A stretch of 64,000 nt of DNA from contig CM027385.1 of NCBI GenBank assembly GCA_015680905.1, forward strand, positions 24,496,501 through 24,560,500, read 5' to 3'. The position numbers and the translations under genes were made by a program. Under the pieces are notes generated by a model. That model saw only the letters and a program-made list of their open reading frames with translations. It was not told the origin of the DNA and searched no databases. Every line of letters starts with the position of its first letter. Position 1 is the stretch's first letter. This document shows, one piece after another, positions 1 through 64,000 of the stretch. The stretch comes from Coptis chinensis. Lineage: Eukaryota; Streptophyta; Magnoliopsida; Ranunculales; Ranunculaceae.

Positions 1-52
1 AGTCGATTACTTGCAGAAAAGGAAAAATAGAATCATGTTCTTAAGCTTTAAA

Positions 53-101
<49 letters not shown>

Positions 102-345
102 TTAGTATCCAGAAGAAGGAAAGGAAACGAGAAATGATTTCTCTATTTCTAGCCAAATATATGAACATTCTATTCTCTCATACTCAGAATTTTGATTATC
201 CATTTCCATTTTTTCTTGTACACTATCACCTGTTTCCAATAATACCTAATGTTAATCTCTAGCTCAATTAGAAAGAAGGCCAGGATAATAAGTAGTAGAT
301 GTGGATTGATCACATCGGCTCCTCCTGGGACCGCCATTGAGATAG
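1..345. repeat. Dispersed repeat R, left copy
   Basis: This segment matches 10915-11285 in the same orientation. Both contain a long A-tract (here about 53-99), the words cttagtatcc and gaaggaaaggaaac, and ctattctctcatactc, and both end in an acatcggctcctcct block. The partner copy lies in the 3' noncoding part of Gypsy-1, just upstream of its LTR. This copy is therefore probably 3' noncoding retroelement DNA from another family member. It begins at or before the window edge. No protein is recognised in it. Confidence 0.75.
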
Positions 346-1172
346 TGAAACAAAATTTTCCGAAATGTAAAATTTTCGCCGTTTCATTATTTTTCTAAGG
401 CCTAACCGTCTCTTCTCAAACGAAACTTTGGTAAGCTTTAATCTTCTTCTATTAACAAAACTTTTATCCGTCAACTCTTTTGAATATATTTTGCTCGTAG
501 TACCGCCGTTTCTCCGAGCGGTAAAAGTCGCATTACATCAAATTTCTAAAAGCGAAAAATTTTCTCCGCTCGACACTTTTCTTTGTAGACTTTTCGTTTT
601 TTTTCGGAGTGTAATAGAGTCGTTTCTACCTGCAAAAAATAAATAAATAAAAAATTAAAAAATAAATAAATAATCGGGTCGAAGCTCAAAAACCGGGTTC
701 ATCGGGTCAACTCAAGGCAACACTGTACGGTGCCCTTCCTTTCTTTGTCGGTGGCACGCAGATCTTGTTTTATTCTTTCAATTCGGATACACTTTGCCCA
801 TATTATAAAGAATCAGTACGGTACCCTTCATTCACAAGCGTTGCACGTATCATATTGGTTAGTACCAATTTGAACGTGGCGCCATCTTCATCTTCGCGCC
901 TTCATCACCATCTTCTCCGGCCGATCTTTTTTTTTTTTTTATTTTTTTTTTTTGTCGCCTCAAAGAGATGTGTCCCAGTTTTTCTTTGAGGAAGAGACTA
1001 AGGTCACACCACCAATCGTGAGGACGCTCATCCACCAATTCAAAATCCGGATTCCATAACTCAAACATGCTACCACCGGTACAAAATTCGATATCCATTA
1101 TAGGGACATGGTAAACTACCACCTCGGGAACTTGCCACCGAGATTAAAGTTGTTGAGGAATCCCATCTTTTG
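346..1172. other. Unassigned stretch inside LTR-X
   Basis: No convincing coding sequence is present. The stretch is low in complexity in places, with T-runs near 928-953 and AAAT-rich tracts near 636-672. It lies between repeat R and the BIG5-like fragment and is presumably internal DNA of the LTR element that ends at 3223. Confidence 0.4.
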
Positions 1173-2257
1173 AGTTCGATAGGATCGCCACTACAACTCC
1201 CCGTGACTAACTACCCCCTAAATTCCAAAGTTTTGTCCCCGGAGCTTCTTAAGGTCATGATGGAGAATAGTGGTCCAATATGGCGGACAAATGACAGATT
1301 TCTTGGTGCTATTAAGCGGTACCTCGCTTATCACCGTTGAAGAATAGTGCTTTGTCGGTCATGAGTGTTTTCCAAACCGTGGTTCGATTTTGATGAGTTT
1401 ATTATCCAAGTTTCGATCCGGATTGAAGGCTGAGGTTGGAATATTCTTTCCTATGCTTGTCCCTACGAAGTTCTTGAGAACGTTCTTCACTAGTTTTTAC
1501 AAAAATGACAGTTCTCAACTTGTTGGAGAAGATATCTCAAGACTCTCAAATCGTTATTGACATCTTTGTGAACTATGACTGCAATGTGGATGCACCAAAT
1601 ATTTTTGAGAGATATATGCAGGACTGTCAATGGCCTTCTAAAGACTGCTTTAGGCCCTCCTTCTGGATCTACGACGACATTGTCTCCAGTCCAGGATATG
1701 TCATTCCGACATGAATCTGTTAAGTGCTTGGTTGGTATCATAAAGTCAATGGGAGCATGGATGGACCAACAGCTCTAATCGGTGATTTGTATCCGCCTAA
1801 GAGTCCCGAGGATGACGTGTCAATGGAGAATCAAAGTACTGCGTGGAGAAGAAGGAGCCATCTTTGACTATGAGCTACACTCAAGCAAATTCTGAACATT
1901 GAGAAGCTGCTACTCTGAGCAACGCGTGCTTTCAAAATAGAATTTCAGAAAGGCATTTTCGCTATTCAATCGAAAACCTTCCAAGGGCATCGGCTTTCTC
2001 ATAAGTTCGAGGAAAATCGGGCGTTCTCCGAAAAGTTGCTTTGTTTCTCGAAGACACTAATGGGCTTAATCAAACCATGATTGGAGATTATTTGGGAGAA
2101 AGGGAAGAATTTTCTTTGAAGGTTATGCATGCATATGTTGATTCATTTAACTTTGAGCGATAGATTGTGACTTCAAACCTTTTTTCTCTCAACCACGACT
2201 ATTTTGATAAGTGCCAACACTTATATAAGGTCGAGCTGTTTTTCAGTTCGATAGGAT
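1173..2257. repeat. 13-bp direct repeat flanking the BIG5-like fragment
   Basis: The word agttcgataggat occurs at 1173-1185 and again at 2245-2257, on either side of the BIG5-like fragment. It could be a target-site duplication from insertion of a reverse-transcribed copy, or microhomology used in template switching. Chance is less likely but not excluded. There is no poly(A) tract directly before the right copy. Confidence 0.5.
1212..2165 (+). pseudogene. Intronless, frameshifted fragment of a BIG5-type ARF guanine-nucleotide exchange factor
   Basis: Scattered frames give consecutive blocks of the region upstream of the Sec7 domain of plant brefeldin A-inhibited ARF-GEFs. Visible blocks are SPELLKVMMENSGPIWRTND near 1235, FRSGLKAEVGIFFPML near 1410, TVLNLLEKISQDSQIVIDIF near 1507, LLKTALGPPSGSTTTLSP near 1640, FRHESVKCLVGIIKSMGAWM near 1705 and [20 protein letters not shown] near 2080. 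As I recall the family, these fit BIG5 (also called MIN7 or BEN1) better than BIG1-BIG4. BIG proteins activate ARF GTPases at the trans-Golgi and early endosome. Several frameshifts and stops are present, including a short insertion near 1612, and the catalytic Sec7 domain is absent, so no function is expected. No intron is visible. The copy ends abruptly after VDSFNFE. A processed copy picked up by the surrounding retroelement is the likeliest origin. Confidence 0.8.
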
Positions 2258-2742
2258 TCTTCTCCAACTCCAACTTTATCTATACTCTCAATTCTTATCT
2301 CATCCAACACTTTGAGTCCAATTCATATTTAACTACCTTTTATTTTTATTATTACTAAACTGCCCCTACGCTTAATTTTTAACGTATAATCCAAGTATCG
2401 ATATTCGGCCGCACGCATCGTCAGATTCAAATTTCGTATTTTTACGTAATCGCGTTAAATCTGATTTTTCGGCAATCAATTTCTTTTGAAATTATGTCTG
2501 TGCATATTTTATTTTTTATTTTTATTTTTTTTTTATGCATTTTCGGCCATCTTTTATTTAATTACATTGCGTTTCGTATCCGTTAGTTTGACATTTTTTC
2601 GTTCCCGATAATTCACGATTTTTTTTTTTTCGATAGTCAATTTTCCTATCATTTCCTTTCGCACGACACTTCGTTATAATTCCGTTCATTTTTCTTTCTT
2701 CTTTGCCATATGAACTTTGTTCGCATGCCAAAGAGGGGGCGG
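2258..2742. other. AT-rich tail of LTR-X with polypurine tract
   Basis: This is T-rich noncoding DNA with no recognisable protein. It ends in the purine run aaagagggggcgg (2730-2742) immediately before the TG of the next LTR. That is where plus-strand priming occurs in LTR retroelements. Confidence 0.6.
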
Positions 2743-3223
2743 TGTTTCGACCCCCACCTACGTGGCAAACGTCCATTGGTAGGAGTCTCCACTTTATTCG
2801 TTTAATCGACAGGGCTAAAGCCCAATTCGCAATATCATGGATCAATGTACAGGCCCATTAACTCATGTGGCTAAGGCTGAACCTTAGCCACATGGCTTGC
2901 CACTAATGTACATTGATTTATGTCCAGATTCATTTCTTATCAAAGAGATAATTATCAGTTGAAAGTTATAGTCTATCACAATTGCTCAAGCTACAAGATT
3001 ACTTGAGCTGCAAGGACTCTCTACTCTACCTATATAAATACAAAACTATTTTTCATCTGAACTACGTTCTTGAGACTTGATCCCACCGATAATTTGGGTA
3101 ATGAGGCAACCGCAAGGTCTGATCTCATCATTCCCCCAATCACCATCATTTTTCTAATTACTTTTCTACGTTCTTCGTCTTTTTCATCAACACTTGGTGT
3201 TTTGATCATATTTGGTCGAAACA
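2743..3223 (+). mobile_element. 3' LTR of LTR-X, inserted in the Gypsy-1 integrase
   Basis: The LTR begins TGTTTCGACC and ends GGTCGAAACA, a perfect 10-bp terminal inverted repeat with TG/CA ends. A polypurine tract abuts its left side, so the element body lies to the left and continues beyond the window. A TATA-like tatataaata (3031-3040) is a plausible promoter. Directly after the LTR, gypsy integrase coding sequence begins mid-domain, and no matching integrase half lies to the left within the window. The left half should therefore be outside it. The predicted 5-bp target duplication copy here is CTAAC (3224-3228). Confidence 0.8.
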
Positions 3224-4013
3224 CTAACGATCATAAAACGGTAGTTTTGTTTGTAAAAGGAAATATTTTCTCTCGATTTGGTGTTCCAAAAGCTATAATT
3301 AGTGATGGGGGAAAACATTTCTGCAATAAAATTTTTGAATCATTAGTAAAGAAATATGGAGTCACGCACAAAGTGGCAACTCCGTATCATCCTCAAACCA
3401 GTGGTCAAGTAGAAGTCTCTAATCGAGAAATAAAATCCATTTTGGAAAAAACTGTCAATCCATCTAGGAAAGACTGGTCTCTACGATTATCTGATGCCTT
3501 GTGGGCATACGTAATGACTTTTAAGACACCTATAGGGATGTCTCCGTATCGCCTCGCTTTTGGAAAACCTTGTCATCTGCCGTTGAACTTGAGCACCGTG
3601 CCCTATGGGCCATCAAAAGCCTCAATTATAACACTAACGTGGCGGGCGAAAAGAGAAAATTGCAGTTAAATGAGCTTGAGGAAATTCGGAGTGATGCCTA
3701 TGATCTCTCGAAATCCTATAAAGCCAACATGAAAAGAGTGCATGACAAGCACATATTGCGAAAAGAGTTCAAAATCGGTCAAAAAGTTTTGATGTACAAC
3801 TCAAGATTACACATTTTTCCAGGAAAATTAAAAACTCGATGGTCTGGTCCTTTCACTGTCTCTGCTGTCACCCCTTATGGGGCTATCTCTGTGAAAAACG
3901 TAAATGATGGTAGCGAATTCCAAGTAAATGGCCAGCGCCTTAAACATTATCATGAGTTGCGCTCTCCAGATGTCGAAGAGACTCTTCTCAATGATCCAGT
4001 CTACACAGACTAA
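3224..4013 (+). pseudogene. Gypsy-1 integrase, C-terminal half (Ty3/gypsy, Athila/Tat type)
   Basis: The reading starts within the integrase catalytic core. [20 protein letters not shown] holds the second catalytic Asp. [20 protein letters not shown] holds the Gln-rich block and the catalytic Glu. Then come [19 protein letters not shown] and, in another frame, KLKTRWSGPFTV, the C-terminal module typical of plant Ty3/gypsy integrases. A one-base deletion near 3582 splits the region into two frames. The N-terminal zinc-binding part and first Asp are missing because LTR-X is inserted at 3223/3224. The last part ends in a normal stop at 4011-4013. The enzyme would have joined element cDNA to host DNA and is inactive here. 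Confidence 0.9.
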
Positions 4014-5467
4014 TAGATTCGCTGGTGTACTTCTTTCCATGTATTTAAACACGGAAAAGTATGCCATTAGGGTAGCCGGGCCCTCTTCTATTTTCTTTTC
4101 TAAAATTCCCTAGAGTGTGTGGTTGCAAGCGCCGAACCTTAGTCCACAAAAACTCTAATTCAGAACTGAGTATAAATGTCTTCTGATAATCGAGCAAACG
4201 GTGCCTCCAGGAAAACAATGGGTACCAAAAATTTCAACTCCTTCTTTCTTTCCTTTTTCTATTCTCTTCCTCGCGAACTCCAACTCATCATTTGGTCCAA
4301 ATCTCACCCATCTCGAATTGGTAATGGTCGTAGTTTTTTGCTCGAAAAGCGGCGAGTTTAAAAAAGATGGGGTGGTGTATGAACCGTCAAACTCCTTTCT
4401 CGTCCGTGTCTTGATCTTTTATCCGAGATGAGCCGGTATAAGGTATATTATTGTCCGACACCACCAACAGGGATAAACTTCGTCCGCCTCGTTGCTCCCA
4501 CAGGTTGGGATTCGTCTTGAGGATCTGACGTTAAAAGACTCACATTCGTCTTGAGGATCTGACGTTAAAACACTCAACATGTATATACACGTTTTGTTTT
4601 ATTAGCACCCAGCATGGTGCCCAAAGAGAGTCGTGATATGCACCATCGGATATTTCATAGTTCGTACGGGCAATGGATTCCCCTAGGCCAACCCCATTCA
4701 GTTTTCTATGTGACTGTTTCGGGGCGGTTTGAGGCTATACCATATGTACTAAGGGTAATATTATTATTAGACCATTGCACATTGGTCAAGGATGGTACCG
4801 TCCTAAACCCTAGGCCCCCAAAACATAAAGGATAAGCCACAGTCTGGCTGGATTGGGTTCACCCAGAGCCGACATGAAAGTTGCCTGAGTTAAGCTGTTT
4901 GTGATGTGTTGTTTTATTTGGATTTCCGGTGTTGTTGACACGTTCTTCTCGACTTGTACATTTGTATATAAAGGATAAATAAATAAAAACCAAAGATTGT
5001 TAAAAAAAAATAAATAAATAAAAAAATAAAAAATTGATGTTTGAATGTGATTTTTCATATTCTAGTGGATGGCATTTTTAATACTGATCGTTTTGATATC
5101 TCATCCGTTAAATTCGGAGTTGAAACGAATCAAATTTCCACGCTTTGAAATTTCGAACTTTTCGACATAAGAGGAATTTCTGTAATTCATTTGTACTTGG
5201 GCCAAAATTTTGACCCGACCCAAAAACCCAAGATCCGGGTACAAAGCCCACGCGCGGGGCACCCACGCGTCCACCCCCCTCACTTCTTCTTCCACAAAAA
5301 ACGGATCTTGGTCCCCTCACTATCCACTCGCGCGCGCGGCATACCAGCAGAGAATTCGACCCGCGCACGCGGGCCAAACTCCACCAACCTCAACCCCCTT
5401 CCTCCAGCAGCACCTCCTCCACCTCCTCTTACTATTTGCACTATCAAAATTCAATTTAAACCGCGCT
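4014..5467. other. Gypsy-1 spacer between pol and the 3' ORF modules
   Basis: There is no long ORF with recognisable homology. Two near-identical 27-base direct repeats (attcgtcttgaggatctgac core) lie near 4510-4570. A weak, broken ORF starts at 4176 and is not recognised. Pyrimidine-rich leader-like sequence precedes the ATG at 5468. Confidence 0.5.
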
Positions 5468-6433
5468 ATGGCAGCACGAAGACGAATTACAGTCGAGAGA
5501 AATTTCGCAAATCTATATAATTCCGGGATGTTTCACCCATTTTTTGATGAGGAAATTGAAAGTAGAGAGTGGGAATATCTTTTGCATCGAATCCCAGCTC
5601 AATATTCCGAAGATTTGGTGTTGAAATTTTATAACAATGGAGGTTTCCGGAGTGACGAATTTTGGATTACGGCGGATGGGATGGAACGTGAACTCACGCT
5701 GGAGTTGATTTCGAATACCGCGCAGATTCCGATTAACTCGGATAGCCCGACCCTGTTATTGTCAGAGTATCCGACCACGAGGGATTTGATGTTTGACACG
5801 CTTCTCGAGGGAGAGTACAACACCGCTCGAATCATGTACCAAAGATTCGCCGACGTAACCAATTAGCCGTCACTCAATGGTTGGCGCACAATGTCATTGG
5901 AACTTCAAAGACCTCTGACGTGAACAAGACTTTCTTGCACCTGCTGTGGATCCTACAGGAGAGGAAGCACACTTTCTGTATGGTCCATTTCCTGGGCCAT
6001 ATTCTTACGACCATCGTCAAACAGTCAGCTCCTCTTGTCAGACTTGTTACTCAAATTTTATGCTTAATTTAGGGTTCCAAATTCGCCTTTCATTGAAACA
6101 AGGGCTTTCGAGAATTTTGGAATTTTTGAGACTTGTGTTTTGGACCATTGGGACCCAAGTAGCTAGAGATGACATTGAGCATGATAACGCATACCTCCTC
6201 CTCCTCTTTCACCACCGATCGTTTTAACGAAGATACCATCGCGTAAATAAATACTCCTATGGATGCCTTGAGGAACATGAATTCTAGTATCGCGCAGGAT
6301 GTTTCTTCGCCAGAAGAGACGATTACTTCCTGCATGAATTCCAAAGAAGAAATGAGAAATCGCCAAGGCCAATTCCAGAGAATGATGATGGCTAATCAGC
6401 AAAGAATTCCAAGATCGGTTGCTACAAAGATAT
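5468..6433 (+). pseudogene. ORF module 1 of Gypsy-1 (plant retroelement protein, PF20167-like)
   Basis: From ATG 5468 the frame stays open to the stop at 5866 (132 codons). It has the block W-E-Y-L-L-x8-Y-S-E-D-L-V-L-K-F-Y-N-N followed by an ELISNTAQIP-like segment. After a frameshift the homology resumes at 5884 with AHNVIGTSKTSDVNKTFLHL and LLWILQERKHTF. This pattern resembles the 'putative plant transposon protein' domain often found downstream of pol in Athila/Tat elements; I name the family from memory. It is closely related to module 2 and more distantly to module 3. Its molecular role is unknown. The frameshift and later stops make it a pseudogene. Confidence 0.65.
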
Positions 6434-7724
6434 AGGCCACATTCCTGCCCCAAATAACTCATTTGTTCGTCGTGGCGAAGACGTAAAACCGGGTTCATCT
6501 TCTCGCTAACCCGAGGATTCCCAAAGAGTCGCTTATTTTTTTTGGTTTAAAAATGACTATGTCATTTATTTCCCTAATGCATTGCATTTTTATTTTTTAG
6601 TGCTAAATTATTATATATCGGTTGACTTCTCATAATTTTGTATCTCCAGACGGTTTAAATGAGAAATTATTTATGTTATGTGAATATAGTACTTTCAAAA
6701 ATATGAGATTGCTCCTTGATTCATTGGGCCTACTCTCAAAGCCCAACGGTCAGAACCCAACGGACTGATCCAAACGGTCAGATGCCCAACGGTCAGAAAT
6801 CAAGTTATAAATACAACTCTCCTTTCCTCTTTCACTCATTCCCTTCTCTCAATCTTCACAACTTCTTCTTCACAAATTTTCAATTTCTTGACAATAATGA
6901 ATAAACTAGAGCGATGGGAAAAGGAGCAACGCGCTAATGGGCTATCACATTAATTGTGATGATCATTCTCTTGTGTTTATCATCATTCTCTTGTCACTTT
7001 CATGCATACATAAATAATTCACGATGCAAAGATAACTAGATCTATGTAACCGCTTTTTTTTTTTTTTTTTTTATATATATTTTCATTTTGTATATTAGTA
7101 TGGTGTGTTAAATAATTCTCACACATTTGTAATAACTAGGGTTAATTATTAAATGGAGAAGTTCCGATTAATTAGTTGTGTCTATTAGTTGTCTTTTCGT
7201 CTCTAATAAATATATATATATATATATAAATAATATAATAAAAAAATAAAAAAATAAAAATAATAAAAAAAATAAAAAAAAATAATAATAATAATATAAT
7301 AATAATAAGTAAATAAATAAGCAAACCATAACAAAGAAAGGCCATCCAAAAATTCACCAAAATCATTAATGGATACACATGGTGTTCAGAGAAAATCACG
7401 CACGCTACAAGGTACACATAACACTTGTCACAGATGCAGCTCGATTATTCTATCCATATTCTATTACTGAGTTATGATCATCAATTCTGAAATTACGTGT
7501 AAGTTTAACTACCCTGTGAAACTTTCCTCCGTATTTTCTAAACATTCAACAATCTCATTAATTATATTTGGATATCTGACATGACAAAGACTTACTGTGG
7601 ATCCCCTATGATGTTGTTCATAATCACATGGGTCATTAACTACACTTGGACTCCAGATTGGCTATAAATCTCTTTTTTTTAAGCCATTCTTATTCATACA
7701 ATTTTCACTATCCTTCCCTCACTA
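6434..7724. other. Spacer between modules 1 and 2
   Basis: This spacer holds three to four copies of the word caacggtcag or close variants (6746-6805), then ttataaata (6805-6813) and a pyrimidine-rich leader ending in a short ORF at 6897. It also has a T-run near 7052-7071 and AAT/TA microsatellites at 7206-7320. A second TATA-like ctataaat near 7662 precedes the module 2 ATG. No protein is recognised. Confidence 0.5.
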
Positions 7725-8790
7725 ATGGCTCAACCAAGAAAAATAACGGCAGAGAAAGACTACCTGAAATCTTTCGAAGAGGGCCGGTTTTCTCCTTATT
7801 GTGACACTAAAATCAGTCGTCGCGGCTGGACACCTCTTCTATATCATTCATCAGCTAGTTATTCCCGAGAATTGGTTTTGATGTTCTACCAATTTAGCGG
7901 TTATGAAGATGGAAGATTCTACTTCAATGCCTATGGACAACGTTTGGAATTGAATAAGGACATGATCTCCGACATACTTCAAATCCCAATAAATAACCAG
8001 GAGTCCCTTTTTCAAGAGTCATCATTTGATTCCGCAAAAACTTTTACCATGAGCTACCAGATCTCATGGCGACGTCAAAAATACACATCACATTGTTCTT
8101 CAACGCTTTTGAAACAGAATCAACGTGTTGTGCTCCAATCGGGTTGGGACATAATGTGTTAGGTACATCACACCAATCTGAAGTCACAAAGCCTCGACTT
8201 CACCTACTTTGGATTTTGCAAACTCGGAGATGACTTTTGTATGATCCAACACCTCCGAACGTAATCACCAAGAAAACAAGAAGGTCGCAGCTCTACCCAC
8301 TTTGGTTACGCTAGATTATGATGCGTTAGGGTTATCCAAGAATTTCTCCGAGACACCCCTTCAAAGAGCATATATAAAGGTCTTTCAAACAGACTACTCT
8401 GTTGGTTTTGGACCCCTAATACTCGATAGATGAGCGTAACACCCCAAGCTCAAATTCGACCATTTATTTGATGAAAATGCCATCTTTGAATATTATTAAT
8501 CCTATGGATCGCATTAAACTCCTTCATCGGGGTTTGAGGGAACTACACGCCGTCGAAATATCATCATCACAACTCTTCGTGATTTCCAAGATCGCCAAGC
8601 AACTCATGATGTTGACAGAAGAGATCTTGGAAACTCATTCTCAATCCTTGCAAAATCACGCTCCTAATGGAAAATCAAACTGACTCTCTGCCCAAACCAG
8701 GGACATTCAGATGCACCGGCCAACAAATAGAAGACCTAAACAATCTGGTGCAAAATATGCATCTCCTAGATCAATATCAGAATCCATGAT
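7725..8790 (+). pseudogene. ORF module 2 of Gypsy-1 (sister of module 1)
   Basis: From ATG 7725 a 145-codon frame repeats the module 1 architecture. It has MAQPRKITAEKDYLKSFEEG, then RGWTPLLYHSSASYSRELVL with FYQF, then LNKDMISDILQIPI. Near 8150 the sequence encodes HNVLGTS...LHLLWILQ, the same block as module 1 position 5890, followed by a frameshift after LQ. A further open stretch (8468-8683) probably derives from the C-terminal part. The close match to module 1 on the same strand shows the two derive from one ancestral ORF by duplication or by element recombination. It is degenerate and its function is unknown. Confidence 0.65.
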
Positions 8791-9016
8791 ATTACTAAGT
8801 CAATAAGTATATAATCATATATGTTATTACGTTTTTTCCGTTGTACTATGCATTTTATCTTATCTTTTTGTTTTATTTTGTATGAAATGCTTAATAGGAT
8901 TGTCATCATTTCCATTGTGACTAATATAATTGTAACATGTGCTACAGGAGGGTCTATTTTCTTACATACTCATTTTTCCATCCAGTTGCCGTACCTAGTT
9001 TATTACTTCATCCACC

Positions 9017-9960
9017 ATGGCATCTTCATCAAACACAGCATCTTCATCATCCATGGTCCCTCCCAAACTCATTCCTGAGCAATCCTTTCAGTCTATGATG
9101 GATTCCAATGCCTATGGCCATCTTTTCCATGATTACATCACAAACATTGGGTGGTCTTCCCTAATTCTTCAACCTGACCAAACTTATTCTCCTAGTTTGG
9201 CTGCATACTTTTATGCTAATATGGATGACACACCAGCATTCAACCATGCGCATGGTTTCTACTTTAGACGGGTTCACAATCCGAAGTTGATGACACACCC
9301 TCATATCTTTTTCTCGAACAACAACTTGCTCTATCTTTGGACCTCCCATATCACGAACCACCGTGCATCTTGGCAAGACATCTTTCATAATTCTTACCGC
9401 TCCTTTTTAGTGGAAAGCGTTTTCGACTCTTATGGTGATGGTCTTGTGATCAAACGGGAAGGAGATGGCCATGTGCCATGGCGAAACATCACCATTCCAT
9501 TAGCAAGCATGACCATGAACATGGGGACTGCCATGTTATTTGTACTCCTAAACATTATGGGAGATTGGCATTTTTCTACTGCCAATGAGGTCGCTATGCG
9601 TTGTATTCATTACTAGCTCGTGGTCATGCATTATTTAACATTATGGGTTGTGTTATCTCCACCAAAACGAGCTCGAACTTTTCAGGATAAGTATATACTT
9701 TTACCAGTCACCGCTTGCCGAATCATGAAGACACATTTCCCACAGTTTGCAGCTACTTTTCATGATCGGGTCAAGGTGGATTCCATGTGCCCGAAGAAAC
9801 GTAATCATTCGGCTCATTGAGGTTTCATTAATGGAAGCGTCCCGCCGATACCGAGGCATGTTCGATGTTACCCAAAGGACGAAAAAGATGAAGACCAATT
9901 TGAGAGAATCCGAGACAAAGAATGGGCAGAAATTTGGCGGACTATTATCTATTGGTAGAT
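9017..9960 (+). pseudogene. ORF module 3 of Gypsy-1 (distant relative of modules 1 and 2)
   Basis: A 199-codon frame opens at 9017 with a Ser-rich start and stops at 9616. The core GWSSLILQPDQTYSPSLAAY followed by FYANM has the same spacing as the W...LL...Y-S...L-V..F-Y core of modules 1 and 2. LARGHALFNIMGCVIST follows in another frame, and a charged, broken tail (about 9795-9960) contains LIEVSLMEASRRYRGMF. This suggests the same retroelement-associated family, but the match is weaker and the assignment is tentative. No catalytic motif is visible. Confidence 0.5.
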
Positions 9961-10914
9961 GCTAAGGAAATGCATTTCCTTAAAGAGGACGCCGGACCTT
10001 CACGCCCCTATTGGATGGTAAACTTGAGTTTGCCATTGTACATATATCTAGCTAAACCTTTTATTTGGTGTGCTATTGTTTTTCATGTTTCGGTATGCTG
10101 TGGTTTATTATATCGTGTGCTATGTTTAGTGTGCTATTGAACATTTTCTTGTTCTTTCTGAATAATATATTATGATCTCCAACCTCTCTTCCAAAGAATC
10201 TAGCCCTAATTTTGCTCACGGTTCTCGTGTACTTTCTCTTTTAATTATTGATCCTTCGAGGACTAAACATCATTTTGTTTGGGGGTGCTTTAAACCTCAG
10301 AGCAAAAAATTAGGCATCTTGTAGCCTATATATAGTTTTTATTTTCATATTAATAATTGTACTTAGTGACAAAGTCTTGTTTCCTTTTCAATGATGAAAA
10401 TTGTCTAGAAATCTCACATTAGTATCCTAATTAGGATTTGTTTTTAGAAACTTTAGATAATACGCACGCAATAGTTTATACATCTTTTCATTAATATTCA
10501 TGTACGAGTATCATTGATTGTACATAGCAATAAGTTTCGAAAACAACGGTTAGTTACTTAAACTATAAACCCCGTGGAGAATCTAACCAAAAGCCTTGAT
10601 ATGAGTGATTTGTGTGTGATGACCGCGGGGAGTAGTTTTTCCGATTAGAGGAAATTACGATCTACTTACTTGATCACCACCAACCCTAGGCGAGAATTTA
10701 GGCCTTCTTTGGATCGACATAGCTAAAAATTCTTACCTGTTACAAAAATTTTACCGCTAGTCACTCCCATCGAACCGCTTCATCAAACCTTTCACTTTCA
10801 CCAAAAAAATTCCTTACCCATTTATTAAACCAAATAAAAGAACCTACCTAAGTGATGAGTATGAGAAATAGGATGAAATGTGGAAAGAATAAAGAGAAAG
10901 ACTTGTCCCAAATA
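9961..10914. other. Gypsy-1 3' noncoding region
   Basis: No gene is seen. The stretch gaggactaaac...tttgggggtgc at about 10258-10288 resembles the gaggacaagcaaag...tttgggggta segment that precedes the LTR at 11807. It may be an older duplicate of the polypurine-tract region. Confidence 0.45.
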
Positions 10915-10957
10915 TAAGTCGGGTTACTTGCTTCAGAAAAGGAAAATAGAATCATGT

Positions 10958-11008
<51 letters not shown>

Positions 11009-11285
11009 GTATCCGGAGGCTTAAGAACAAGGTTGGAAAAACTCGGTTAGAAGAAGGAAAGGAAACAAAGATTTCTCTAGTGTAAATATATGAAGACCCT
11101 ATTCTCTCATACTCGTAAATTTTGATTATCCATTTCCATTTTCTTGTACACTATCACCTAAGCCCCACAATACCTAATAAAGACTTCTAGCTCCAATTAG
11201 GAGTAGGGTGGTGTGATAATAAGTAGTAGATGTGATTGATCGACATCGGCTCCTCCTCGACCGTCATTGAGATGTAAGGAAACGT
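10915..11285. repeat. Dispersed repeat R, right copy
   Basis: This is the partner of 1-345 in the same orientation, including an A-tract at about 10961-11003. It extends into sequence directly upstream of the Gypsy-1 polypurine tract and LTR, which identifies the repeat as gypsy 3' untranslated DNA. Confidence 0.75.
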
Positions 11286-11806
11286 GTGCCCACCGCATTA
11301 ACCGGAGTTAACAAAACCCGAGTGGGAAAATTTTGAGTGAATATGTGTTTCAACACATACCGCGGAGAACCCATTTAGGTATGCTCTCCAAAGATCCGAA
11401 AACAACCCCGCTAGTATATTTCAATGAAAAGTTCATCGCATGAATAATCATATGTAGATGTTTTAATTATTGAATACATATTAACTTGAGTTTCAAAGAA
11501 ATAAATCCTCGCTTCCCTCGCTAAGGAGATGTATGGATATCCGAGATTAATTTAGGAAACAAGTTTCACATCGAAGTCGTTGTAGTATAAATAAAGTTTG
11601 TGAGTATCTTTTCTTCGAAAACTCTCACGAGGCTATAACTCGTCCACTAGGGAATTCCTAGTGGTTTAAGGCCTTGTTGCATATGGTCAATGCAATCGCA
11701 CTCTGCGAAACGAGAATTAGTTTAGGACTACACATTTTTGGCCACTTATCTATTTTAGTGTCTCTTCTTTGCTTGAGGACAAGCAAAGTGCTGTTTGGGG
11801 GTAGTG
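11286..11806. other. Gypsy-1 pre-LTR region and polypurine tract
   Basis: This noncoding stretch ends in gaggacaagcaaag...ctgtttgggggtagtg directly before the LTR start. That arrangement is characteristic of plant Athila/Tat elements. The region has no recognisable protein. Confidence 0.65.
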
Positions 11807-13254
11807 TGATAAGTACCCAAAAGTGTATTATGAAACCCCATTGAGACATATAAATTTGGTTCATTATGTGTTTAATAATCATGAAATAAATATGTTTTCA
11901 TACTTTTGCAGGTATTTGCAGTAAACATGGAAATATTGGTTAAACCTGCAATAAAGCACGAGGAACGGCGTATATATGAATTCTTCTAAATCCACGTTGA
12001 AGCATCAAACTTCTAAAGCTCCTACCGCTCGAACCAGGACTCCGAATGCGACAAGAGAGCTGCTCAGACAATCAGGGCGATGAACTCTACGCGATAAAGG
12101 GGAAGTTGTAAAACGCCCAAAATACCGGATCGCCATCGGATCGCATTATGGACCCACTATCTTGGGGCCACAAGATTGGATGAGTAATCAATCATGGAGC
12201 ATGTCAAGACAAAGATAACAAATTATTGGTGCAAAGTTGACACCTTGCATGTAATAAATTAGATTAGGTGTTAATAGTGAGAAAAAGGCAAGGTGTCACT
12301 TTGTTTTAATGTGGTAGATAAAAATGAATCAATGTGGTTTGTTAATTCACGTGGGAGGAAATGAGATTTCTCTCAAATGGAGAAGAAATTAGACAAAGGT
12401 GGGGGATACTCCATTTACTCCCTTGACTTATTTTCCTCACATGGCATTATTTTAGTTCCTTAGGGAAAATGAGAAGTTAGTTTTTAGTTTTTATTTGGCA
12501 AAAAGCTTGTAATAGTTTTAATGGAGGAACACTTGTTCTTCTAGAGATATAATAGAAGTGAGTTTGGTTGTTGTTAATTCTTCTCTCTCTCTCTCTCTTT
12601 CTCTTTGGAGTTTTTATTAGTTCATAAGTCCTTGTCCCAAGGATCATGAGCTAACTTCCCTTTTGGGGAGTTAATCCAACTCATGTGAGGGAAAAAACAT
12701 TGGTTGTGAGTTTGGTAGGTTTTTAGGATGAACAACTAACACTACATCCTATCCCAAAATGATAGTTGGTGTAGTGTCTAGTTAGAAATCAAACAATGAG
12801 CTTAGAGATAAGTCATTGTTTGGTTTCACTTGCTAGCATGTATGAGCTCTTAAGTGAGCCATGCATGCTAGGGATCAATTCTATTTTTCCATTAGGGACT
12901 TGTCTATGAGTCTAGGAAGAATCAAAACCTTTTTTCAAATAAACAACTAATGATAGTTTCACATGAGGAGGATTAACTCTCCACCTTTCTTTTTAGTAAT
13001 TTGTATTTTGTTTAAGTGCATGATTTCAAACTTAAATGTTTTGCTTTAATGTTTGTTAGGAAGAAACCTAGTATTATAACCTTACTCCTTAGTTCCCTTA
13101 TTGTAACATCCAATTTGTAGTTGTTCTATACTTTAGGTAGTTCGAATCCTTATTCTAACTCTACTCAACGAAGATCGTGAGTAAGGAACCTTGATTTCTT
13201 TTGCTTCAATTTAGAGAGTTCTAAACTCTAAGTGGTCGTAAAAAGCTAATATCA
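11807..13254 (+). mobile_element. 3' LTR of Gypsy-1 (Athila/Tat type)
   Basis: The LTR starts TGATAAGTACCCAAAAGTG after the polypurine tract and ends aatatca. TGATA and TATCA form the short terminal inverted repeat, giving a length of 1448 bp. The opening TGATAAGT..CAAAA is typical of Athila/Tat LTRs. A pyrimidine microsatellite (ctctctctctctctc near 12582) lies inside. Copia gag coding sequence begins in the next bases, so the element is inferred to be inserted in Copia-1. The predicted target duplication copy is CAAGG (13255-13259). Confidence 0.8.
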
Positions 13255-15609
13255 CAAGGCTGAAAGATGAGTACAAAAAATGGCAAAAGGCCAATGAGAT
13301 GTCCAAGTGTTATCTCATGGCATCCATGTCAAACGTACTCCAGCACCAACACCAAAATTTTGGTACAGCTACTGAGATCATGACCAATTTGCAAGAGATG
13401 TTTGGCGAACAAAATCGCACTAAACGTCAGATTGCAATGGCAAACCTGATGAATACAAAAATGGATGATGGGACTCAAGTTAGGGAGCATATCCTTAAGA
13501 TGATTGGCTATGTCAACGAGTTGGAGATCCTAGGCGCTGAAATAGACGCCAATTCTCAGGTTGATGCTATTCTTCAGCCTTTGCCAGTTTCATTTAATCG
13601 GTTCCAAGTTGAACTACAACATGAACAATATGGATCCGACAATCGCCAGAGTTAATGAACTCTTTGCAGAAAGCTAAAGACTTAGTTAAGGTTAAGCCAA
13701 GTATCTTGGTCTCGAGAAAATGTTGGTGTTTCCAAGCCTAAGCCGAAAGGCAAAAAGGCAAGTGGAAAAAGGGTAAAAAGTTGCCCTTGGGGCAAAAGGG
13801 GAGTGGAGAAGAATTCAGGGGCTAAAGCAAAAGGTAATTGTTATCATTGTGAAAAGCCCGGTCATTGGAAAGCAACCGTAGAGAGTATCCGCTATGAAAC
13901 AAAACAAAAAGAAGGTATGCAATCCTTTATTCTTGAAACCAAAGAGTTGGTATTTCCTTCTAACACCTGTTATGTGGAATAAGAGGCCACTAACTACTTT
14001 TGTAAAATGTTACAGGAGTTTCAGAGGAAAAGAAGAATGAATGAAGAAAAGGTGTACCAAGCACTAGGGACGACAGAGGCAAATGTTGCTACAGTATCAA
14101 TAGGAGTTTATTGTTTAGCATTAGAAAAGAAAATGTTTGTTTTAGAAGACTATTTTTATGTTCCAGGGATAAGGAGAAATTTGGTTTCTGTTTCTGCACT
14201 TTATTATAAGTCAGAATATAATATTCTATTTCATTTGATTCAAAAGTTGTAATCAGATTAAATAAAAAGATTATTGCCTCTGGTTTTTTGGAAAATGGTC
14301 TCTATTTACTTTCTTCTATGCTAGAAATAAATGATTTTGATATTAGTAATTCATCATATGTTATTACCTCAAAAGAGGGTATTTTCTTCAGTTAATCTAA
14401 CAAACTTGTGGCACTTAAACTTGGTCATATCAATCTGAATAGGATTGATAGATTGGGTGAAAGATGGGATTTTAAGTTTACTCCCTTTATAATCTTCCTC
14501 AACTTGTAATCTTACTTAGAAGGAGAGATGACTAAAAGATCTTTTAAAGTAAAGGGTCAAGAGCCACATAGTTAATGGAGTTAGTACATGGGCCTATAAA
14601 TGTGAAAACAAAAGGTAACTTAATGCAAAATATGATTTTGTTTCAATTAAGTGCACCAAGAACTCCACAACAAAAAGAGATTGCAGAAAGAAGGAACATA
14701 ACCTTATGGGGTATGGTTTGGACTATGGTGAGTTATTCAAACTCTCTCTATATCTTTTTTGAGATAAGCCTTAGAAATGTCAATAGATATTCCTATTTAT
14801 GTTCAATCTAGATTAATTTATAATTTAGATAAAACTTCCATGTAAAGTTCAGAGTTTATCTAAACTTACTCCAGTACTTCGTCGTAGTGGGAGGGCAATT
14901 AGACCTCCAGAAAAGTTAACCCTATTATTAAGGGACACTTTATATGTTATATCATATGACAAGGATAAAGATCTTATACACTACGAAGAAGCAATTTTTG
15001 ATATTGATTCGAGAAAATGGCTTGAAGCAATGAGATCGGAAATGGAGTCCATGTATTCCAACAAAGTCTGGGAACTTGTTGATCCATTGCCAAATATTAA
15101 GCCTATTAAGAATAAGTAGTTATTCAAAAGTTAAAGGGGAGCTAATAGAAAGGTAGAGACTTTTAAAGCGAGACTGGTGGAGAAAATGTTTACTTAAAAA
15201 GAGGTTATCAAATATAAGAAAACTTTTTCGCTAGTAGCCATGAAAAGTCCATTAGAACCCTTCTAGTGATTGCTACTCATTATGACTATATGATTTGGCA
15301 AATGGATGTAAAGACCGCGTTTTAAAACCTAGAGGCTTTACAGTTCCTACAAGCTTTAAGGAGTTGGAATGTAAGCTTTGATCAAACAATCAAATCGTTT
15401 GGTTTTGATCAATGTAAGGAAGGACCTTGTGTTTTACAAGAAGGTTGAAGGTACAATGGCTATGTTAATGGTCTCATATGTATATGATACACTAGTCATT
15501 ATAAATGATATAGTCTATGAGGACCAAATACTATATATTGGTATATATGTATGTGCAGACCCTTATATTAATATTATGGGTTTTAGAATGGTTGCTATAT
15601 GGCTTTGAA
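13255..15609 (+). pseudogene. Copia-1 gag-pol remnant (Ty1/copia)
   Basis: Blocks occur in the usual copia order with many stops and frameshifts. Gag runs from 13260 to 13655 (LKDEYKKWQKANEMSKCY onward). A zinc-knuckle remnant, CYHCEKPGH near 13840, lacks the fourth Cys. A protease-to-GAG-pre-integrase part follows (14007-14470, with YVPGIRRNLVSVSAL). An integrase scrap with PRTPQQKEIAERRN lies near 14665. Reverse-transcriptase pieces (14990-15530) include LEAMRSEMESMYSNKVWELV. The 5' LTR and the start of gag are absent, which fits Gypsy-1 being inserted at 13254/13255. Nothing here can be functional. Confidence 0.85.
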
Positions 15610-15623
15610 GGCCAGTGGGAGAT
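15610..15623 (+). other. Copia-1 polypurine tract
   Basis: The purine-rich ggccagtgggagat directly precedes the LTR start TGTTGGG. This is the standard site for plus-strand priming in copia elements. Confidence 0.7.
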
Positions 15624-16434
15624 TGTTGGGATATTTGGCCTTTACAAAGCCAATGAACATTTATTGTTTATACATGATGATGTTTAATTAAATACACGAA
15701 TCTTATTATTATGCATATGGGTGAACTAATATCATATGATGAAACCATAAGTTCCATAGGTAATAGAATTAGAACAATCAAGCATATAAAGAGTCATGTG
15801 CGGGAGATTTGATTGTATCTATTTACCTAGAATGCTCACAGTTAGGGGTGAAGTCGAACGCTTCATTTATAAGACTGTAATATACATAATTGCTATATGA
15901 TAGGATGATGATATCTCAATCATTTGAGTATGACTCTAAGTTTGTATATTGGTGTAGTCACATGACTGACATTGAGGGGATCAAAGTGAGAACACACTAT
16001 AAATTCGCTGTTAAGGTTAGTATGCAATCTCACTCTACCAATTAATCCCTAGACTTGAGGAATTGTGAAAATTCATTGTGTCTCAAATTTATTACTTTGA
16101 GATGTTAAAAAGAAATGTCTATTCATAGACTAGACTTGACATTTTGGGTAATGAATGTAGGACGTCTTGAATCACGAATTCTAATAAAGGATCCACCACT
16201 CTACGGAGTTATGTATTAGGAAATTGTGACATAACTAATTGAGCTCAAACCCAACCGGTATAAGAAATAGTTTCTTAATGCTCAATTGATGTTAAATGTC
16301 AAATTGGGTCAATTAGACATGGGTGTGACAGTGAAGAATAAATTCCCAATGGTCTAATTGTGAATACAAAATAGGTGGAGGGACTTAGATATAATTAATG
16401 GTAGGAAAGGACTTTCTTGAAATTTCCAAGGGCC
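15624..16434 (+). mobile_element. 3' LTR of Copia-1, left part
   Basis: The LTR begins TGTTGGGATA after the polypurine tract. It is interrupted at 16434 by CACTA-1 and resumes at 21592. Removing the insertion gives an LTR of about 1.26 kb. Confidence 0.8.
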
Positions 16435-19400
16435 CACTACTACAGAAAAGCTCGTTAACCACTGTTATATACAGTGGTAAAAACCCTTTAACCACTATTT
16501 TAAAACCGTGGTAACAACCACCGTGACAAATACTTCTAATAAAACCGTGGTATTAAGTATATATTATTTACCACGGTTGTTTCTATAACTGTGGTATTAT
16601 GATCTCCCAAACCGTGGTTAATACCGTGGGAAGTAGTGATATCTATTACCACGGTTTGCATAATAATCATGGTTTATATAATCTTGTTATACTACAGTTC
16701 TAACAAAACCGTGGTTTATACTATTTTTTTTTAAAAAAAAATAGCCCCTGTTTATTTAATTTTTTTTCATATTCATCCTGCAATATCAAGAACCTGCCAA
16801 TTAAAAAACACACTGCTCAAGCAATACATAGTGCAACAAACAAAATAAACAAATTGAGACATCCAACATGCTACAATGAATTTCTAAAAGAATTTGACAA
16901 CTTTTTTGCATCAATAAAAAAAGAATCATCCAATTCTACTTGTTCCATCTAAAACATCAAAATAATGAGTAACTTGTTCCTTTCAAAATATAAAAAGACT
17001 AGTATACTTGTTCCACTGATACATCAAGAGTTTGGCAACACCAATATATAAACAAATGCTGAGATCAATCCCCAAACCATAACTGGAAGGACTCCAAACC
17101 TTGCGTACACACCACAACTGGCTCGAACATTCCATTATGCTGGATAAAATTAAGAATTTCAAGTCGAACAACATATATAAGTTCATCTTGTATGTAGGTA
17201 TATATCTCTGAGTGTTAAGTTTGTTTGTCATATGCGCAATCAATGATCAAGAGGTAATAACTTAATAATGAAGATTAACGAAAAAAATAGAATGCTAAAG
17301 TGTATGATATGACAACTTATACCTTATTTTCAAAATAATTTATCTAAACAAGCTTCCATTATTTCCCTCATAAGCTTCGTTACGTAATACCAACACTTTG
17401 TATCACCAGGTTGACACGGGCCTAAGTACAGACAAATGAAAAATATTTGGAACCTTCTATAAATTTTTCCAAACACAAACATAGATCATGAATGCATAAG
17501 ATTTTGTTTATCATAATCATCTCCCACATCACCCGGCATTTATGTCCTTTCCCTTCACATCTTTGTATTGTCATGACCACACTTCAAAATAAAATCAACA
17601 CAAAAATTAATTAAATGTTAGTAAAGGATAAACACGTAACGAATTATTTTCGCATAACATATACACTCATGACTCACCTGTTAAAATGATTATTCATATC
17701 ATTAGATGGTAGATGATAATATACAATTTAAAATGATTATTCTAGTCAGATTGTTTCTCATTGTTCTCTGAATGCTCCACCAACTGGAAGACTAGCATTT
17801 CAAATCACATTAGAAGTAAAAGAAGGTGAAGAAAAAACAAACTACTTTGAAGCCCAATTTTCTTCATTCCTTTGCACATTACAGCAAAAATACGAACTTA
17901 AGTAAATGCAAGATTGGGAACACACGACAAGACTAATACAGTCTCAATAATACTTTCTCAAAATGCAAGTATACCACGGGAGGATGCATGAAGTAATTCT
18001 TTGGTGCAGTTGAAACCAATGTGACACGACACAATCGTTAGACAGTTAATAGATATAACTCTATCATGGCCTAGATACTAAACAAATATCAAATGCCCGA
18101 AATGTTACTTTTCATCTATAAAACCAAAAACCTATCAGCGTCAGTTCTAAAACACAAACAAATGTAACTATAATCTTCTCATACCTTAAAACCAATACGT
18201 GACCTGCTAGGATTGTTACATCTTATAGCACTCCTCACTTGCTTACCAGGTTCGTTCATCTACAAAACACAAAAAACAAAAAATAAACATTTTATTCAAA
18301 GTAAACTCAAACAAGTCAATGGGCAATGACCAGCTGACCATAGCAAATCTTGTTTGATGGATCAAGTAGAAGTCGATCTACACAAAGGAAGACTGCACCA
18401 TTTCATCCAACTTTGATTAACTTCCCAAGATGCACAATTTCATTCATTTGCAATAAAAGATTACTTGCTTCGTTAGTTTTGTATTTTGTTATCTTCCTGC
18501 CGAATGAGGCAATCACAAGATTAACTCACATGCCACAACATACAAGAAAAATTCAAAGAGAATGTAAAAAATACCTAATGGATCAAGCTGAACTCCCTAT
18601 CAATTCCCATAAGAACCTACAATCACGTACAACACCACACTGAAGCATCAAATCTCAATTTCAAGAAACCCACCATGAATTTTGAACTGAAAAATATAAA
18701 ATCTATGCAAAAAATTAGGTTTTTGAGTATTTTCGTAGAGCGATTGAAGGTGAAAAGTTTTTTCCCAGATTCGTTGAGTAAGAAAGGGCTTTCAGTTTTT
18801 CTCTATGAGCACGAACGGTTTCGGGTTTGATTACGAAAAAACGAAATAAAGTTTCTTTGCCCACAGTTGGACAAAATTTCGGGGTAAGCAGATTACTAAA
18901 TACCATTGTTGCCAGAAATACTGTGGCATATACTAGCAACAAAAAAGAAACTCAAGTTTTCCGTGGTATAAAACATATGTATACCACTATTTCTATGATA
19001 TCGTGGTACACGGTTATACTAAAAACTTGTATCTGTAATATTATGTGATCTAAGGGAAGTAATCAGATGGAGAAAAACCACAGATGATACCAAAGTTAGC
19101 ACCTATCAATTTTGATATTACTTGTGATGAGTTTGTGACAATGCGTGAGAAGATGCATAAGCTGTTAGAAATAGCAGTTTCACACACCATAAGTTGCATG
19201 GAGAAAGTTTATTGAGCAATGCAAATAATATGAAACCAATAAAAAGAAAGTAGGATGAAGTTCTGAACCAGTTTTGATTTGGCAAACCTATGAGCATTTA
19301 ATATCGACGTTAAGTTTACACCGAAGATTTTGGAGGCGAATGTTCAAAAGTTTGGACAAAGCTATAACTGACACTGTTGAAGTGTGAATTGTGGTTAAGA

Positions 19401-21591
19401 GTTCAGACTGAAGTGCGACATTATGGTACTGCCACAATAACTTGTCATGCAGATTTAGAGCTGATAGTGCACGTCACTAAATGTGTATGCATTAGAAATT
19501 AATGACAATGAAAACTGTTTACTTACCCATGATCAAATGGGTGTGTGATCAGCAACATTACCACTGTCAAGAACAAGTTAAGGGGATGGTTGGCAACACC
19601 TTATTCCTTAGTAGAGATGGCTTCAAATGCTGGAGTACAGGATAATAGCTTTGGAACATTTCATGTCAAAAGTAGAGATAGTATAACCTAACAGCCACAA
19701 ATCAAGTGCATGTCTGTTACCCTATACAAATTCCAAAAAATATTCGAAACAATAAGTATGTTGAAGTTCCACATACTGTTAGACAGTGCAAAAAGAATAA
19801 TATCAGATTACCTAACATTCCACTCATCCAGTAGATAGACTAAATCTTGAAATTATGAGGAGCACTAGTTATAGCTTCGATTCCTTCATCAGATATACAT
19901 CACGAGCTCTTGATTTTCCTGAACTGAAATCCAGTTATGCATAATAGTGAAACCAAACCAATTGGTAATGAATAGTATGAGAATTATCTCACTAAGGCAT
20001 ATATATTAGCTTAAACTAGCTCACGTGATGTGTTATATTGACCCATGGATACTACATGCTCATACATGCTATTAGATGAGCAGCTCATTACCATCCACTA
20101 CACTCAGAAAATTAACATCTTGAAAGTGTCATTAATCACCAAGCTTGATGTAACAAACTCACCATTTAATTCATGTGTTCTAAAATCGGCATTCAATTGA
20201 CATAAGCAAGTCCTATATAACATTAACATCTTGAATTTCCCCACAATAAACTTTAATTAACTAAACTAAACAATGAAAACAAACCATGATGGAAACAATC
20301 GAATCCCGAATTCAATAAAATATCACTAACCCAATACTCGAAATTAATAATTTTAATAACCAAGCTCACAATGAGACTCCACTAGCAAAACCTACAACGT
20401 TGTATCCAAATTATCAAACTAAGCTTGGCTAAAAGCCTAAAAGTCAAGACATTACACCAGGCCACTATACAGGCAATCAACATGCCACTATAGGCCATTA
20501 TCGAGCTGTTGCATGCCATCACCAAGAGACAGGGATGAGTACAGACCTTGGGGAGTTATGGATTCGTTTTTCAGCATGAACTAAGGTAAGTTAAAACTAT
20601 CTAGCAACAACAAAATGGAAGGGATGGAAGTAGCTAGGAGATTATGCATCCTGATTCTTGATACTTTCAGATTCGATTTCGAAAGCTACCTTACTAAAGT
20701 CTAAACAGATGAAGAACACTTCAAAATACCCCAAATTAATTTTATCGCAATGTTGTTTGCTTTGTACTGATTAATATTTTTTCTACTGTATTATCTTCTG
20801 CCTCGTGATTTTTCTCACGTTATTTTCACTTAAGCGTAACCCCTGCCTACAGTAGGAGCTCCAATGTTTGCTTCCTTAATTACTCCACTCAATTTTAGCT
20901 CTCCAATGTTTACTTGTAACCACCCTAATTTCGGATATTTTTACAACAAAATACCCCAAATGTCTTCAAATTTTGCAGAGAAAAATTACAAACAAAAAAA
21001 TGTCTTCAAGTTCAATAACAATAACCTAATTACAAAAAAAAGGCGATCTTATATTTATTTAGTCAAGTTTAAGAAATTAAATTAACCAAAACATCATCTT
21101 ACTTTCGTGAAAAGACCAACCTTGCATCTGTATCTAGAGAGAGATAGACTAACCTTGTCCGAAATGAAGAACAGGACTTGGAGAAATCTGAGAGAGAGAT
21201 AGAGCAGAAACCCTTTTGACAATTGAAAAGATGGAGTTTCATCGCAATGTTTTTTGCCCTGTTTTCAGTTTTACTTGTTTGTTTTTTCTAGCCAGTGGTT
21301 TTGGAAACCCCTTTATCCACGGTAGGTTTGATTTTTCGAAAAATATAAACCACCTTTTTCCGAGAAACAGTGGGGTATATGAATTCCCAAAAACAAATTA
21401 TCCATATTTGGTGGTACCGTGGTATATGGCATAATAAATACCACTGTATACTACAAACAGTGGTATTTGCTTGCACCTAAATTGGGAATGCAAATTGTAC
21501 CGTGGTAAATGACTATTAGCCACTGCTATTGGAAAAATAGTGGTATATATCATTTGACCAACCGTGGTTAATGACCCTTTCTGTAGTAGTG
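16435..21591 (+). mobile_element. CACTA-1, non-autonomous CACTA (En/Spm-like) transposon
   Basis: The left terminus CACTACTACAGAAAAGCTCG and the right terminus ending CTTTCTGTAGTAGTG form terminal inverted repeats. GCC is duplicated on both sides (16432-16434 and 21592-21594), matching the 3-bp duplication of this superfamily. Both ends carry dense subterminal repeats of the ACCGTGGT/ACCACGGT type (roughly 16450-16720 and 21290-21580), which in En/Spm bind the element's own protein. No transposase-sized ORF exists in the 5157 bp, so it would depend on a helper. Its two ends match those of CACTA-2 in reverse order. A short decayed coding tail near 17081-17210 (minus strand) is shared with CACTA-2. 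Confidence 0.92.
18880..19040. repeat. Internal CACTA-like subterminal repeat cluster
   Basis: Degenerate GTGGTATA and TATACCAC words cluster in the middle of CACTA-1 and end in gtatctgtaatattatgtg. This resembles a diverged right end of the same family. It may mark the end of an older nested or fused element. Confidence 0.4.
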
Positions 21592-22047
21592 GCCTTATTG
21601 TAAATATGGATTTGTTAATAGGCACTTTCCATATTAAAGAGATATATATTAAAAGGGTTTTAATATATCAAGTACAAGTACTTGTATGACAAGGACTTGT
21701 CTTCTTAAGATAAGACTTGGAATCCTAAGTGGATCCCACTACACACACATCTACATATTCTCAAAGTTTCTCTATATAAGAGAATGAATTTTTAGAGAAA
21801 AGGACCATTAGTCTTTCCAGAAAAAGTACAACTAAAACTAGAAGAAAAGCAAAAGTGTTTTGTGGTGTGTTGTGTGGTGAATACTATTAGAAAGCTGAAG
21901 ACTACGCGATTTGGATTCAGCTTTGGAAAGTTTCTATTTACTGTCAATCTCTAATTTCGGCAGCTTTGAAGGTATTTTTCTTTTAATTATTTTTTTGATC
22001 AATACTAGATTAGCATGTTAAATATGTAGGATTAAAGTAATCCAACA
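21592..22047 (+). mobile_element. 3' LTR of Copia-1, right part
   Basis: This segment resumes after CACTA-1 (first three bases are the GCC duplication) and ends in TAATCCAACA, which pairs with the TGTTGG start at 15624. A TATA-like ctatataag is present near 21772. The next five bases, GCAAT (22048-22052), are the predicted target duplication of Copia-1. Confidence 0.8.
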
Positions 22048-23006
22048 GCAATACCATACTTCGTTAGTGCTGTGTGTTGGAAGAGCGATAGCCCAACCAT
22101 GTTGACTGCCAATAGTCGAGGAACTATAACAGTTCTTGCGCTTGATGCTTGAAGACAGAGTATAGAAGAATGATTTTTGAACAGGAGTTGATTATTTTTG
22201 TATACAAATTGTATTGCATAGGGTTGGCTTGAAATGAGCTTCAAACGTATAAGTTGCGTTACAATCAAAAGATTATTGAGTATACCATAAAAAAAAAAAA
22301 AAAAAAAAAAAAGATTATTGAGGAGTAATGAAACCTGGATGTAAAGGTTGAAGGCAGAAGCAGTGAACACAAAGAACGAGAAGCAGCATCGAAATCAGGC
22401 AAGACTAGTTCTTGGGTAGATATTTTGGGTCGATGTTCCTTGGTAAGGAAGCTTTGACATACATTCCTCCCAGTTTTGTTAATGCAAACCCGTCATTGCA
22501 GTATGAGAAGCACAAAAGAAATATGATGAAATTATTCGAGCATGCTTTGTGGGAAGAAGACCTAGTTATGTGTTATGTGAAAGAGGGTGTAACCAAAACA
22601 TGGCACCTGAAGAATAGTTATTGTTGACATTTAGGGTTTTTTAGAATAGTTTGAATGTGTTTAATTCTTCCTCTCCCTTCATATATGGAGAGTATCCGTT
22701 GTAATTTCAAACTTAGTAAACATAAGATTAGCAAAATCAATATCAATGAAATTCAATCTACAATCCTTTCTTATTTTCGCAATTAACATCAATGAACCAA
22801 GAGTTTTATATTTATGTATAGACTGTACAGCTTTGTATGTTCTTTTTATGATCATCAAAAACACTTTGCCACAATGGTTAAAAGCAAGCCCACGTGGCAG
22901 GAAAAAAACATTAACTTACGAACCATTTCCATTCGAGAGGGTTCGTGCATAATGAACCAGTCAGGTCCTTTGTGATTATGTGGGGGAACCCATATACTCA
23001 AATCAT
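22048..23006. other. Intergenic region upstream of CLMP1-like gene
   Basis: This appears to be the first DNA outside the Copia-1 stack. It contains an A-run at 22289-22312 flanked by a repeated agattattgag. A small ORF (22412-22627, +, 71 codons, unrecognised) has plausible composition but no known domain; I do not call it a gene. Confidence 0.5.
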
Positions 23007-23349
23007 GGACCAAAATATCGCCGATATATCTATTGTACACCGATATTGATATTTTCGATATATATCTACCAAATATCGAATTTTTTTTCCGATATATATA
23101 TCAGAGTTTCTAATATAAAATTTTATATTACCGATATAATCGATATATATGATATTTATAATATATATCGTTTGATTTTTTGACTATTTTTTAATATAAA
23201 TCCGATATTTCTAATATATTTTCGATATATTTGATATTATATATTTGATATTTTAAATAGTTTTGACTGGTCACAAAAAAATAAATATCTCTGATATATA
23301 TCGATTTTTGAGTACACCGATATATTAACCGATATTGATATTTTGGTCC
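23007..23349. mobile_element. Palindromic GATAT-rich MITE-like element
   Basis: The left end GGACCAAAATATCgCCGATAT and the right end ATATCGG.gATATTTTGGTCC (complement reading) are inverted copies. The interior is almost entirely cgatat/tatcga repeats. The 343-bp unit looks like a miniature inverted-repeat element. No clear target duplication was found, so the superfamily is open. It ends about 265 bp before the CLMP1 start codon and so lies in that gene's promoter region. Confidence 0.6.
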
Positions 23350-23613
23350 TGGACTCAGACAAGAGTGCGTGCGTGCGGGAAGTTTGGCTTGTCTAAAACC
23401 TAGAAAAACAGCCTCTCCTCAAAACCAAAAGAGCAAACCAAAAACCCCAATCCCACATTTCCAACATTAAAAAAAATTCCAACATAGAAGTCTCTAGAAA
23501 CATCCACTACACAACACTTTCTAGTCTAGGGTTGTATTTTATTATCCAATCCCCGTCCTTAAAACACTATTCCGTCACACACCAATAAAAAAAGAGCACG
23601 TACGTTCCCTCCG

Positions 23614-25965
23614 ATGGGAAAATCAGGAGGTAAGAAAAAGAAGACTAGTGCTGGAGCAGCGAATCCAAACCCATCATCATCATCATCAGGTAACACCTCA
23701 AAATCTGTTATTATACAGAACGGAGTTAATGTTGAAACAACGGACGTAATAATGAAAAGAGCTCATGAATTGAAAGAAGAAGGAAACAAGCGTTTCCAAT
23801 CCAAAGACTATTCAACAGCACTACAACATTACGAAAATGCCCTTCGTTTAACACCCAAAACCCACCCAGACCGCGCCGTCTTTCATAGTAACCGTGCTGC
23901 TTGTTTAATGCAAATGAAGCCTGTTGATTATGAAACTGTTGTTTCTGAATGCACTTTTGCTTTACAAGTTCAGCCACTTTTTTCGCGGGCTTTAGTCCGT
24001 CGTGCTAGAGCTTATGAGGGTTTGGGTAAACTTGATATGGCAATGCATGATGTTTTGGCGGTCTTGGGGTTTGAACCGAATAATAGGGACGCGTTGGAGA
24101 TTGTTGCTAGGTTGAGGGGGACCACGAGGAATGAGCAGGATCTTCAGAGTCGTCCTTCTCCAGCTGCACTTGGTGCTTCCGCGGTTAGAGGTGCACCTAT
24201 TGCTGGACTTGGTCCTGTTTTGCCTGCTAGGCCAGTGGCCAAGAAGGCGGTTTTGAATGTAGGAGGGAATGTGACTTCACCTAGTAATAAGGTGGCTGAG
24301 AAGAATCCACAACTTCGTGGTAGTTTTGAAGATGGGTCTGAGGTGAAGTCGCAGCAGCAGGCGACGAAAACAGCTTTGAAGCTTTCAAAGGATTCTTCTA
24401 CGGCAACTCCTGTAACTACTACATTGAATAAGAATAACCTCAAGGACGAGTTTTCTTCTGTATTGAAGAAGATTAATGTGCAGGCTTCAAACCCTATGGT
24501 TACTCAATGGAGGCCATTAAAGCTTGTTTATGATCATGACATTAGGCTTGCTCAGATGCCTGTGAATTGTAGTTTTAGAGTATTGAGGGAGACGGTGAGT
24601 ACTCGTTTCCCGTCTTCGAAATCAGTTTTGGTTAAGTATAAGGACAATGATGGTGATCTGGTCACCATAACTTCAACTGGGGAGCTTAGATTGGCAGAAT
24701 TATGTGTGGACAGTTTGATATCAAAGGAGCAGGGTAAGGAGAAAAATGAGACGTTTGGTATGTTGAGATTGCATATTGTTGAGGTGAGTCCTGACCAAGA
24801 GCCACCGTTGATAGAAGAAGAGGAGGAGAGGCCAGTGGAGGACGAGGGTGTGAAAACTGATGAGAGTGGGTCTCGTTCTTCTCCTAAGAGTTCTATATCA
24901 GAAACTATGGATACAGAGATTCATAAAGCAGAGGAAGAAGCTCCCAAGGAAAAGGCTGGAGATGATAATGAAAGCAAGGAAGTGGAGATGGATGACTGGT
25001 TGTTTGAATTTGCTCAGCTGTTCCGGACCCACGTAGGGATTGATCCTGATGCTCATATTGATCTGCATGAGCTTGGGATGGAGCTCTGTTCTGAGGCTCT
25101 TGAAGAGACAGTCACGAGTGAAGAGGCTCAAAGCCTATTCGACATGGCTGCTTCAAAGTTCCAGGAGGTTGCTGCCTTGGCTTTTTTTAACTGGGGAAAT
25201 GTTCACATGTGTGCGGCTAGGAAGCGTATCCCATTAGATGACAACGCGTCAAAGGAGGTGATGACCGCGCAGCTTCAGCTGGCTTATGATTGGGTTAAGG
25301 AGAAGTATGCCCTTGCGGGGGAGAAGTATGAGGAAGCACTCAAAATCAAGCCAGATTTTTATGAAGGGTTGCTTGCATTGGGGCAGCAGCATTTTGAGAC
25401 CGCAAAGCTACAATGGTCATTTACTTTGGCAAATAAGGTTGATCTGGAAACTTGGGATCCGACAGAAACCATTAAGCTATTTAATGATGCTGAAGAAAAG
25501 ATGAAGGCCGCTACTGCAATGTGGGAGAAACTGGAGGAACAGAGAATTAATGAACTCAAAGACCCAAGTTCCAGCAAGAAGGATGACTTGTTAAAACGAA
25601 GAAAGAAGCAGGGAACAGATGCAGATGGTGGTCTGTCTGGAGGTGGTCAGGCCACTGTTTCCCCTGATGAAGCGGCAGAGCAAGCAGCTGTCATGAGATC
25701 TCAGATACATCTCTTTTGGGGTAATATGCTCTTTGAAAGGTCCCAAGTTGAATTCAAACTTGGTTTAGATGGTTGGAAGAAGAATCTGGATGCTGCTGTG
25801 GAAAGGTTTAAACTTGCTGGAGCTTCTGAAGCAGACATTTCTGTTGTTCTGAAGAATCATTCTTCCAATGCGGAAGGACTGGTGGGTGAAGATAAGGTTA
25901 TAAACACTGATGTTCCAGCAGAAGCAAATGGAAAGGATGAAGGTAGTCATGCTTTGGAGACGTGA
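23614..25965 (+). CDS. CLMP1: CLMP1/PHOX-type TPR and PB1 domain protein
   Basis: A single uninterrupted exon encodes 783 residues. The N-terminus MGKSGGKKKK precedes a TPR block at about 49-168 (HELKEEGNKRFQSKDYSTAL, then FHSNRAACLMQMKP). LQSRPSPAALGAS follows at about 175. A PB1 domain spans about 300-385, with RPLKLVYDHDIRLAQMPVNC and the acidic KYKDNDGDL. A conserved C-terminal half begins at about 458 (EMDDWLFEFAQLFRTHVGID) and contains more TPR-like helices. Length and order match Arabidopsis CLMP1 (about 750 residues), which is needed for chloroplast separation and positioning; related PHOX proteins bind chaperones or myosin. An in-frame TAA at 23560 with no later ATG supports this start. 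No defect is visible, so the gene is probably functional. It could be another PHOX paralogue, but the N-terminus favours CLMP1. Confidence 0.95.
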   Translation: MGKSGGKKKKTSAGAANPNPSSSSSGNTSKSVIIQNGVNVETTDVIMKRAHELKEEGNKRFQSKDYSTALQHYENALRLTPKTHPDRAVFHSNRAACLMQMKPVDYETVVSECTFALQVQPLFSRALVRRARAYEGLGKLDMAMHDVLAVLGFEPNNRDALEIVARLRGTTRNEQDLQSRPSPAALGASAVRGAPIAGLGPVLPARPVAKKAVLNVGGNVTSPSNKVAEKNPQLRGSFEDGSEVKSQQQATKTALKLSKDSSTATPVTTTLNKNNLKDEFSSVLKKINVQASNPMVTQWRPLKLVYDHDIRLAQMPVNCSFRVLRETVSTRFPSSKSVLVKYKDNDGDLVTITSTGELRLAELCVDSLISKEQGKEKNETFGMLRLHIVEVSPDQEPPLIEEEEERPVEDEGVKTDESGSRSSPKSSISETMDTEIHKAEEEAPKEKAGDDNESKEVEMDDWLFEFAQLFRTHVGIDPDAHIDLHELGMELCSEALEETVTSEEAQSLFDMAASKFQEVAALAFFNWGNVHMCAARKRIPLDDNASKEVMTAQLQLAYDWVKEKYALAGEKYEEALKIKPDFYEGLLALGQQHFETAKLQWSFTLANKVDLETWDPTETIKLFNDAEEKMKAATAMWEKLEEQRINELKDPSSSKKDDLLKRRKKQGTDADGGLSGGGQATVSPDEAAEQAAVMRSQIHLFWGNMLFERSQVEFKLGLDGWKKNLDAAVERFKLAGASEADISVVLKNHSSNAEGLVGEDKVINTDVPAEANGKDEGSHALET

Positions 25966-27110
25966 CGCTGGTTAAGCTGCTTATGGTTTAAAGGAGGTTC
26001 TCCCACATATTGGTCCTTCTTCCAAGTATTCATGACATAGACTGTTGCAAGATAGGCCTTTTTCCCCTGTTCTGGTAAAACTATGCCAGTCCTTGGTTGT
26101 TTGGCCGTGGATTTTTTTTTCTGGAGAAGAGTTGTGAATTTGAAGTGCACAAATCTCTGCTCCCATAATGATTTGATCTCTCTGAGCTCTTCTGGACGGA
26201 ACGGCTTTAGAGGTGAATTTTAATCATTTCTCTTCTTGTGATTTTATTGAGTTCATTTAGTGTCCCTTTGCAATTTAATAATTAAGTTTTTAATTGCCCT
26301 ACTTCATCTTGATTGTACTGCCTAATTTAATGCAAACTTGACCAACTAAAGGTGTGGGATCTCTGCTGTTGGGTAATATACTCATTTTTGGATTCAAATT
26401 ATTTTATGTTATCGATATTTTAGAAATAGTTTCTCATATTATTACGTATGCATGTTCCATAATTACGCAATTGACTGCTTATAGAATAAGCATGATGTTT
26501 TATAGGTAGATGTATATCAGCATATATTGTTTTCCTATGTAACATGGACATGCCATTATGTATCCATGTGTCCGTGTCGGACACATATTGGACACATTTT
26601 GTATGTGATTTACCTCGATATTTGATATTTCACCGTGTCAAACACTTCATATCCGTGTCGGACACGGACACACATGTAACTTAGTTGTTTTCTCAGTTAT
26701 ACTGACCAAAAGGCTCAAACTTGAATTTATTCTCGTTGGAAACTGTGTGCTATGTTGATCTTGACAATATCTATCTATCCAATAAAATATATGTGTATAT
26801 ATATATCATGTTTTGCAGTCACAATTTCTATTATGACGTTTGACATTTCTAATGTATGCTTCTTATCCTTAATCGGTCAATGATAGTGATGCCTGTTTGG
26901 ACGTATGTATCGTTTTTGCTCAACCTGTTAAGTAGTTATAATCCAAAACTTGTATTCCAATTCATATACCTTAGGTTGGATGCCTATATATTATTGTACG
27001 AGGGAGTGTATACCAGTGAACTCGGGTTATAGAAGTAGAATCATAGATGACATCCCTTGCTACTGTAGAAACCTATTCATTTTTTTTTTTTAAATTTAAT
27101 TATTATTATT
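25966..27110. other. 3' flank of CLMP1-like gene
   Basis: This is probably the 3' UTR followed by intergenic DNA. At 26560-26675 there is an inverted arrangement of the words gtgtccgtgtcggacac and gtgtcggacacggacac, a palindromic repeat of MITE type. No gene is seen. Confidence 0.5.
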
Positions 27111-27151
27111 CTTTTTGGAGTGGGGGGTGGGGTGGGGGTGGGGGTAGCCCC
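27111..27151 (+). other. G-rich tract with quadruplex potential
   Basis: Runs of five to six G separated by one or two bases (tggggggtggggtgggggtgggggt) occur here. This composition can fold into a G-quadruplex in single-stranded DNA. No gene boundary coincides with it. Confidence 0.5.
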
Positions 27152-30100
27152 TTTTGTATTCCGCGAAAAATGTGTATCATCTGCAATGTGTTATGTTAAC
27201 AATATTGAGCTTTGGAATCACGTAGTGCAAGCCTTTATGGTGTCAGGTGCATCATTTACTGTTTGGAGAAAGTAAAAGCTTATGATTATTAATGGAGACA
27301 AAAGTTTGGAGAGAAAAGAGAGGATACGGACTTAGTTAGTTTCGGTCTTGTATCACTCAATATTTGTGTAAGAAATTAACAAGGTTTTACATACTAGAAA
27401 CTTACTAAAATTTTTGGGTTATAATAGGAAATAATAGGGTTTTAGTTTGCGGGCCTAGTCCTTAATTCCCCTCAGGAGATGTCCTCATAGAACTCTAACA
27501 GAGAACTTATTAATTGGAAGGCTACCACAGGAATTCAATGAATGGGCGTGAGGATTTGTCTTTTCTTGTGCTATTCTTTAGGGAGCGACCCTTCTCCTTG
27601 ACTGTATTGTCAAAGGAGGGCCAACACATCACTTCCTTTAGGGGCAATTTATATTGAAATATTAAGCATGTTGTCTTACTGAAGCGGTCAAAGGGGACAC
27701 TTGGGGAAACTAGGCCTCTGTCTGACCCCTGATGACATAGCTCTCGTTGGAGAATGTTTGCGTAGACAACAGAAATTAGAAATGTGTTGGTAGCTAAGTA
27801 ATTGGGTTGGGAGCAGTCATTTTGAGGAGTTTGCATCATCTGGGGTTAATGTGTTGTATCCTCTGTACTGGCTGTATCTGTTCGTTTGTTGAGGCTCTCT
27901 CTCACCTTCTTACTCTCCTCTTTATTTTATTTAGCAAATTACAATGGCGTAAAGGGATCCCTACATGTTGTAGATGTCTTAGGTAATTTTCTCTTCTGTA
28001 GTTGTATCGTTTCCATATATCTTCCATTAAATTGTCTTTAAACCTTACTTCTTTCATTAGGTGCAATGGTATTATTAGTCCTTTAATGTGGATGTTCAGT
28101 TTGATTTTGTTTTCATCTTAAGATTTTTTCCTGTAAGAAGTCATGGGATTTGAAATGCTTTACACCATATTTTATAATCACTTGAATTTCGGTTCAAAGT
28201 GCCACAATGGAGGCATTCTATTTCCCGAGTGCATCAGTAAGATTGAGGATAAATCATGCTCATGTTTGTAGTTATTTGACTGTAGTTGTCTAGTGAAGAA
28301 ACTGAGTTTTATTTCAAGGTAGTTGGGTCCCACCAGAGTTTACTGGTGTATTTTCATGAAACTTTGACCTAGAATGTTCGTATTGTACCCGTGTTTTGTC
28401 ATCGTTTAAGAATACACGCTCTTCCAAATCTTAATAGCCCCTATTGTGGTGGTGTAGTGGTGTCTGCTGTTGCGCTTATCCCCTAATATTTGTATCCTCA
28501 CCAAATCTATGAAAACCAAAGTTCTTTCTGATGCTACACTGAAATGGTTGATAGTCACATTGACATTAAGAAAGATAGACATCATAGACGTTGTTAAAAA
28601 CATGTTTCGCATATATTATTCTCTATTTCTAATGGTTAAGACGTTCACTTTACAGGTAGAGAATCTTTGGCCTGTTGAGTTTACTTTTTAACCTAGAAAA
28701 AGAATGAAAAGAAAAAAAATAATTACTCTGCTTGTTTGTAAACAATTATTTCCTTTCTTTCTGTAATATAACCTGATCACATATGCCTAATGAATCTTTT
28801 GGTTGCTAAGTTAAAAGTACTCTAAAGATGATTAAGTTTTGGCAGGAATTCAAGTACTGTATCAGGCGATGATGCAATAAACACGTTCTTCCATATGCCA
28901 CAAACTTTATATATTGTTATCAGGTAACTATTAAGGACAGTGATAGGATTTAGTCATGTGCCTAATCTGCAATATGCAATTTATGAATGTATTTTATATT
29001 GGAGAGGTTAATGATACGCGATCTGAACAAATCGGTGAAATTCAACTGATGAACTAAAAGGTGAGTTGTTTACATAGTATTTTTCACGATGGAGACATGA
29101 TTACTTACTTGTTTATATAGCTTATAGACTTCTTGAGATAATCTCAGATTATAGTTTTCAATGTTCAAATTTTCGATGATTGTTCAAGTCCTGTATCATC
29201 AAATTATCTACATGTGTGACAACAAAAAGGATTTTATAGTGGTAAAACCCTAGAGGCATGCACACTTATTTTTTTGGTCCTGAAAGCTACCTAGGATCTG
29301 TGTAGTGTGGATACTCCATATGGAAAATTTCCATGTAAGCACCCTTTAGTAACCTATATTCTACACATGAGAACATACTTCAGTTGGGTAGGAGGGTCAG
29401 GTTTATTTGAATGGGATAGTCCGATAGGCATGTCCTTGTTATTTTTATACAGCTTAGACGTTGTTCAGGTCCTTTACAAATCAACTATTCGAGTGTTAGG
29501 ACTCAGGTGTGCAGCACACAATTATTTTATCAATGTTTATCCCTTTTTCCCCATGTTTATTTTTACATGAAAGGAGATTAGCCAAGGTGTAAGTGTGAGT
29601 TACAGATGCTAGGGCTTTCATTTTCTTTTAATGGTATATATATAGTTTGTAGTAACGGATGGGAGAGTCAGTGCAGTTACTAGTTACAATTGGTTCCAAG
29701 CATCAGTTTGGTACATTTATGTTTGCTCTATAGTTTTAGAGTTCTAGTGCATAGGAATTGATGCTCACCGCCAAAACATGGGACTCTAGATGTAGACTTA
29801 CGTTATTTTTTGAAAAAACTATAGAAGAAAAATATGTAGAGGAAATATCTTGGTCAAATGTCGGTTCACATGAATGTACCTATGTTCTGTTTGTCATTGA
29901 GGTGGGGAGATTGAGGCAGATATTACCCATCAAATCTGGGATTGGTTACTGAATCAGATGGTTGTTTTGGCATTCCCAAGTGCTCATTATATGTATGGCT
30001 AAGTGAAAGCGAGTTTTATCAATTGATAATAGGCCTAATGATGCGCATCAAGAAGAATGCTGCAGAACTGAGATTTATGTTCACAGTATGGGTGTACAGA

Positions 30101-31892
30101 TGAGTAGTGTGGGTGGGGGGGGGGGGCGGCCAAGAGAAGATAGGGATATTTTATGCATGCCCCAATCAGCCGGAAGAGTCTCATCTTTTGTATGCTACCT
30201 AGGTTTACAACTGTTTTATATGTACAAAGTCTAAATGGAGAATTTTAATGTCGTTGAAAAATTCAGAGGATGAGTTCATTCCATCGAATGCCTATATATG
30301 TCATTATGTCGAACTTCAGTGATCTCAAATATGTATGGAGGAGCTAGTTGGGATAACATGTCATTGGTTGGATGGTCTGTAGTAGGTGATTTGAACTTTA
30401 CAAAATCGATAGCCTAGAAGAAACAGGAGGGCATTTTATTCATAGAAATATATTAAAATACTGATAATAGTGTAGAAACATCAATGATCCATAACCTCTT
30501 TTGAAAATGTTCTACTTGATTTTCATCTTTCTTTCCAGGGTTGAAGTTGCTACCTAGGTTTATGGCTAATTTTGAAGAAATCAGAGAGATTGTTCAGTAT
30601 GTTAAAATCCTCTAACCAGTCAAATGTCTTTTCAAAATGTCAAACCATCAGTAATCAGCATGTGGTTTGAGCTCCCTCTGTCAATCCATAGGTAGTTTTC
30701 ATGTTGAGTGTATTAAGCGGACCTTGCATATCCTTATATATGTAAGCTATTAGCCATTTAGGATACAGTGCGGCTTAAATGGTACTGGATGTACGTCTGT
30801 GCTTATGTTAGATGACCATAATTTTAAATAAACATACGACAAAGCATTGGAGGTATCCAAAAATGACTATTACTAATTTATTTGCTGATTTCCTTCATTG
30901 TACTGTGCTCAGTTATTAATTAAGGTGGTATGAAATGCAGATCTAGTATTAGAGTATGTGACCCTTCTTCAATATACTCGCATCTTATTGTCAAAAACTG
31001 TTTCTATTGGCTGATAATAATCTTATTTTACTTTTATTTTTTTTTCTTCTTAAATTTTTTGAAAACCCTTTTGCTTCTTAGTGAACAACATATCCTGTAG
31101 TTTCGTTTGGATTCTCCCACTTCAGGGATTGGGGTATAAGCTTGCTAGAAAGGTGATCAGAAATAGTTGTTTTCAGGTTTGGTGTTTTAAATGGGATTCT
31201 CCCATGTGGACTGTTGAAGTTAAGCTTTTCTGCTGTTCTGGGCTTCTGGCTGACAGTTCTTGGAGTGTTAGCATGTGTGGTTCCGTTATCCATGAGAACA
31301 AAAAGGTTGTGTGATTTTGTTTCTTCGTTTTTCTTTTTCTTTTTCATGGAAATGAAAAGATTTTGATTCTTTTCTGCACACAGGTTTGTGCTTGCCAAAG
31401 ATATGTTGTTTTTTATTTCTTCTTGAATGGCTTTATAGATAAGATGCGCTTGTGAATTTGTTTGTGATAGTAATCAAGTTATGTTATTTTCTCTATCGAA
31501 TCTAATTGATTGTCCAATTTTTGTATTATGTCTCAAGTGCATCATCCTCATTTTCTGCGAACAAGAACAATGAAGGGCATGTCAATGTTTCTATGATGAA
31601 CAAAATGCTTAAACATTTCAGATCTGAAACCCTTGACTCCATATATTGTTGGTACATTGCACCAATATACACATAATCAAAGATTTTTCTTTCTTTATAG
31701 TATTATACACATATTTTTTGTTTTTTTTTGGTGGGGGGGGGGGGGGATGGGGAATTTGAATATTGCAGCTAGGTTAGTTGTGTTGGCAGTTTTGGCCGTA
31801 CAATTCAAGGCGCCTTACATCCTGTGTAGCTGGTGTATGATATAGATACCTGACATTTGTATTTTCTGAAAGGAATGGGATGTCAGTTTTTA
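27152..31892. other. Long noncoding stretch between CLMP1-like and oxidase genes
   Basis: I see no recognisable exon, RNA gene or transposon terminus. Homopolymeric G-runs occur at about 30114-30126 and 31731-31747. Short ORFs are scattered and unconvincing. Confidence 0.4.
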
Positions 31893-32121
31893 CATGTTTA
31901 CATATGTAATTGTGATACAGTATGTCCATTTTGTAGTTTCACTTTCAGAAAAGAGATTAAGGCAAACTATTATTTGTTCTGCCTTGCCTCCTCAGTCGTT
32001 GGTGTTTGTTTACATACATAATTGTGATACAATATGTCCATTTGTTAGTTTCACTTTCAGAAAAGAGATGAAGGCAAACTATTATTTGTTTTGCCTTACC
32101 TCCTTAGTAGCTGGTGTTTGC
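31893..32121. repeat. Tandem duplication of ~115 bp with a diverged third copy
   Basis: Two adjacent units share ttgtgatacagtatgtcca (or one mismatch), agtttcactttcagaaaag, ggcaaactattatttgtt and tggtgtttg. A weaker partial relative lies at about 32310-32440. The repeat is noncoding as far as I can see. Confidence 0.65.
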
Positions 32122-33786
32122 TTTGTTTTTTTTTTTTTTTTTGAAGCAGTTAGGGGTTAGGCGGACCCCAACCTGTATTAGAAAACCAGCTTATCCTCTT
32201 TGGTACATCATACCCCTAGCATCCTCCTCCACTATCACATTTAACTCATACGCTAGCGGAGGAATGCTATAAAAGGTGCTTTACATCATACCGCTGGTGT
32301 TTGCTTTAGTTACCTAACATTTGTATTTTCTGAAAGGAATGGGATTTTCAGTTTTTACTTGTTTGCATAAAATGAAATCCAAGATGTACGTTTGTAGTTT
32401 CACTGTCCGAAAAGGGATGAAATGCTCATAGTTAGCCAATTCGGGCCAAAAATGATGTTTCAGAGGGTGATATAAATGTTGAAATAGATTCATTAGAATA
32501 TTGTCTCCACTGTATAAGCCTTTAGCCATTAGCCGGAGCTTGATCAGTGACTGTGTCTTTCCATTTGCCTGTTTGTATCTCCTATGTCCTTGGGCAAGCT
32601 ATATCACCCAGAGAGCAAAATACAAGCCCATGGCATTATACATAATTCCACTCTAAAAATAGTTTCTAACATGGGTACTGTGCAAGTTAATGTATCTGAC
32701 TATCTGGGTATCTAAACCGTGACTGAATTTTTATAAGAAAATCAATCACTGGCAGACTGACTTTCATGTTTTGTGTGTGATTGCAAGCTTACAAGCTATC
32801 TTTCTTCCAATAGTAGGTGAGGGACCTTATATCTTGAAAGTCCCTTCTCATGTTTTGAGGTCTACGATGGTGTTTGCTGACATAGTGGAACTAGGGGTTG
32901 AGGGGTGTGATACTTGTGGTAAGCTACTTTCTGTAAGCTCTTGGTAAGAGCCACCTACTAAGATCTTGGAAGATCGAAGCTACTGTGGACACATAACAGA
33001 GGCGTTACAAGGATTAAGAGACGTTCTGCACTAAGTTTGCAGATGGGGAGACAAGTCAACAAGGAGACAGTCAACAAGTCTTAGGATGTTCTCTACTTGT
33101 ATAGGTGTATATACCTTGTCAGACTACGGTTGATTGAAGTTGAATACAAAAGAAATAATCTGTATGGGTGAAGCTTGCAAATGTACGGAAGGAGTTGCGG
33201 ACTTTGGATGGTATCAGTTTTGTTGGCTTTCTGGGAATCCCATAAAGCACGGATGAAGCAACTGCACCCAAGCAAATACTAACAGCTGACGACTTGCCTG
33301 TGTGTGTTGACATCCCAGTATACTTTTTAATTTCCTAAGTCAGCGAGTTTGAAATTTGGAGAACAGAAGGTCCAAACTGATGTTGAATGCTCATGGACGT
33401 TCTGATAACTAGAGTAGATGTATTACACTTCTATTTCAATTGAAGTAAGTTTGGAAAACTATGAAAGAATTCATGGGCTTCAACAACACAATACTCTAAG
33501 CATATGATGAGTGGAGATCCAAGCTTCTGAGCTGCTAAGGCAATACTATCTGACAATTTCAATTTGATCATATTCTCTTTAGTTTACCTAGTTTACCAGT
33601 TGAAGTTTCTTGAAGCTAAAAAATGATGGAAGTTAAAATGGGAACAATGTAAGCCATGTATGGTGTATAGGCAGAGCACGCTGTGCAGGTCCTGCTCCTC
33701 TATGTATCTATGTAGAGTGTTGATTGTGCAACAGTGTTTTGAAAGAAGACCTCTTATAGTCTTATCTATATATATTAGAAGGATGG
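32122..33786. other. Noncoding stretch with one uncertain ORF
   Basis: A minus-strand ORF (33313-33119, 64 codons) and a plus-strand frame over the same bases both have protein-like composition. I recognise neither. The rest shows nothing identifiable. Confidence 0.3.
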
Positions 33787-34110
33787 AGCCGGTTATATGA
33801 ACTCCACCACCAAAAGTGGATTTATAAAATGAATTGAGATATGATTTTTGGTGAAAATAGTCTTCTCATAATAGAGAATCTTCTTACAAAAAATTAGTCA
33901 AAACTAAAATGTTTAACTTTATTAAAAGTTGTTTTGAAATTTGAAAAATTTGAATTATTGGATAATTTTATAACTTCAAATGTGCTGATTTTTTTTAAAG
34001 ATGATCTATATGATGGAAATAATATCTCTATCAAAAATCAGTTTCTAATTTATTGTTTTTCGTGAAATTTCTTTCGAGTTCATATGAGTGGAATTCATAT
34101 AAAACTGGCT
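33787..34110. mobile_element. MITE-like element with AGCCGGTT termini
   Basis: The left end AGCCGGTTATATGAACTCCAC is complementary, with a few mismatches, to the right end GTGGAATTCATATAAAACTGG plus CT. The 324-bp interior is AT-rich with no ORF. I did not find a clear target duplication, so the superfamily is undetermined. Confidence 0.5.
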
Positions 34111-34295
34111 GGTAGAAATATAGAAAATCTGCTGTTAAATAGGGCTAAACTATAGGCTTCCAACTTTGGGGTCCCTCAATATGGGTTAACAGAAAGAAAG
34201 AAGCGTGACACTGACATTCGTACAGCACACTCAAGCAATCTGGGGAAAGCTAATACAACTGGACAGCATTTGCTATTATGAAGTCTGCAGAGAAA

Positions 34296-34574
34296 CTAAC
34301 AAACAAGATGTTTCATTAGCTTCTTTGATAGGTCCCGCTGTAATGCTGTAATGCTTTTGTCCCTCTCCTCGAATTCGGGATTGGCTTGGTTAGAGATGAT
34401 CGATGCAAGTAATGTAACATATATACTTACTGTAAAAGCCAAGATTCGAGTCACAAAATGACATCCTATTAGTAGGCTAGCCAAGATTGTAAAAGAAAAA
34501 GAGAAATTATTGAGTGATGCACTGTTTCTTGAATTTTGAGCAAGTTTTCCTTTGGATTTTTTTTTTGGTAACAA
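34296..34574 (-). CDS. Uncertain 92-codon ORF with a possible membrane segment
   Basis: The product is not recognised. The translation has a hydrophobic stretch at about residues 25-60 (ILASLLIGCHFVTRILAFTV) and a charged C-terminus (SITALQRDLSKKLMKHLVC). It could be the last exon of an unidentified gene, a gene remnant, or chance. No splice partner was identified. It lies just left of a MITE and about 1.3 kb downstream of the oxidase stop codon. Confidence 0.2.
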   Translation of the reverse strand: MLPKKKSKGKLAQNSRNSASLNNFSFSFTILASLLIGCHFVTRILAFTVSIYVTLLASIISNQANPEFEERDKSITALQRDLSKKLMKHLVC

Positions 34575-34630
34575 GTTTTTTTTTTTGTGGATTACACTAC
34601 CAATTAAAGAAGTTTGTGGTCTAATGTTAA

Positions 34631-35131
34631 GAGTATTTTTAGGTGAGATATTATCCTAGTATCAAATACCAAATTTTTAATAATTTGGTGTTTTTTTATT
34701 TTTAAGAGAAATACATATGGATGAAATCACTAAAAAAAACACCAAAATAAACACCAAATCGGCCAAAATTTGGTATTTGTTTTGGTATTGTATCAAATCT
34801 CTCTCGCGATATAATTTTTTAAACACCGTATGAGTTTGGGCTAGAGTGTGGACTTCAATTACGCAATTTTGTGAAAATCGCGTGAGATTTGAAAAAAAAA
34901 AAAGAAAGAATAAAGTTGATGGCATCTCACGATTTTAGGAAAACCACGTAGATTTGAGCTTTTAAGATGGGCTTTAGTAGTGCGGTTTTGAAAAAGTTAC
35001 CTGGGCTATACGTGTGGTTTATTCAAAACCGCGTCATTTGATATCGAATATTTGATGTTTCTCTTGAAGTTGGTATTTTTTTATTGGTTAAATTTTTTTG
35101 TGTTTTTTTTGTTTCTCTCCTAAAGATGCTC
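34631..35131. mobile_element. PIF/Harbinger-like MITE
   Basis: The left end GAGTATTTTTAGGTGAGA and the right end (complement GAGCATCTTTAGGAGAGA) are 18-bp imperfect inverted repeats. They are flanked by TAA on both sides (34628-34630 and 35132-35134). Length is 501 bp with no transposase. The three-base TAA duplication and terminal sequence fit the PIF/Harbinger (Tourist-like) group. Confidence 0.75.
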
Positions 35132-35170
35132 TAAAAACCAATTGCTTCTAATTGCTCACTAGATTGATTA

Positions 35171-35178
<8 letters not shown>

Positions 35179-35212
<34 letters not shown>
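35179..35212. repeat. (TA)n microsatellite
   Basis: An uninterrupted TA dinucleotide run is flanked by A-runs. Confidence 0.9.
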
Positions 35213-35216
<4 letters not shown>

Positions 35217-35860
35217 ATTGCTCACTGACTAGGAAGGCCTGTGCTAAGTTGCTAATGTAAAATGCACTATCATAATTTGTGCAAGGAAAATATGCCGTCA
35301 AATTAAGTTGAAATTGATCTATAATTTGATATAGTTACTGTTTCCCCGGATTAAAATCTTAGTTTCGTGCTGCCACCGTAAAGACTTTCTTCCTATTATT
35401 CTTTTCCTTTTTTCTTTATATTTTTTTGGAGCTCTTCTACAGTGCGCAGAGTGCACCCCAATTAGTGGTACTGCACACCCATACACCTGCGCACCCTAGC
35501 TTTAGCTTTTTTTTTTATTATATTGGCAAAACTCAAAAGTACTCGAGATTTGTCATGCAATTTGGCAGACAGGAGCCAAAATCTAGTAGAATGCATTAAA
35601 AAATTTAAAATAGGCTTTTCGTTGAGCTTTGCCGGTCACCCTATCTATATGAACAAAATTTTAAAACACACAAAACAATCCTTTTTATAACAACGTTAAC
35701 TTTCATTACACTTTCTATAGTCTATGACTCTATGAAATGACAAGAGCATCACAAAAGACTAACCCTTCTTTTACACCGAGGAAAAACAGGAGCTATTTAC
35801 GGTACCACACAAGGTCACACTGGCATATCAAATGCAATTATTGCCTAATTAGGTCTTAAG
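35213..35860. other. Downstream flank of the oxidase gene
   Basis: AT-rich noncoding DNA that includes the expected 3' UTR of the minus-strand gene. No other feature is recognised. Confidence 0.5.
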
Positions 35861-37392
<1,532 letters not shown>

Positions 37393-37425
37393 CTATCTGT
37401 CTATGTGATGTAGTGGTGGTGTGCA

Positions 37426-37432
37426 TTTTATA
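37426..37432 (-). promoter_or_regulatory. Probable TATA box of the ACO gene
   Basis: On the minus strand the sequence reads TATAAAA, about 95 bp upstream of the ATG. That spacing would give a 5' leader of roughly 60-70 bases. It is inferred from position and sequence only. Confidence 0.65.
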
Positions 37433-38726
37433 GGCAACTTAGAAGGGTAAAATAATAAAATGGATGATAAAGTGAAAAAGGAGAAAAAGAGTTCTATCAC
37501 TATCCAAGCAAGGTTGGGAAACAGAACTTGTGGTGCACGCATGGGAGCTCATCCATTGTTTGGGGCCCCATATTAATTTTGGACCATGACGACAAATCCA
37601 CAAGTGTATAATGTAGTTGTAGTCTTGTAGATGCCTTGATTGTAATTCGGTAATTCCTTTCTCCTTGGGTAAATTGGTACCCCACCTCGTGGCAGCAGTA
37701 CTCTTGCTTACTTTTTTCAAAGAATCAAAGCTAGCTTTTGATTTTCTTCTCGCATGCGCTATTTCTTAGGTTTGTTTGCTTGTGTGAACTGTGAAGGTAC
37801 AGAAGACAGTGATTAGCTAGCTACCTCTTGCCTTGATTCTCGCCTTGGTGTCTTGAACTGGGTAGTGTACTACTATTCAAAGTCTAAAAAGATCGTTTGT
37901 TTCTTGTGCTAAGTCTTGAACTGGTCTTTAGATGGGTTTTTTTCTTGTGCTAGCTGCTAAGTCTTGAGCTGGTCTTTAGCGGAAAAAAGAAAGAGTCTTG
38001 AGCTGGGTAGTATTACTAGTATACAAGTATACACTAGCATTCAAGTCTTAAGATAGTTTTTTACTTGTGCTAGCTTGAATATATTTGAATTTTGGACTTT
38101 GGACAGAATTCATTTCAAGTCAGCATTATGATGGGTACTTAGTCACTTGATATGTTGTTCAAGATTTAATGGTTTGATGAAAATCATTACAATAAACACT
38201 GGTTGTAATAACTATGAAAAATAAATGACAATATCTTAAAAATGGAATTTAGAATTTTAGACTATATATTACCATCAAACGAATATATCTAGCTAGAAAG
38301 TTATAAAGAAAATAGAAGGGAATAACGATATGATTAAGAAGTCATTTGACGTGAAAAGATAACTTTAATGCAAAATTATATAAGAGGGAATAAATTCCAG
38401 TTGCTCAAGAGGAATTCATTTTTAAAGTCAATCTAGTCAATACTCAATAGATCTTTTGTCCTAAAATATAGCTATTTTTTTAACATGTACTATCTTCAGC
38501 CTTTGACGAACGCACTTTTACAGTCACGGCTGAAGTCTTGGTCTTACACCACTGTACCAAGGACAACCTCAACTTCTTTGAATCTTTGTTCTTATACATA
38601 TATACTATTCATTGTTCATTGCGTGGAAAATCTGTACTATATATCAGAATATTGAATGTTCATTGTGCTAAAACTTGCACGTAATAATAATGACTTCATA
38701 CCAGCTCTCAACCGAGTTGGTAAGGT
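37433..38726. other. Upstream region of the ACO gene
   Basis: No ORF with homology. Near-repeated phrases of the type cttgtgctag..cttgaactgg/gagctgg occur at about 37900-38070. This is probably the proximal promoter; individual binding sites cannot be assigned with confidence. Confidence 0.4.
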
Positions 38727-39605
38727 TAAGGCCGAGTCTAATGGTTTGGTGTGTCAAAACACCAAATCAAAATAGTATAGTGTATAGAGTTAGCGGATTA
38801 GCCGTTTGCAAAAGCAATGGTTTTTCTCACAGCCGTAAGTACCTATTGTGTACAGGAAATTTTTATTTTGACCCTCCAACCTGCCATTGTCAAATACGTG
38901 TGGGAAAAAAAAAAAAAAAAAAAAAAAAATCTAGCTGCCACACAGTGTGGCGTGTAACTTAGCGATTTCTTCTACCCACCACTTATATTGGCGTGTAGAC
39001 TTGACCCTATTTTGTTAAAACTGGCACTATAGATAGGTAAACTTATATCGATAGTGTTGGCGGGTTAGCGTTTTGACGCACCATTAGATTAGAATTTCCA
39101 TAATATTTGGTGTTTTGCCGTACCATTAGACTTAGCTTAAGTCCAATGGTGGTGCGCCATCGCACCAAACCATAATAGTATATTGTATAGAGTTAGTGGG
39201 TTAGCGTTTGCAAAGGCAATGGTTTTTCTCACAGCCGCCATTGTAAAAGGCACATGGGAAAAATAAATAAATAAATAAATTCTAGCCACCACACAGTGTG
39301 GCATTTAGCCTATATTTCTTCTACCCGCCACTCATACTGGCGTGTAGACATGATGCTATCTCGTTAAAACTAGCGTTATAGATAGGTAAACTTATACCGA
39401 TAGCGTTGGTGGGTTAGCGTTTTGATGTACTATTGAATCAGAATTTCTGTGATATTTGGTGTTTTACCGCACCATTGGCCGGACTTAGCCTAAGTCCAAT
39501 AGTGGTGCGCCATCGCACTAAACCACAATAGTATAGTGTATAGATTTAGTGGGTTAGCGTTTGCAAAGGCAATGGTTTTTCTCACAGCCGCCATTGTCAA
39601 AGGTA
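38727..39605. repeat. Tandem MITE array, units A, B and left part of C
   Basis: Head-to-tail units begin with taagtccaatggtggtgcgc (or diverged) and end with gcaccattggacttagc, so each unit carries its own terminal inverted repeats. Unit A is about 38727-39137, unit B 39138-39490, and unit C starts at 39491 and is cut at 39605 by CACTA-2. Shared internal phrases include ggttagcgtttgcaaaggca, tttttctcacagccg and cgttaaaactagcgttatag. Unit length is about 350 bp (A is longer, with an A-run at 38907-38929). No coding capacity is seen. Confidence 0.85.
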
Positions 39606-40984
39606 CACCACTACAGAAATGCACATTACGGTAGGTCAAATGGTATATACCACTGTTTTCCCAATAACGGTGGCTAATAGTCAATTCCCACGGTAAAGAT
39701 GGCTTTTCTAATTTCGGTACAAGCAAATACCACTAGTCTCGTAAAATAGTGGCATATAATATGCCATATACCACGGTACAACATAAAATTCCTAATTTGT
39801 TTTCTCACATTCATTTACCCCACCGTTTTTACAGAAAAAGTGGCTAATGTTTTGCCAAAAAATAAACCTACCGTGGGTAAAACAATCTAAAAAGAAAATA
39901 AAAAACCATAAAAAAGAAAAAATGGGAAAAACTGTCTAGCGCTAAAACTTCTATCGACACCCTCTTTTCAACTAGCTAGGGTTTCAAGTAGAGTTTTGTT
40001 TCATCTCTCCCCAATTTCGGTTATCGATCAGGTATTTGTTTTTTTCTCTATCTCTCACCCCAATTTCTAAAAGTTTGATTTTCTTCTCCAATTCAAATAA
40101 AGCCCAAAATTGTAGTGATTTCCATTGGTGAGAATTTTGATAAAAAAATTGTTTCTTGTTTTGCCGCAAGGAAGGGTTAAGCCCACTTTTACCGTCAGTT
40201 CGTTACACAAAGACTATTTGTTGGCAATTGCTACTAAAGGTAATCCAATTTTGTCATACGCTTAACAGCCAATTTTGTTTATGTTAAGCATTAGTTGTTT
40301 TAGTAATAGGTCATAAACCTTGGAAAGTTCAGTATGAAAGCTACTGGATGTAGGCTGTATTTCTGTTAGTTTTGATTAGTTTGTACTAGAGATAAACTAT
40401 TGTGATCTCTAATATTCCTTGGTGGAAACCTTAGAGAGTATTTGATAATATTCCAACTGTTTGTAGTATTTCACCATTTCTGTGAAAGGTATTAAGGGTC
40501 GTCTTAATCGATTACCATCAGCTTGTTTTGGTGATGTGGTTATGCCTACTGTTAAGAAAGGGAAACCTGATTTGAGAAAGGAAACCTTGGCGCCGAAAGA
40601 ATTAACCTGTTGAGTAGTAGTTTTGGATTGGATGCTCAGTGCTACAGAATATATAGTGGTATCTAGTCAACAATTATATCCCATGTCTTCGTTAGGCTAT
40701 CATTTTTAGATAGTGTGATTTTTTTTTGGTAAAAGTTCGAGAGTTTAACTGTAGAAACCCCTTTACAAAACTTCACACCTATTCACACCACCCAAGAAAG
40801 TTGTATATTCTTGTTTCTCAAGTACTTTTATTACTTGTTTATCTAATCACTTGTGCATTGTGTTAAAGCAGTTCAAGACTAGTGTGTTTAGTTTTGTTGG
40901 TTAACTTTTCTAGTACTTGAAAGAAATGAGCTAAGTACTAGAAAAGTTTTAGAATTTACTGTTGAAGAAGAAAGTTTAAACTTA

Positions 40985-43900
40985 CTTGGGGTGTTTTGTT
41001 TCATGAAAAGAAATGAGGGGCATGCAGTTTATATAGTTACTTTGAAACAAGCTCCTGAAGTTCATTATATTGGTGATGACTTGAAATTGGAGAGTGATGA
41101 TGGTATTAGACATGGAGGAGGAGCTTATGGAACACTTAATAAGTTTAATAAACCAAGGTACTTCTGAATTTTACCACATTCTTGTTTCTTAAGTGTTTTG
41201 ATTAGTACTAAAATCTATTTTGATCATGTTTTTATGTTTTTTTTTCTCAATTATGTGGGAGTATAGTATGTTTCTCAATGTGTTTAATGTCACTCCCCAC
41301 ATACACACACACACTAACATCTAGTGCCCTTAATGCGTATGAAAAAGCAAAAATAAGATAAATTACAAATTTATATGTGGGGATAAATGTACTCATTCAT
41401 GATGTGTGTAAGTGTGAGAATTTGACTTACATACTTTTTGTTTTCAAATAGACATTCAGGCATTGGTTTTAATTCGTTTACGTATTCTGAGGTTTCTAAG
41501 TTTGTAGAATTAGTTAATTTTAGTTTTCTAGTGGCAGTTTTAATGTGTTAGAAATATATGAATCTTAGGTCATAGCACCCCCCCCAATAAATCATACAAA
41601 CTTGTAGGTGTAGCATGGTTCTAGTGGTATTGTCATCGAGTACAGCTTGCACTTGAGATCACTGTGGATTATGCCTAAACTTTTTTTTATCCATTTATTG
41701 AACTCATCAATACTCAATTTCCAAGACTTTGTGGAGTTTGGATTGTTTTATGAGACACACTTAATTTGCATTTTCTTAAGAAACAGGAACATTTCCAGAT
41801 TAGGTCAGGGATCTTATCTGAATCGAGTTCATGATTTTCTGTTGAAGTGGGTTTTAAAGGGGGGAAATTATCTGAAGCTGTATAGCTATCATTACTTAAT
41901 CAATGGCTTTGTTGTACTTGTAACCACTCAGCAGGTTTGTCATACATATATCTTCGGTTTATTGTATTTTGACTCATTTTCCATGTGTAAGGTCGAACTA
42001 TTTCAGTGATATTAGGACTGGAAACTTCTATTCATGTCTAGCATTAGATTAATAAGCATTCGCAGTTTAGAAACTATTGGTTGGTTAGCTTCTAAGATCA
42101 ACTTCAGTAGCAGCTTGATCCTCGGGAAAGTGTTTGTTGTGTAGCGTCACTAGAACCATGAATTGATGCCGACTTGAAAATCTCCAGCTTCAGAAAGTAA
42201 AACCGGTTGGTGTCAATCCACCCTTCTACTAAGAGGAATTAAAAAAATTGGTCATGACACTGTTATCTAATGTAAACCAATCTGGTCGATCTGTAGGCAG
42301 GAGGTTTTCCAATATAATCCACTTTCACTTTCGTGGCCTCCACCGATTGAATAAGTGTGTATCTTGTCTGCATATATAGATGGAAGATTTTATCTTGATG
42401 CCATAGCATTTATTATTAATGTTAAATAAACTATTTATACATCTTATAATGTCATGACTTTAATGATTTTCAAAGGCAGAGAAGCTTTCTAGGAGACAAG
42501 AAGTGGCCAACGTGGTTTTATATTTTTCAGTCCGAACTGCAACTACCCATACTCCAAAGTTCTTGGGTCTTCCTCTAGGGGCATGGGTTGAGGAAGGTGG
42601 ACCTGAATTAGTTGGAGAAGGAATTGTTATTGGTTTTGTTGACACTGGAATTGATCCAACACACCCCAGCTTCTCCGATGACATTTTTGAGCATGTTTTC
42701 CCGGTTCTTGAACACTTTTCTGGTATCTGTGAAGTCACGAGTGATTTTCCATCTGGTTCTTGTAATAGAAAACTGATTGGTGCTTGTCATTTTGCTGCAT
42801 CCGCTATAACAAGAGGAATATTCAATGCCAGTCAAGACTATGCTTCACCATTTGACGGTGATGGTCATGGATCGTAAGTTTTTCTAACCACTATATCATA
42901 AATGTGTGCAAAACTACATAAAGATAGTACCAGTGATAGTAAATTGCAGCACTTTTCATTGCCTTGTATAGAGTTTTAGCCGATGCTTAATATGATGATG
43001 GATTGTCAATTTCCATTAATTAGGCGTGTTTGTTTTTGTTAAAGGTCATCGCGAAAGTTATAATCCCGAAATGCGGGCATACGGCTTCCATTCTTGGCGG
43101 GAACCATGGGATTCCCTGTCATCGTTCTTTGGGCATCCCTTTGGCAAAGCAAGTGGCATGGCTCCTCGCTCACGATGAATTCATTTTTTTCTCACAGTAA
43201 TTAATTTGGATATATACAATTGCCTATGGACTGTGATTTTTTTCTTTCTGAACACTACAATACAAGTATATATGTCATTAGAAAACCTGATAACTGTACC
43301 AGATCTGTATAGGGTAAACTCTTATGCTGAGAAAACCACTGTACTCTTTCTCAAATGAAAAACTATTTGTCTAGGTTCTTGTTTAAGGCGTATTTCTTGT
43401 TACTATTAGATTACATTTTTACATGTACTCTTTTGGTGCAATCAATTTTTTTTTCTACCTGAGATTTTCTTTTGCTAATTTGCCTCTTTGAACGAATCAT
43501 GTAGTAGAATACATCTTATTGAACTATATTATATGTCTTTTCAAGATCTATAAAGATGGAAAATATAAATTTAGTAATGTGCCTATAAAAGTTAATTTAT
43601 ATGGTATGTATAGTTATTAGGTGTGTAGGTTGTGCACGAGCTGGTGGCTGGTGCGGTGATTGATTGGATACATTTAATTGCACGCCATCCACTGCTATCT
43701 AACAGCAAAAACACAAAATTTTATGACCATATCAGCTGCCCTACTTTGTAATTTGGAAAGCTTCTCATCTTCATTGTACAGTAAATAAATAGTGAAGTAT
43801 TATTTCCATGTCAAAGTTTGATGTAAGTAGACATTTTTGATGGTCTGAAAATCTGTTTCAGCATTTCGGTCTACAAGGCATTGTACAAGAGTTTTGGAGG

Positions 43901-44905
43901 CTTCGCTGCAGATGTTGTTGCTGCCATTGACCAGGTACACATGTTGATTAATTCGTTATCTATGAAATCCATGAATATCTAGTGTTGGTTGCAACTTGCA
44001 AATACAAACTTCTTTACATAATTTCTTTTTGCAACACTCATTGTAGTTTAGATTTATATTATTTATATATATAAATGTTGATATAACATCTAATTATTAT
44101 TTCTAGTTATCAACATGAAGTTATCTCGCTCCTTATCAACAAGAGAAACATAAAGACAACTTAGTTACCCGCTAGTAGTTTGCTTATCCTATTTAGATAT
44201 TAATTGTTTATAGCTGTTCGAAAGCGTTCAAATTTCAATAACATATTGATGCTTCTATTTGTGTATGAGTTGTACATTCACCAAAGACTATTGAGTGAGT
44301 ACTATCGGTCAGCTATAATCACTAGGTGCAGCTTCTCTGCAAGTGCATTTGATGCATTTCCTTTTTTTTTCCCAAGTACAGATAATAAATCACTTTTAAC
44401 ATCAATGCACCTCATTAACGTTTTGGGTGAAGTCTTCATGTTGGACACCTCATATTGGTGTCCAACACGCTGTATGTAGCTCTGTCATTACTTGGGATAA
44501 ACTCACGTTTCTAACGATGATCCGCAACATTCCAAGATGCAAATGATTACTTGTCATCCAAATTTTTTTAACTTTATCTACAGATAACTATGGAGACCCA
44601 CCTTTTACGATAAAAAAAAAAATGGATAAATAAATAAATATGGAGACTCATCTAATGGTAGCATCTCTCTACGATGCAAATTAATCCTTGTACTCCACGC
44701 CCACGGACACACATGCATGCACAACTATATATTATAAATATGCATTTTGTAAGATCTTATATTTTTCTTCATTGCCATTATTATATCCCCAGGCTGCCCA
44801 AGACGGGGTAGACATAGTAAGCTTGTCAATTACTCCTAATAGATGCCCTCCTGGTCTTGCGACATTTTTCAATCCCATTGATATGGCCTTACTCTCGTTG
44901 TAAAG
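40985..44905 (+). pseudogene. Captured SBT2-type subtilase gene fragment inside CACTA-2
   Basis: Six exon-like blocks with intron gaps are visible: about 40985-41157 (AVYIVTLKQAPEVHY), 41787-41934 (NYLKLYSYHYLINGF), 42476-42872 (TTHTPKFLGLPLGAW; IVIGFVDTGIDPTHPSF), 43077-43173, 43862-43934 (ISVYKALYKSFGGFAADVV) and 44793-44900 (AAQDGVDIVSLSITPNRCPP). The blocks cover the inhibitor I9 prodomain and the start of the peptidase S8 domain, including the catalytic Asp in VDTGID. They match plant SBT2 subtilases as I recall them. Several GT/AG borders survive. The fourth block, which should hold the catalytic His, is frameshifted and lacks an AG acceptor. The copy stops before the catalytic Ser. It cannot encode a protease. 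Confidence 0.9.
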
Positions 44906-45156
44906 TAGAAGTAGTCATACATTAACATTCTCTGTTTTGTGTTACTCTTCATTAATTATTTAGTTATTATATTACCTTTTGATCTTTGATCGTGTATATG
45001 ACAAATCTAAGCCTCAAAGATACATACACACAAGAGGAACTTGATGTTGTTCAACTTGAAATTCTTAGATTCATTCAGCATAATGGAGCGTTCGAGCCAA
45101 GCATTGTGTCTTAGCTAGGTTTTGACCCTTTCCAGTTAAGATTCGGTACTTGGTTG

Positions 45157-45253
45157 ATGTTTTAGATGGAACAAGTTGGTCATTATTATTTTGATGTTTT
45201 AGATGGAACAAGTTGGTCATTATTATTTTGATGTTTTGGCCGGATGGAACAAG
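45157..45253. repeat. Short tandem repeat near the right end of CACTA-2
   Basis: A ~40-bp unit (gatgttttagatggaacaag, then ttggtcattattatttt) occurs twice in tandem with a third partial copy. The related word cttgttccatctaaaacatc occurs in CACTA-1 near 16943, so it is part of the family's common end sequence. Confidence 0.7.
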
Positions 45254-45702
45254 TTCAAACTTCTTTTTAGCAATTCAATGTCTAAATTTATTTATTTTGT
45301 TTGTTGCATTATGAATTGTTTATTTGAACAATGTGTTTTTAAATCCAATGTGGATATGGTGAAAATGGACAGGTTGCAGGTTCTAAGGTTGAATATGATG
45401 AAAATTGAATAATTAGGGGTTTTATTTTTTTATTTTTTTTAAATGTCTATAAACCACGGTTTTTATCCAACCGTCGTATATATCATCACTATTTCCCATG
45501 GTTCACCGCGGATAGGGAAAATTGTAAAGACTATTAACCACGGTTCGGAAATCCTAATGCCACTGTTTTAGCTAAAACCGTGGTATATAATATGTACTTT
45601 TTACCACGGTTTTGTTAGAAGTATTTGTCACGGTGGTTGTTACCACGGTTTGAAAACAGTGGCTAAAAGCTTTTTACCTATATGAGCTTTTCTGTAGTAG
45701 TG

Positions 45703-45938
45703 GCATGTGGGAAAAAAAATAAAAAAAAATCTAGTCGCCGCAGAGTGTGGCGTGTAGCTTAGATTTCTGCTACCCGCTACTCATACTGGCGTGTAGACTT
45801 GATGATATCTCGTTAAAACTAGCGTTATAGATAGGTAAAGTTATATCGATAGCGTTGGTGGGTTAGCGTTTTGACGCACCATTAGATCAGAATTTCCGTG
45901 ATATTTGGTGTTTTGCCACACCATTGGACTTCGCCTAA
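45703..45938. repeat. Tandem MITE array, right part of unit C
   Basis: The array sequence resumes after CACTA-2 (gcatgtgggaaaa, then tctagtcgccgcagagtgtgg) and ends at gccacaccattggacttcgc. Joining 39491-39605 with this part gives about 350 bp, equal to unit B, which confirms that CACTA-2 inserted within unit C. Confidence 0.85.
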
Positions 45939-46184
45939 GAGGTGCATGGTTCGGGTGTTAGTGTCTTACTCATGCCTCTAGTATATATATATCCATTGAA
46001 AAATGCTAGAACTATATGGTGACGAAATTGTGTGAATGAAAAAAAAAAATGGGAAAATATACTATTTCATTCTATATACAATTTGAGAAAATCAGGCTTC
46101 CAAATTACCTTCTATTTTTTAAAAATAATATACAACTTGGTCACATCACCTAAATCTGTGGATAAACTAGAGGTCAATTTCTTA

Positions 46185-46924
46185 GGGCATCCTCCTATTG
46201 GGGTGCAAAATTACACCTCCACATATAGGCTCCATGTAAAGGTGGAATTTGAGCTGAGCGGTTCTGGCTCGGTTAGAGCTCGCTCGTTTAACGATATGGG
46301 CCGAACTCGAGCTGAAATTAAAGCTTGTATAACAAATGAGCTTGATGAAGCTCGACTCGTTTAGCTCAAATAATATCTTTGTAGTGTAAAATAACCAAGC
46401 TACTCGAGCTCGCTCGTTGCTCAATTTAAGACTCGTGTAATAAACGAGCCAAGTTTGAACATAATAAAGTTCGGCTCGTTTAGCTCGAATTCCACCCTTA
46501 TCTCTACGTATAGTAGGTGCCATTAGGATTTTACAACTCCAATTATATACTATTGTATAGCCTATAAATATCTACATTTTTTTTATGGTGAAAAAAATGA
46601 AATAATATCCACACTTTATAGTCCCCAATAGAAAAGTGTAAAAAAAAAATTGGATTTTAAACTCAGACATCAGTGTCTGAGTTAAAAAATTTACAAATTA
46701 TGACTTTAGAACTAGAAAGGGAGTGACTTAAATTGACATCCGAAATTTTTTTTGTTCGGATGTTGGTTAAAGTGTCGCCCGAGCTATTTATCAACTAATA
46801 GTGAGATGACTTTCAACTAATAGTCTATTACCTACGATATACTACTCCCATTGGAAATTATTTTTTGACATTTGGAGTGTAAACTTTACACTCTATATGA
46901 TTTACACCCCCATTGGAGATGCCT
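46185..46924. mobile_element. PIF/Harbinger-like MITE with a nested repeat
   Basis: The left end GGGCATCCTCCTATTGGGGT and the right end (complement AGGCATCTCCAATGGGGGTG) are inverted repeats flanked by TTA on both sides (46182-46184 and 46925-46927). At about 740 bp it is long for a MITE because a second inverted-repeat unit lies inside it (46241-46496). Confidence 0.7.
46241..46496. mobile_element. Nested inverted-repeat element with GGTGGAATT ends
   Basis: The left end GGTGGAATTTGAGCTgAGCGG is complementary to the right end ctcgtttagctcgaattccacc. The interior is rich in GCTCG/CGAGC words. No clear target duplication was found. It lies within the larger MITE and so inserted later. Confidence 0.55.
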
Positions 46925-46981
46925 TTATAAGTTGTATAACAAAAAGAAACTGTTCAAAGGGTTTGCATTTGCTTATGCTAA

Positions 46982-47426
46982 GAGCAAGTCCAATGGGGTG
47001 CTATATGGGCTGCTAAAGGGCCATATAGCACCCCAAACACCAAAATGTCATTTCAATGGGGCTGCTAGAAGGATCTTAAATATGGCTGCTGTGATAAACC
47101 CAACCAAATTTGTGGTATTGTCTAACAACTGCCATAATTATGTTTCGGGAGATAGACGACAGAGTTTCTGCTGTCTGTATGTTAAATTTCGACGGACGGC
47201 ACATTTTTTGCCGTTTGTGCTTTAATTTTCAACTTAAGTAACAAAAATATTGGACAGATGACAAATGTATCAATTTGGCACTCCAACTTTAAAACCCTAT
47301 TGGAACTGTTTTTCGGTTTTCACCTGCCAAATTTGACTTGCATACCTAAACCTGCCATTCTACCAAAAAAAACTTAGGTAACACCTTTTAGCAGCTATAT
47401 TGAGCAGCTCTCTATTGGACTTGCTG
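46982..47426. mobile_element. PIF/Harbinger-like MITE
   Basis: The left end GAGCAAGTCCAATGGGG and the right end (complement CAGCAAGTCCAATAG) are inverted repeats flanked by TAA (46979-46981 and 47427-47429). Length is 445 bp and no transposase is present. A second internal complementarity (gtgctatatgggc/ggccatatagcacc) lies close to the left end. Confidence 0.8.
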
Positions 47427-47929
47427 TAACGGCTATATGAAAGGGACGGGAAGGAATTAACTATTGCTAGAGGCACTTGCGAATCTGGTAGTGTGCATTT
47501 ATGCCTTCTTTTTCGATATGGCCGGCCCTATAGATGCTTCTTGATCTGGCAACTGAATGTGGAAAATTCAATTCATATACGAAACGAACGTGCCAGTTAT
47601 ATTAGTCCCTCCTCTTTTTAATGCACAAAGATCCTTTAAGGCAAGAAGAATAAGATAAAGTGACGAATGACCACTTTGCCAAAAAAAAAAAGTGACAAAT
47701 AAACGACCAAGTTTGACAGTGTCAACTGAAGTGCCGTACTGTATCTTAGTTGGTCAAAAAAAAAAAAAGTGAAGTGGCCGGAGTTTAGTCTTATGTTATT
47801 AAACTTAACGCCACAAAAAAAACTATAGTCATTTTAGCAAATTTTCCTATCTGGGTGGGTTAAACACACATCTAAAATCACTTAAATTTAACGATCAATA
47901 GAGGGACAAAACAGTTATAAAAAAATCAG
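47427..47929. other. Spacer
   Basis: No recognisable gene. A-runs occur near 47680 and 47758. Confidence 0.4.
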
Positions 47930-49105
47930 GACAAAACAATCATTAAATTAAAAAGAAAAAATAAACGTTTTGTACCATGAATTTTTTTAGTTTTATCAAT
48001 TGAGGCCAAAAACTTTTTTTTGAAGCAAATTGTACCATAAATTTTTATTTTTTTTTATTAATTTGGGCTACCGGTGTAGTTCCGTTAGAGGATTTGTCTA
48101 TGTGTACAAACAACTATGTATGCTAACAGAGGATGATGTGTTACTATTCAAATGGACAGCTAACAAAAACTGATGTGGCTCGACTATGTAAGCATTACGT
48201 CACAAACAACACCACACTTGTTTCTTGCATTGCGGAATTTGGGGCAAGCCGGTAAAATAAAATGGTTTGGAGTTCGATTCCCCACATAAGAACCTGTTAT
48301 TTTTTTTCTCCCTCTAAAAAAAACCTCCCACCATGAAAGAAGCTTCATCATCAACACCTCAAAACTTCCAACCAACAATAGCAAAAATTTTAGCATCCCA
48401 AATCTACCCTCTAAAAAACAGCTGTTTTAAGTGCAAATTCAAGTGGCAGAATAGAATGTAACGCTTTTGACATTGTTTAGGCAATTGAAGAGATGGGTTT
48501 TGTTCAAGGGTTGTTCAAATTTAAAGAATTGTTTATTAAAAGCTAGTGTTTTGAATGATATAATGATGTTTGTGGACTCAATTGATGAAATTCCTTTTGC
48601 GAAACCGATAACGAGAAGAGGGAAGTGTAAAATAATGGATTTTGATATAAGGGGTGATCAAGTTTCGAGATTTTTGCATTTGTTGCACGTGACAAATACC
48701 GATGTAATTTTTGGTTAATTAGTTGTTTTATTTGGGGATTGAGGTTTAATTAGGTTTTTTAATTTGGGATTTGGGGAAACACATGTAACCTGCATGAAAT
48801 TTGTTTATCAAAACAAAAACTTGCGTGAAATTTTGGTGACATTTTGGAGAATTTTTGGAGCCACGTCACCGGTTATTAGGTGTGTACCTCAACGGTGCCA
48901 CATGAGCATTTAGTCGGACACATATATATCCAGCATGCCACATATGCATATGAATTAACGGAATCGTAACGGTGGCCCAAACTGATAAAAAAAAAGAAAG
49001 TTCATGGTACAATTTGCTTCAAAAAAAAGTTCTTGGTCTAAAAACAGAAAAGTTCATGGTACAAAATGTCCATTTTTTCAATTAAAAAAGTTAAGGGCAA
49101 AATCA
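47930..49105. mobile_element. Mutator-like long terminal inverted repeat element (possible Pack-MULE)
   Basis: About 47930-48085 reads as a diverged inverted copy of about 48955-49105. Shared words are ttttgtaccatgaa, ttttttttgaagcaaattgtacc and tttgggc(t/c)accg. Long inverted repeats of about 150 bp without transposase fit Mutator-like elements. The exact ends and the expected 9-bp duplication were not resolved. The interior holds an 83-codon ORF at 48467-48718. Confidence 0.55.
48467..48718 (+). CDS. Unrecognised ORF inside the inverted-repeat element
   Basis: Protein-like composition with segments such as LNDIMMFVDSIDEIPFAKPI and CKIMDFDIRGDQVSRFLHL. I do not recognise the family. Given its position between long inverted repeats, it may be a captured host gene fragment. 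Expression is unproven and a chance ORF cannot be ruled out. Confidence 0.3.
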   Translation: MTLFRQLKRWVLFKGCSNLKNCLLKASVLNDIMMFVDSIDEIPFAKPITRRGKCKIMDFDIRGDQVSRFLHLLHVTNTDVIFG

Positions 49106-50395
49106 TCACAAAAAATGGACCAAAAGTCACACATAAAAAAATATCTACTATCTGTTAATTAGAGACCTCTAAAAGAGATTTTTCTCTCTCCTAGGTGGCA
49201 TTATAATAATATGAAATATAGTATTTTCTCTAAACCTATCATACCACGTGGAACCTCATAGTGTTTTTTTTTTCTTTTGGTAACCTTTTTGAAAAGTTTG
49301 AGTGTATTTCCAAATCCTGTTCTCTCTCTATATATTAAAGGGCAAAGTATATCTTTTATCTTAGCCCACGTGGATCTCTTTATGCACCCGATGTATTTCC
49401 TCTCAAGGAACAAACAAACTCAAGATTATTCCTATTATAAATTTCCTCTTACAGTACAAACTCAAGATTCAATTCAAAGGGAACCAAGACCATTACCAAT
49501 GCAAAATTAATAGTGTTTGACGTTATATCCCGCCTGCTCTTCTCCAAAATCATCAAATCACAAATAGAAGAAAACCTTTGCAGGTTATGCCTTTAATCGT
49601 CTTGCATCTTGATGCCTAAAGTTCTTTAAGACCGAACGCATGAAATATGAGGATCAAGTAAAACTTTTCTATAGTTCTTTATCTATTAACTTTCTACGTA
49701 CGTGTCTCTTGAGGCGCGTGTCATACATATGACTATGCCTTTTTTAAGCTATATATATATATATCTTAAAATATATATTTTAGTTTTATCATAGATAAGC
49801 GACAAATAATTCTTTTAGATCTGTACTATAGTTGATTTGATCCAATACTCAGTTTTTTCTTAAATTTGATCCAACATTGTATTTGACTTCCTAATTGATG
49901 GTACAGTATTTGTGAGGAGCATAGGATTTTATAATAGTTTGATTAGTTTCCATTGATTTTTGGCAAGTAGGATTCTAATCACCAATAGTAGAATTGGGCA
50001 AGCATGATCAAGCATCATTGCCTCTCTGCATATTAAGCTTGGCTGCCACAGGTTTGTTTACTGCTAAATGTTATGGTTCTCAACTTCTCAGTCCACTAGG
50101 CTTTGCCTATTATAATCCCACTGGTCAGTACATCGGTATGGCACAGAAAGAATTATTGAACATTGGATCTTCACACTCATCGGATGCTCCCCTGATCCTT
50201 AATGGAATGCTCCCCTAATCCTTTGATGACTGTAAAATGCTTCCTCCATCCCTAACCTTTAGGAAAAATTTAAGATATTTGTAATCAAGTTCTTTATATA
50301 TGCATGCTCAAGTGAAGGATGTAATTGATCATCTTTGTTGTATGTCACCACCAATCGACCACACCGGCAACAAATTTTCGGTAAAAAGGTATGTA
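49106..50395. other. Unassigned region left of Copia-2
   Basis: An ORF-like stretch at 49994-50218 (+) contains CYGSQLLSPLGFAYYNPTGQ, which I do not recognise. Nearby, a frame just before the insertion site reads MSPPIDHTGNKFSVKRYVD. Both may be remnants of a gene interrupted by Copia-2, but this is weak. The rest is AT-rich noncoding DNA. Confidence 0.3.
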
Positions 50396-50400
50396 GACTA

Positions 50401-51066
50401 TGTTGGAATCTTGAATGATATTGTGTCCTCATGGGTTTGAACCCATGACCTTATGTCTCTACTACTATCTAATGTGGGGGGCTTTAGTCCCACATTGGTT
50501 ACTAAACTTAAGTCTTTTAAGTTTATATTGTTTGTGTCCTTATGGAGGGATAGTGTAGAGAAATAGAAGGAGGTGCTCGCGCGCACACAAAGCCGCCTTG
50601 GTTTGGGGGCTCTCGGGAGGTGGGAGCTCCAGAAAACCTTAGTGGACGTCGCGCGCAGGGGGGGATGTGCAAATCCACCCAATTGGGCTTCGAGTACTGG
50701 GCTTTTTTTTGCGGAAATTCTTTTGGTCTTCTTTCCAAAAACTGTTGTTACATTATCTTTCCTTTTCGAGTCCCTTGAGTTGCGAGTATCAGATCTATAA
50801 AACACAGCTCTCTCTTGTTTATAAAAGGGGAGAAAAAACATTATTTTTCATCTTACAAAAAACCATGTCTGGTGTACACTGAGAGTTTCTGCAGAGCAGG
50901 TCATTGGCTGCTGCCTCGCTCTTCCGCTGTTGTATCCTGGGAGACGTACGCTTGAGGCCGGCAGCAACCATACCGGCGGCGTTTTTCATCTTAAGGCCGA
51001 GCACAATCCTCAGTGATAAGTTTTATTTGCATTCTTATTACTGTTTTCGATACTATTTGAATAACA
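50401..51066 (+). repeat. 5' LTR of Copia-2
   Basis: This LTR is 666 bp and begins TGTTGGAATC. It lacks three short segments that are present in the 3' LTR (around positions 50646, 50690 and 50770 here). Outside these gaps the two LTRs differ at only scattered positions, indicating a fairly recent insertion. Confidence 0.93.
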
Positions 51067-51136
51067 ATCTTAAGATGAAAAAACGTTTTATTATCTAGTA
51101 TTGTATTTGTGCTCGTTTGTTTTTTATACTACTGAA

Positions 51137-52068
51137 ATGGAAAAACCTAGTGGTAAGTCTGTCAAACCTGAGATTTTTGATGGTAGAAATTTCAAGCACT
51201 GGCAGATGAAAATGCGGTTTTATCTGACTACTCTAAAACTGGTTGAATGGATTTCGATTGAGAAACCCATTTCAAATGACGATGAAGAAGAACCTGGTCG
51301 TTCTGGTGGTGTGGACAGATGGGAAAAGAAGGATTATTTGTGTCGGAATTATATACTTGATTGTCTTTCTCTTGATTTGTATGATGTTTATGCTGTGTGT
51401 ACGACTGCTACAGAGTTGTGGAATTTACTTGATAAGAAGTATGCTACTGAAGATGCAGGTTCGAAAAAGTTTCTTGTAGGAAAGTTTCTGGAATTCAAGA
51501 TGGAAGATGGAAATTTGTTGTTTCTCAAGTGGAGGAGCTGCAAATAATTATTCATGAGATTTTGCAGGAAGGTTATAAAATCTGCAAAGGTTTCTAGGTT
51601 GCTTCCATCATTGAGAAACTCCCTTCTTTGTGGAAGGAGTACAAAAACAGTCTCAAACATAAGAAGAAAGAGATGACCCTAGAAGATCTGATCGTCAACC
51701 TTCGGATCGAGGAGGACAACAGGAAGGCTGAAATCAATGTGGAGACTACAGAAATGAAGGCTAAGGCTAACCTGGTTGAAGGTAACGCTGCTAGTTCTTC
51801 TAAGTCTAAATCATCTAAATTCCAAGCCAAAAAGAAACCATATGTGAACAAGAATAAACATTCCCAACCTCACTTTAAAAAGAAACCTTACAATCCTGAA
51901 ATTCATTGCTATGTGTGCGGATCACGAGGTCATATAGCCCCGGACTGTAAATTCAAAAAAGGTCCGAATGATGGGAAGAAAGATAAGGCACAAGCAAATG
52001 TAGTTCAGGATGGTAACTTTTTTGCTGTGATTATTGAGGTTAACTTGGTGAGTAACATGACTGATTGA
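51137..52068 (+). pseudogene. Copia-2 gag
   Basis: From ATG 51137 the capsid region reads MEKPSGKSVKPEIFDGRNFK, a typical copia gag start (UBN2 type), with the conserved W of the LTTLKLVEW block. A frameshift near 51530 and a stop near 51595 break it. The reading resumes in another frame at 51604 and keeps a full zinc knuckle, CYVCGSRGHIAPDC (51907-51948, C-x2-C-x4-H-x4-C). The frame then ends at TGA 52066, just before the protease. Gag would have packaged element RNA. Confidence 0.88.
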
Positions 52069-52748
52069 TGGGTAGACACTGGGGCTACCAAACACATCTG
52101 TGGCACCAAAAGTGCATTTGCGTTCTTCACTCCTCTGAGAGAAGGAGAAAGTCTGTTCATGGGTAACTCATCTTCTTCTAGAGTTGAAGGAAAAGGGACT
52201 GTTAATTTGAAGTTCACTTCTGGAAATGTTCTTAATTTGAAAGATGTTCTTTATGTTCCTGATATTAGGAAAAATCTGGTTTCTGGTTCCCTTTTAAGTA
52301 AGAAGGGGTTCAAACTTGTCTTTGAGTCAGACAAATTTGTTCTGACTAAGGGGGGAACCTTTGTGGGTAAAGGTTATTTAGATGAAGGCTTATTTAAGCT
52401 CAATGTAACTGATTTTGAATTTAATAAAGCATCTACTTCTTCTTATATGGTTTAGTCATTTGATCTGTGGCAGAGAGGAAAAATAGGACTCTCAAAGATA
52501 TGATCAATAGTTCTGGGGCTTCTATGAACCTATGGGGGGAGGCTTTGCTAATGGCCTGTTATATTCTGAATAAGATACCTTTTAAAGACACAGATAAAAC
52601 TCCATATGAGATGTGGAAAAATAGGACACCGTCTTATAAATTCTTTAAAGTGTGGGGGTGTTTGGCTAAGGTGTCTATACCAACACCCAAGAGGACTAAA
52701 CTTGGCCCTAAAACTGTAGATTGTGTCTTTATTGGGTATGCAATGTAA
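52069..52748 (+). pseudogene. Copia-2 protease and remnant integrase (core deleted)
   Basis: [11 protein letters not shown] (52069 onward) is the aspartic protease active site. [20 protein letters not shown] marks its C-terminal part. At about 52467 the sequence jumps from the end of that region to AERKNRTLKDMI, deep in the integrase. The zinc-binding module and two of the catalytic acidic residues are therefore absent. The later blocks YILNKIPFKDTDKTPYEMW and PSYKFFKVWGC confirm the integrase C-terminal region. The join lacks the ~130 codons expected in this family. Confidence 0.85.
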
Positions 52749-54500
52749 TAGCAAATACTGAGGTTTTAGTTTTCAAATATAAAAATAAATTTGTTGATGA
52801 TAATACCATTATTGAGTCTAGGGATCTTTGTCTTTTTGAGGATAAATTCCCATTCATTGAGAGATCCGGAGGGACTTGAAGTTCTTCTAGACTTGCTCCT
52901 AGAGTTCGAGAAGATTCTTCTCAAAAGATGAAATTGAACTCGGGAGAGAGCAAGAGACCTAGGATTAACACCTCTTTTGGACCTGATTTCCTTACTTTCT
53001 TGGTAGAGGATGATCCTCGGACCTATTCGTGAGGCCATGTCATCTTCCTCGATGCCATTTTTTGGAGGGAGGCCATTCTAAGTGAATATGAGTCCATTAT
53101 AACCAATAACACTTGGGAGCTGGTTGAGTTGCCCCCTGGTTGTAAAACTATTGGGAATAAATGGTTATTTAGAAATAAACTTAAGGCAGATGGATCCATT
53201 GATAAATATAAAGCGAGATTAGTAGCAAAAGGCTATAAACAGAGAAAAGGGTTTGATTTCTTTGATACTTACTCTCCTGTGACAAGGATTACATCTATTA
53301 GAATGTTAATAGCTTTTGATTCTACTCATAATCTCGTAATTCACCAAATGGATGTCAAAACGGCATTTCTATATGGGGAATTACAAGAGGAGATATATAT
53401 GGATCAGCCAGAAAGTTTTGTTTTAGAAGGCCTTGAGAGAAAAGTTTGTAGACTAAAGAAATCTCTTTACGGTCTCAAACAAGCTCCTAAACAGTGGCAT
53501 GAGAAATTTGACAATGTGTTAATCTCTAATGGGTTTAATATAAATGAGGCAGATAAATGCATTTATTGTAAATTTGAGGAACAATCTAGTGTAATTATCT
53601 GTTTATATGTGGATGACATGTTGATCATTGGAACCAGTTTAGAAACCGTCAATAAGACTAAATCTTTTTTGAGTAAGCATTTTGACATGAAAGATTTGGG
53701 TATTGCTGATGTCATTCTTGGCATTAAGATTGTGTATAATTCTGATGGAATTAATTTGACTCAATCTCATTATGTAGAGAAAATGCTTAAAAGATTTAAT
53801 CAATTTGACTATGTACCTGCCAGAACACCATATGATCCTAGTATACATTTGACAAAAAATATTGGATCAGGTGTATCTCCTTTAGAGTTTCTAGGGTTAT
53901 AGGCAGTCTCATGTATCTCATGAACTGCACTAGACCAAACATAGCTTACGCCGTAAGCAAACTCAGTAGATACACTATAAATCCCAGCAATGAGCATTGG
54001 GATGCTCTTATCAGAGTATTGAGATATTTGAAATATACTTCAAATTATGGTGTTCATTATGGCGGATATCCAAATTGCGGCTTGAGGGGTACAGTGATGC
54101 CAATTGGATTGCCGATTCTCGAAATCTAAATCCACCGATGGCTATGTGTTCACTATGGCGGGGTGCGGTCTTGGAAAATCATCTAAGCAAACTTGCATTG
54201 CCCGTTCCACTATGGATTCTCGAGTTTATAGCTTTAGACAAAGCTAGTGAGGAAGCAGAGGGATCGGGAATTTTTGATGGATATCCCGCTTTGGCCTAAA
54301 CTTGTTCCACCTGTCTCTATTCACTGTGATAGCCAAGCTGCTATCTTGAGGGCAAAAAATACTTCCTATAATGGGAAATCTCGACATATTAAATTGAAGA
54401 CATAACATCTTGTCGCGACAGTTGTTAAGAGATGGGATCATAGCTATTGACTTTGTGAGGTCAAAAGAAAATTTAGGCGATCCTTTAACTAAAAGCGCCC
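52749..54500 (+). pseudogene. Copia-2 reverse transcriptase and RNase H
   Basis: A 257-codon open frame (53129-53902) holds most of the reverse transcriptase: NKWLFRNKLKADGSIDKYKA, QMDVKTAFLYGELQEEIYM, YGLKQAP and the catalytic LYVDD (YVDD at 53606-53617). RNase H follows in pieces: MNCTRPNIAYAVSKLSRY (53914 onward), SDANWIADS (about 54095) and SRHIKLK (about 54380). Frames shift near 53900 and 54090, with stops near 54400. The enzyme would have copied element RNA into DNA. It is not intact here. Confidence 0.9.
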
Positions 54501-55148
54501 GCTAGAGAGGTTTTTAGTACATCGAGGGGGATGGGGCTAAAGTCTATTAAAGACTAAGCCTGTTTATTTAAATCACCGATAACTGACACCCAACCTTTGT
54601 GAATGGAGATCCCAGGATCAAGGTTCAATGGGGAAACGAGTTATCTGCGTGATTTGTGGGGGTACTACACCTAGAGTGAAAACTCTGTACCCATCCCTAT
54701 GATGTAGTAGTACCTTCTGTATCTTTTAAAAGATGAGTGAATACTCTTAATGCTTTCTATAGCTAGTTTTTCCAGTGGGGTGTAATGATACAGTACACTC
54801 CTGATAGAGGCACCTATATGAGTGAGGAAGTAAAGCCGCTTCTTATGAGAACTTATAGGCTTGTTCTCTAGAGCACTCATGAAACCTGGGAAGCTCATGG
54901 CTATATGACCACAACTGAGGGAACTCTATGATGATTTTTGAAGTTATGTGTGTTACCTGTTGACTTGGATTACATATATGTTGAACAATTCAAGACTAAG
55001 GTCACTGGTCAATTAGTAATCCCGACAGACAAACACCAAGCGAAGGTTCAAGTCGTATGACACCTTCAGCCCATTCATAACTTTTTCATACTCCAGACAT
55101 TCTTCTTTTTTTCTTCTGTTTCTTTATAACTTCATTCATGTGGGGGAT
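54501..55148. other. Copia-2 3' untranslated region and polypurine tract
   Basis: Noncoding DNA ending in catgtgggggat (55137-55148) immediately before the 3' LTR. This G-rich purine run is the polypurine tract. Confidence 0.75.
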
Positions 55149-55917
55149 TGTTGGAATCTTGAATGATATTGTGTCCTCATGGGTTTGAACCCATGACCTT
55201 ATGTCTCTACTACTCTCTAATGTGGGGGGCTTTAGTCCCACATTGGTTACTAAACTTAAGTCTTTTAAGTTTATATTGTTTGTGTCCTTATGGAGGGATA
55301 GTGTAGAGAGATACAAGGAGGTGCTCTCACGCACACAAGGCCGCCTTGGTTTGGGGGCTCTCGGGAGGTGGGAGCTCCAGAAAACCTTAGTGCGCGTGTA
55401 CCCACACACGTCGCGCGCAGGGGGGGGGGGGCAAATCCACCCAATTGGGCTTCGCGTGGGTGCGAGTACTGGGCTTATTTTTGCGGAAATTCTTTTGGTC
55501 TTCTTTCCAAAAACTATTGTTACATTATCTTTCCTTTTCTGATCGAGTCAAAACATTTTACTCGCATTTTCTCTCGCTCATTAAAAACTTGCCAGTAGAG
55601 GAGTCGTGACTCTCGCCTTGAGTTGCGAGTATCAGATCTATAAAACATAGCTCTCTCTTGTTTATAAAAGGGGGGAAAAAGCATTATTTTTCATCTTACA
55701 AAAAACCATGTCTGGAGTACACTTAGAGTTTCTGCAGAGCAGGTCATTGGCTGGTGCCTCGCTCTTCCGCTGTTGTATCCTGGGAGACGTACGCTTGAGG
55801 CCGGCAGCAACCATACCGGCGGTGTTTTTTGTCTTAAGGAAATTGTGCCGAGCACAATCCTCAGTGATAAGTTTTATTTGCATTCTTATTACTGTTTTCG
55901 ATACTATTTGAATAACA
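55149..55917 (+). repeat. 3' LTR of Copia-2
   Basis: This LTR is 769 bp and matches 50401-51066 over its length apart from the extra segments missing in the 5' copy. It ends ATTTGAATAACA. A G-run (55422-55432) lies inside. It is followed by GACTA, the right target duplication. Confidence 0.93.
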
Positions 55918-55922
55918 GACTA

Positions 55923-57527
55923 CTGATCATATGAGGAATCTTTAGGCAAGGAAGATTAGTTAAAATTAAAAGATGCAATGTCTATTCCTTGTTAAGAATT
56001 CATTGGTATTATTTTCAAATTATTTTGCATGTACGTGATTCACTTCTCTATATATTTTCATGCTTGCTTTTACAACACCATTGAAAGTGAAAAATCAATA
56101 TATATGTGATGACATTAAGTTGAGCAAATCTTTTGAAAGTTTGATGTTAAATACCTTAGCAAGACTAAGTGTTCGAGGAAATATATATTGTTATTAGCTT
56201 ATTTATGTTTTTTTTATTTGGTCATATCATGACAAATAAGCACTATCACTAACACTAGCACTACCTATTATTATAAAAGAAGTAGACCAGATGCAAGTAT
56301 ATAATATTTGTACTCGATAACACTATCCTTGGTCATATATTTCTTAAATACTGAAAAGTTCTTTGAAATTTCTTAACTACTTGCATATATAACTGTCACA
56401 ACGTTTTTTGTATTATGGTGTTTTGTCCCGCCACCTATTTTGTACCTCAGTAGAACTTTGGATACATGCCAATCTTTTACCCTATAAATTCAAATTGAAT
56501 GTTTTGCACTGCAAACTTACTTAGTGGTTGTTTGATCTGATAGCCTTAACCTTTGAAGTTAGTGACTAAGATCCTGTTTGATAATCAAGTAGGTAATATG
56601 AGTTAGATAGATAACCATAGAAGTTTGCACTATAAGAGTTTGTATCAAATTAAGTAGGAACACTTGGTGTAGATGTTGGTGTTTACTGGACTACGACCTG
56701 AGGATTTGGAAGATAGGGAATGGCCGTACTCTTCTTGGGATAAGAGTTGCCTACGTATCAAGTTTTTCGGGGTAAACTTGAATCAAGCCTTATGTAGTTA
56801 ATCTCTCTCTATTTATAGATGTGTGCTTTGACCGTTATGAATTGTAGATCCACCTTGTGTGCTATCTTGATGATTTGCCATTAATCTGCTGTTACAAAGT
56901 TAATGCTTCCTTGATTGTGGCGTTGATTGAGCTCCAAGATTGCGCTAGTTGATATCCTTCCATAAATGGTCATGAATCGATGCTTGGACGACACGGGTGT
57001 TGGGTCATTGGGTACAGTCTGATGGTGTTGGACGACCTGAAAGAGGACGACCTGTTATATGGACACGTGTACTGTAGTGTGGAACAGAGGGTACTTACAC
57101 AGCCCGCTTTATTTTTTTATTTGTTCTTTAGACAGCTGTTGCGTGGAACAAGAACGGTTAAAAAGTAAAGTTTGAAAGCACGTGTCTGACAACTATTTTG
57201 TTTTGAATATAGGTTTCGGAGAATGTGCGGGAACTGTTGGGCTAGATTCGTGGGCCAGAAATTACGGCGATTTGTGGGCGAGTAATGATTTAGGTTTTGG
57301 GAACACGAAACATTTTTTGAAAGTCTCGAGGTTTTGGGTAGTTGAGTGTTTTGACTTGTAAAGCGTTTTTGTCTGTTCATTTTTTTTTCAAGCAAAGGAA
57401 AAAAAGAAAAAAAACCAGAGTGAAAGAAAGAAAAGAAAGAAAAGAAAGAAAACTTCTCTTCCTTTGCTATCAGGTTCGTGTTTCCACTTAAAAAATTTAA
57501 TCTTTTCTTCTTTCTTTGATTTGTGCA
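55923..57527. other. Noncoding region upstream of the gag-like pseudogene
   Basis: The left part (to about 56650) is AT-rich with nothing recognised. From about 56670 to 57130 the composition changes (agttgcctacgtatcaagtt; tatttatag near 56811), and this may be an LTR or leader of the gypsy-type element that follows. Borders could not be fixed. Confidence 0.4.
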
Positions 57528-58610
57528 ATGTCTATGACTAGTGATAGTTTGAATGGTGAGGTTGAAGTTGATGAATGGAGAGAGAGAATGGTAAGTGATG
57601 AAGAGGTTGATGATAGGGTTAGTAGTGGTGCAGAGACTTCATCGTCTTCATCGTTGGAGACGATAGATGTGAGGAAGCCTAAGTCGGAGGATTGCTATGT
57701 AGCTCTGAGGGAGGAGTTTGGTTGGGTGGAGTCCAACCTGGCCATGTACGACCTGAGTGAGGAGAGGAATTTGTATGGAGATGACTACGTTCCTTGGGGT
57801 GGAGGAGTTGTTGTTTGTTACGGATAGTTGAAGGCTGGGATGAGGTTGCCTTTTTCTCGTCTTACTGTGGAGGTGTTGAACTTTTTGGGGAAAGCCCATT
57901 GTCAGTTCGTAAGGAACAGTTGGAGGATTCTCCATGTGTTGGATCTGTTGAATGATAGGGGTTATAACATCTGTTTATCGGATGTGATGGAGCACATTGT
58001 TGGGAGGAGGTCGGGTGCTTTGAATTTCAGTTTTCATGTCTTTAAGGGGAAGTCTCCTGTTATCATGGGGGTGAGCAAGAAGGAATGAGGGTGTAGGCCG
58101 TTGTTGGATGTGGGTAGATATTGTCCTCTTAGTTTGGAGATTGAGAATTGTGTTGTACAGTTGCCTGGTAGGTCGTTGGTTTTAGGTTGTAATGCGTGTA
58201 TGGTATATCATAATTTGGACGTTCTGATGTATTTGGTTTGTTTTTGCAGAGATCAACATTCGTTTTCGTACTAAGGCCGGTGTTATTGAAAGGTTTGCTT
58301 GTTTGAGCTTGGAGGAGAAATAAGCATTGTTGGGGGAGGTTGCGCATTATTTTAAGAGGCGCGGAGAAGAGAAGATCAACCGTAAGAGGCTGGAGCAAAA
58401 AGCGAGGGCTCGCAAAGCTGTGGTTGCTATCTCTAATTTTAGCTTGAAATTTGTCATGGAGAGGGAGAGCCAAAAGAAAGCATCTATTTCTGGAGTGAAA
58501 AGGGCGAGGTCTTTGGTGACAAACCATTCAGGGAGCTAGGATGGTGGTGGAGCCGCTGAAAGCCGCTAAAGGCGGTGAGGACGGCTGGAGGAGTGACGCA
58601 ATCTAAACGC

Positions 58611-58688
58611 TCTGAGTTGGGTGACGCAAATCGTTTGGCATCCCAACGTTCTGAGTTGGGTGACGCAAATCGTTTGGCATCCCAACGA
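58611..58688 (+). repeat. 39-bp in-frame tandem repeat
   Basis: Two 39-bp copies (tctgagttgggtgacgcaaa, then tcgtttggcatcccaacg) that differ at no more than one base, followed by a diverged third. The unit is a multiple of three, so it repeats 13 residues in the gag-like ORF. Confidence 0.9.
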
Positions 58689-59583
58689 TCTGAGCTGGGG
58701 GATGGAGGACGCTCTGCATCCAACCACTTCTCCTCTGGTGATGCAGATTGCTCTGCATCCAACTGCTTCTCCTCTGGAGATGCGGGTGTTGGAAGTGTTG
58801 GTGGTGTTGCTGCTGGTGGGAGTGCTGGTGGAGAGGGTGATGCTCCCACTTCGTTGCGGAGGCCTGTTCTGAAGAGGCGCTCCGAAGTGGTTGAGTCGGA
58901 GGGGGCTAAGAGGGCCCGAATTAAGTCTGAGGAACGACCTAGTACTGTTGAGGGTCGAACTTCATCAGGTCAGGTTCATCTGAATAAGATGAACTTAATT
59001 GATTTGGCTGCTGATGCTGGGGTGGCTGAAGCCCGTGGAAAGAAGAAGGTTGATGATGTTGAGCCTGCTTCTAAACAGTGCAAGGGGTCAGGAAGTGTGG
59101 ACCCAAGTAAGAAGAGTGCAAGTGACATTTTGAATAGGTTGGTTATGTATGACGACCCTGTTAGTGGGTTGAGGAAGTTTGTGGAGAATGGAGACTGTAG
59201 CTTCAAGTCCAAGTTGATTGCTGGGGGTTGCTGGAGAGTATTGTGCTTGATGGGGATAGGCGTAAGCTTGATGGTAAGGATTTAGATGTGAGCTTGCAGG
59301 AGATGGATCGGTCGCTGTGCTATGTGAGTGTTCTTCTGTTCTGAGCTTGCTTCTTTTGGGTTTTGTCAATTTTGATCCCATCTAATCTCTAAATATATCT
59401 TTTTTTTGTTAGGTTCTGGCCATGTACATGAAGTTGAGGGAGATAGCGTCTTACTAAATCTGTACAAGAATGAGTTGGATGCCAGCAAGCAAGCTTATAG
59501 AAAGCTGGTGGCCGAGCAGCAAGTGGAGATGGCTGAGGTTGCAGGGCTGAGGGCTCAGGTGCAAGAGTTGGGTGGGAAAGTGG

Positions 59584-60845
59584 TGATAGGGTTATATACT
59601 AAAAGCATTACTTTTGTATTAACTCTAATTCTTTATATTTTGAATGAGAATCATATAGGCAAATGTTATGCATATTATATATGTTATTAGTTATATGCAT
59701 GTGTCTAATACTTTATGTTGTAGATGATATGGTGTGAACACAATGTAAGATCATATCATCGCATACCTTATAAAGTATAAGTAATCGTTCACAACCTATA
59801 TGGATTTGGACAAACCATTAGTATGGTTGTAGTATAATCTGGTATTAGTCTATCTTGACTATAGGATTACACTAGTACATTTTGTGTGTATTGAACAGGA
59901 CTAAGTGAGGTTGTTTCTCCTTATACTGACTATATAAGAGAACAAACGCCTCTATTATTATAAATGCTTGTCTTCCCAATCCGGATATAATAATGGGCAC
60001 TTACATACATTGTACATTGCTTTAAATCATCAATGAGTGAGATTCATTGGTGGATCAACAAACTCGATGGATTAGGTAATGACATTGTATGTAAAGTGTG
60101 CTGTTGATTATAGAAGGAATCTGTGTCCCACAAGAAGTCGGGTTGATGATGTCCCCTTGAGGAGCTCAAAAAGGTTGTCATGTAAACCCTGTAGGTGGAT
60201 TTATTCCGACATGACAATGAGGTTGAGTGGTACTACTCAAGGACATAAGAAGTTGATTAATGTAGTTGTCAGTAACTTGACTTAATCAACGGACATTCGA
60301 TATCTTAAACATGGGGAGATCAACAAGCATATAATATGGAGCCCATAAACGCTGACACGTAATTTGGGATTAGGGCGGTAGTGCAACAATGGCCTTTAGT
60401 GGAATAAGCCATTTGTTGATGGACTTGGGCCGTGTGTTTTGGGCGAACATGGGAAGCCTAAGCCTGTCAGAAGGCCCAACCCTAATTTCTCCTCATGGTC
60501 CCTGTTGTATAAATTGAATACTCTCTCTCTAGCCGAAATTCACTATTCATCTGAACAGAAAAAAAGGCAAGGAAAGATAGATCCAAAATTGGATCTAGCT
60601 TTGTGAGAAAGGAGGGGATTGGTAGATTGTTGTCCACACAACGTCAAATCTATTCTAAAGGAATACAATAGAAGATCAAGGGGTTGATTGTTGATTCGGA
60701 TTCATAAAGCTTGGATTCTCAGAGTTATCAAACCGGATCTAAAAGGTATGTTCTTTATCACAAATCGTGGACACCCATTGATTCCGCTGTGCGTGGTGTT
60801 CGCGGTTTGTAGAAATATTTGATTATGATAATAATGGTTCCTACA
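59584..60845 (+). mobile_element. Solo LTR S1 (copia-like), inserted in the gag-like gene
   Basis: The 1262-bp unit starts TGATAGGGTTATATAC and ends GGTTCCTACA. It is flanked by a perfect 5-bp duplication, AGTGG (59579-59583 and 60846-60850). No internal retroelement coding sequence is present, so it is a solo LTR left by LTR-LTR recombination. Its partner S2 lies at 61609-62872. A TATA-like tataaattg is near 60507. A 68-codon ORF at 60079-60285 is also found in S2. Confidence 0.93.
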
Positions 60846-61146
60846 AGTGGCTCTGTTGCAACACTCTCTTGACTTTGCAAAGCTGGAGGTTCAGCAATGG
60901 GTTGCCGAGTGCAAGAAGCAGCGGGCCGTTGCTGAACAAGCTGAGACTGAATAGAACAACCTGGTTGATTTGGTGGAGGGTGGTTATACTTACGTTCTAG
61001 TAGATGATTATTTGGATCTAGATCGTAGGTATGAGCTCCCAAGATGTCGATTGAAAGTTGAAGCTCGCAACGCAATTAATCCGCTGACGATACTGGTGTA
61101 GATACAAGTAGACGATCTGACCGACCTAGGTGCTGTTCCGGCTACC

Positions 61147-61608
61147 TGATAAGTGCTCAAAAAGTGTTATTTAACCCTCGATTATGCCTCTTGTTTAGCC
61201 ATCTTAGTGGACTAATAGTGTTTATAAGTTATGTTTTATGATTCTACAGGTGAAAAAGAGAGTTTTGTGGAATATTAGAGAAAAGGGGGTAAAACGGAGC
61301 ATTAAGGATCACATAGGAAGCCCGTGGACAATCATGGAGAAGGCCAAGGAATTGAAGCTATTAAAGATGCGACTTGGACCTATTTTAAAGCCTATTGGAA
61401 GCCCAAGGCCAAAAGATTCGTTGCTTGGACCAAAGCCCACAAAAGAGGATAGAAGGATAAAGCAGAAGAGACAAAATAGACTTTCGCGTTTGGGACGCAT
61501 GGATCGCGCATCCAGACACATTGCTTGCGTCTGGGACACATGGATTGTGTGTCCAGACACATTGCTTGCATCAGGGATGCATGAATAGTGCGTCCAGATG
61601 CATGGATC
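61147..61608 (+). mobile_element. Gypsy-2 LTR (Athila-like), left part
   Basis: It begins TGATAAGTGCTCAAAAAGTG, the same type of start as the Gypsy-1 LTR at 11807, and follows the end of the gag-like pseudogene. It is interrupted at 61608 by solo LTR S2 and continues at 62873. The rest of the sequence differs from Gypsy-1, so it belongs to a separate family. Whether it is a solo or a 5' LTR cannot be decided because the right end is not in the window. Confidence 0.65.
61485..61608 (+). repeat. Tandem ~45-bp repeat in the Gypsy-2 LTR
   Basis: Three degenerate copies share gggac(g/a)catggat, gtccagacacattgcttgc and similar words. The S2 insertion point is at the catggatc of the last copy. Confidence 0.75.
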
Positions 61609-62872
61609 TAATAGGGTTATATACTAAAAGCATTACTTTTGTATTAACTCTAATTCTTTATATTTTGAATGAGAATCATATAGGCAAATGTTATGCATAT
61701 TATATATGTTATTAGTTATATGCATGTGTCTAATACTTTATGTTGTAGATGATATGGTGTGAATACACAGAAGATCATATCATCAGTACCTTATAAAGTA
61801 TAAGTAATCGTCCACAACCTAGATGGATTTGGACAAACCATTGGTACGGTTGTAGTATAATCTGATATTAGTCTATCTTGACTATAGGATTACACTAGTA
61901 CACTTTGTGTGTATTGAACATGACCAAATAAGGTTGTTTCTCCTTATACTGACTATATAAGAGAACAAACGCCTCTGTTATTATGGATGCTTGTCTTCCT
62001 AATCCGGATATAATAACAGGCACTTACATGCATTGTACATTGCTTTAAATCATCAATGAGTGAGATTCATTTATGAATCAACAAACTCGATGGATTGGGT
62101 AATGACATTGTATGTAAGGTGTACTGTTGATTATAGAAGGAATCTGTGTCCCGCAAGAAGTCGGGTTGATGATGTCCCCTTGAGGAGCTCAAAAAGATTG
62201 TCATGTAAACCATGCAGGTGGATTTATTCCGACATGAGAATGAGGTTGAGTGGTACTACTCAAGGACATAAGAAATTGATTAATGTAGTTGTCAGTAACT
62301 TAACTTAATCAACGGACATTCGATATCTTAAACACGGGGAGATCAACGAGCATATAATATGGAGCCCATAAACGCTGACACGAAATTTAGGATTAGGGTG
62401 GTAGTGCAACAATGTCCTTTAGTGGAATAAGCCATTTGTTGACGGACTTGGGCCGTGTGTTCTGGGCGAACATGGAAAGGCCAAGCCCGTTAGGAGGCCC
62501 AACCCTAATTTCTCCTCATGAACCCTGTTGTAGCCTATAAATAGAATACTTTCTCTTTGGCCGAAATTCACTATTCATCTGAACAGAAAAAGAGGCAAGG
62601 AAAGTTAGATCCAAAATTGGATCTAGCTTTGTGAGAAAGAAGGGGATTGGTAGATCGTTGTCCACACAACGACCAATCTATTCTAAAGGAATACAAAAGA
62701 AGATCAAGGGGTTGATTGTTGATTCGGATTCATAAAGCTTGGATTCTCAGAGTTATCTAGACCGATTCTCAAAGGTATGTTTTCCAATCACAAATCGTGG
62801 ACACCCATTAATTCCGCTGCGCTTGGTGTTCGCGGTTTGTAGAAATAGTCATTCTGAATAACGGTTCCTATA
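61609..62872 (+). mobile_element. Solo LTR S2, inserted in the Gypsy-2 LTR
   Basis: The 1264-bp unit is closely similar to S1 from end to end and is flanked by a perfect 5-bp duplication, GGATC (61604-61608 and 62873-62877). Both termini are altered relative to S1: TAATAGGG instead of TGATAGGG, and CCTATA instead of CCTACA. A TATA-like ctataaataga lies near 62535. No internal coding region remains. Confidence 0.92.
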
Positions 62873-63295
62873 GGATCGACACTGTAGCCAATTCCTTCTC
62901 AGTTTTGGAGACAAAGTTGGACTCTGAAAGAAGTCTATTTGTATTAGGAAACAAATGACGGTTTGGAATGCTTCTAGAGCTCATTGTAACCTCTATAAAT
63001 AGAGGACCTAAGTGCCTCATGTAATTTGCCAATTCACTTATATTCTTGTCTCCAGAACTTGAGGCAGAGAGAGATTAATAATAAAAGATCGGTTTTAACT
63101 AGCTGAGTCTTAATAAATTAGTCTTTATAGTCTTATGTTCTTCGACTCTTCTTCTTCTCGTTCTTCGTGTTCTTCCTTCTTTATGGAAGGCTAATCTTCT
63201 CCTTCAAGGGAGAAGATGAAGCCGGTGCTTAAGGTTTAATGATTCTTCTGGTTCATGGTGTTCTTCAATCAGGTTAGTTCTTTATGTTTTTAGTT
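62873..63295 (+). mobile_element. Gypsy-2 LTR, right part
   Basis: The LTR continues after S2 and is cut at 63296 by CACTA-3. It contains the palindromic cctctataaatagagg (62989-63004), whose TATAAATA is the likely core promoter of the element. A pyrimidine-rich stretch follows (about 63145-63185). Confidence 0.6.
62993..63000 (+). promoter_or_regulatory. Probable TATA box of the Gypsy-2 LTR
   Basis: TATAAATA lies within an inverted repeat in the LTR. S2 inserted about 120 bp upstream of it. Confidence 0.55.
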
Positions 63296-64000
63296 CACTA
63301 CTACATAAAATGTCATATACCACTGTTTTTTACAGTGGTAAAAAGGCTTTTACTACTGTTTCTAAACCGTGGTATCAGCTGGGGTGGTAAATATTTCTAG
63401 AAAAACCGTGGTATAAACTTCTACTTATTAACCACGATTTAGTCTAGAACCGTGGTAATAAGGTTTTCAAAACCGTGGTATATGACCATTACGAAGTTCT
63501 GATATTATGAGAAACCGTGGTATAAAGTCACCATATTAGCCACGGTTTTTCCAGAATAGTGGTATATTCACCATATTTGAAAAAAATACCCTGATTATTT
63601 AAATATTTCAATCACATAATAACTTTAGAAAATAATTATGCGTATCACATTCCACTTCATCACAAATTTAAAACACCATGATCCACCACATAACTAATTT
63701 TAAAACACCCAAAAATAATTCATTCCCAATCGAAAATTCATATTCTAATTAATACTAATATAATATAAAGAACCTCCAAACCTACTCACTCTATCTTGTT
63801 CTGTATTCCAAATTGTATTGCAATGGAAGAATAACAAAAGAAAAAAAAAATGTAAATCTATATAACTTCACCAAGAACATTCTCTTATATGTTGGCATTC
63901 TTGTCTCAAGAGCATTCAGCCAAGACCAAGCAATGTTAATTTGATCACCCTATAAAAGAAATAGTTGTGATTAGAAAATAAAAAAGGTATAAGTAAAACA
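63296..64000 (+). mobile_element. CACTA-3, left end (runs off the window)
   Basis: The terminus CACTACTACATAAAATG is followed by the same ordered subterminal repeats as the left end of CACTA-1 (ttacagtggtaaaaaggctt; aaccgtggta). It is therefore the same family in the same orientation as CACTA-1. The preceding GTT (63293-63295) is the predicted target duplication. The right end and any gene content lie outside the window. Confidence 0.85.

Follow-up and report, generated by a model that had tools for sequence, protein, structure and literature searches.

A CACTA-type transposon with intron-bearing subtilase sequence and a ribosomal protein fragment in Coptis chinensis

The window analysed here, a 64,000-nucleotide stretch of Coptis chinensis DNA, contains a CACTA-type element of 6097 bp (39606–45702, + strand), defined by its termini, a second family member and an empty site. 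It is very probably a non-autonomous, gene-carrying transposon (a Pack-CACTA) that entered a short tandem repeat, landing in one of its copies by cut-and-paste transposition, and whose interior holds fragments taken from at least two host genes. A sequence-only reading of the same DNA had proposed these borders with a near-perfect 3-bp duplication; the borders, duplication, subterminal repeats and paralogous empty site all agree with it.

Members of the CACTA (En/Spm) superfamily have terminal inverted repeats that start CACTA or CACTG, a 3-bp target site duplication and subterminal repeats in clusters. The ends of the element read CAC(C/T)ACTACAGAAA. The right terminal inverted repeat (45689–45702, − strand) is CACTACTACAGAAA, present as its reverse complement at the 45702 end, and the left (39606–39619, + strand) is CACCACTACAGAAA, one mismatch away from CACTACTACAGAAA. 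The right end starts CACTACTACAG, as do both ends of a second element at 16435–21591, and the left end starts CACCA. Flanking the element are GTA (39603–39605) and GCA (45703–45705), a near-perfect duplication; that of 16435–21591 is perfect. The imperfect duplication (GTA/GCA) and the single mismatch of the left end count against the overall explanation given above.

The target is a tandem repeat (38735–39605), and its copies without an insertion can be read as paralogous empty sites. The copy that was hit continues on the far side of the element, at 45703–45939. Joined with one duplication copy removed, the flanks align without a gap across the join to the neighbouring repeat copy (39129–39420), which has GCA at the insertion site; gaps of 1 and 3 nt only are found, inside an A-rich run beside the join. 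A more diverged copy (38850–38985, ACG at the site) also crosses the join without a gap, with its gaps about 20 nt away. Chance origin of the termini was rejected after a terminus scan with a shuffled-window control: there are 2 terminus pairs (at most one mismatch, 0.5–20 kb separation) in the real window and none in 200 block-shuffled windows, a control that is partly circular because the terminus sequence came from the same window. Motifs of the ACCACGGT/ACCGTGGT type are strongly clustered, with 37 of the window's 50 falling in five 300-bp terminal stretches of three elements (uniform expectation 1.2), and the outer 300-bp stretches of 39606–45702 hold 4 and 7 of them.

Further family members, for which a search had been proposed, are present in the same window. 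The second (16435–21591, − strand) sits 18 kb away, has CACTACTACAGAAA at both ends, a perfect GCC/GCC duplication (as read on the + strand) and a different interior; of the third (63296–63480, − strand), the right end alone is seen, the rest running off the window. Both ends of 39606–45702 match the second element in the same order and orientation. The left 451 bp (39606–40056, + strand) align to its left end, with 78% identity over the first 276 bp, and the right 802 bp (44901–45702, + strand) to 16435–17326 (− strand), with 65% identity over 44915–45702 by blastn. With ends just 65–78% alike, neither element is a recent copy of the other; blastn (E 0.01) gave no match between their interiors. 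Pfam scanning detected no transposase in 16 pieces of 39606–45702 or 14 of 16435–21591, a subset of the open frames in these two elements; none of those 14 pieces, from an element with many more short frames, had an above-cutoff match that could indicate a cargo. The longest stop-to-stop frame in 39606–45702 is at most 136 amino acids. This element is very probably non-autonomous, and its terminal inverted repeats and target duplication surround host coding sequence, the arrangement of a Pack-TYPE (Pack-CACTA) transposon.

The larger part of the recognised cargo consists of six plant-type subtilase exon blocks (all + strand) with five introns. Block 1 (41003–41157) holds the start of an I9 prodomain, which continues in block 2 (41787–41934) and ends in block 3 (42476–42873), followed there by VDTGID and GHGS, which we take to be the catalytic Asp and His motifs. 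Block 4 (43077–43174) has two frameshifts and has lost both the preceding acceptor AG and the following donor GT; block 5 (43862–43934) and block 6 (44793–44897) complete the series, the latter ending mid-exon. The introns measure 629, 541, 203, 687 and 858 nt, and 8 of their 10 borders are canonical (GT at four of five donors, AG at four of five acceptors), the exceptions being the intron 3 acceptor (GG, at the edge of the homology) and the intron 4 donor (AT). A start for block 4 at 43045 was dropped, as it requires a 31-nt insertion; 43077 with one altered acceptor retains the reading SHTASILGGNHGIP. When spliced, exons 1–3 give an open frame of 234 codons that covers the I9 prodomain; the captured sequence showed no recognisable signal peptide. 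The Ser region is missing because the cargo ends mid-exon, and at this right junction exon 6 stops at 44897 and the sequence common with the related element begins at 44901, about 4 bp on.

Much of the sequence-only reading of this cargo is borne out: the six blocks were recovered, intron borders survive, the five introns fit capture at the DNA level with introns included, and the Asp region is retained in a copy that ends before the Ser region. Its frameshift at the His block was misplaced, however; the Asp and His codons are both undamaged, and the lesions begin just 3′ of His, with the two frameshifts downstream in exon 4. Subtilase exons extending past 39606 or 45702, which it had named as evidence against capture, are absent: when the cargo peptides were compared with the entire window by tblastn, strong subtilase matches fell inside the element only, and the best match elsewhere had E 0.15.

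Among PDB entries, the subtilase cargo is best matched by 7eox (E 1.3e-34), then by 3i6s and 3vta, which PMC6713707 gives as tomato SlSBT3 and melon cucumisin. The I9 prodomain scores 40 bits in Pfam (cutoff 21.2), and separate Peptidase_S8 pieces score 17.6 and 15.1, under the curated cutoff of 21.8; we assign the cargo to the plant subtilases (S8) from the PDB matches and I9. Within that family it may resemble SBT2. In cotton, the mean exon number is 1 in SBT1 against 9 in SBT2–5 (PMC10056545), and by this analogy the multi-exon structure would speak against most SBT1 without singling out SBT2. The SBT2 group of PMC9875013 has 1–2 exons; subclass labels therefore vary between papers.

Judged by sequence matches, the recognisable cargo derives from at least two genes, the other being that of the cytosolic ribosomal protein uL14 (RPL23). 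Its fragment (40470–40602, + strand) has the same orientation as the subtilase, with residues 38–77 at 40470–40589 (E 4e-17) and a possible continuation, RKPWRRK, in a different frame up to 40602; the Pfam score is 15.5, under the cutoff of 23.6. The earlier identification of subtilase cargo thus stands, and the single source gene that it implied does not. Elsewhere in the element, a CAG followed by GT at 40031–40033 (+ strand), picked by eye, could be the splice donor at the end of a first exon that is noncoding. In the related element the sequence is AAG then GT, and a donor common to both was set aside, the two GT steps being 7–10 columns apart in the alignment. Towards the right end, a motif hinted at the remnant of a ULP1-like transposon protein, but this candidate had no Pfam or PDB match. 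Comparison of 25 of its codons with those of the second element shows 16 identical codons, 2 synonymous and 7 nonsynonymous differences, with substitutions of 3, 5 and 5 by codon position, a pattern that does not demonstrate coding constraint.

Since the captured sequence bears introns, the subtilase, at least, was very probably acquired as genomic DNA. Insertion of a retrocopy of subtilase mRNA into the element, an account of the subtilase part with the uL14 piece left aside, has nothing found in its favour and is exceedingly improbable given the stretches of 203–858 nt between coding blocks and their largely canonical borders. The true exons, introns and splice borders would also suit a decayed resident subtilase gene lying by chance between unrelated CACTA-like ends, but joining the flanks rebuilds an unbroken tandem-repeat copy, another complete element has matching ends, arranged and oriented alike, and the gene breaks off mid-exon at the start of transposon sequence, making this very unlikely. 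Later entry of host sequence into an existing element, instead of uptake through transposition of neighbouring CACTA elements, deserves more weight while still being unlikely; the sequence would have come in as filler when a break was repaired, or inside another mobile element such as a Helitron. The two gene fragments are unrelated, which points to no fewer than two events, and no source was recognised for 40057–40469 and 40603–41002; against this, both recognised pieces lie in one orientation, exon 6 passes into transposon sequence within about 4 bp, and the terminus scan found no inner terminus in 39606–45702 save one 2-mismatch match (41836–41849) in subtilase exon 2.

We therefore favour a Pack-CACTA that would have been moved by transposase supplied in trans. 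Capture may have come about when adjacent elements with internal deletions fused, as in the model of the Pack-CACTA literature, and probably took at least two steps; the direction of copying, from host gene to element, is one that we infer. The element would now be mostly a decaying pseudogene passenger that may yield chimeric spliced transcripts. Exons 1–3, open when spliced, might speak for a working gene, or for one that would silence its parent through small RNAs, but the absent Ser region, two frameshifts and two lost splice borders make either improbable. The longest gap-free inverted repeat in 39000–46500 has 46-nt arms at 74%, and thus nothing here looks like a strong hairpin from which small RNAs could arise. 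With the intron 3 acceptor changed, a transcript retaining intron 3 would stop right after GHGS (TCG TAA). It is a very long shot that the transposon-borne prodomain could bind and restrain the parental protease, a protease gene turned free inhibitor.

Literature text searches with the terminus string and for CACTA capture of subtilisin returned no transposon paper and nothing relevant, respectively, by title; three subtilase peptide strings gave no match, and CACTA capture of intron-bearing ribosomal protein fragments nothing related. Among the known systems most like this one, Pack-MULEs, likewise non-autonomous transposons with captured gene fragments, belong to another superfamily, whose ends are of the Mutator type and whose duplications are longer. 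Others are the Pack-CACTA elements of Arabidopsis and maize, which in PMC8903248, where Pack-MULEs are named too, share CACTA-like ends, target duplications, lack of transposase and host coding DNA, the maize cargo often coming, as here, from more than one locus; the end sequence used for Arabidopsis is CACTACAA, against CACTACTACAGAAA here. Multi-locus cargo and the capture model are treated in PMC8903248 and PMC13317346, both of which cite the Pack-CACTA work of Catoni 2019. A further one is Tgm-Express1 of soybean, an intron-bearing five-gene CACTA element that is close to it in size (5.7 kb) and keeps exons and introns of several unrelated host gene fragments (Zabala and Vodkin 2007, PMC1947982). 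Its five genes are others, including CDC2, malate dehydrogenase and cysteine synthase, and it lies within F3H intron 2, where it has been shown to give chimeric transcripts. The Coptis element is a clean case of CACTA gene-fragment shuffling: its insertion borders are known to the base and its cargo junction to within a few bases, two of its source genes can be recognised, and the same 64 kb also contain a relative whose interior differs. It alters no accepted view and is useful for studying DNA uptake by such transposons. Tgm-Express1 and Pack-CACTA already provide precedents for CACTA elements that took up parts of several genes, introns included, and 39606–45702 is a new, well-bounded example.

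CACCACTACAGAAA opens the gene-carrying CACTA element (39606–45702, forward strand) and the reverse complement of CACTACTACAGAAA closes it; the flanking triplets are GTA (left) and GCA (right). Its insertion target is a tandem repeat, unfilled copies of which lie directly upstream. Joined minus one 3-bp copy, the flanks align gapless at the join to the repeat copy at 39129–39420, which has GCA at the insertion site; gaps of 1 and 3 nt fall within an A-rich run adjoining the join. A more diverged copy (38850–38985) is likewise gapless there, but has ACG at the site. This gapless alignment to unfilled copies demonstrates that the 6097 bp are a single insertion; judged by the closer copy, the original target duplication was most likely GCA.

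A terminus scan and self-comparison revealed a second, complete element on the opposite strand (16435–21591); each of its ends is an exact CACTACTACAGAAA, and its 3-bp duplication, GCC/GCC, is perfect. By blastn it matches the first over 276 bp at the left (78%) and 788 bp at the right (65%), in agreeing order and orientation, with local alignment lengthening the similarity to 451 bp and 802 bp. Its interior differs from that of the first element, the two giving no blastn match at E 0.01. A third family member is present as a right end (63296–64000, reverse orientation), extending beyond the window edge. The window holds 50 ACCACGGT/ACCGTGGT motifs (≤1 mismatch). Of these, 37 fall in terminal stretches of the three elements (five stretches, 300 bp each), where an even spread would put 1.2. 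Terminus pairs occur twice in the window and in none of 200 block-shuffled windows, a control that is partly circular (the terminus was derived from the same window).

Elsewhere in the window, direct repeats (50401–51066 and 55149–55917, 91–94% identity) bracket a Copia-type retrotransposon (50401–55917) that has frames for gag, a zinc knuckle and RVT_2. A 1.26-kb direct repeat (59586–60843/61611–62870, 93% identity) may represent long terminal repeats or else a recent duplication. At 23563–25965 (forward strand), an open frame of 800 aa encoding TPR repeats and a PB1 domain is apparently a resident gene. Pieces of a 2-oxoglutarate Fe(II) oxygenase (Pfam 2OG-FeII_Oxy) occupy two frames at 35861–36628 on the reverse strand.

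Translated, six blocks of the first element (41003–41157, 41787–41934, 42476–42873, 43077–43174, 43862–43934 and 44793–44897) form a plant-type subtilase, whose reading takes in the prodomain and the Asp and His regions and extends to NPIDMALLS. A phmmer search against the PDB found nine distinct sequences at E ≤0.001, led by 7eox (1.3e-34; no species given), 3i6s (1.1e-27) and 3vta (3.5e-21), with the remainder weaker and without a plant label. Taking the pieces separately, Inhibitor_I9 exceeds its Pfam cutoff and Peptidase_S8 falls below its own. Donors are GT in four of the five introns (AT in intron 4) and acceptors AG in four of five (GG in intron 3, at the homology edge); G+C is 43% in exons and 32% in introns. 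All five introns are in place, so the copy came from genomic DNA, in agreement with the sequence-only reading. The same reading had placed a frameshift at the His block, yet the catalytic His codon is intact, within GHGS at the end of exon 3 (which we take to be the catalytic His motif). Two frame shifts lie in exon 4, whose length of 98 nt is 2 modulo 3. Block 6 breaks off inside its exon at 44897 and the sequence resembles the second element from 44901 on, which fixes the right capture junction to ~4 bp; the junction could perhaps reach 44906, if degenerate codons continue.

The earlier reading missed a captured uL14/RPL23 fragment (40470–40602). A 40-residue reading at 40470–40589 equates to uL14 (RPL23) residues 38–77, finding 63 distinct PDB sequences at E ≤1 (the best among 60 of these 63 being 9h3g, uL14x/z/y chain, E 4e-17). 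A plant uL14 query matches the window at 33 of 40 residues (E 2.6e-17); the Pfam score of the fragment is below cutoff. In a different frame, 40567–40602 encodes ERKPWRRKN, a resemblance to RKPWRRKD further along uL14 that is only suggestive (E 0.67 alone) and would fit a small internal deletion. With this fragment beside the subtilase cargo, the first element is a chimera that combines sequence from two or more host genes; the assigned pieces cover neither 40057–40469 nor 40603–41002.

The longest reading frame of the first element is ≤136 aa, stop to stop, and no transposase domain was found among 16 pieces scanned; transposase would thus have to be supplied from outside. Capture may have proceeded via neighbouring tandem insertions that lost their inner ends and later moved as one unit, a route proposed for Pack-CACTA elements in the literature. 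Inside the second element, a shortened left-end-like stretch (~19024–18897) scores 27 and 24 in alignment, where 60 mononucleotide shuffles each reached at most 19 and 21, and would be weakly consistent with fusion of two elements. A transcript begun in the left end might be joined by splicing to cargo exons; a candidate splice donor near 40031 occupies a different alignment column from a GT in the second element.

In Arabidopsis and maize, Pack-CACTA elements are known to carry cargo drawn from several loci (PMC8903248). Tgm-Express1, a soybean CACTA element, holds five gene fragments, introns included, and its demonstrated chimeric transcripts begin at the host gene's promoter (PMC1947982), whereas the start proposed here is in the left end. 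The first element is a further example of this already described multi-locus, intron-bearing CACTA capture.
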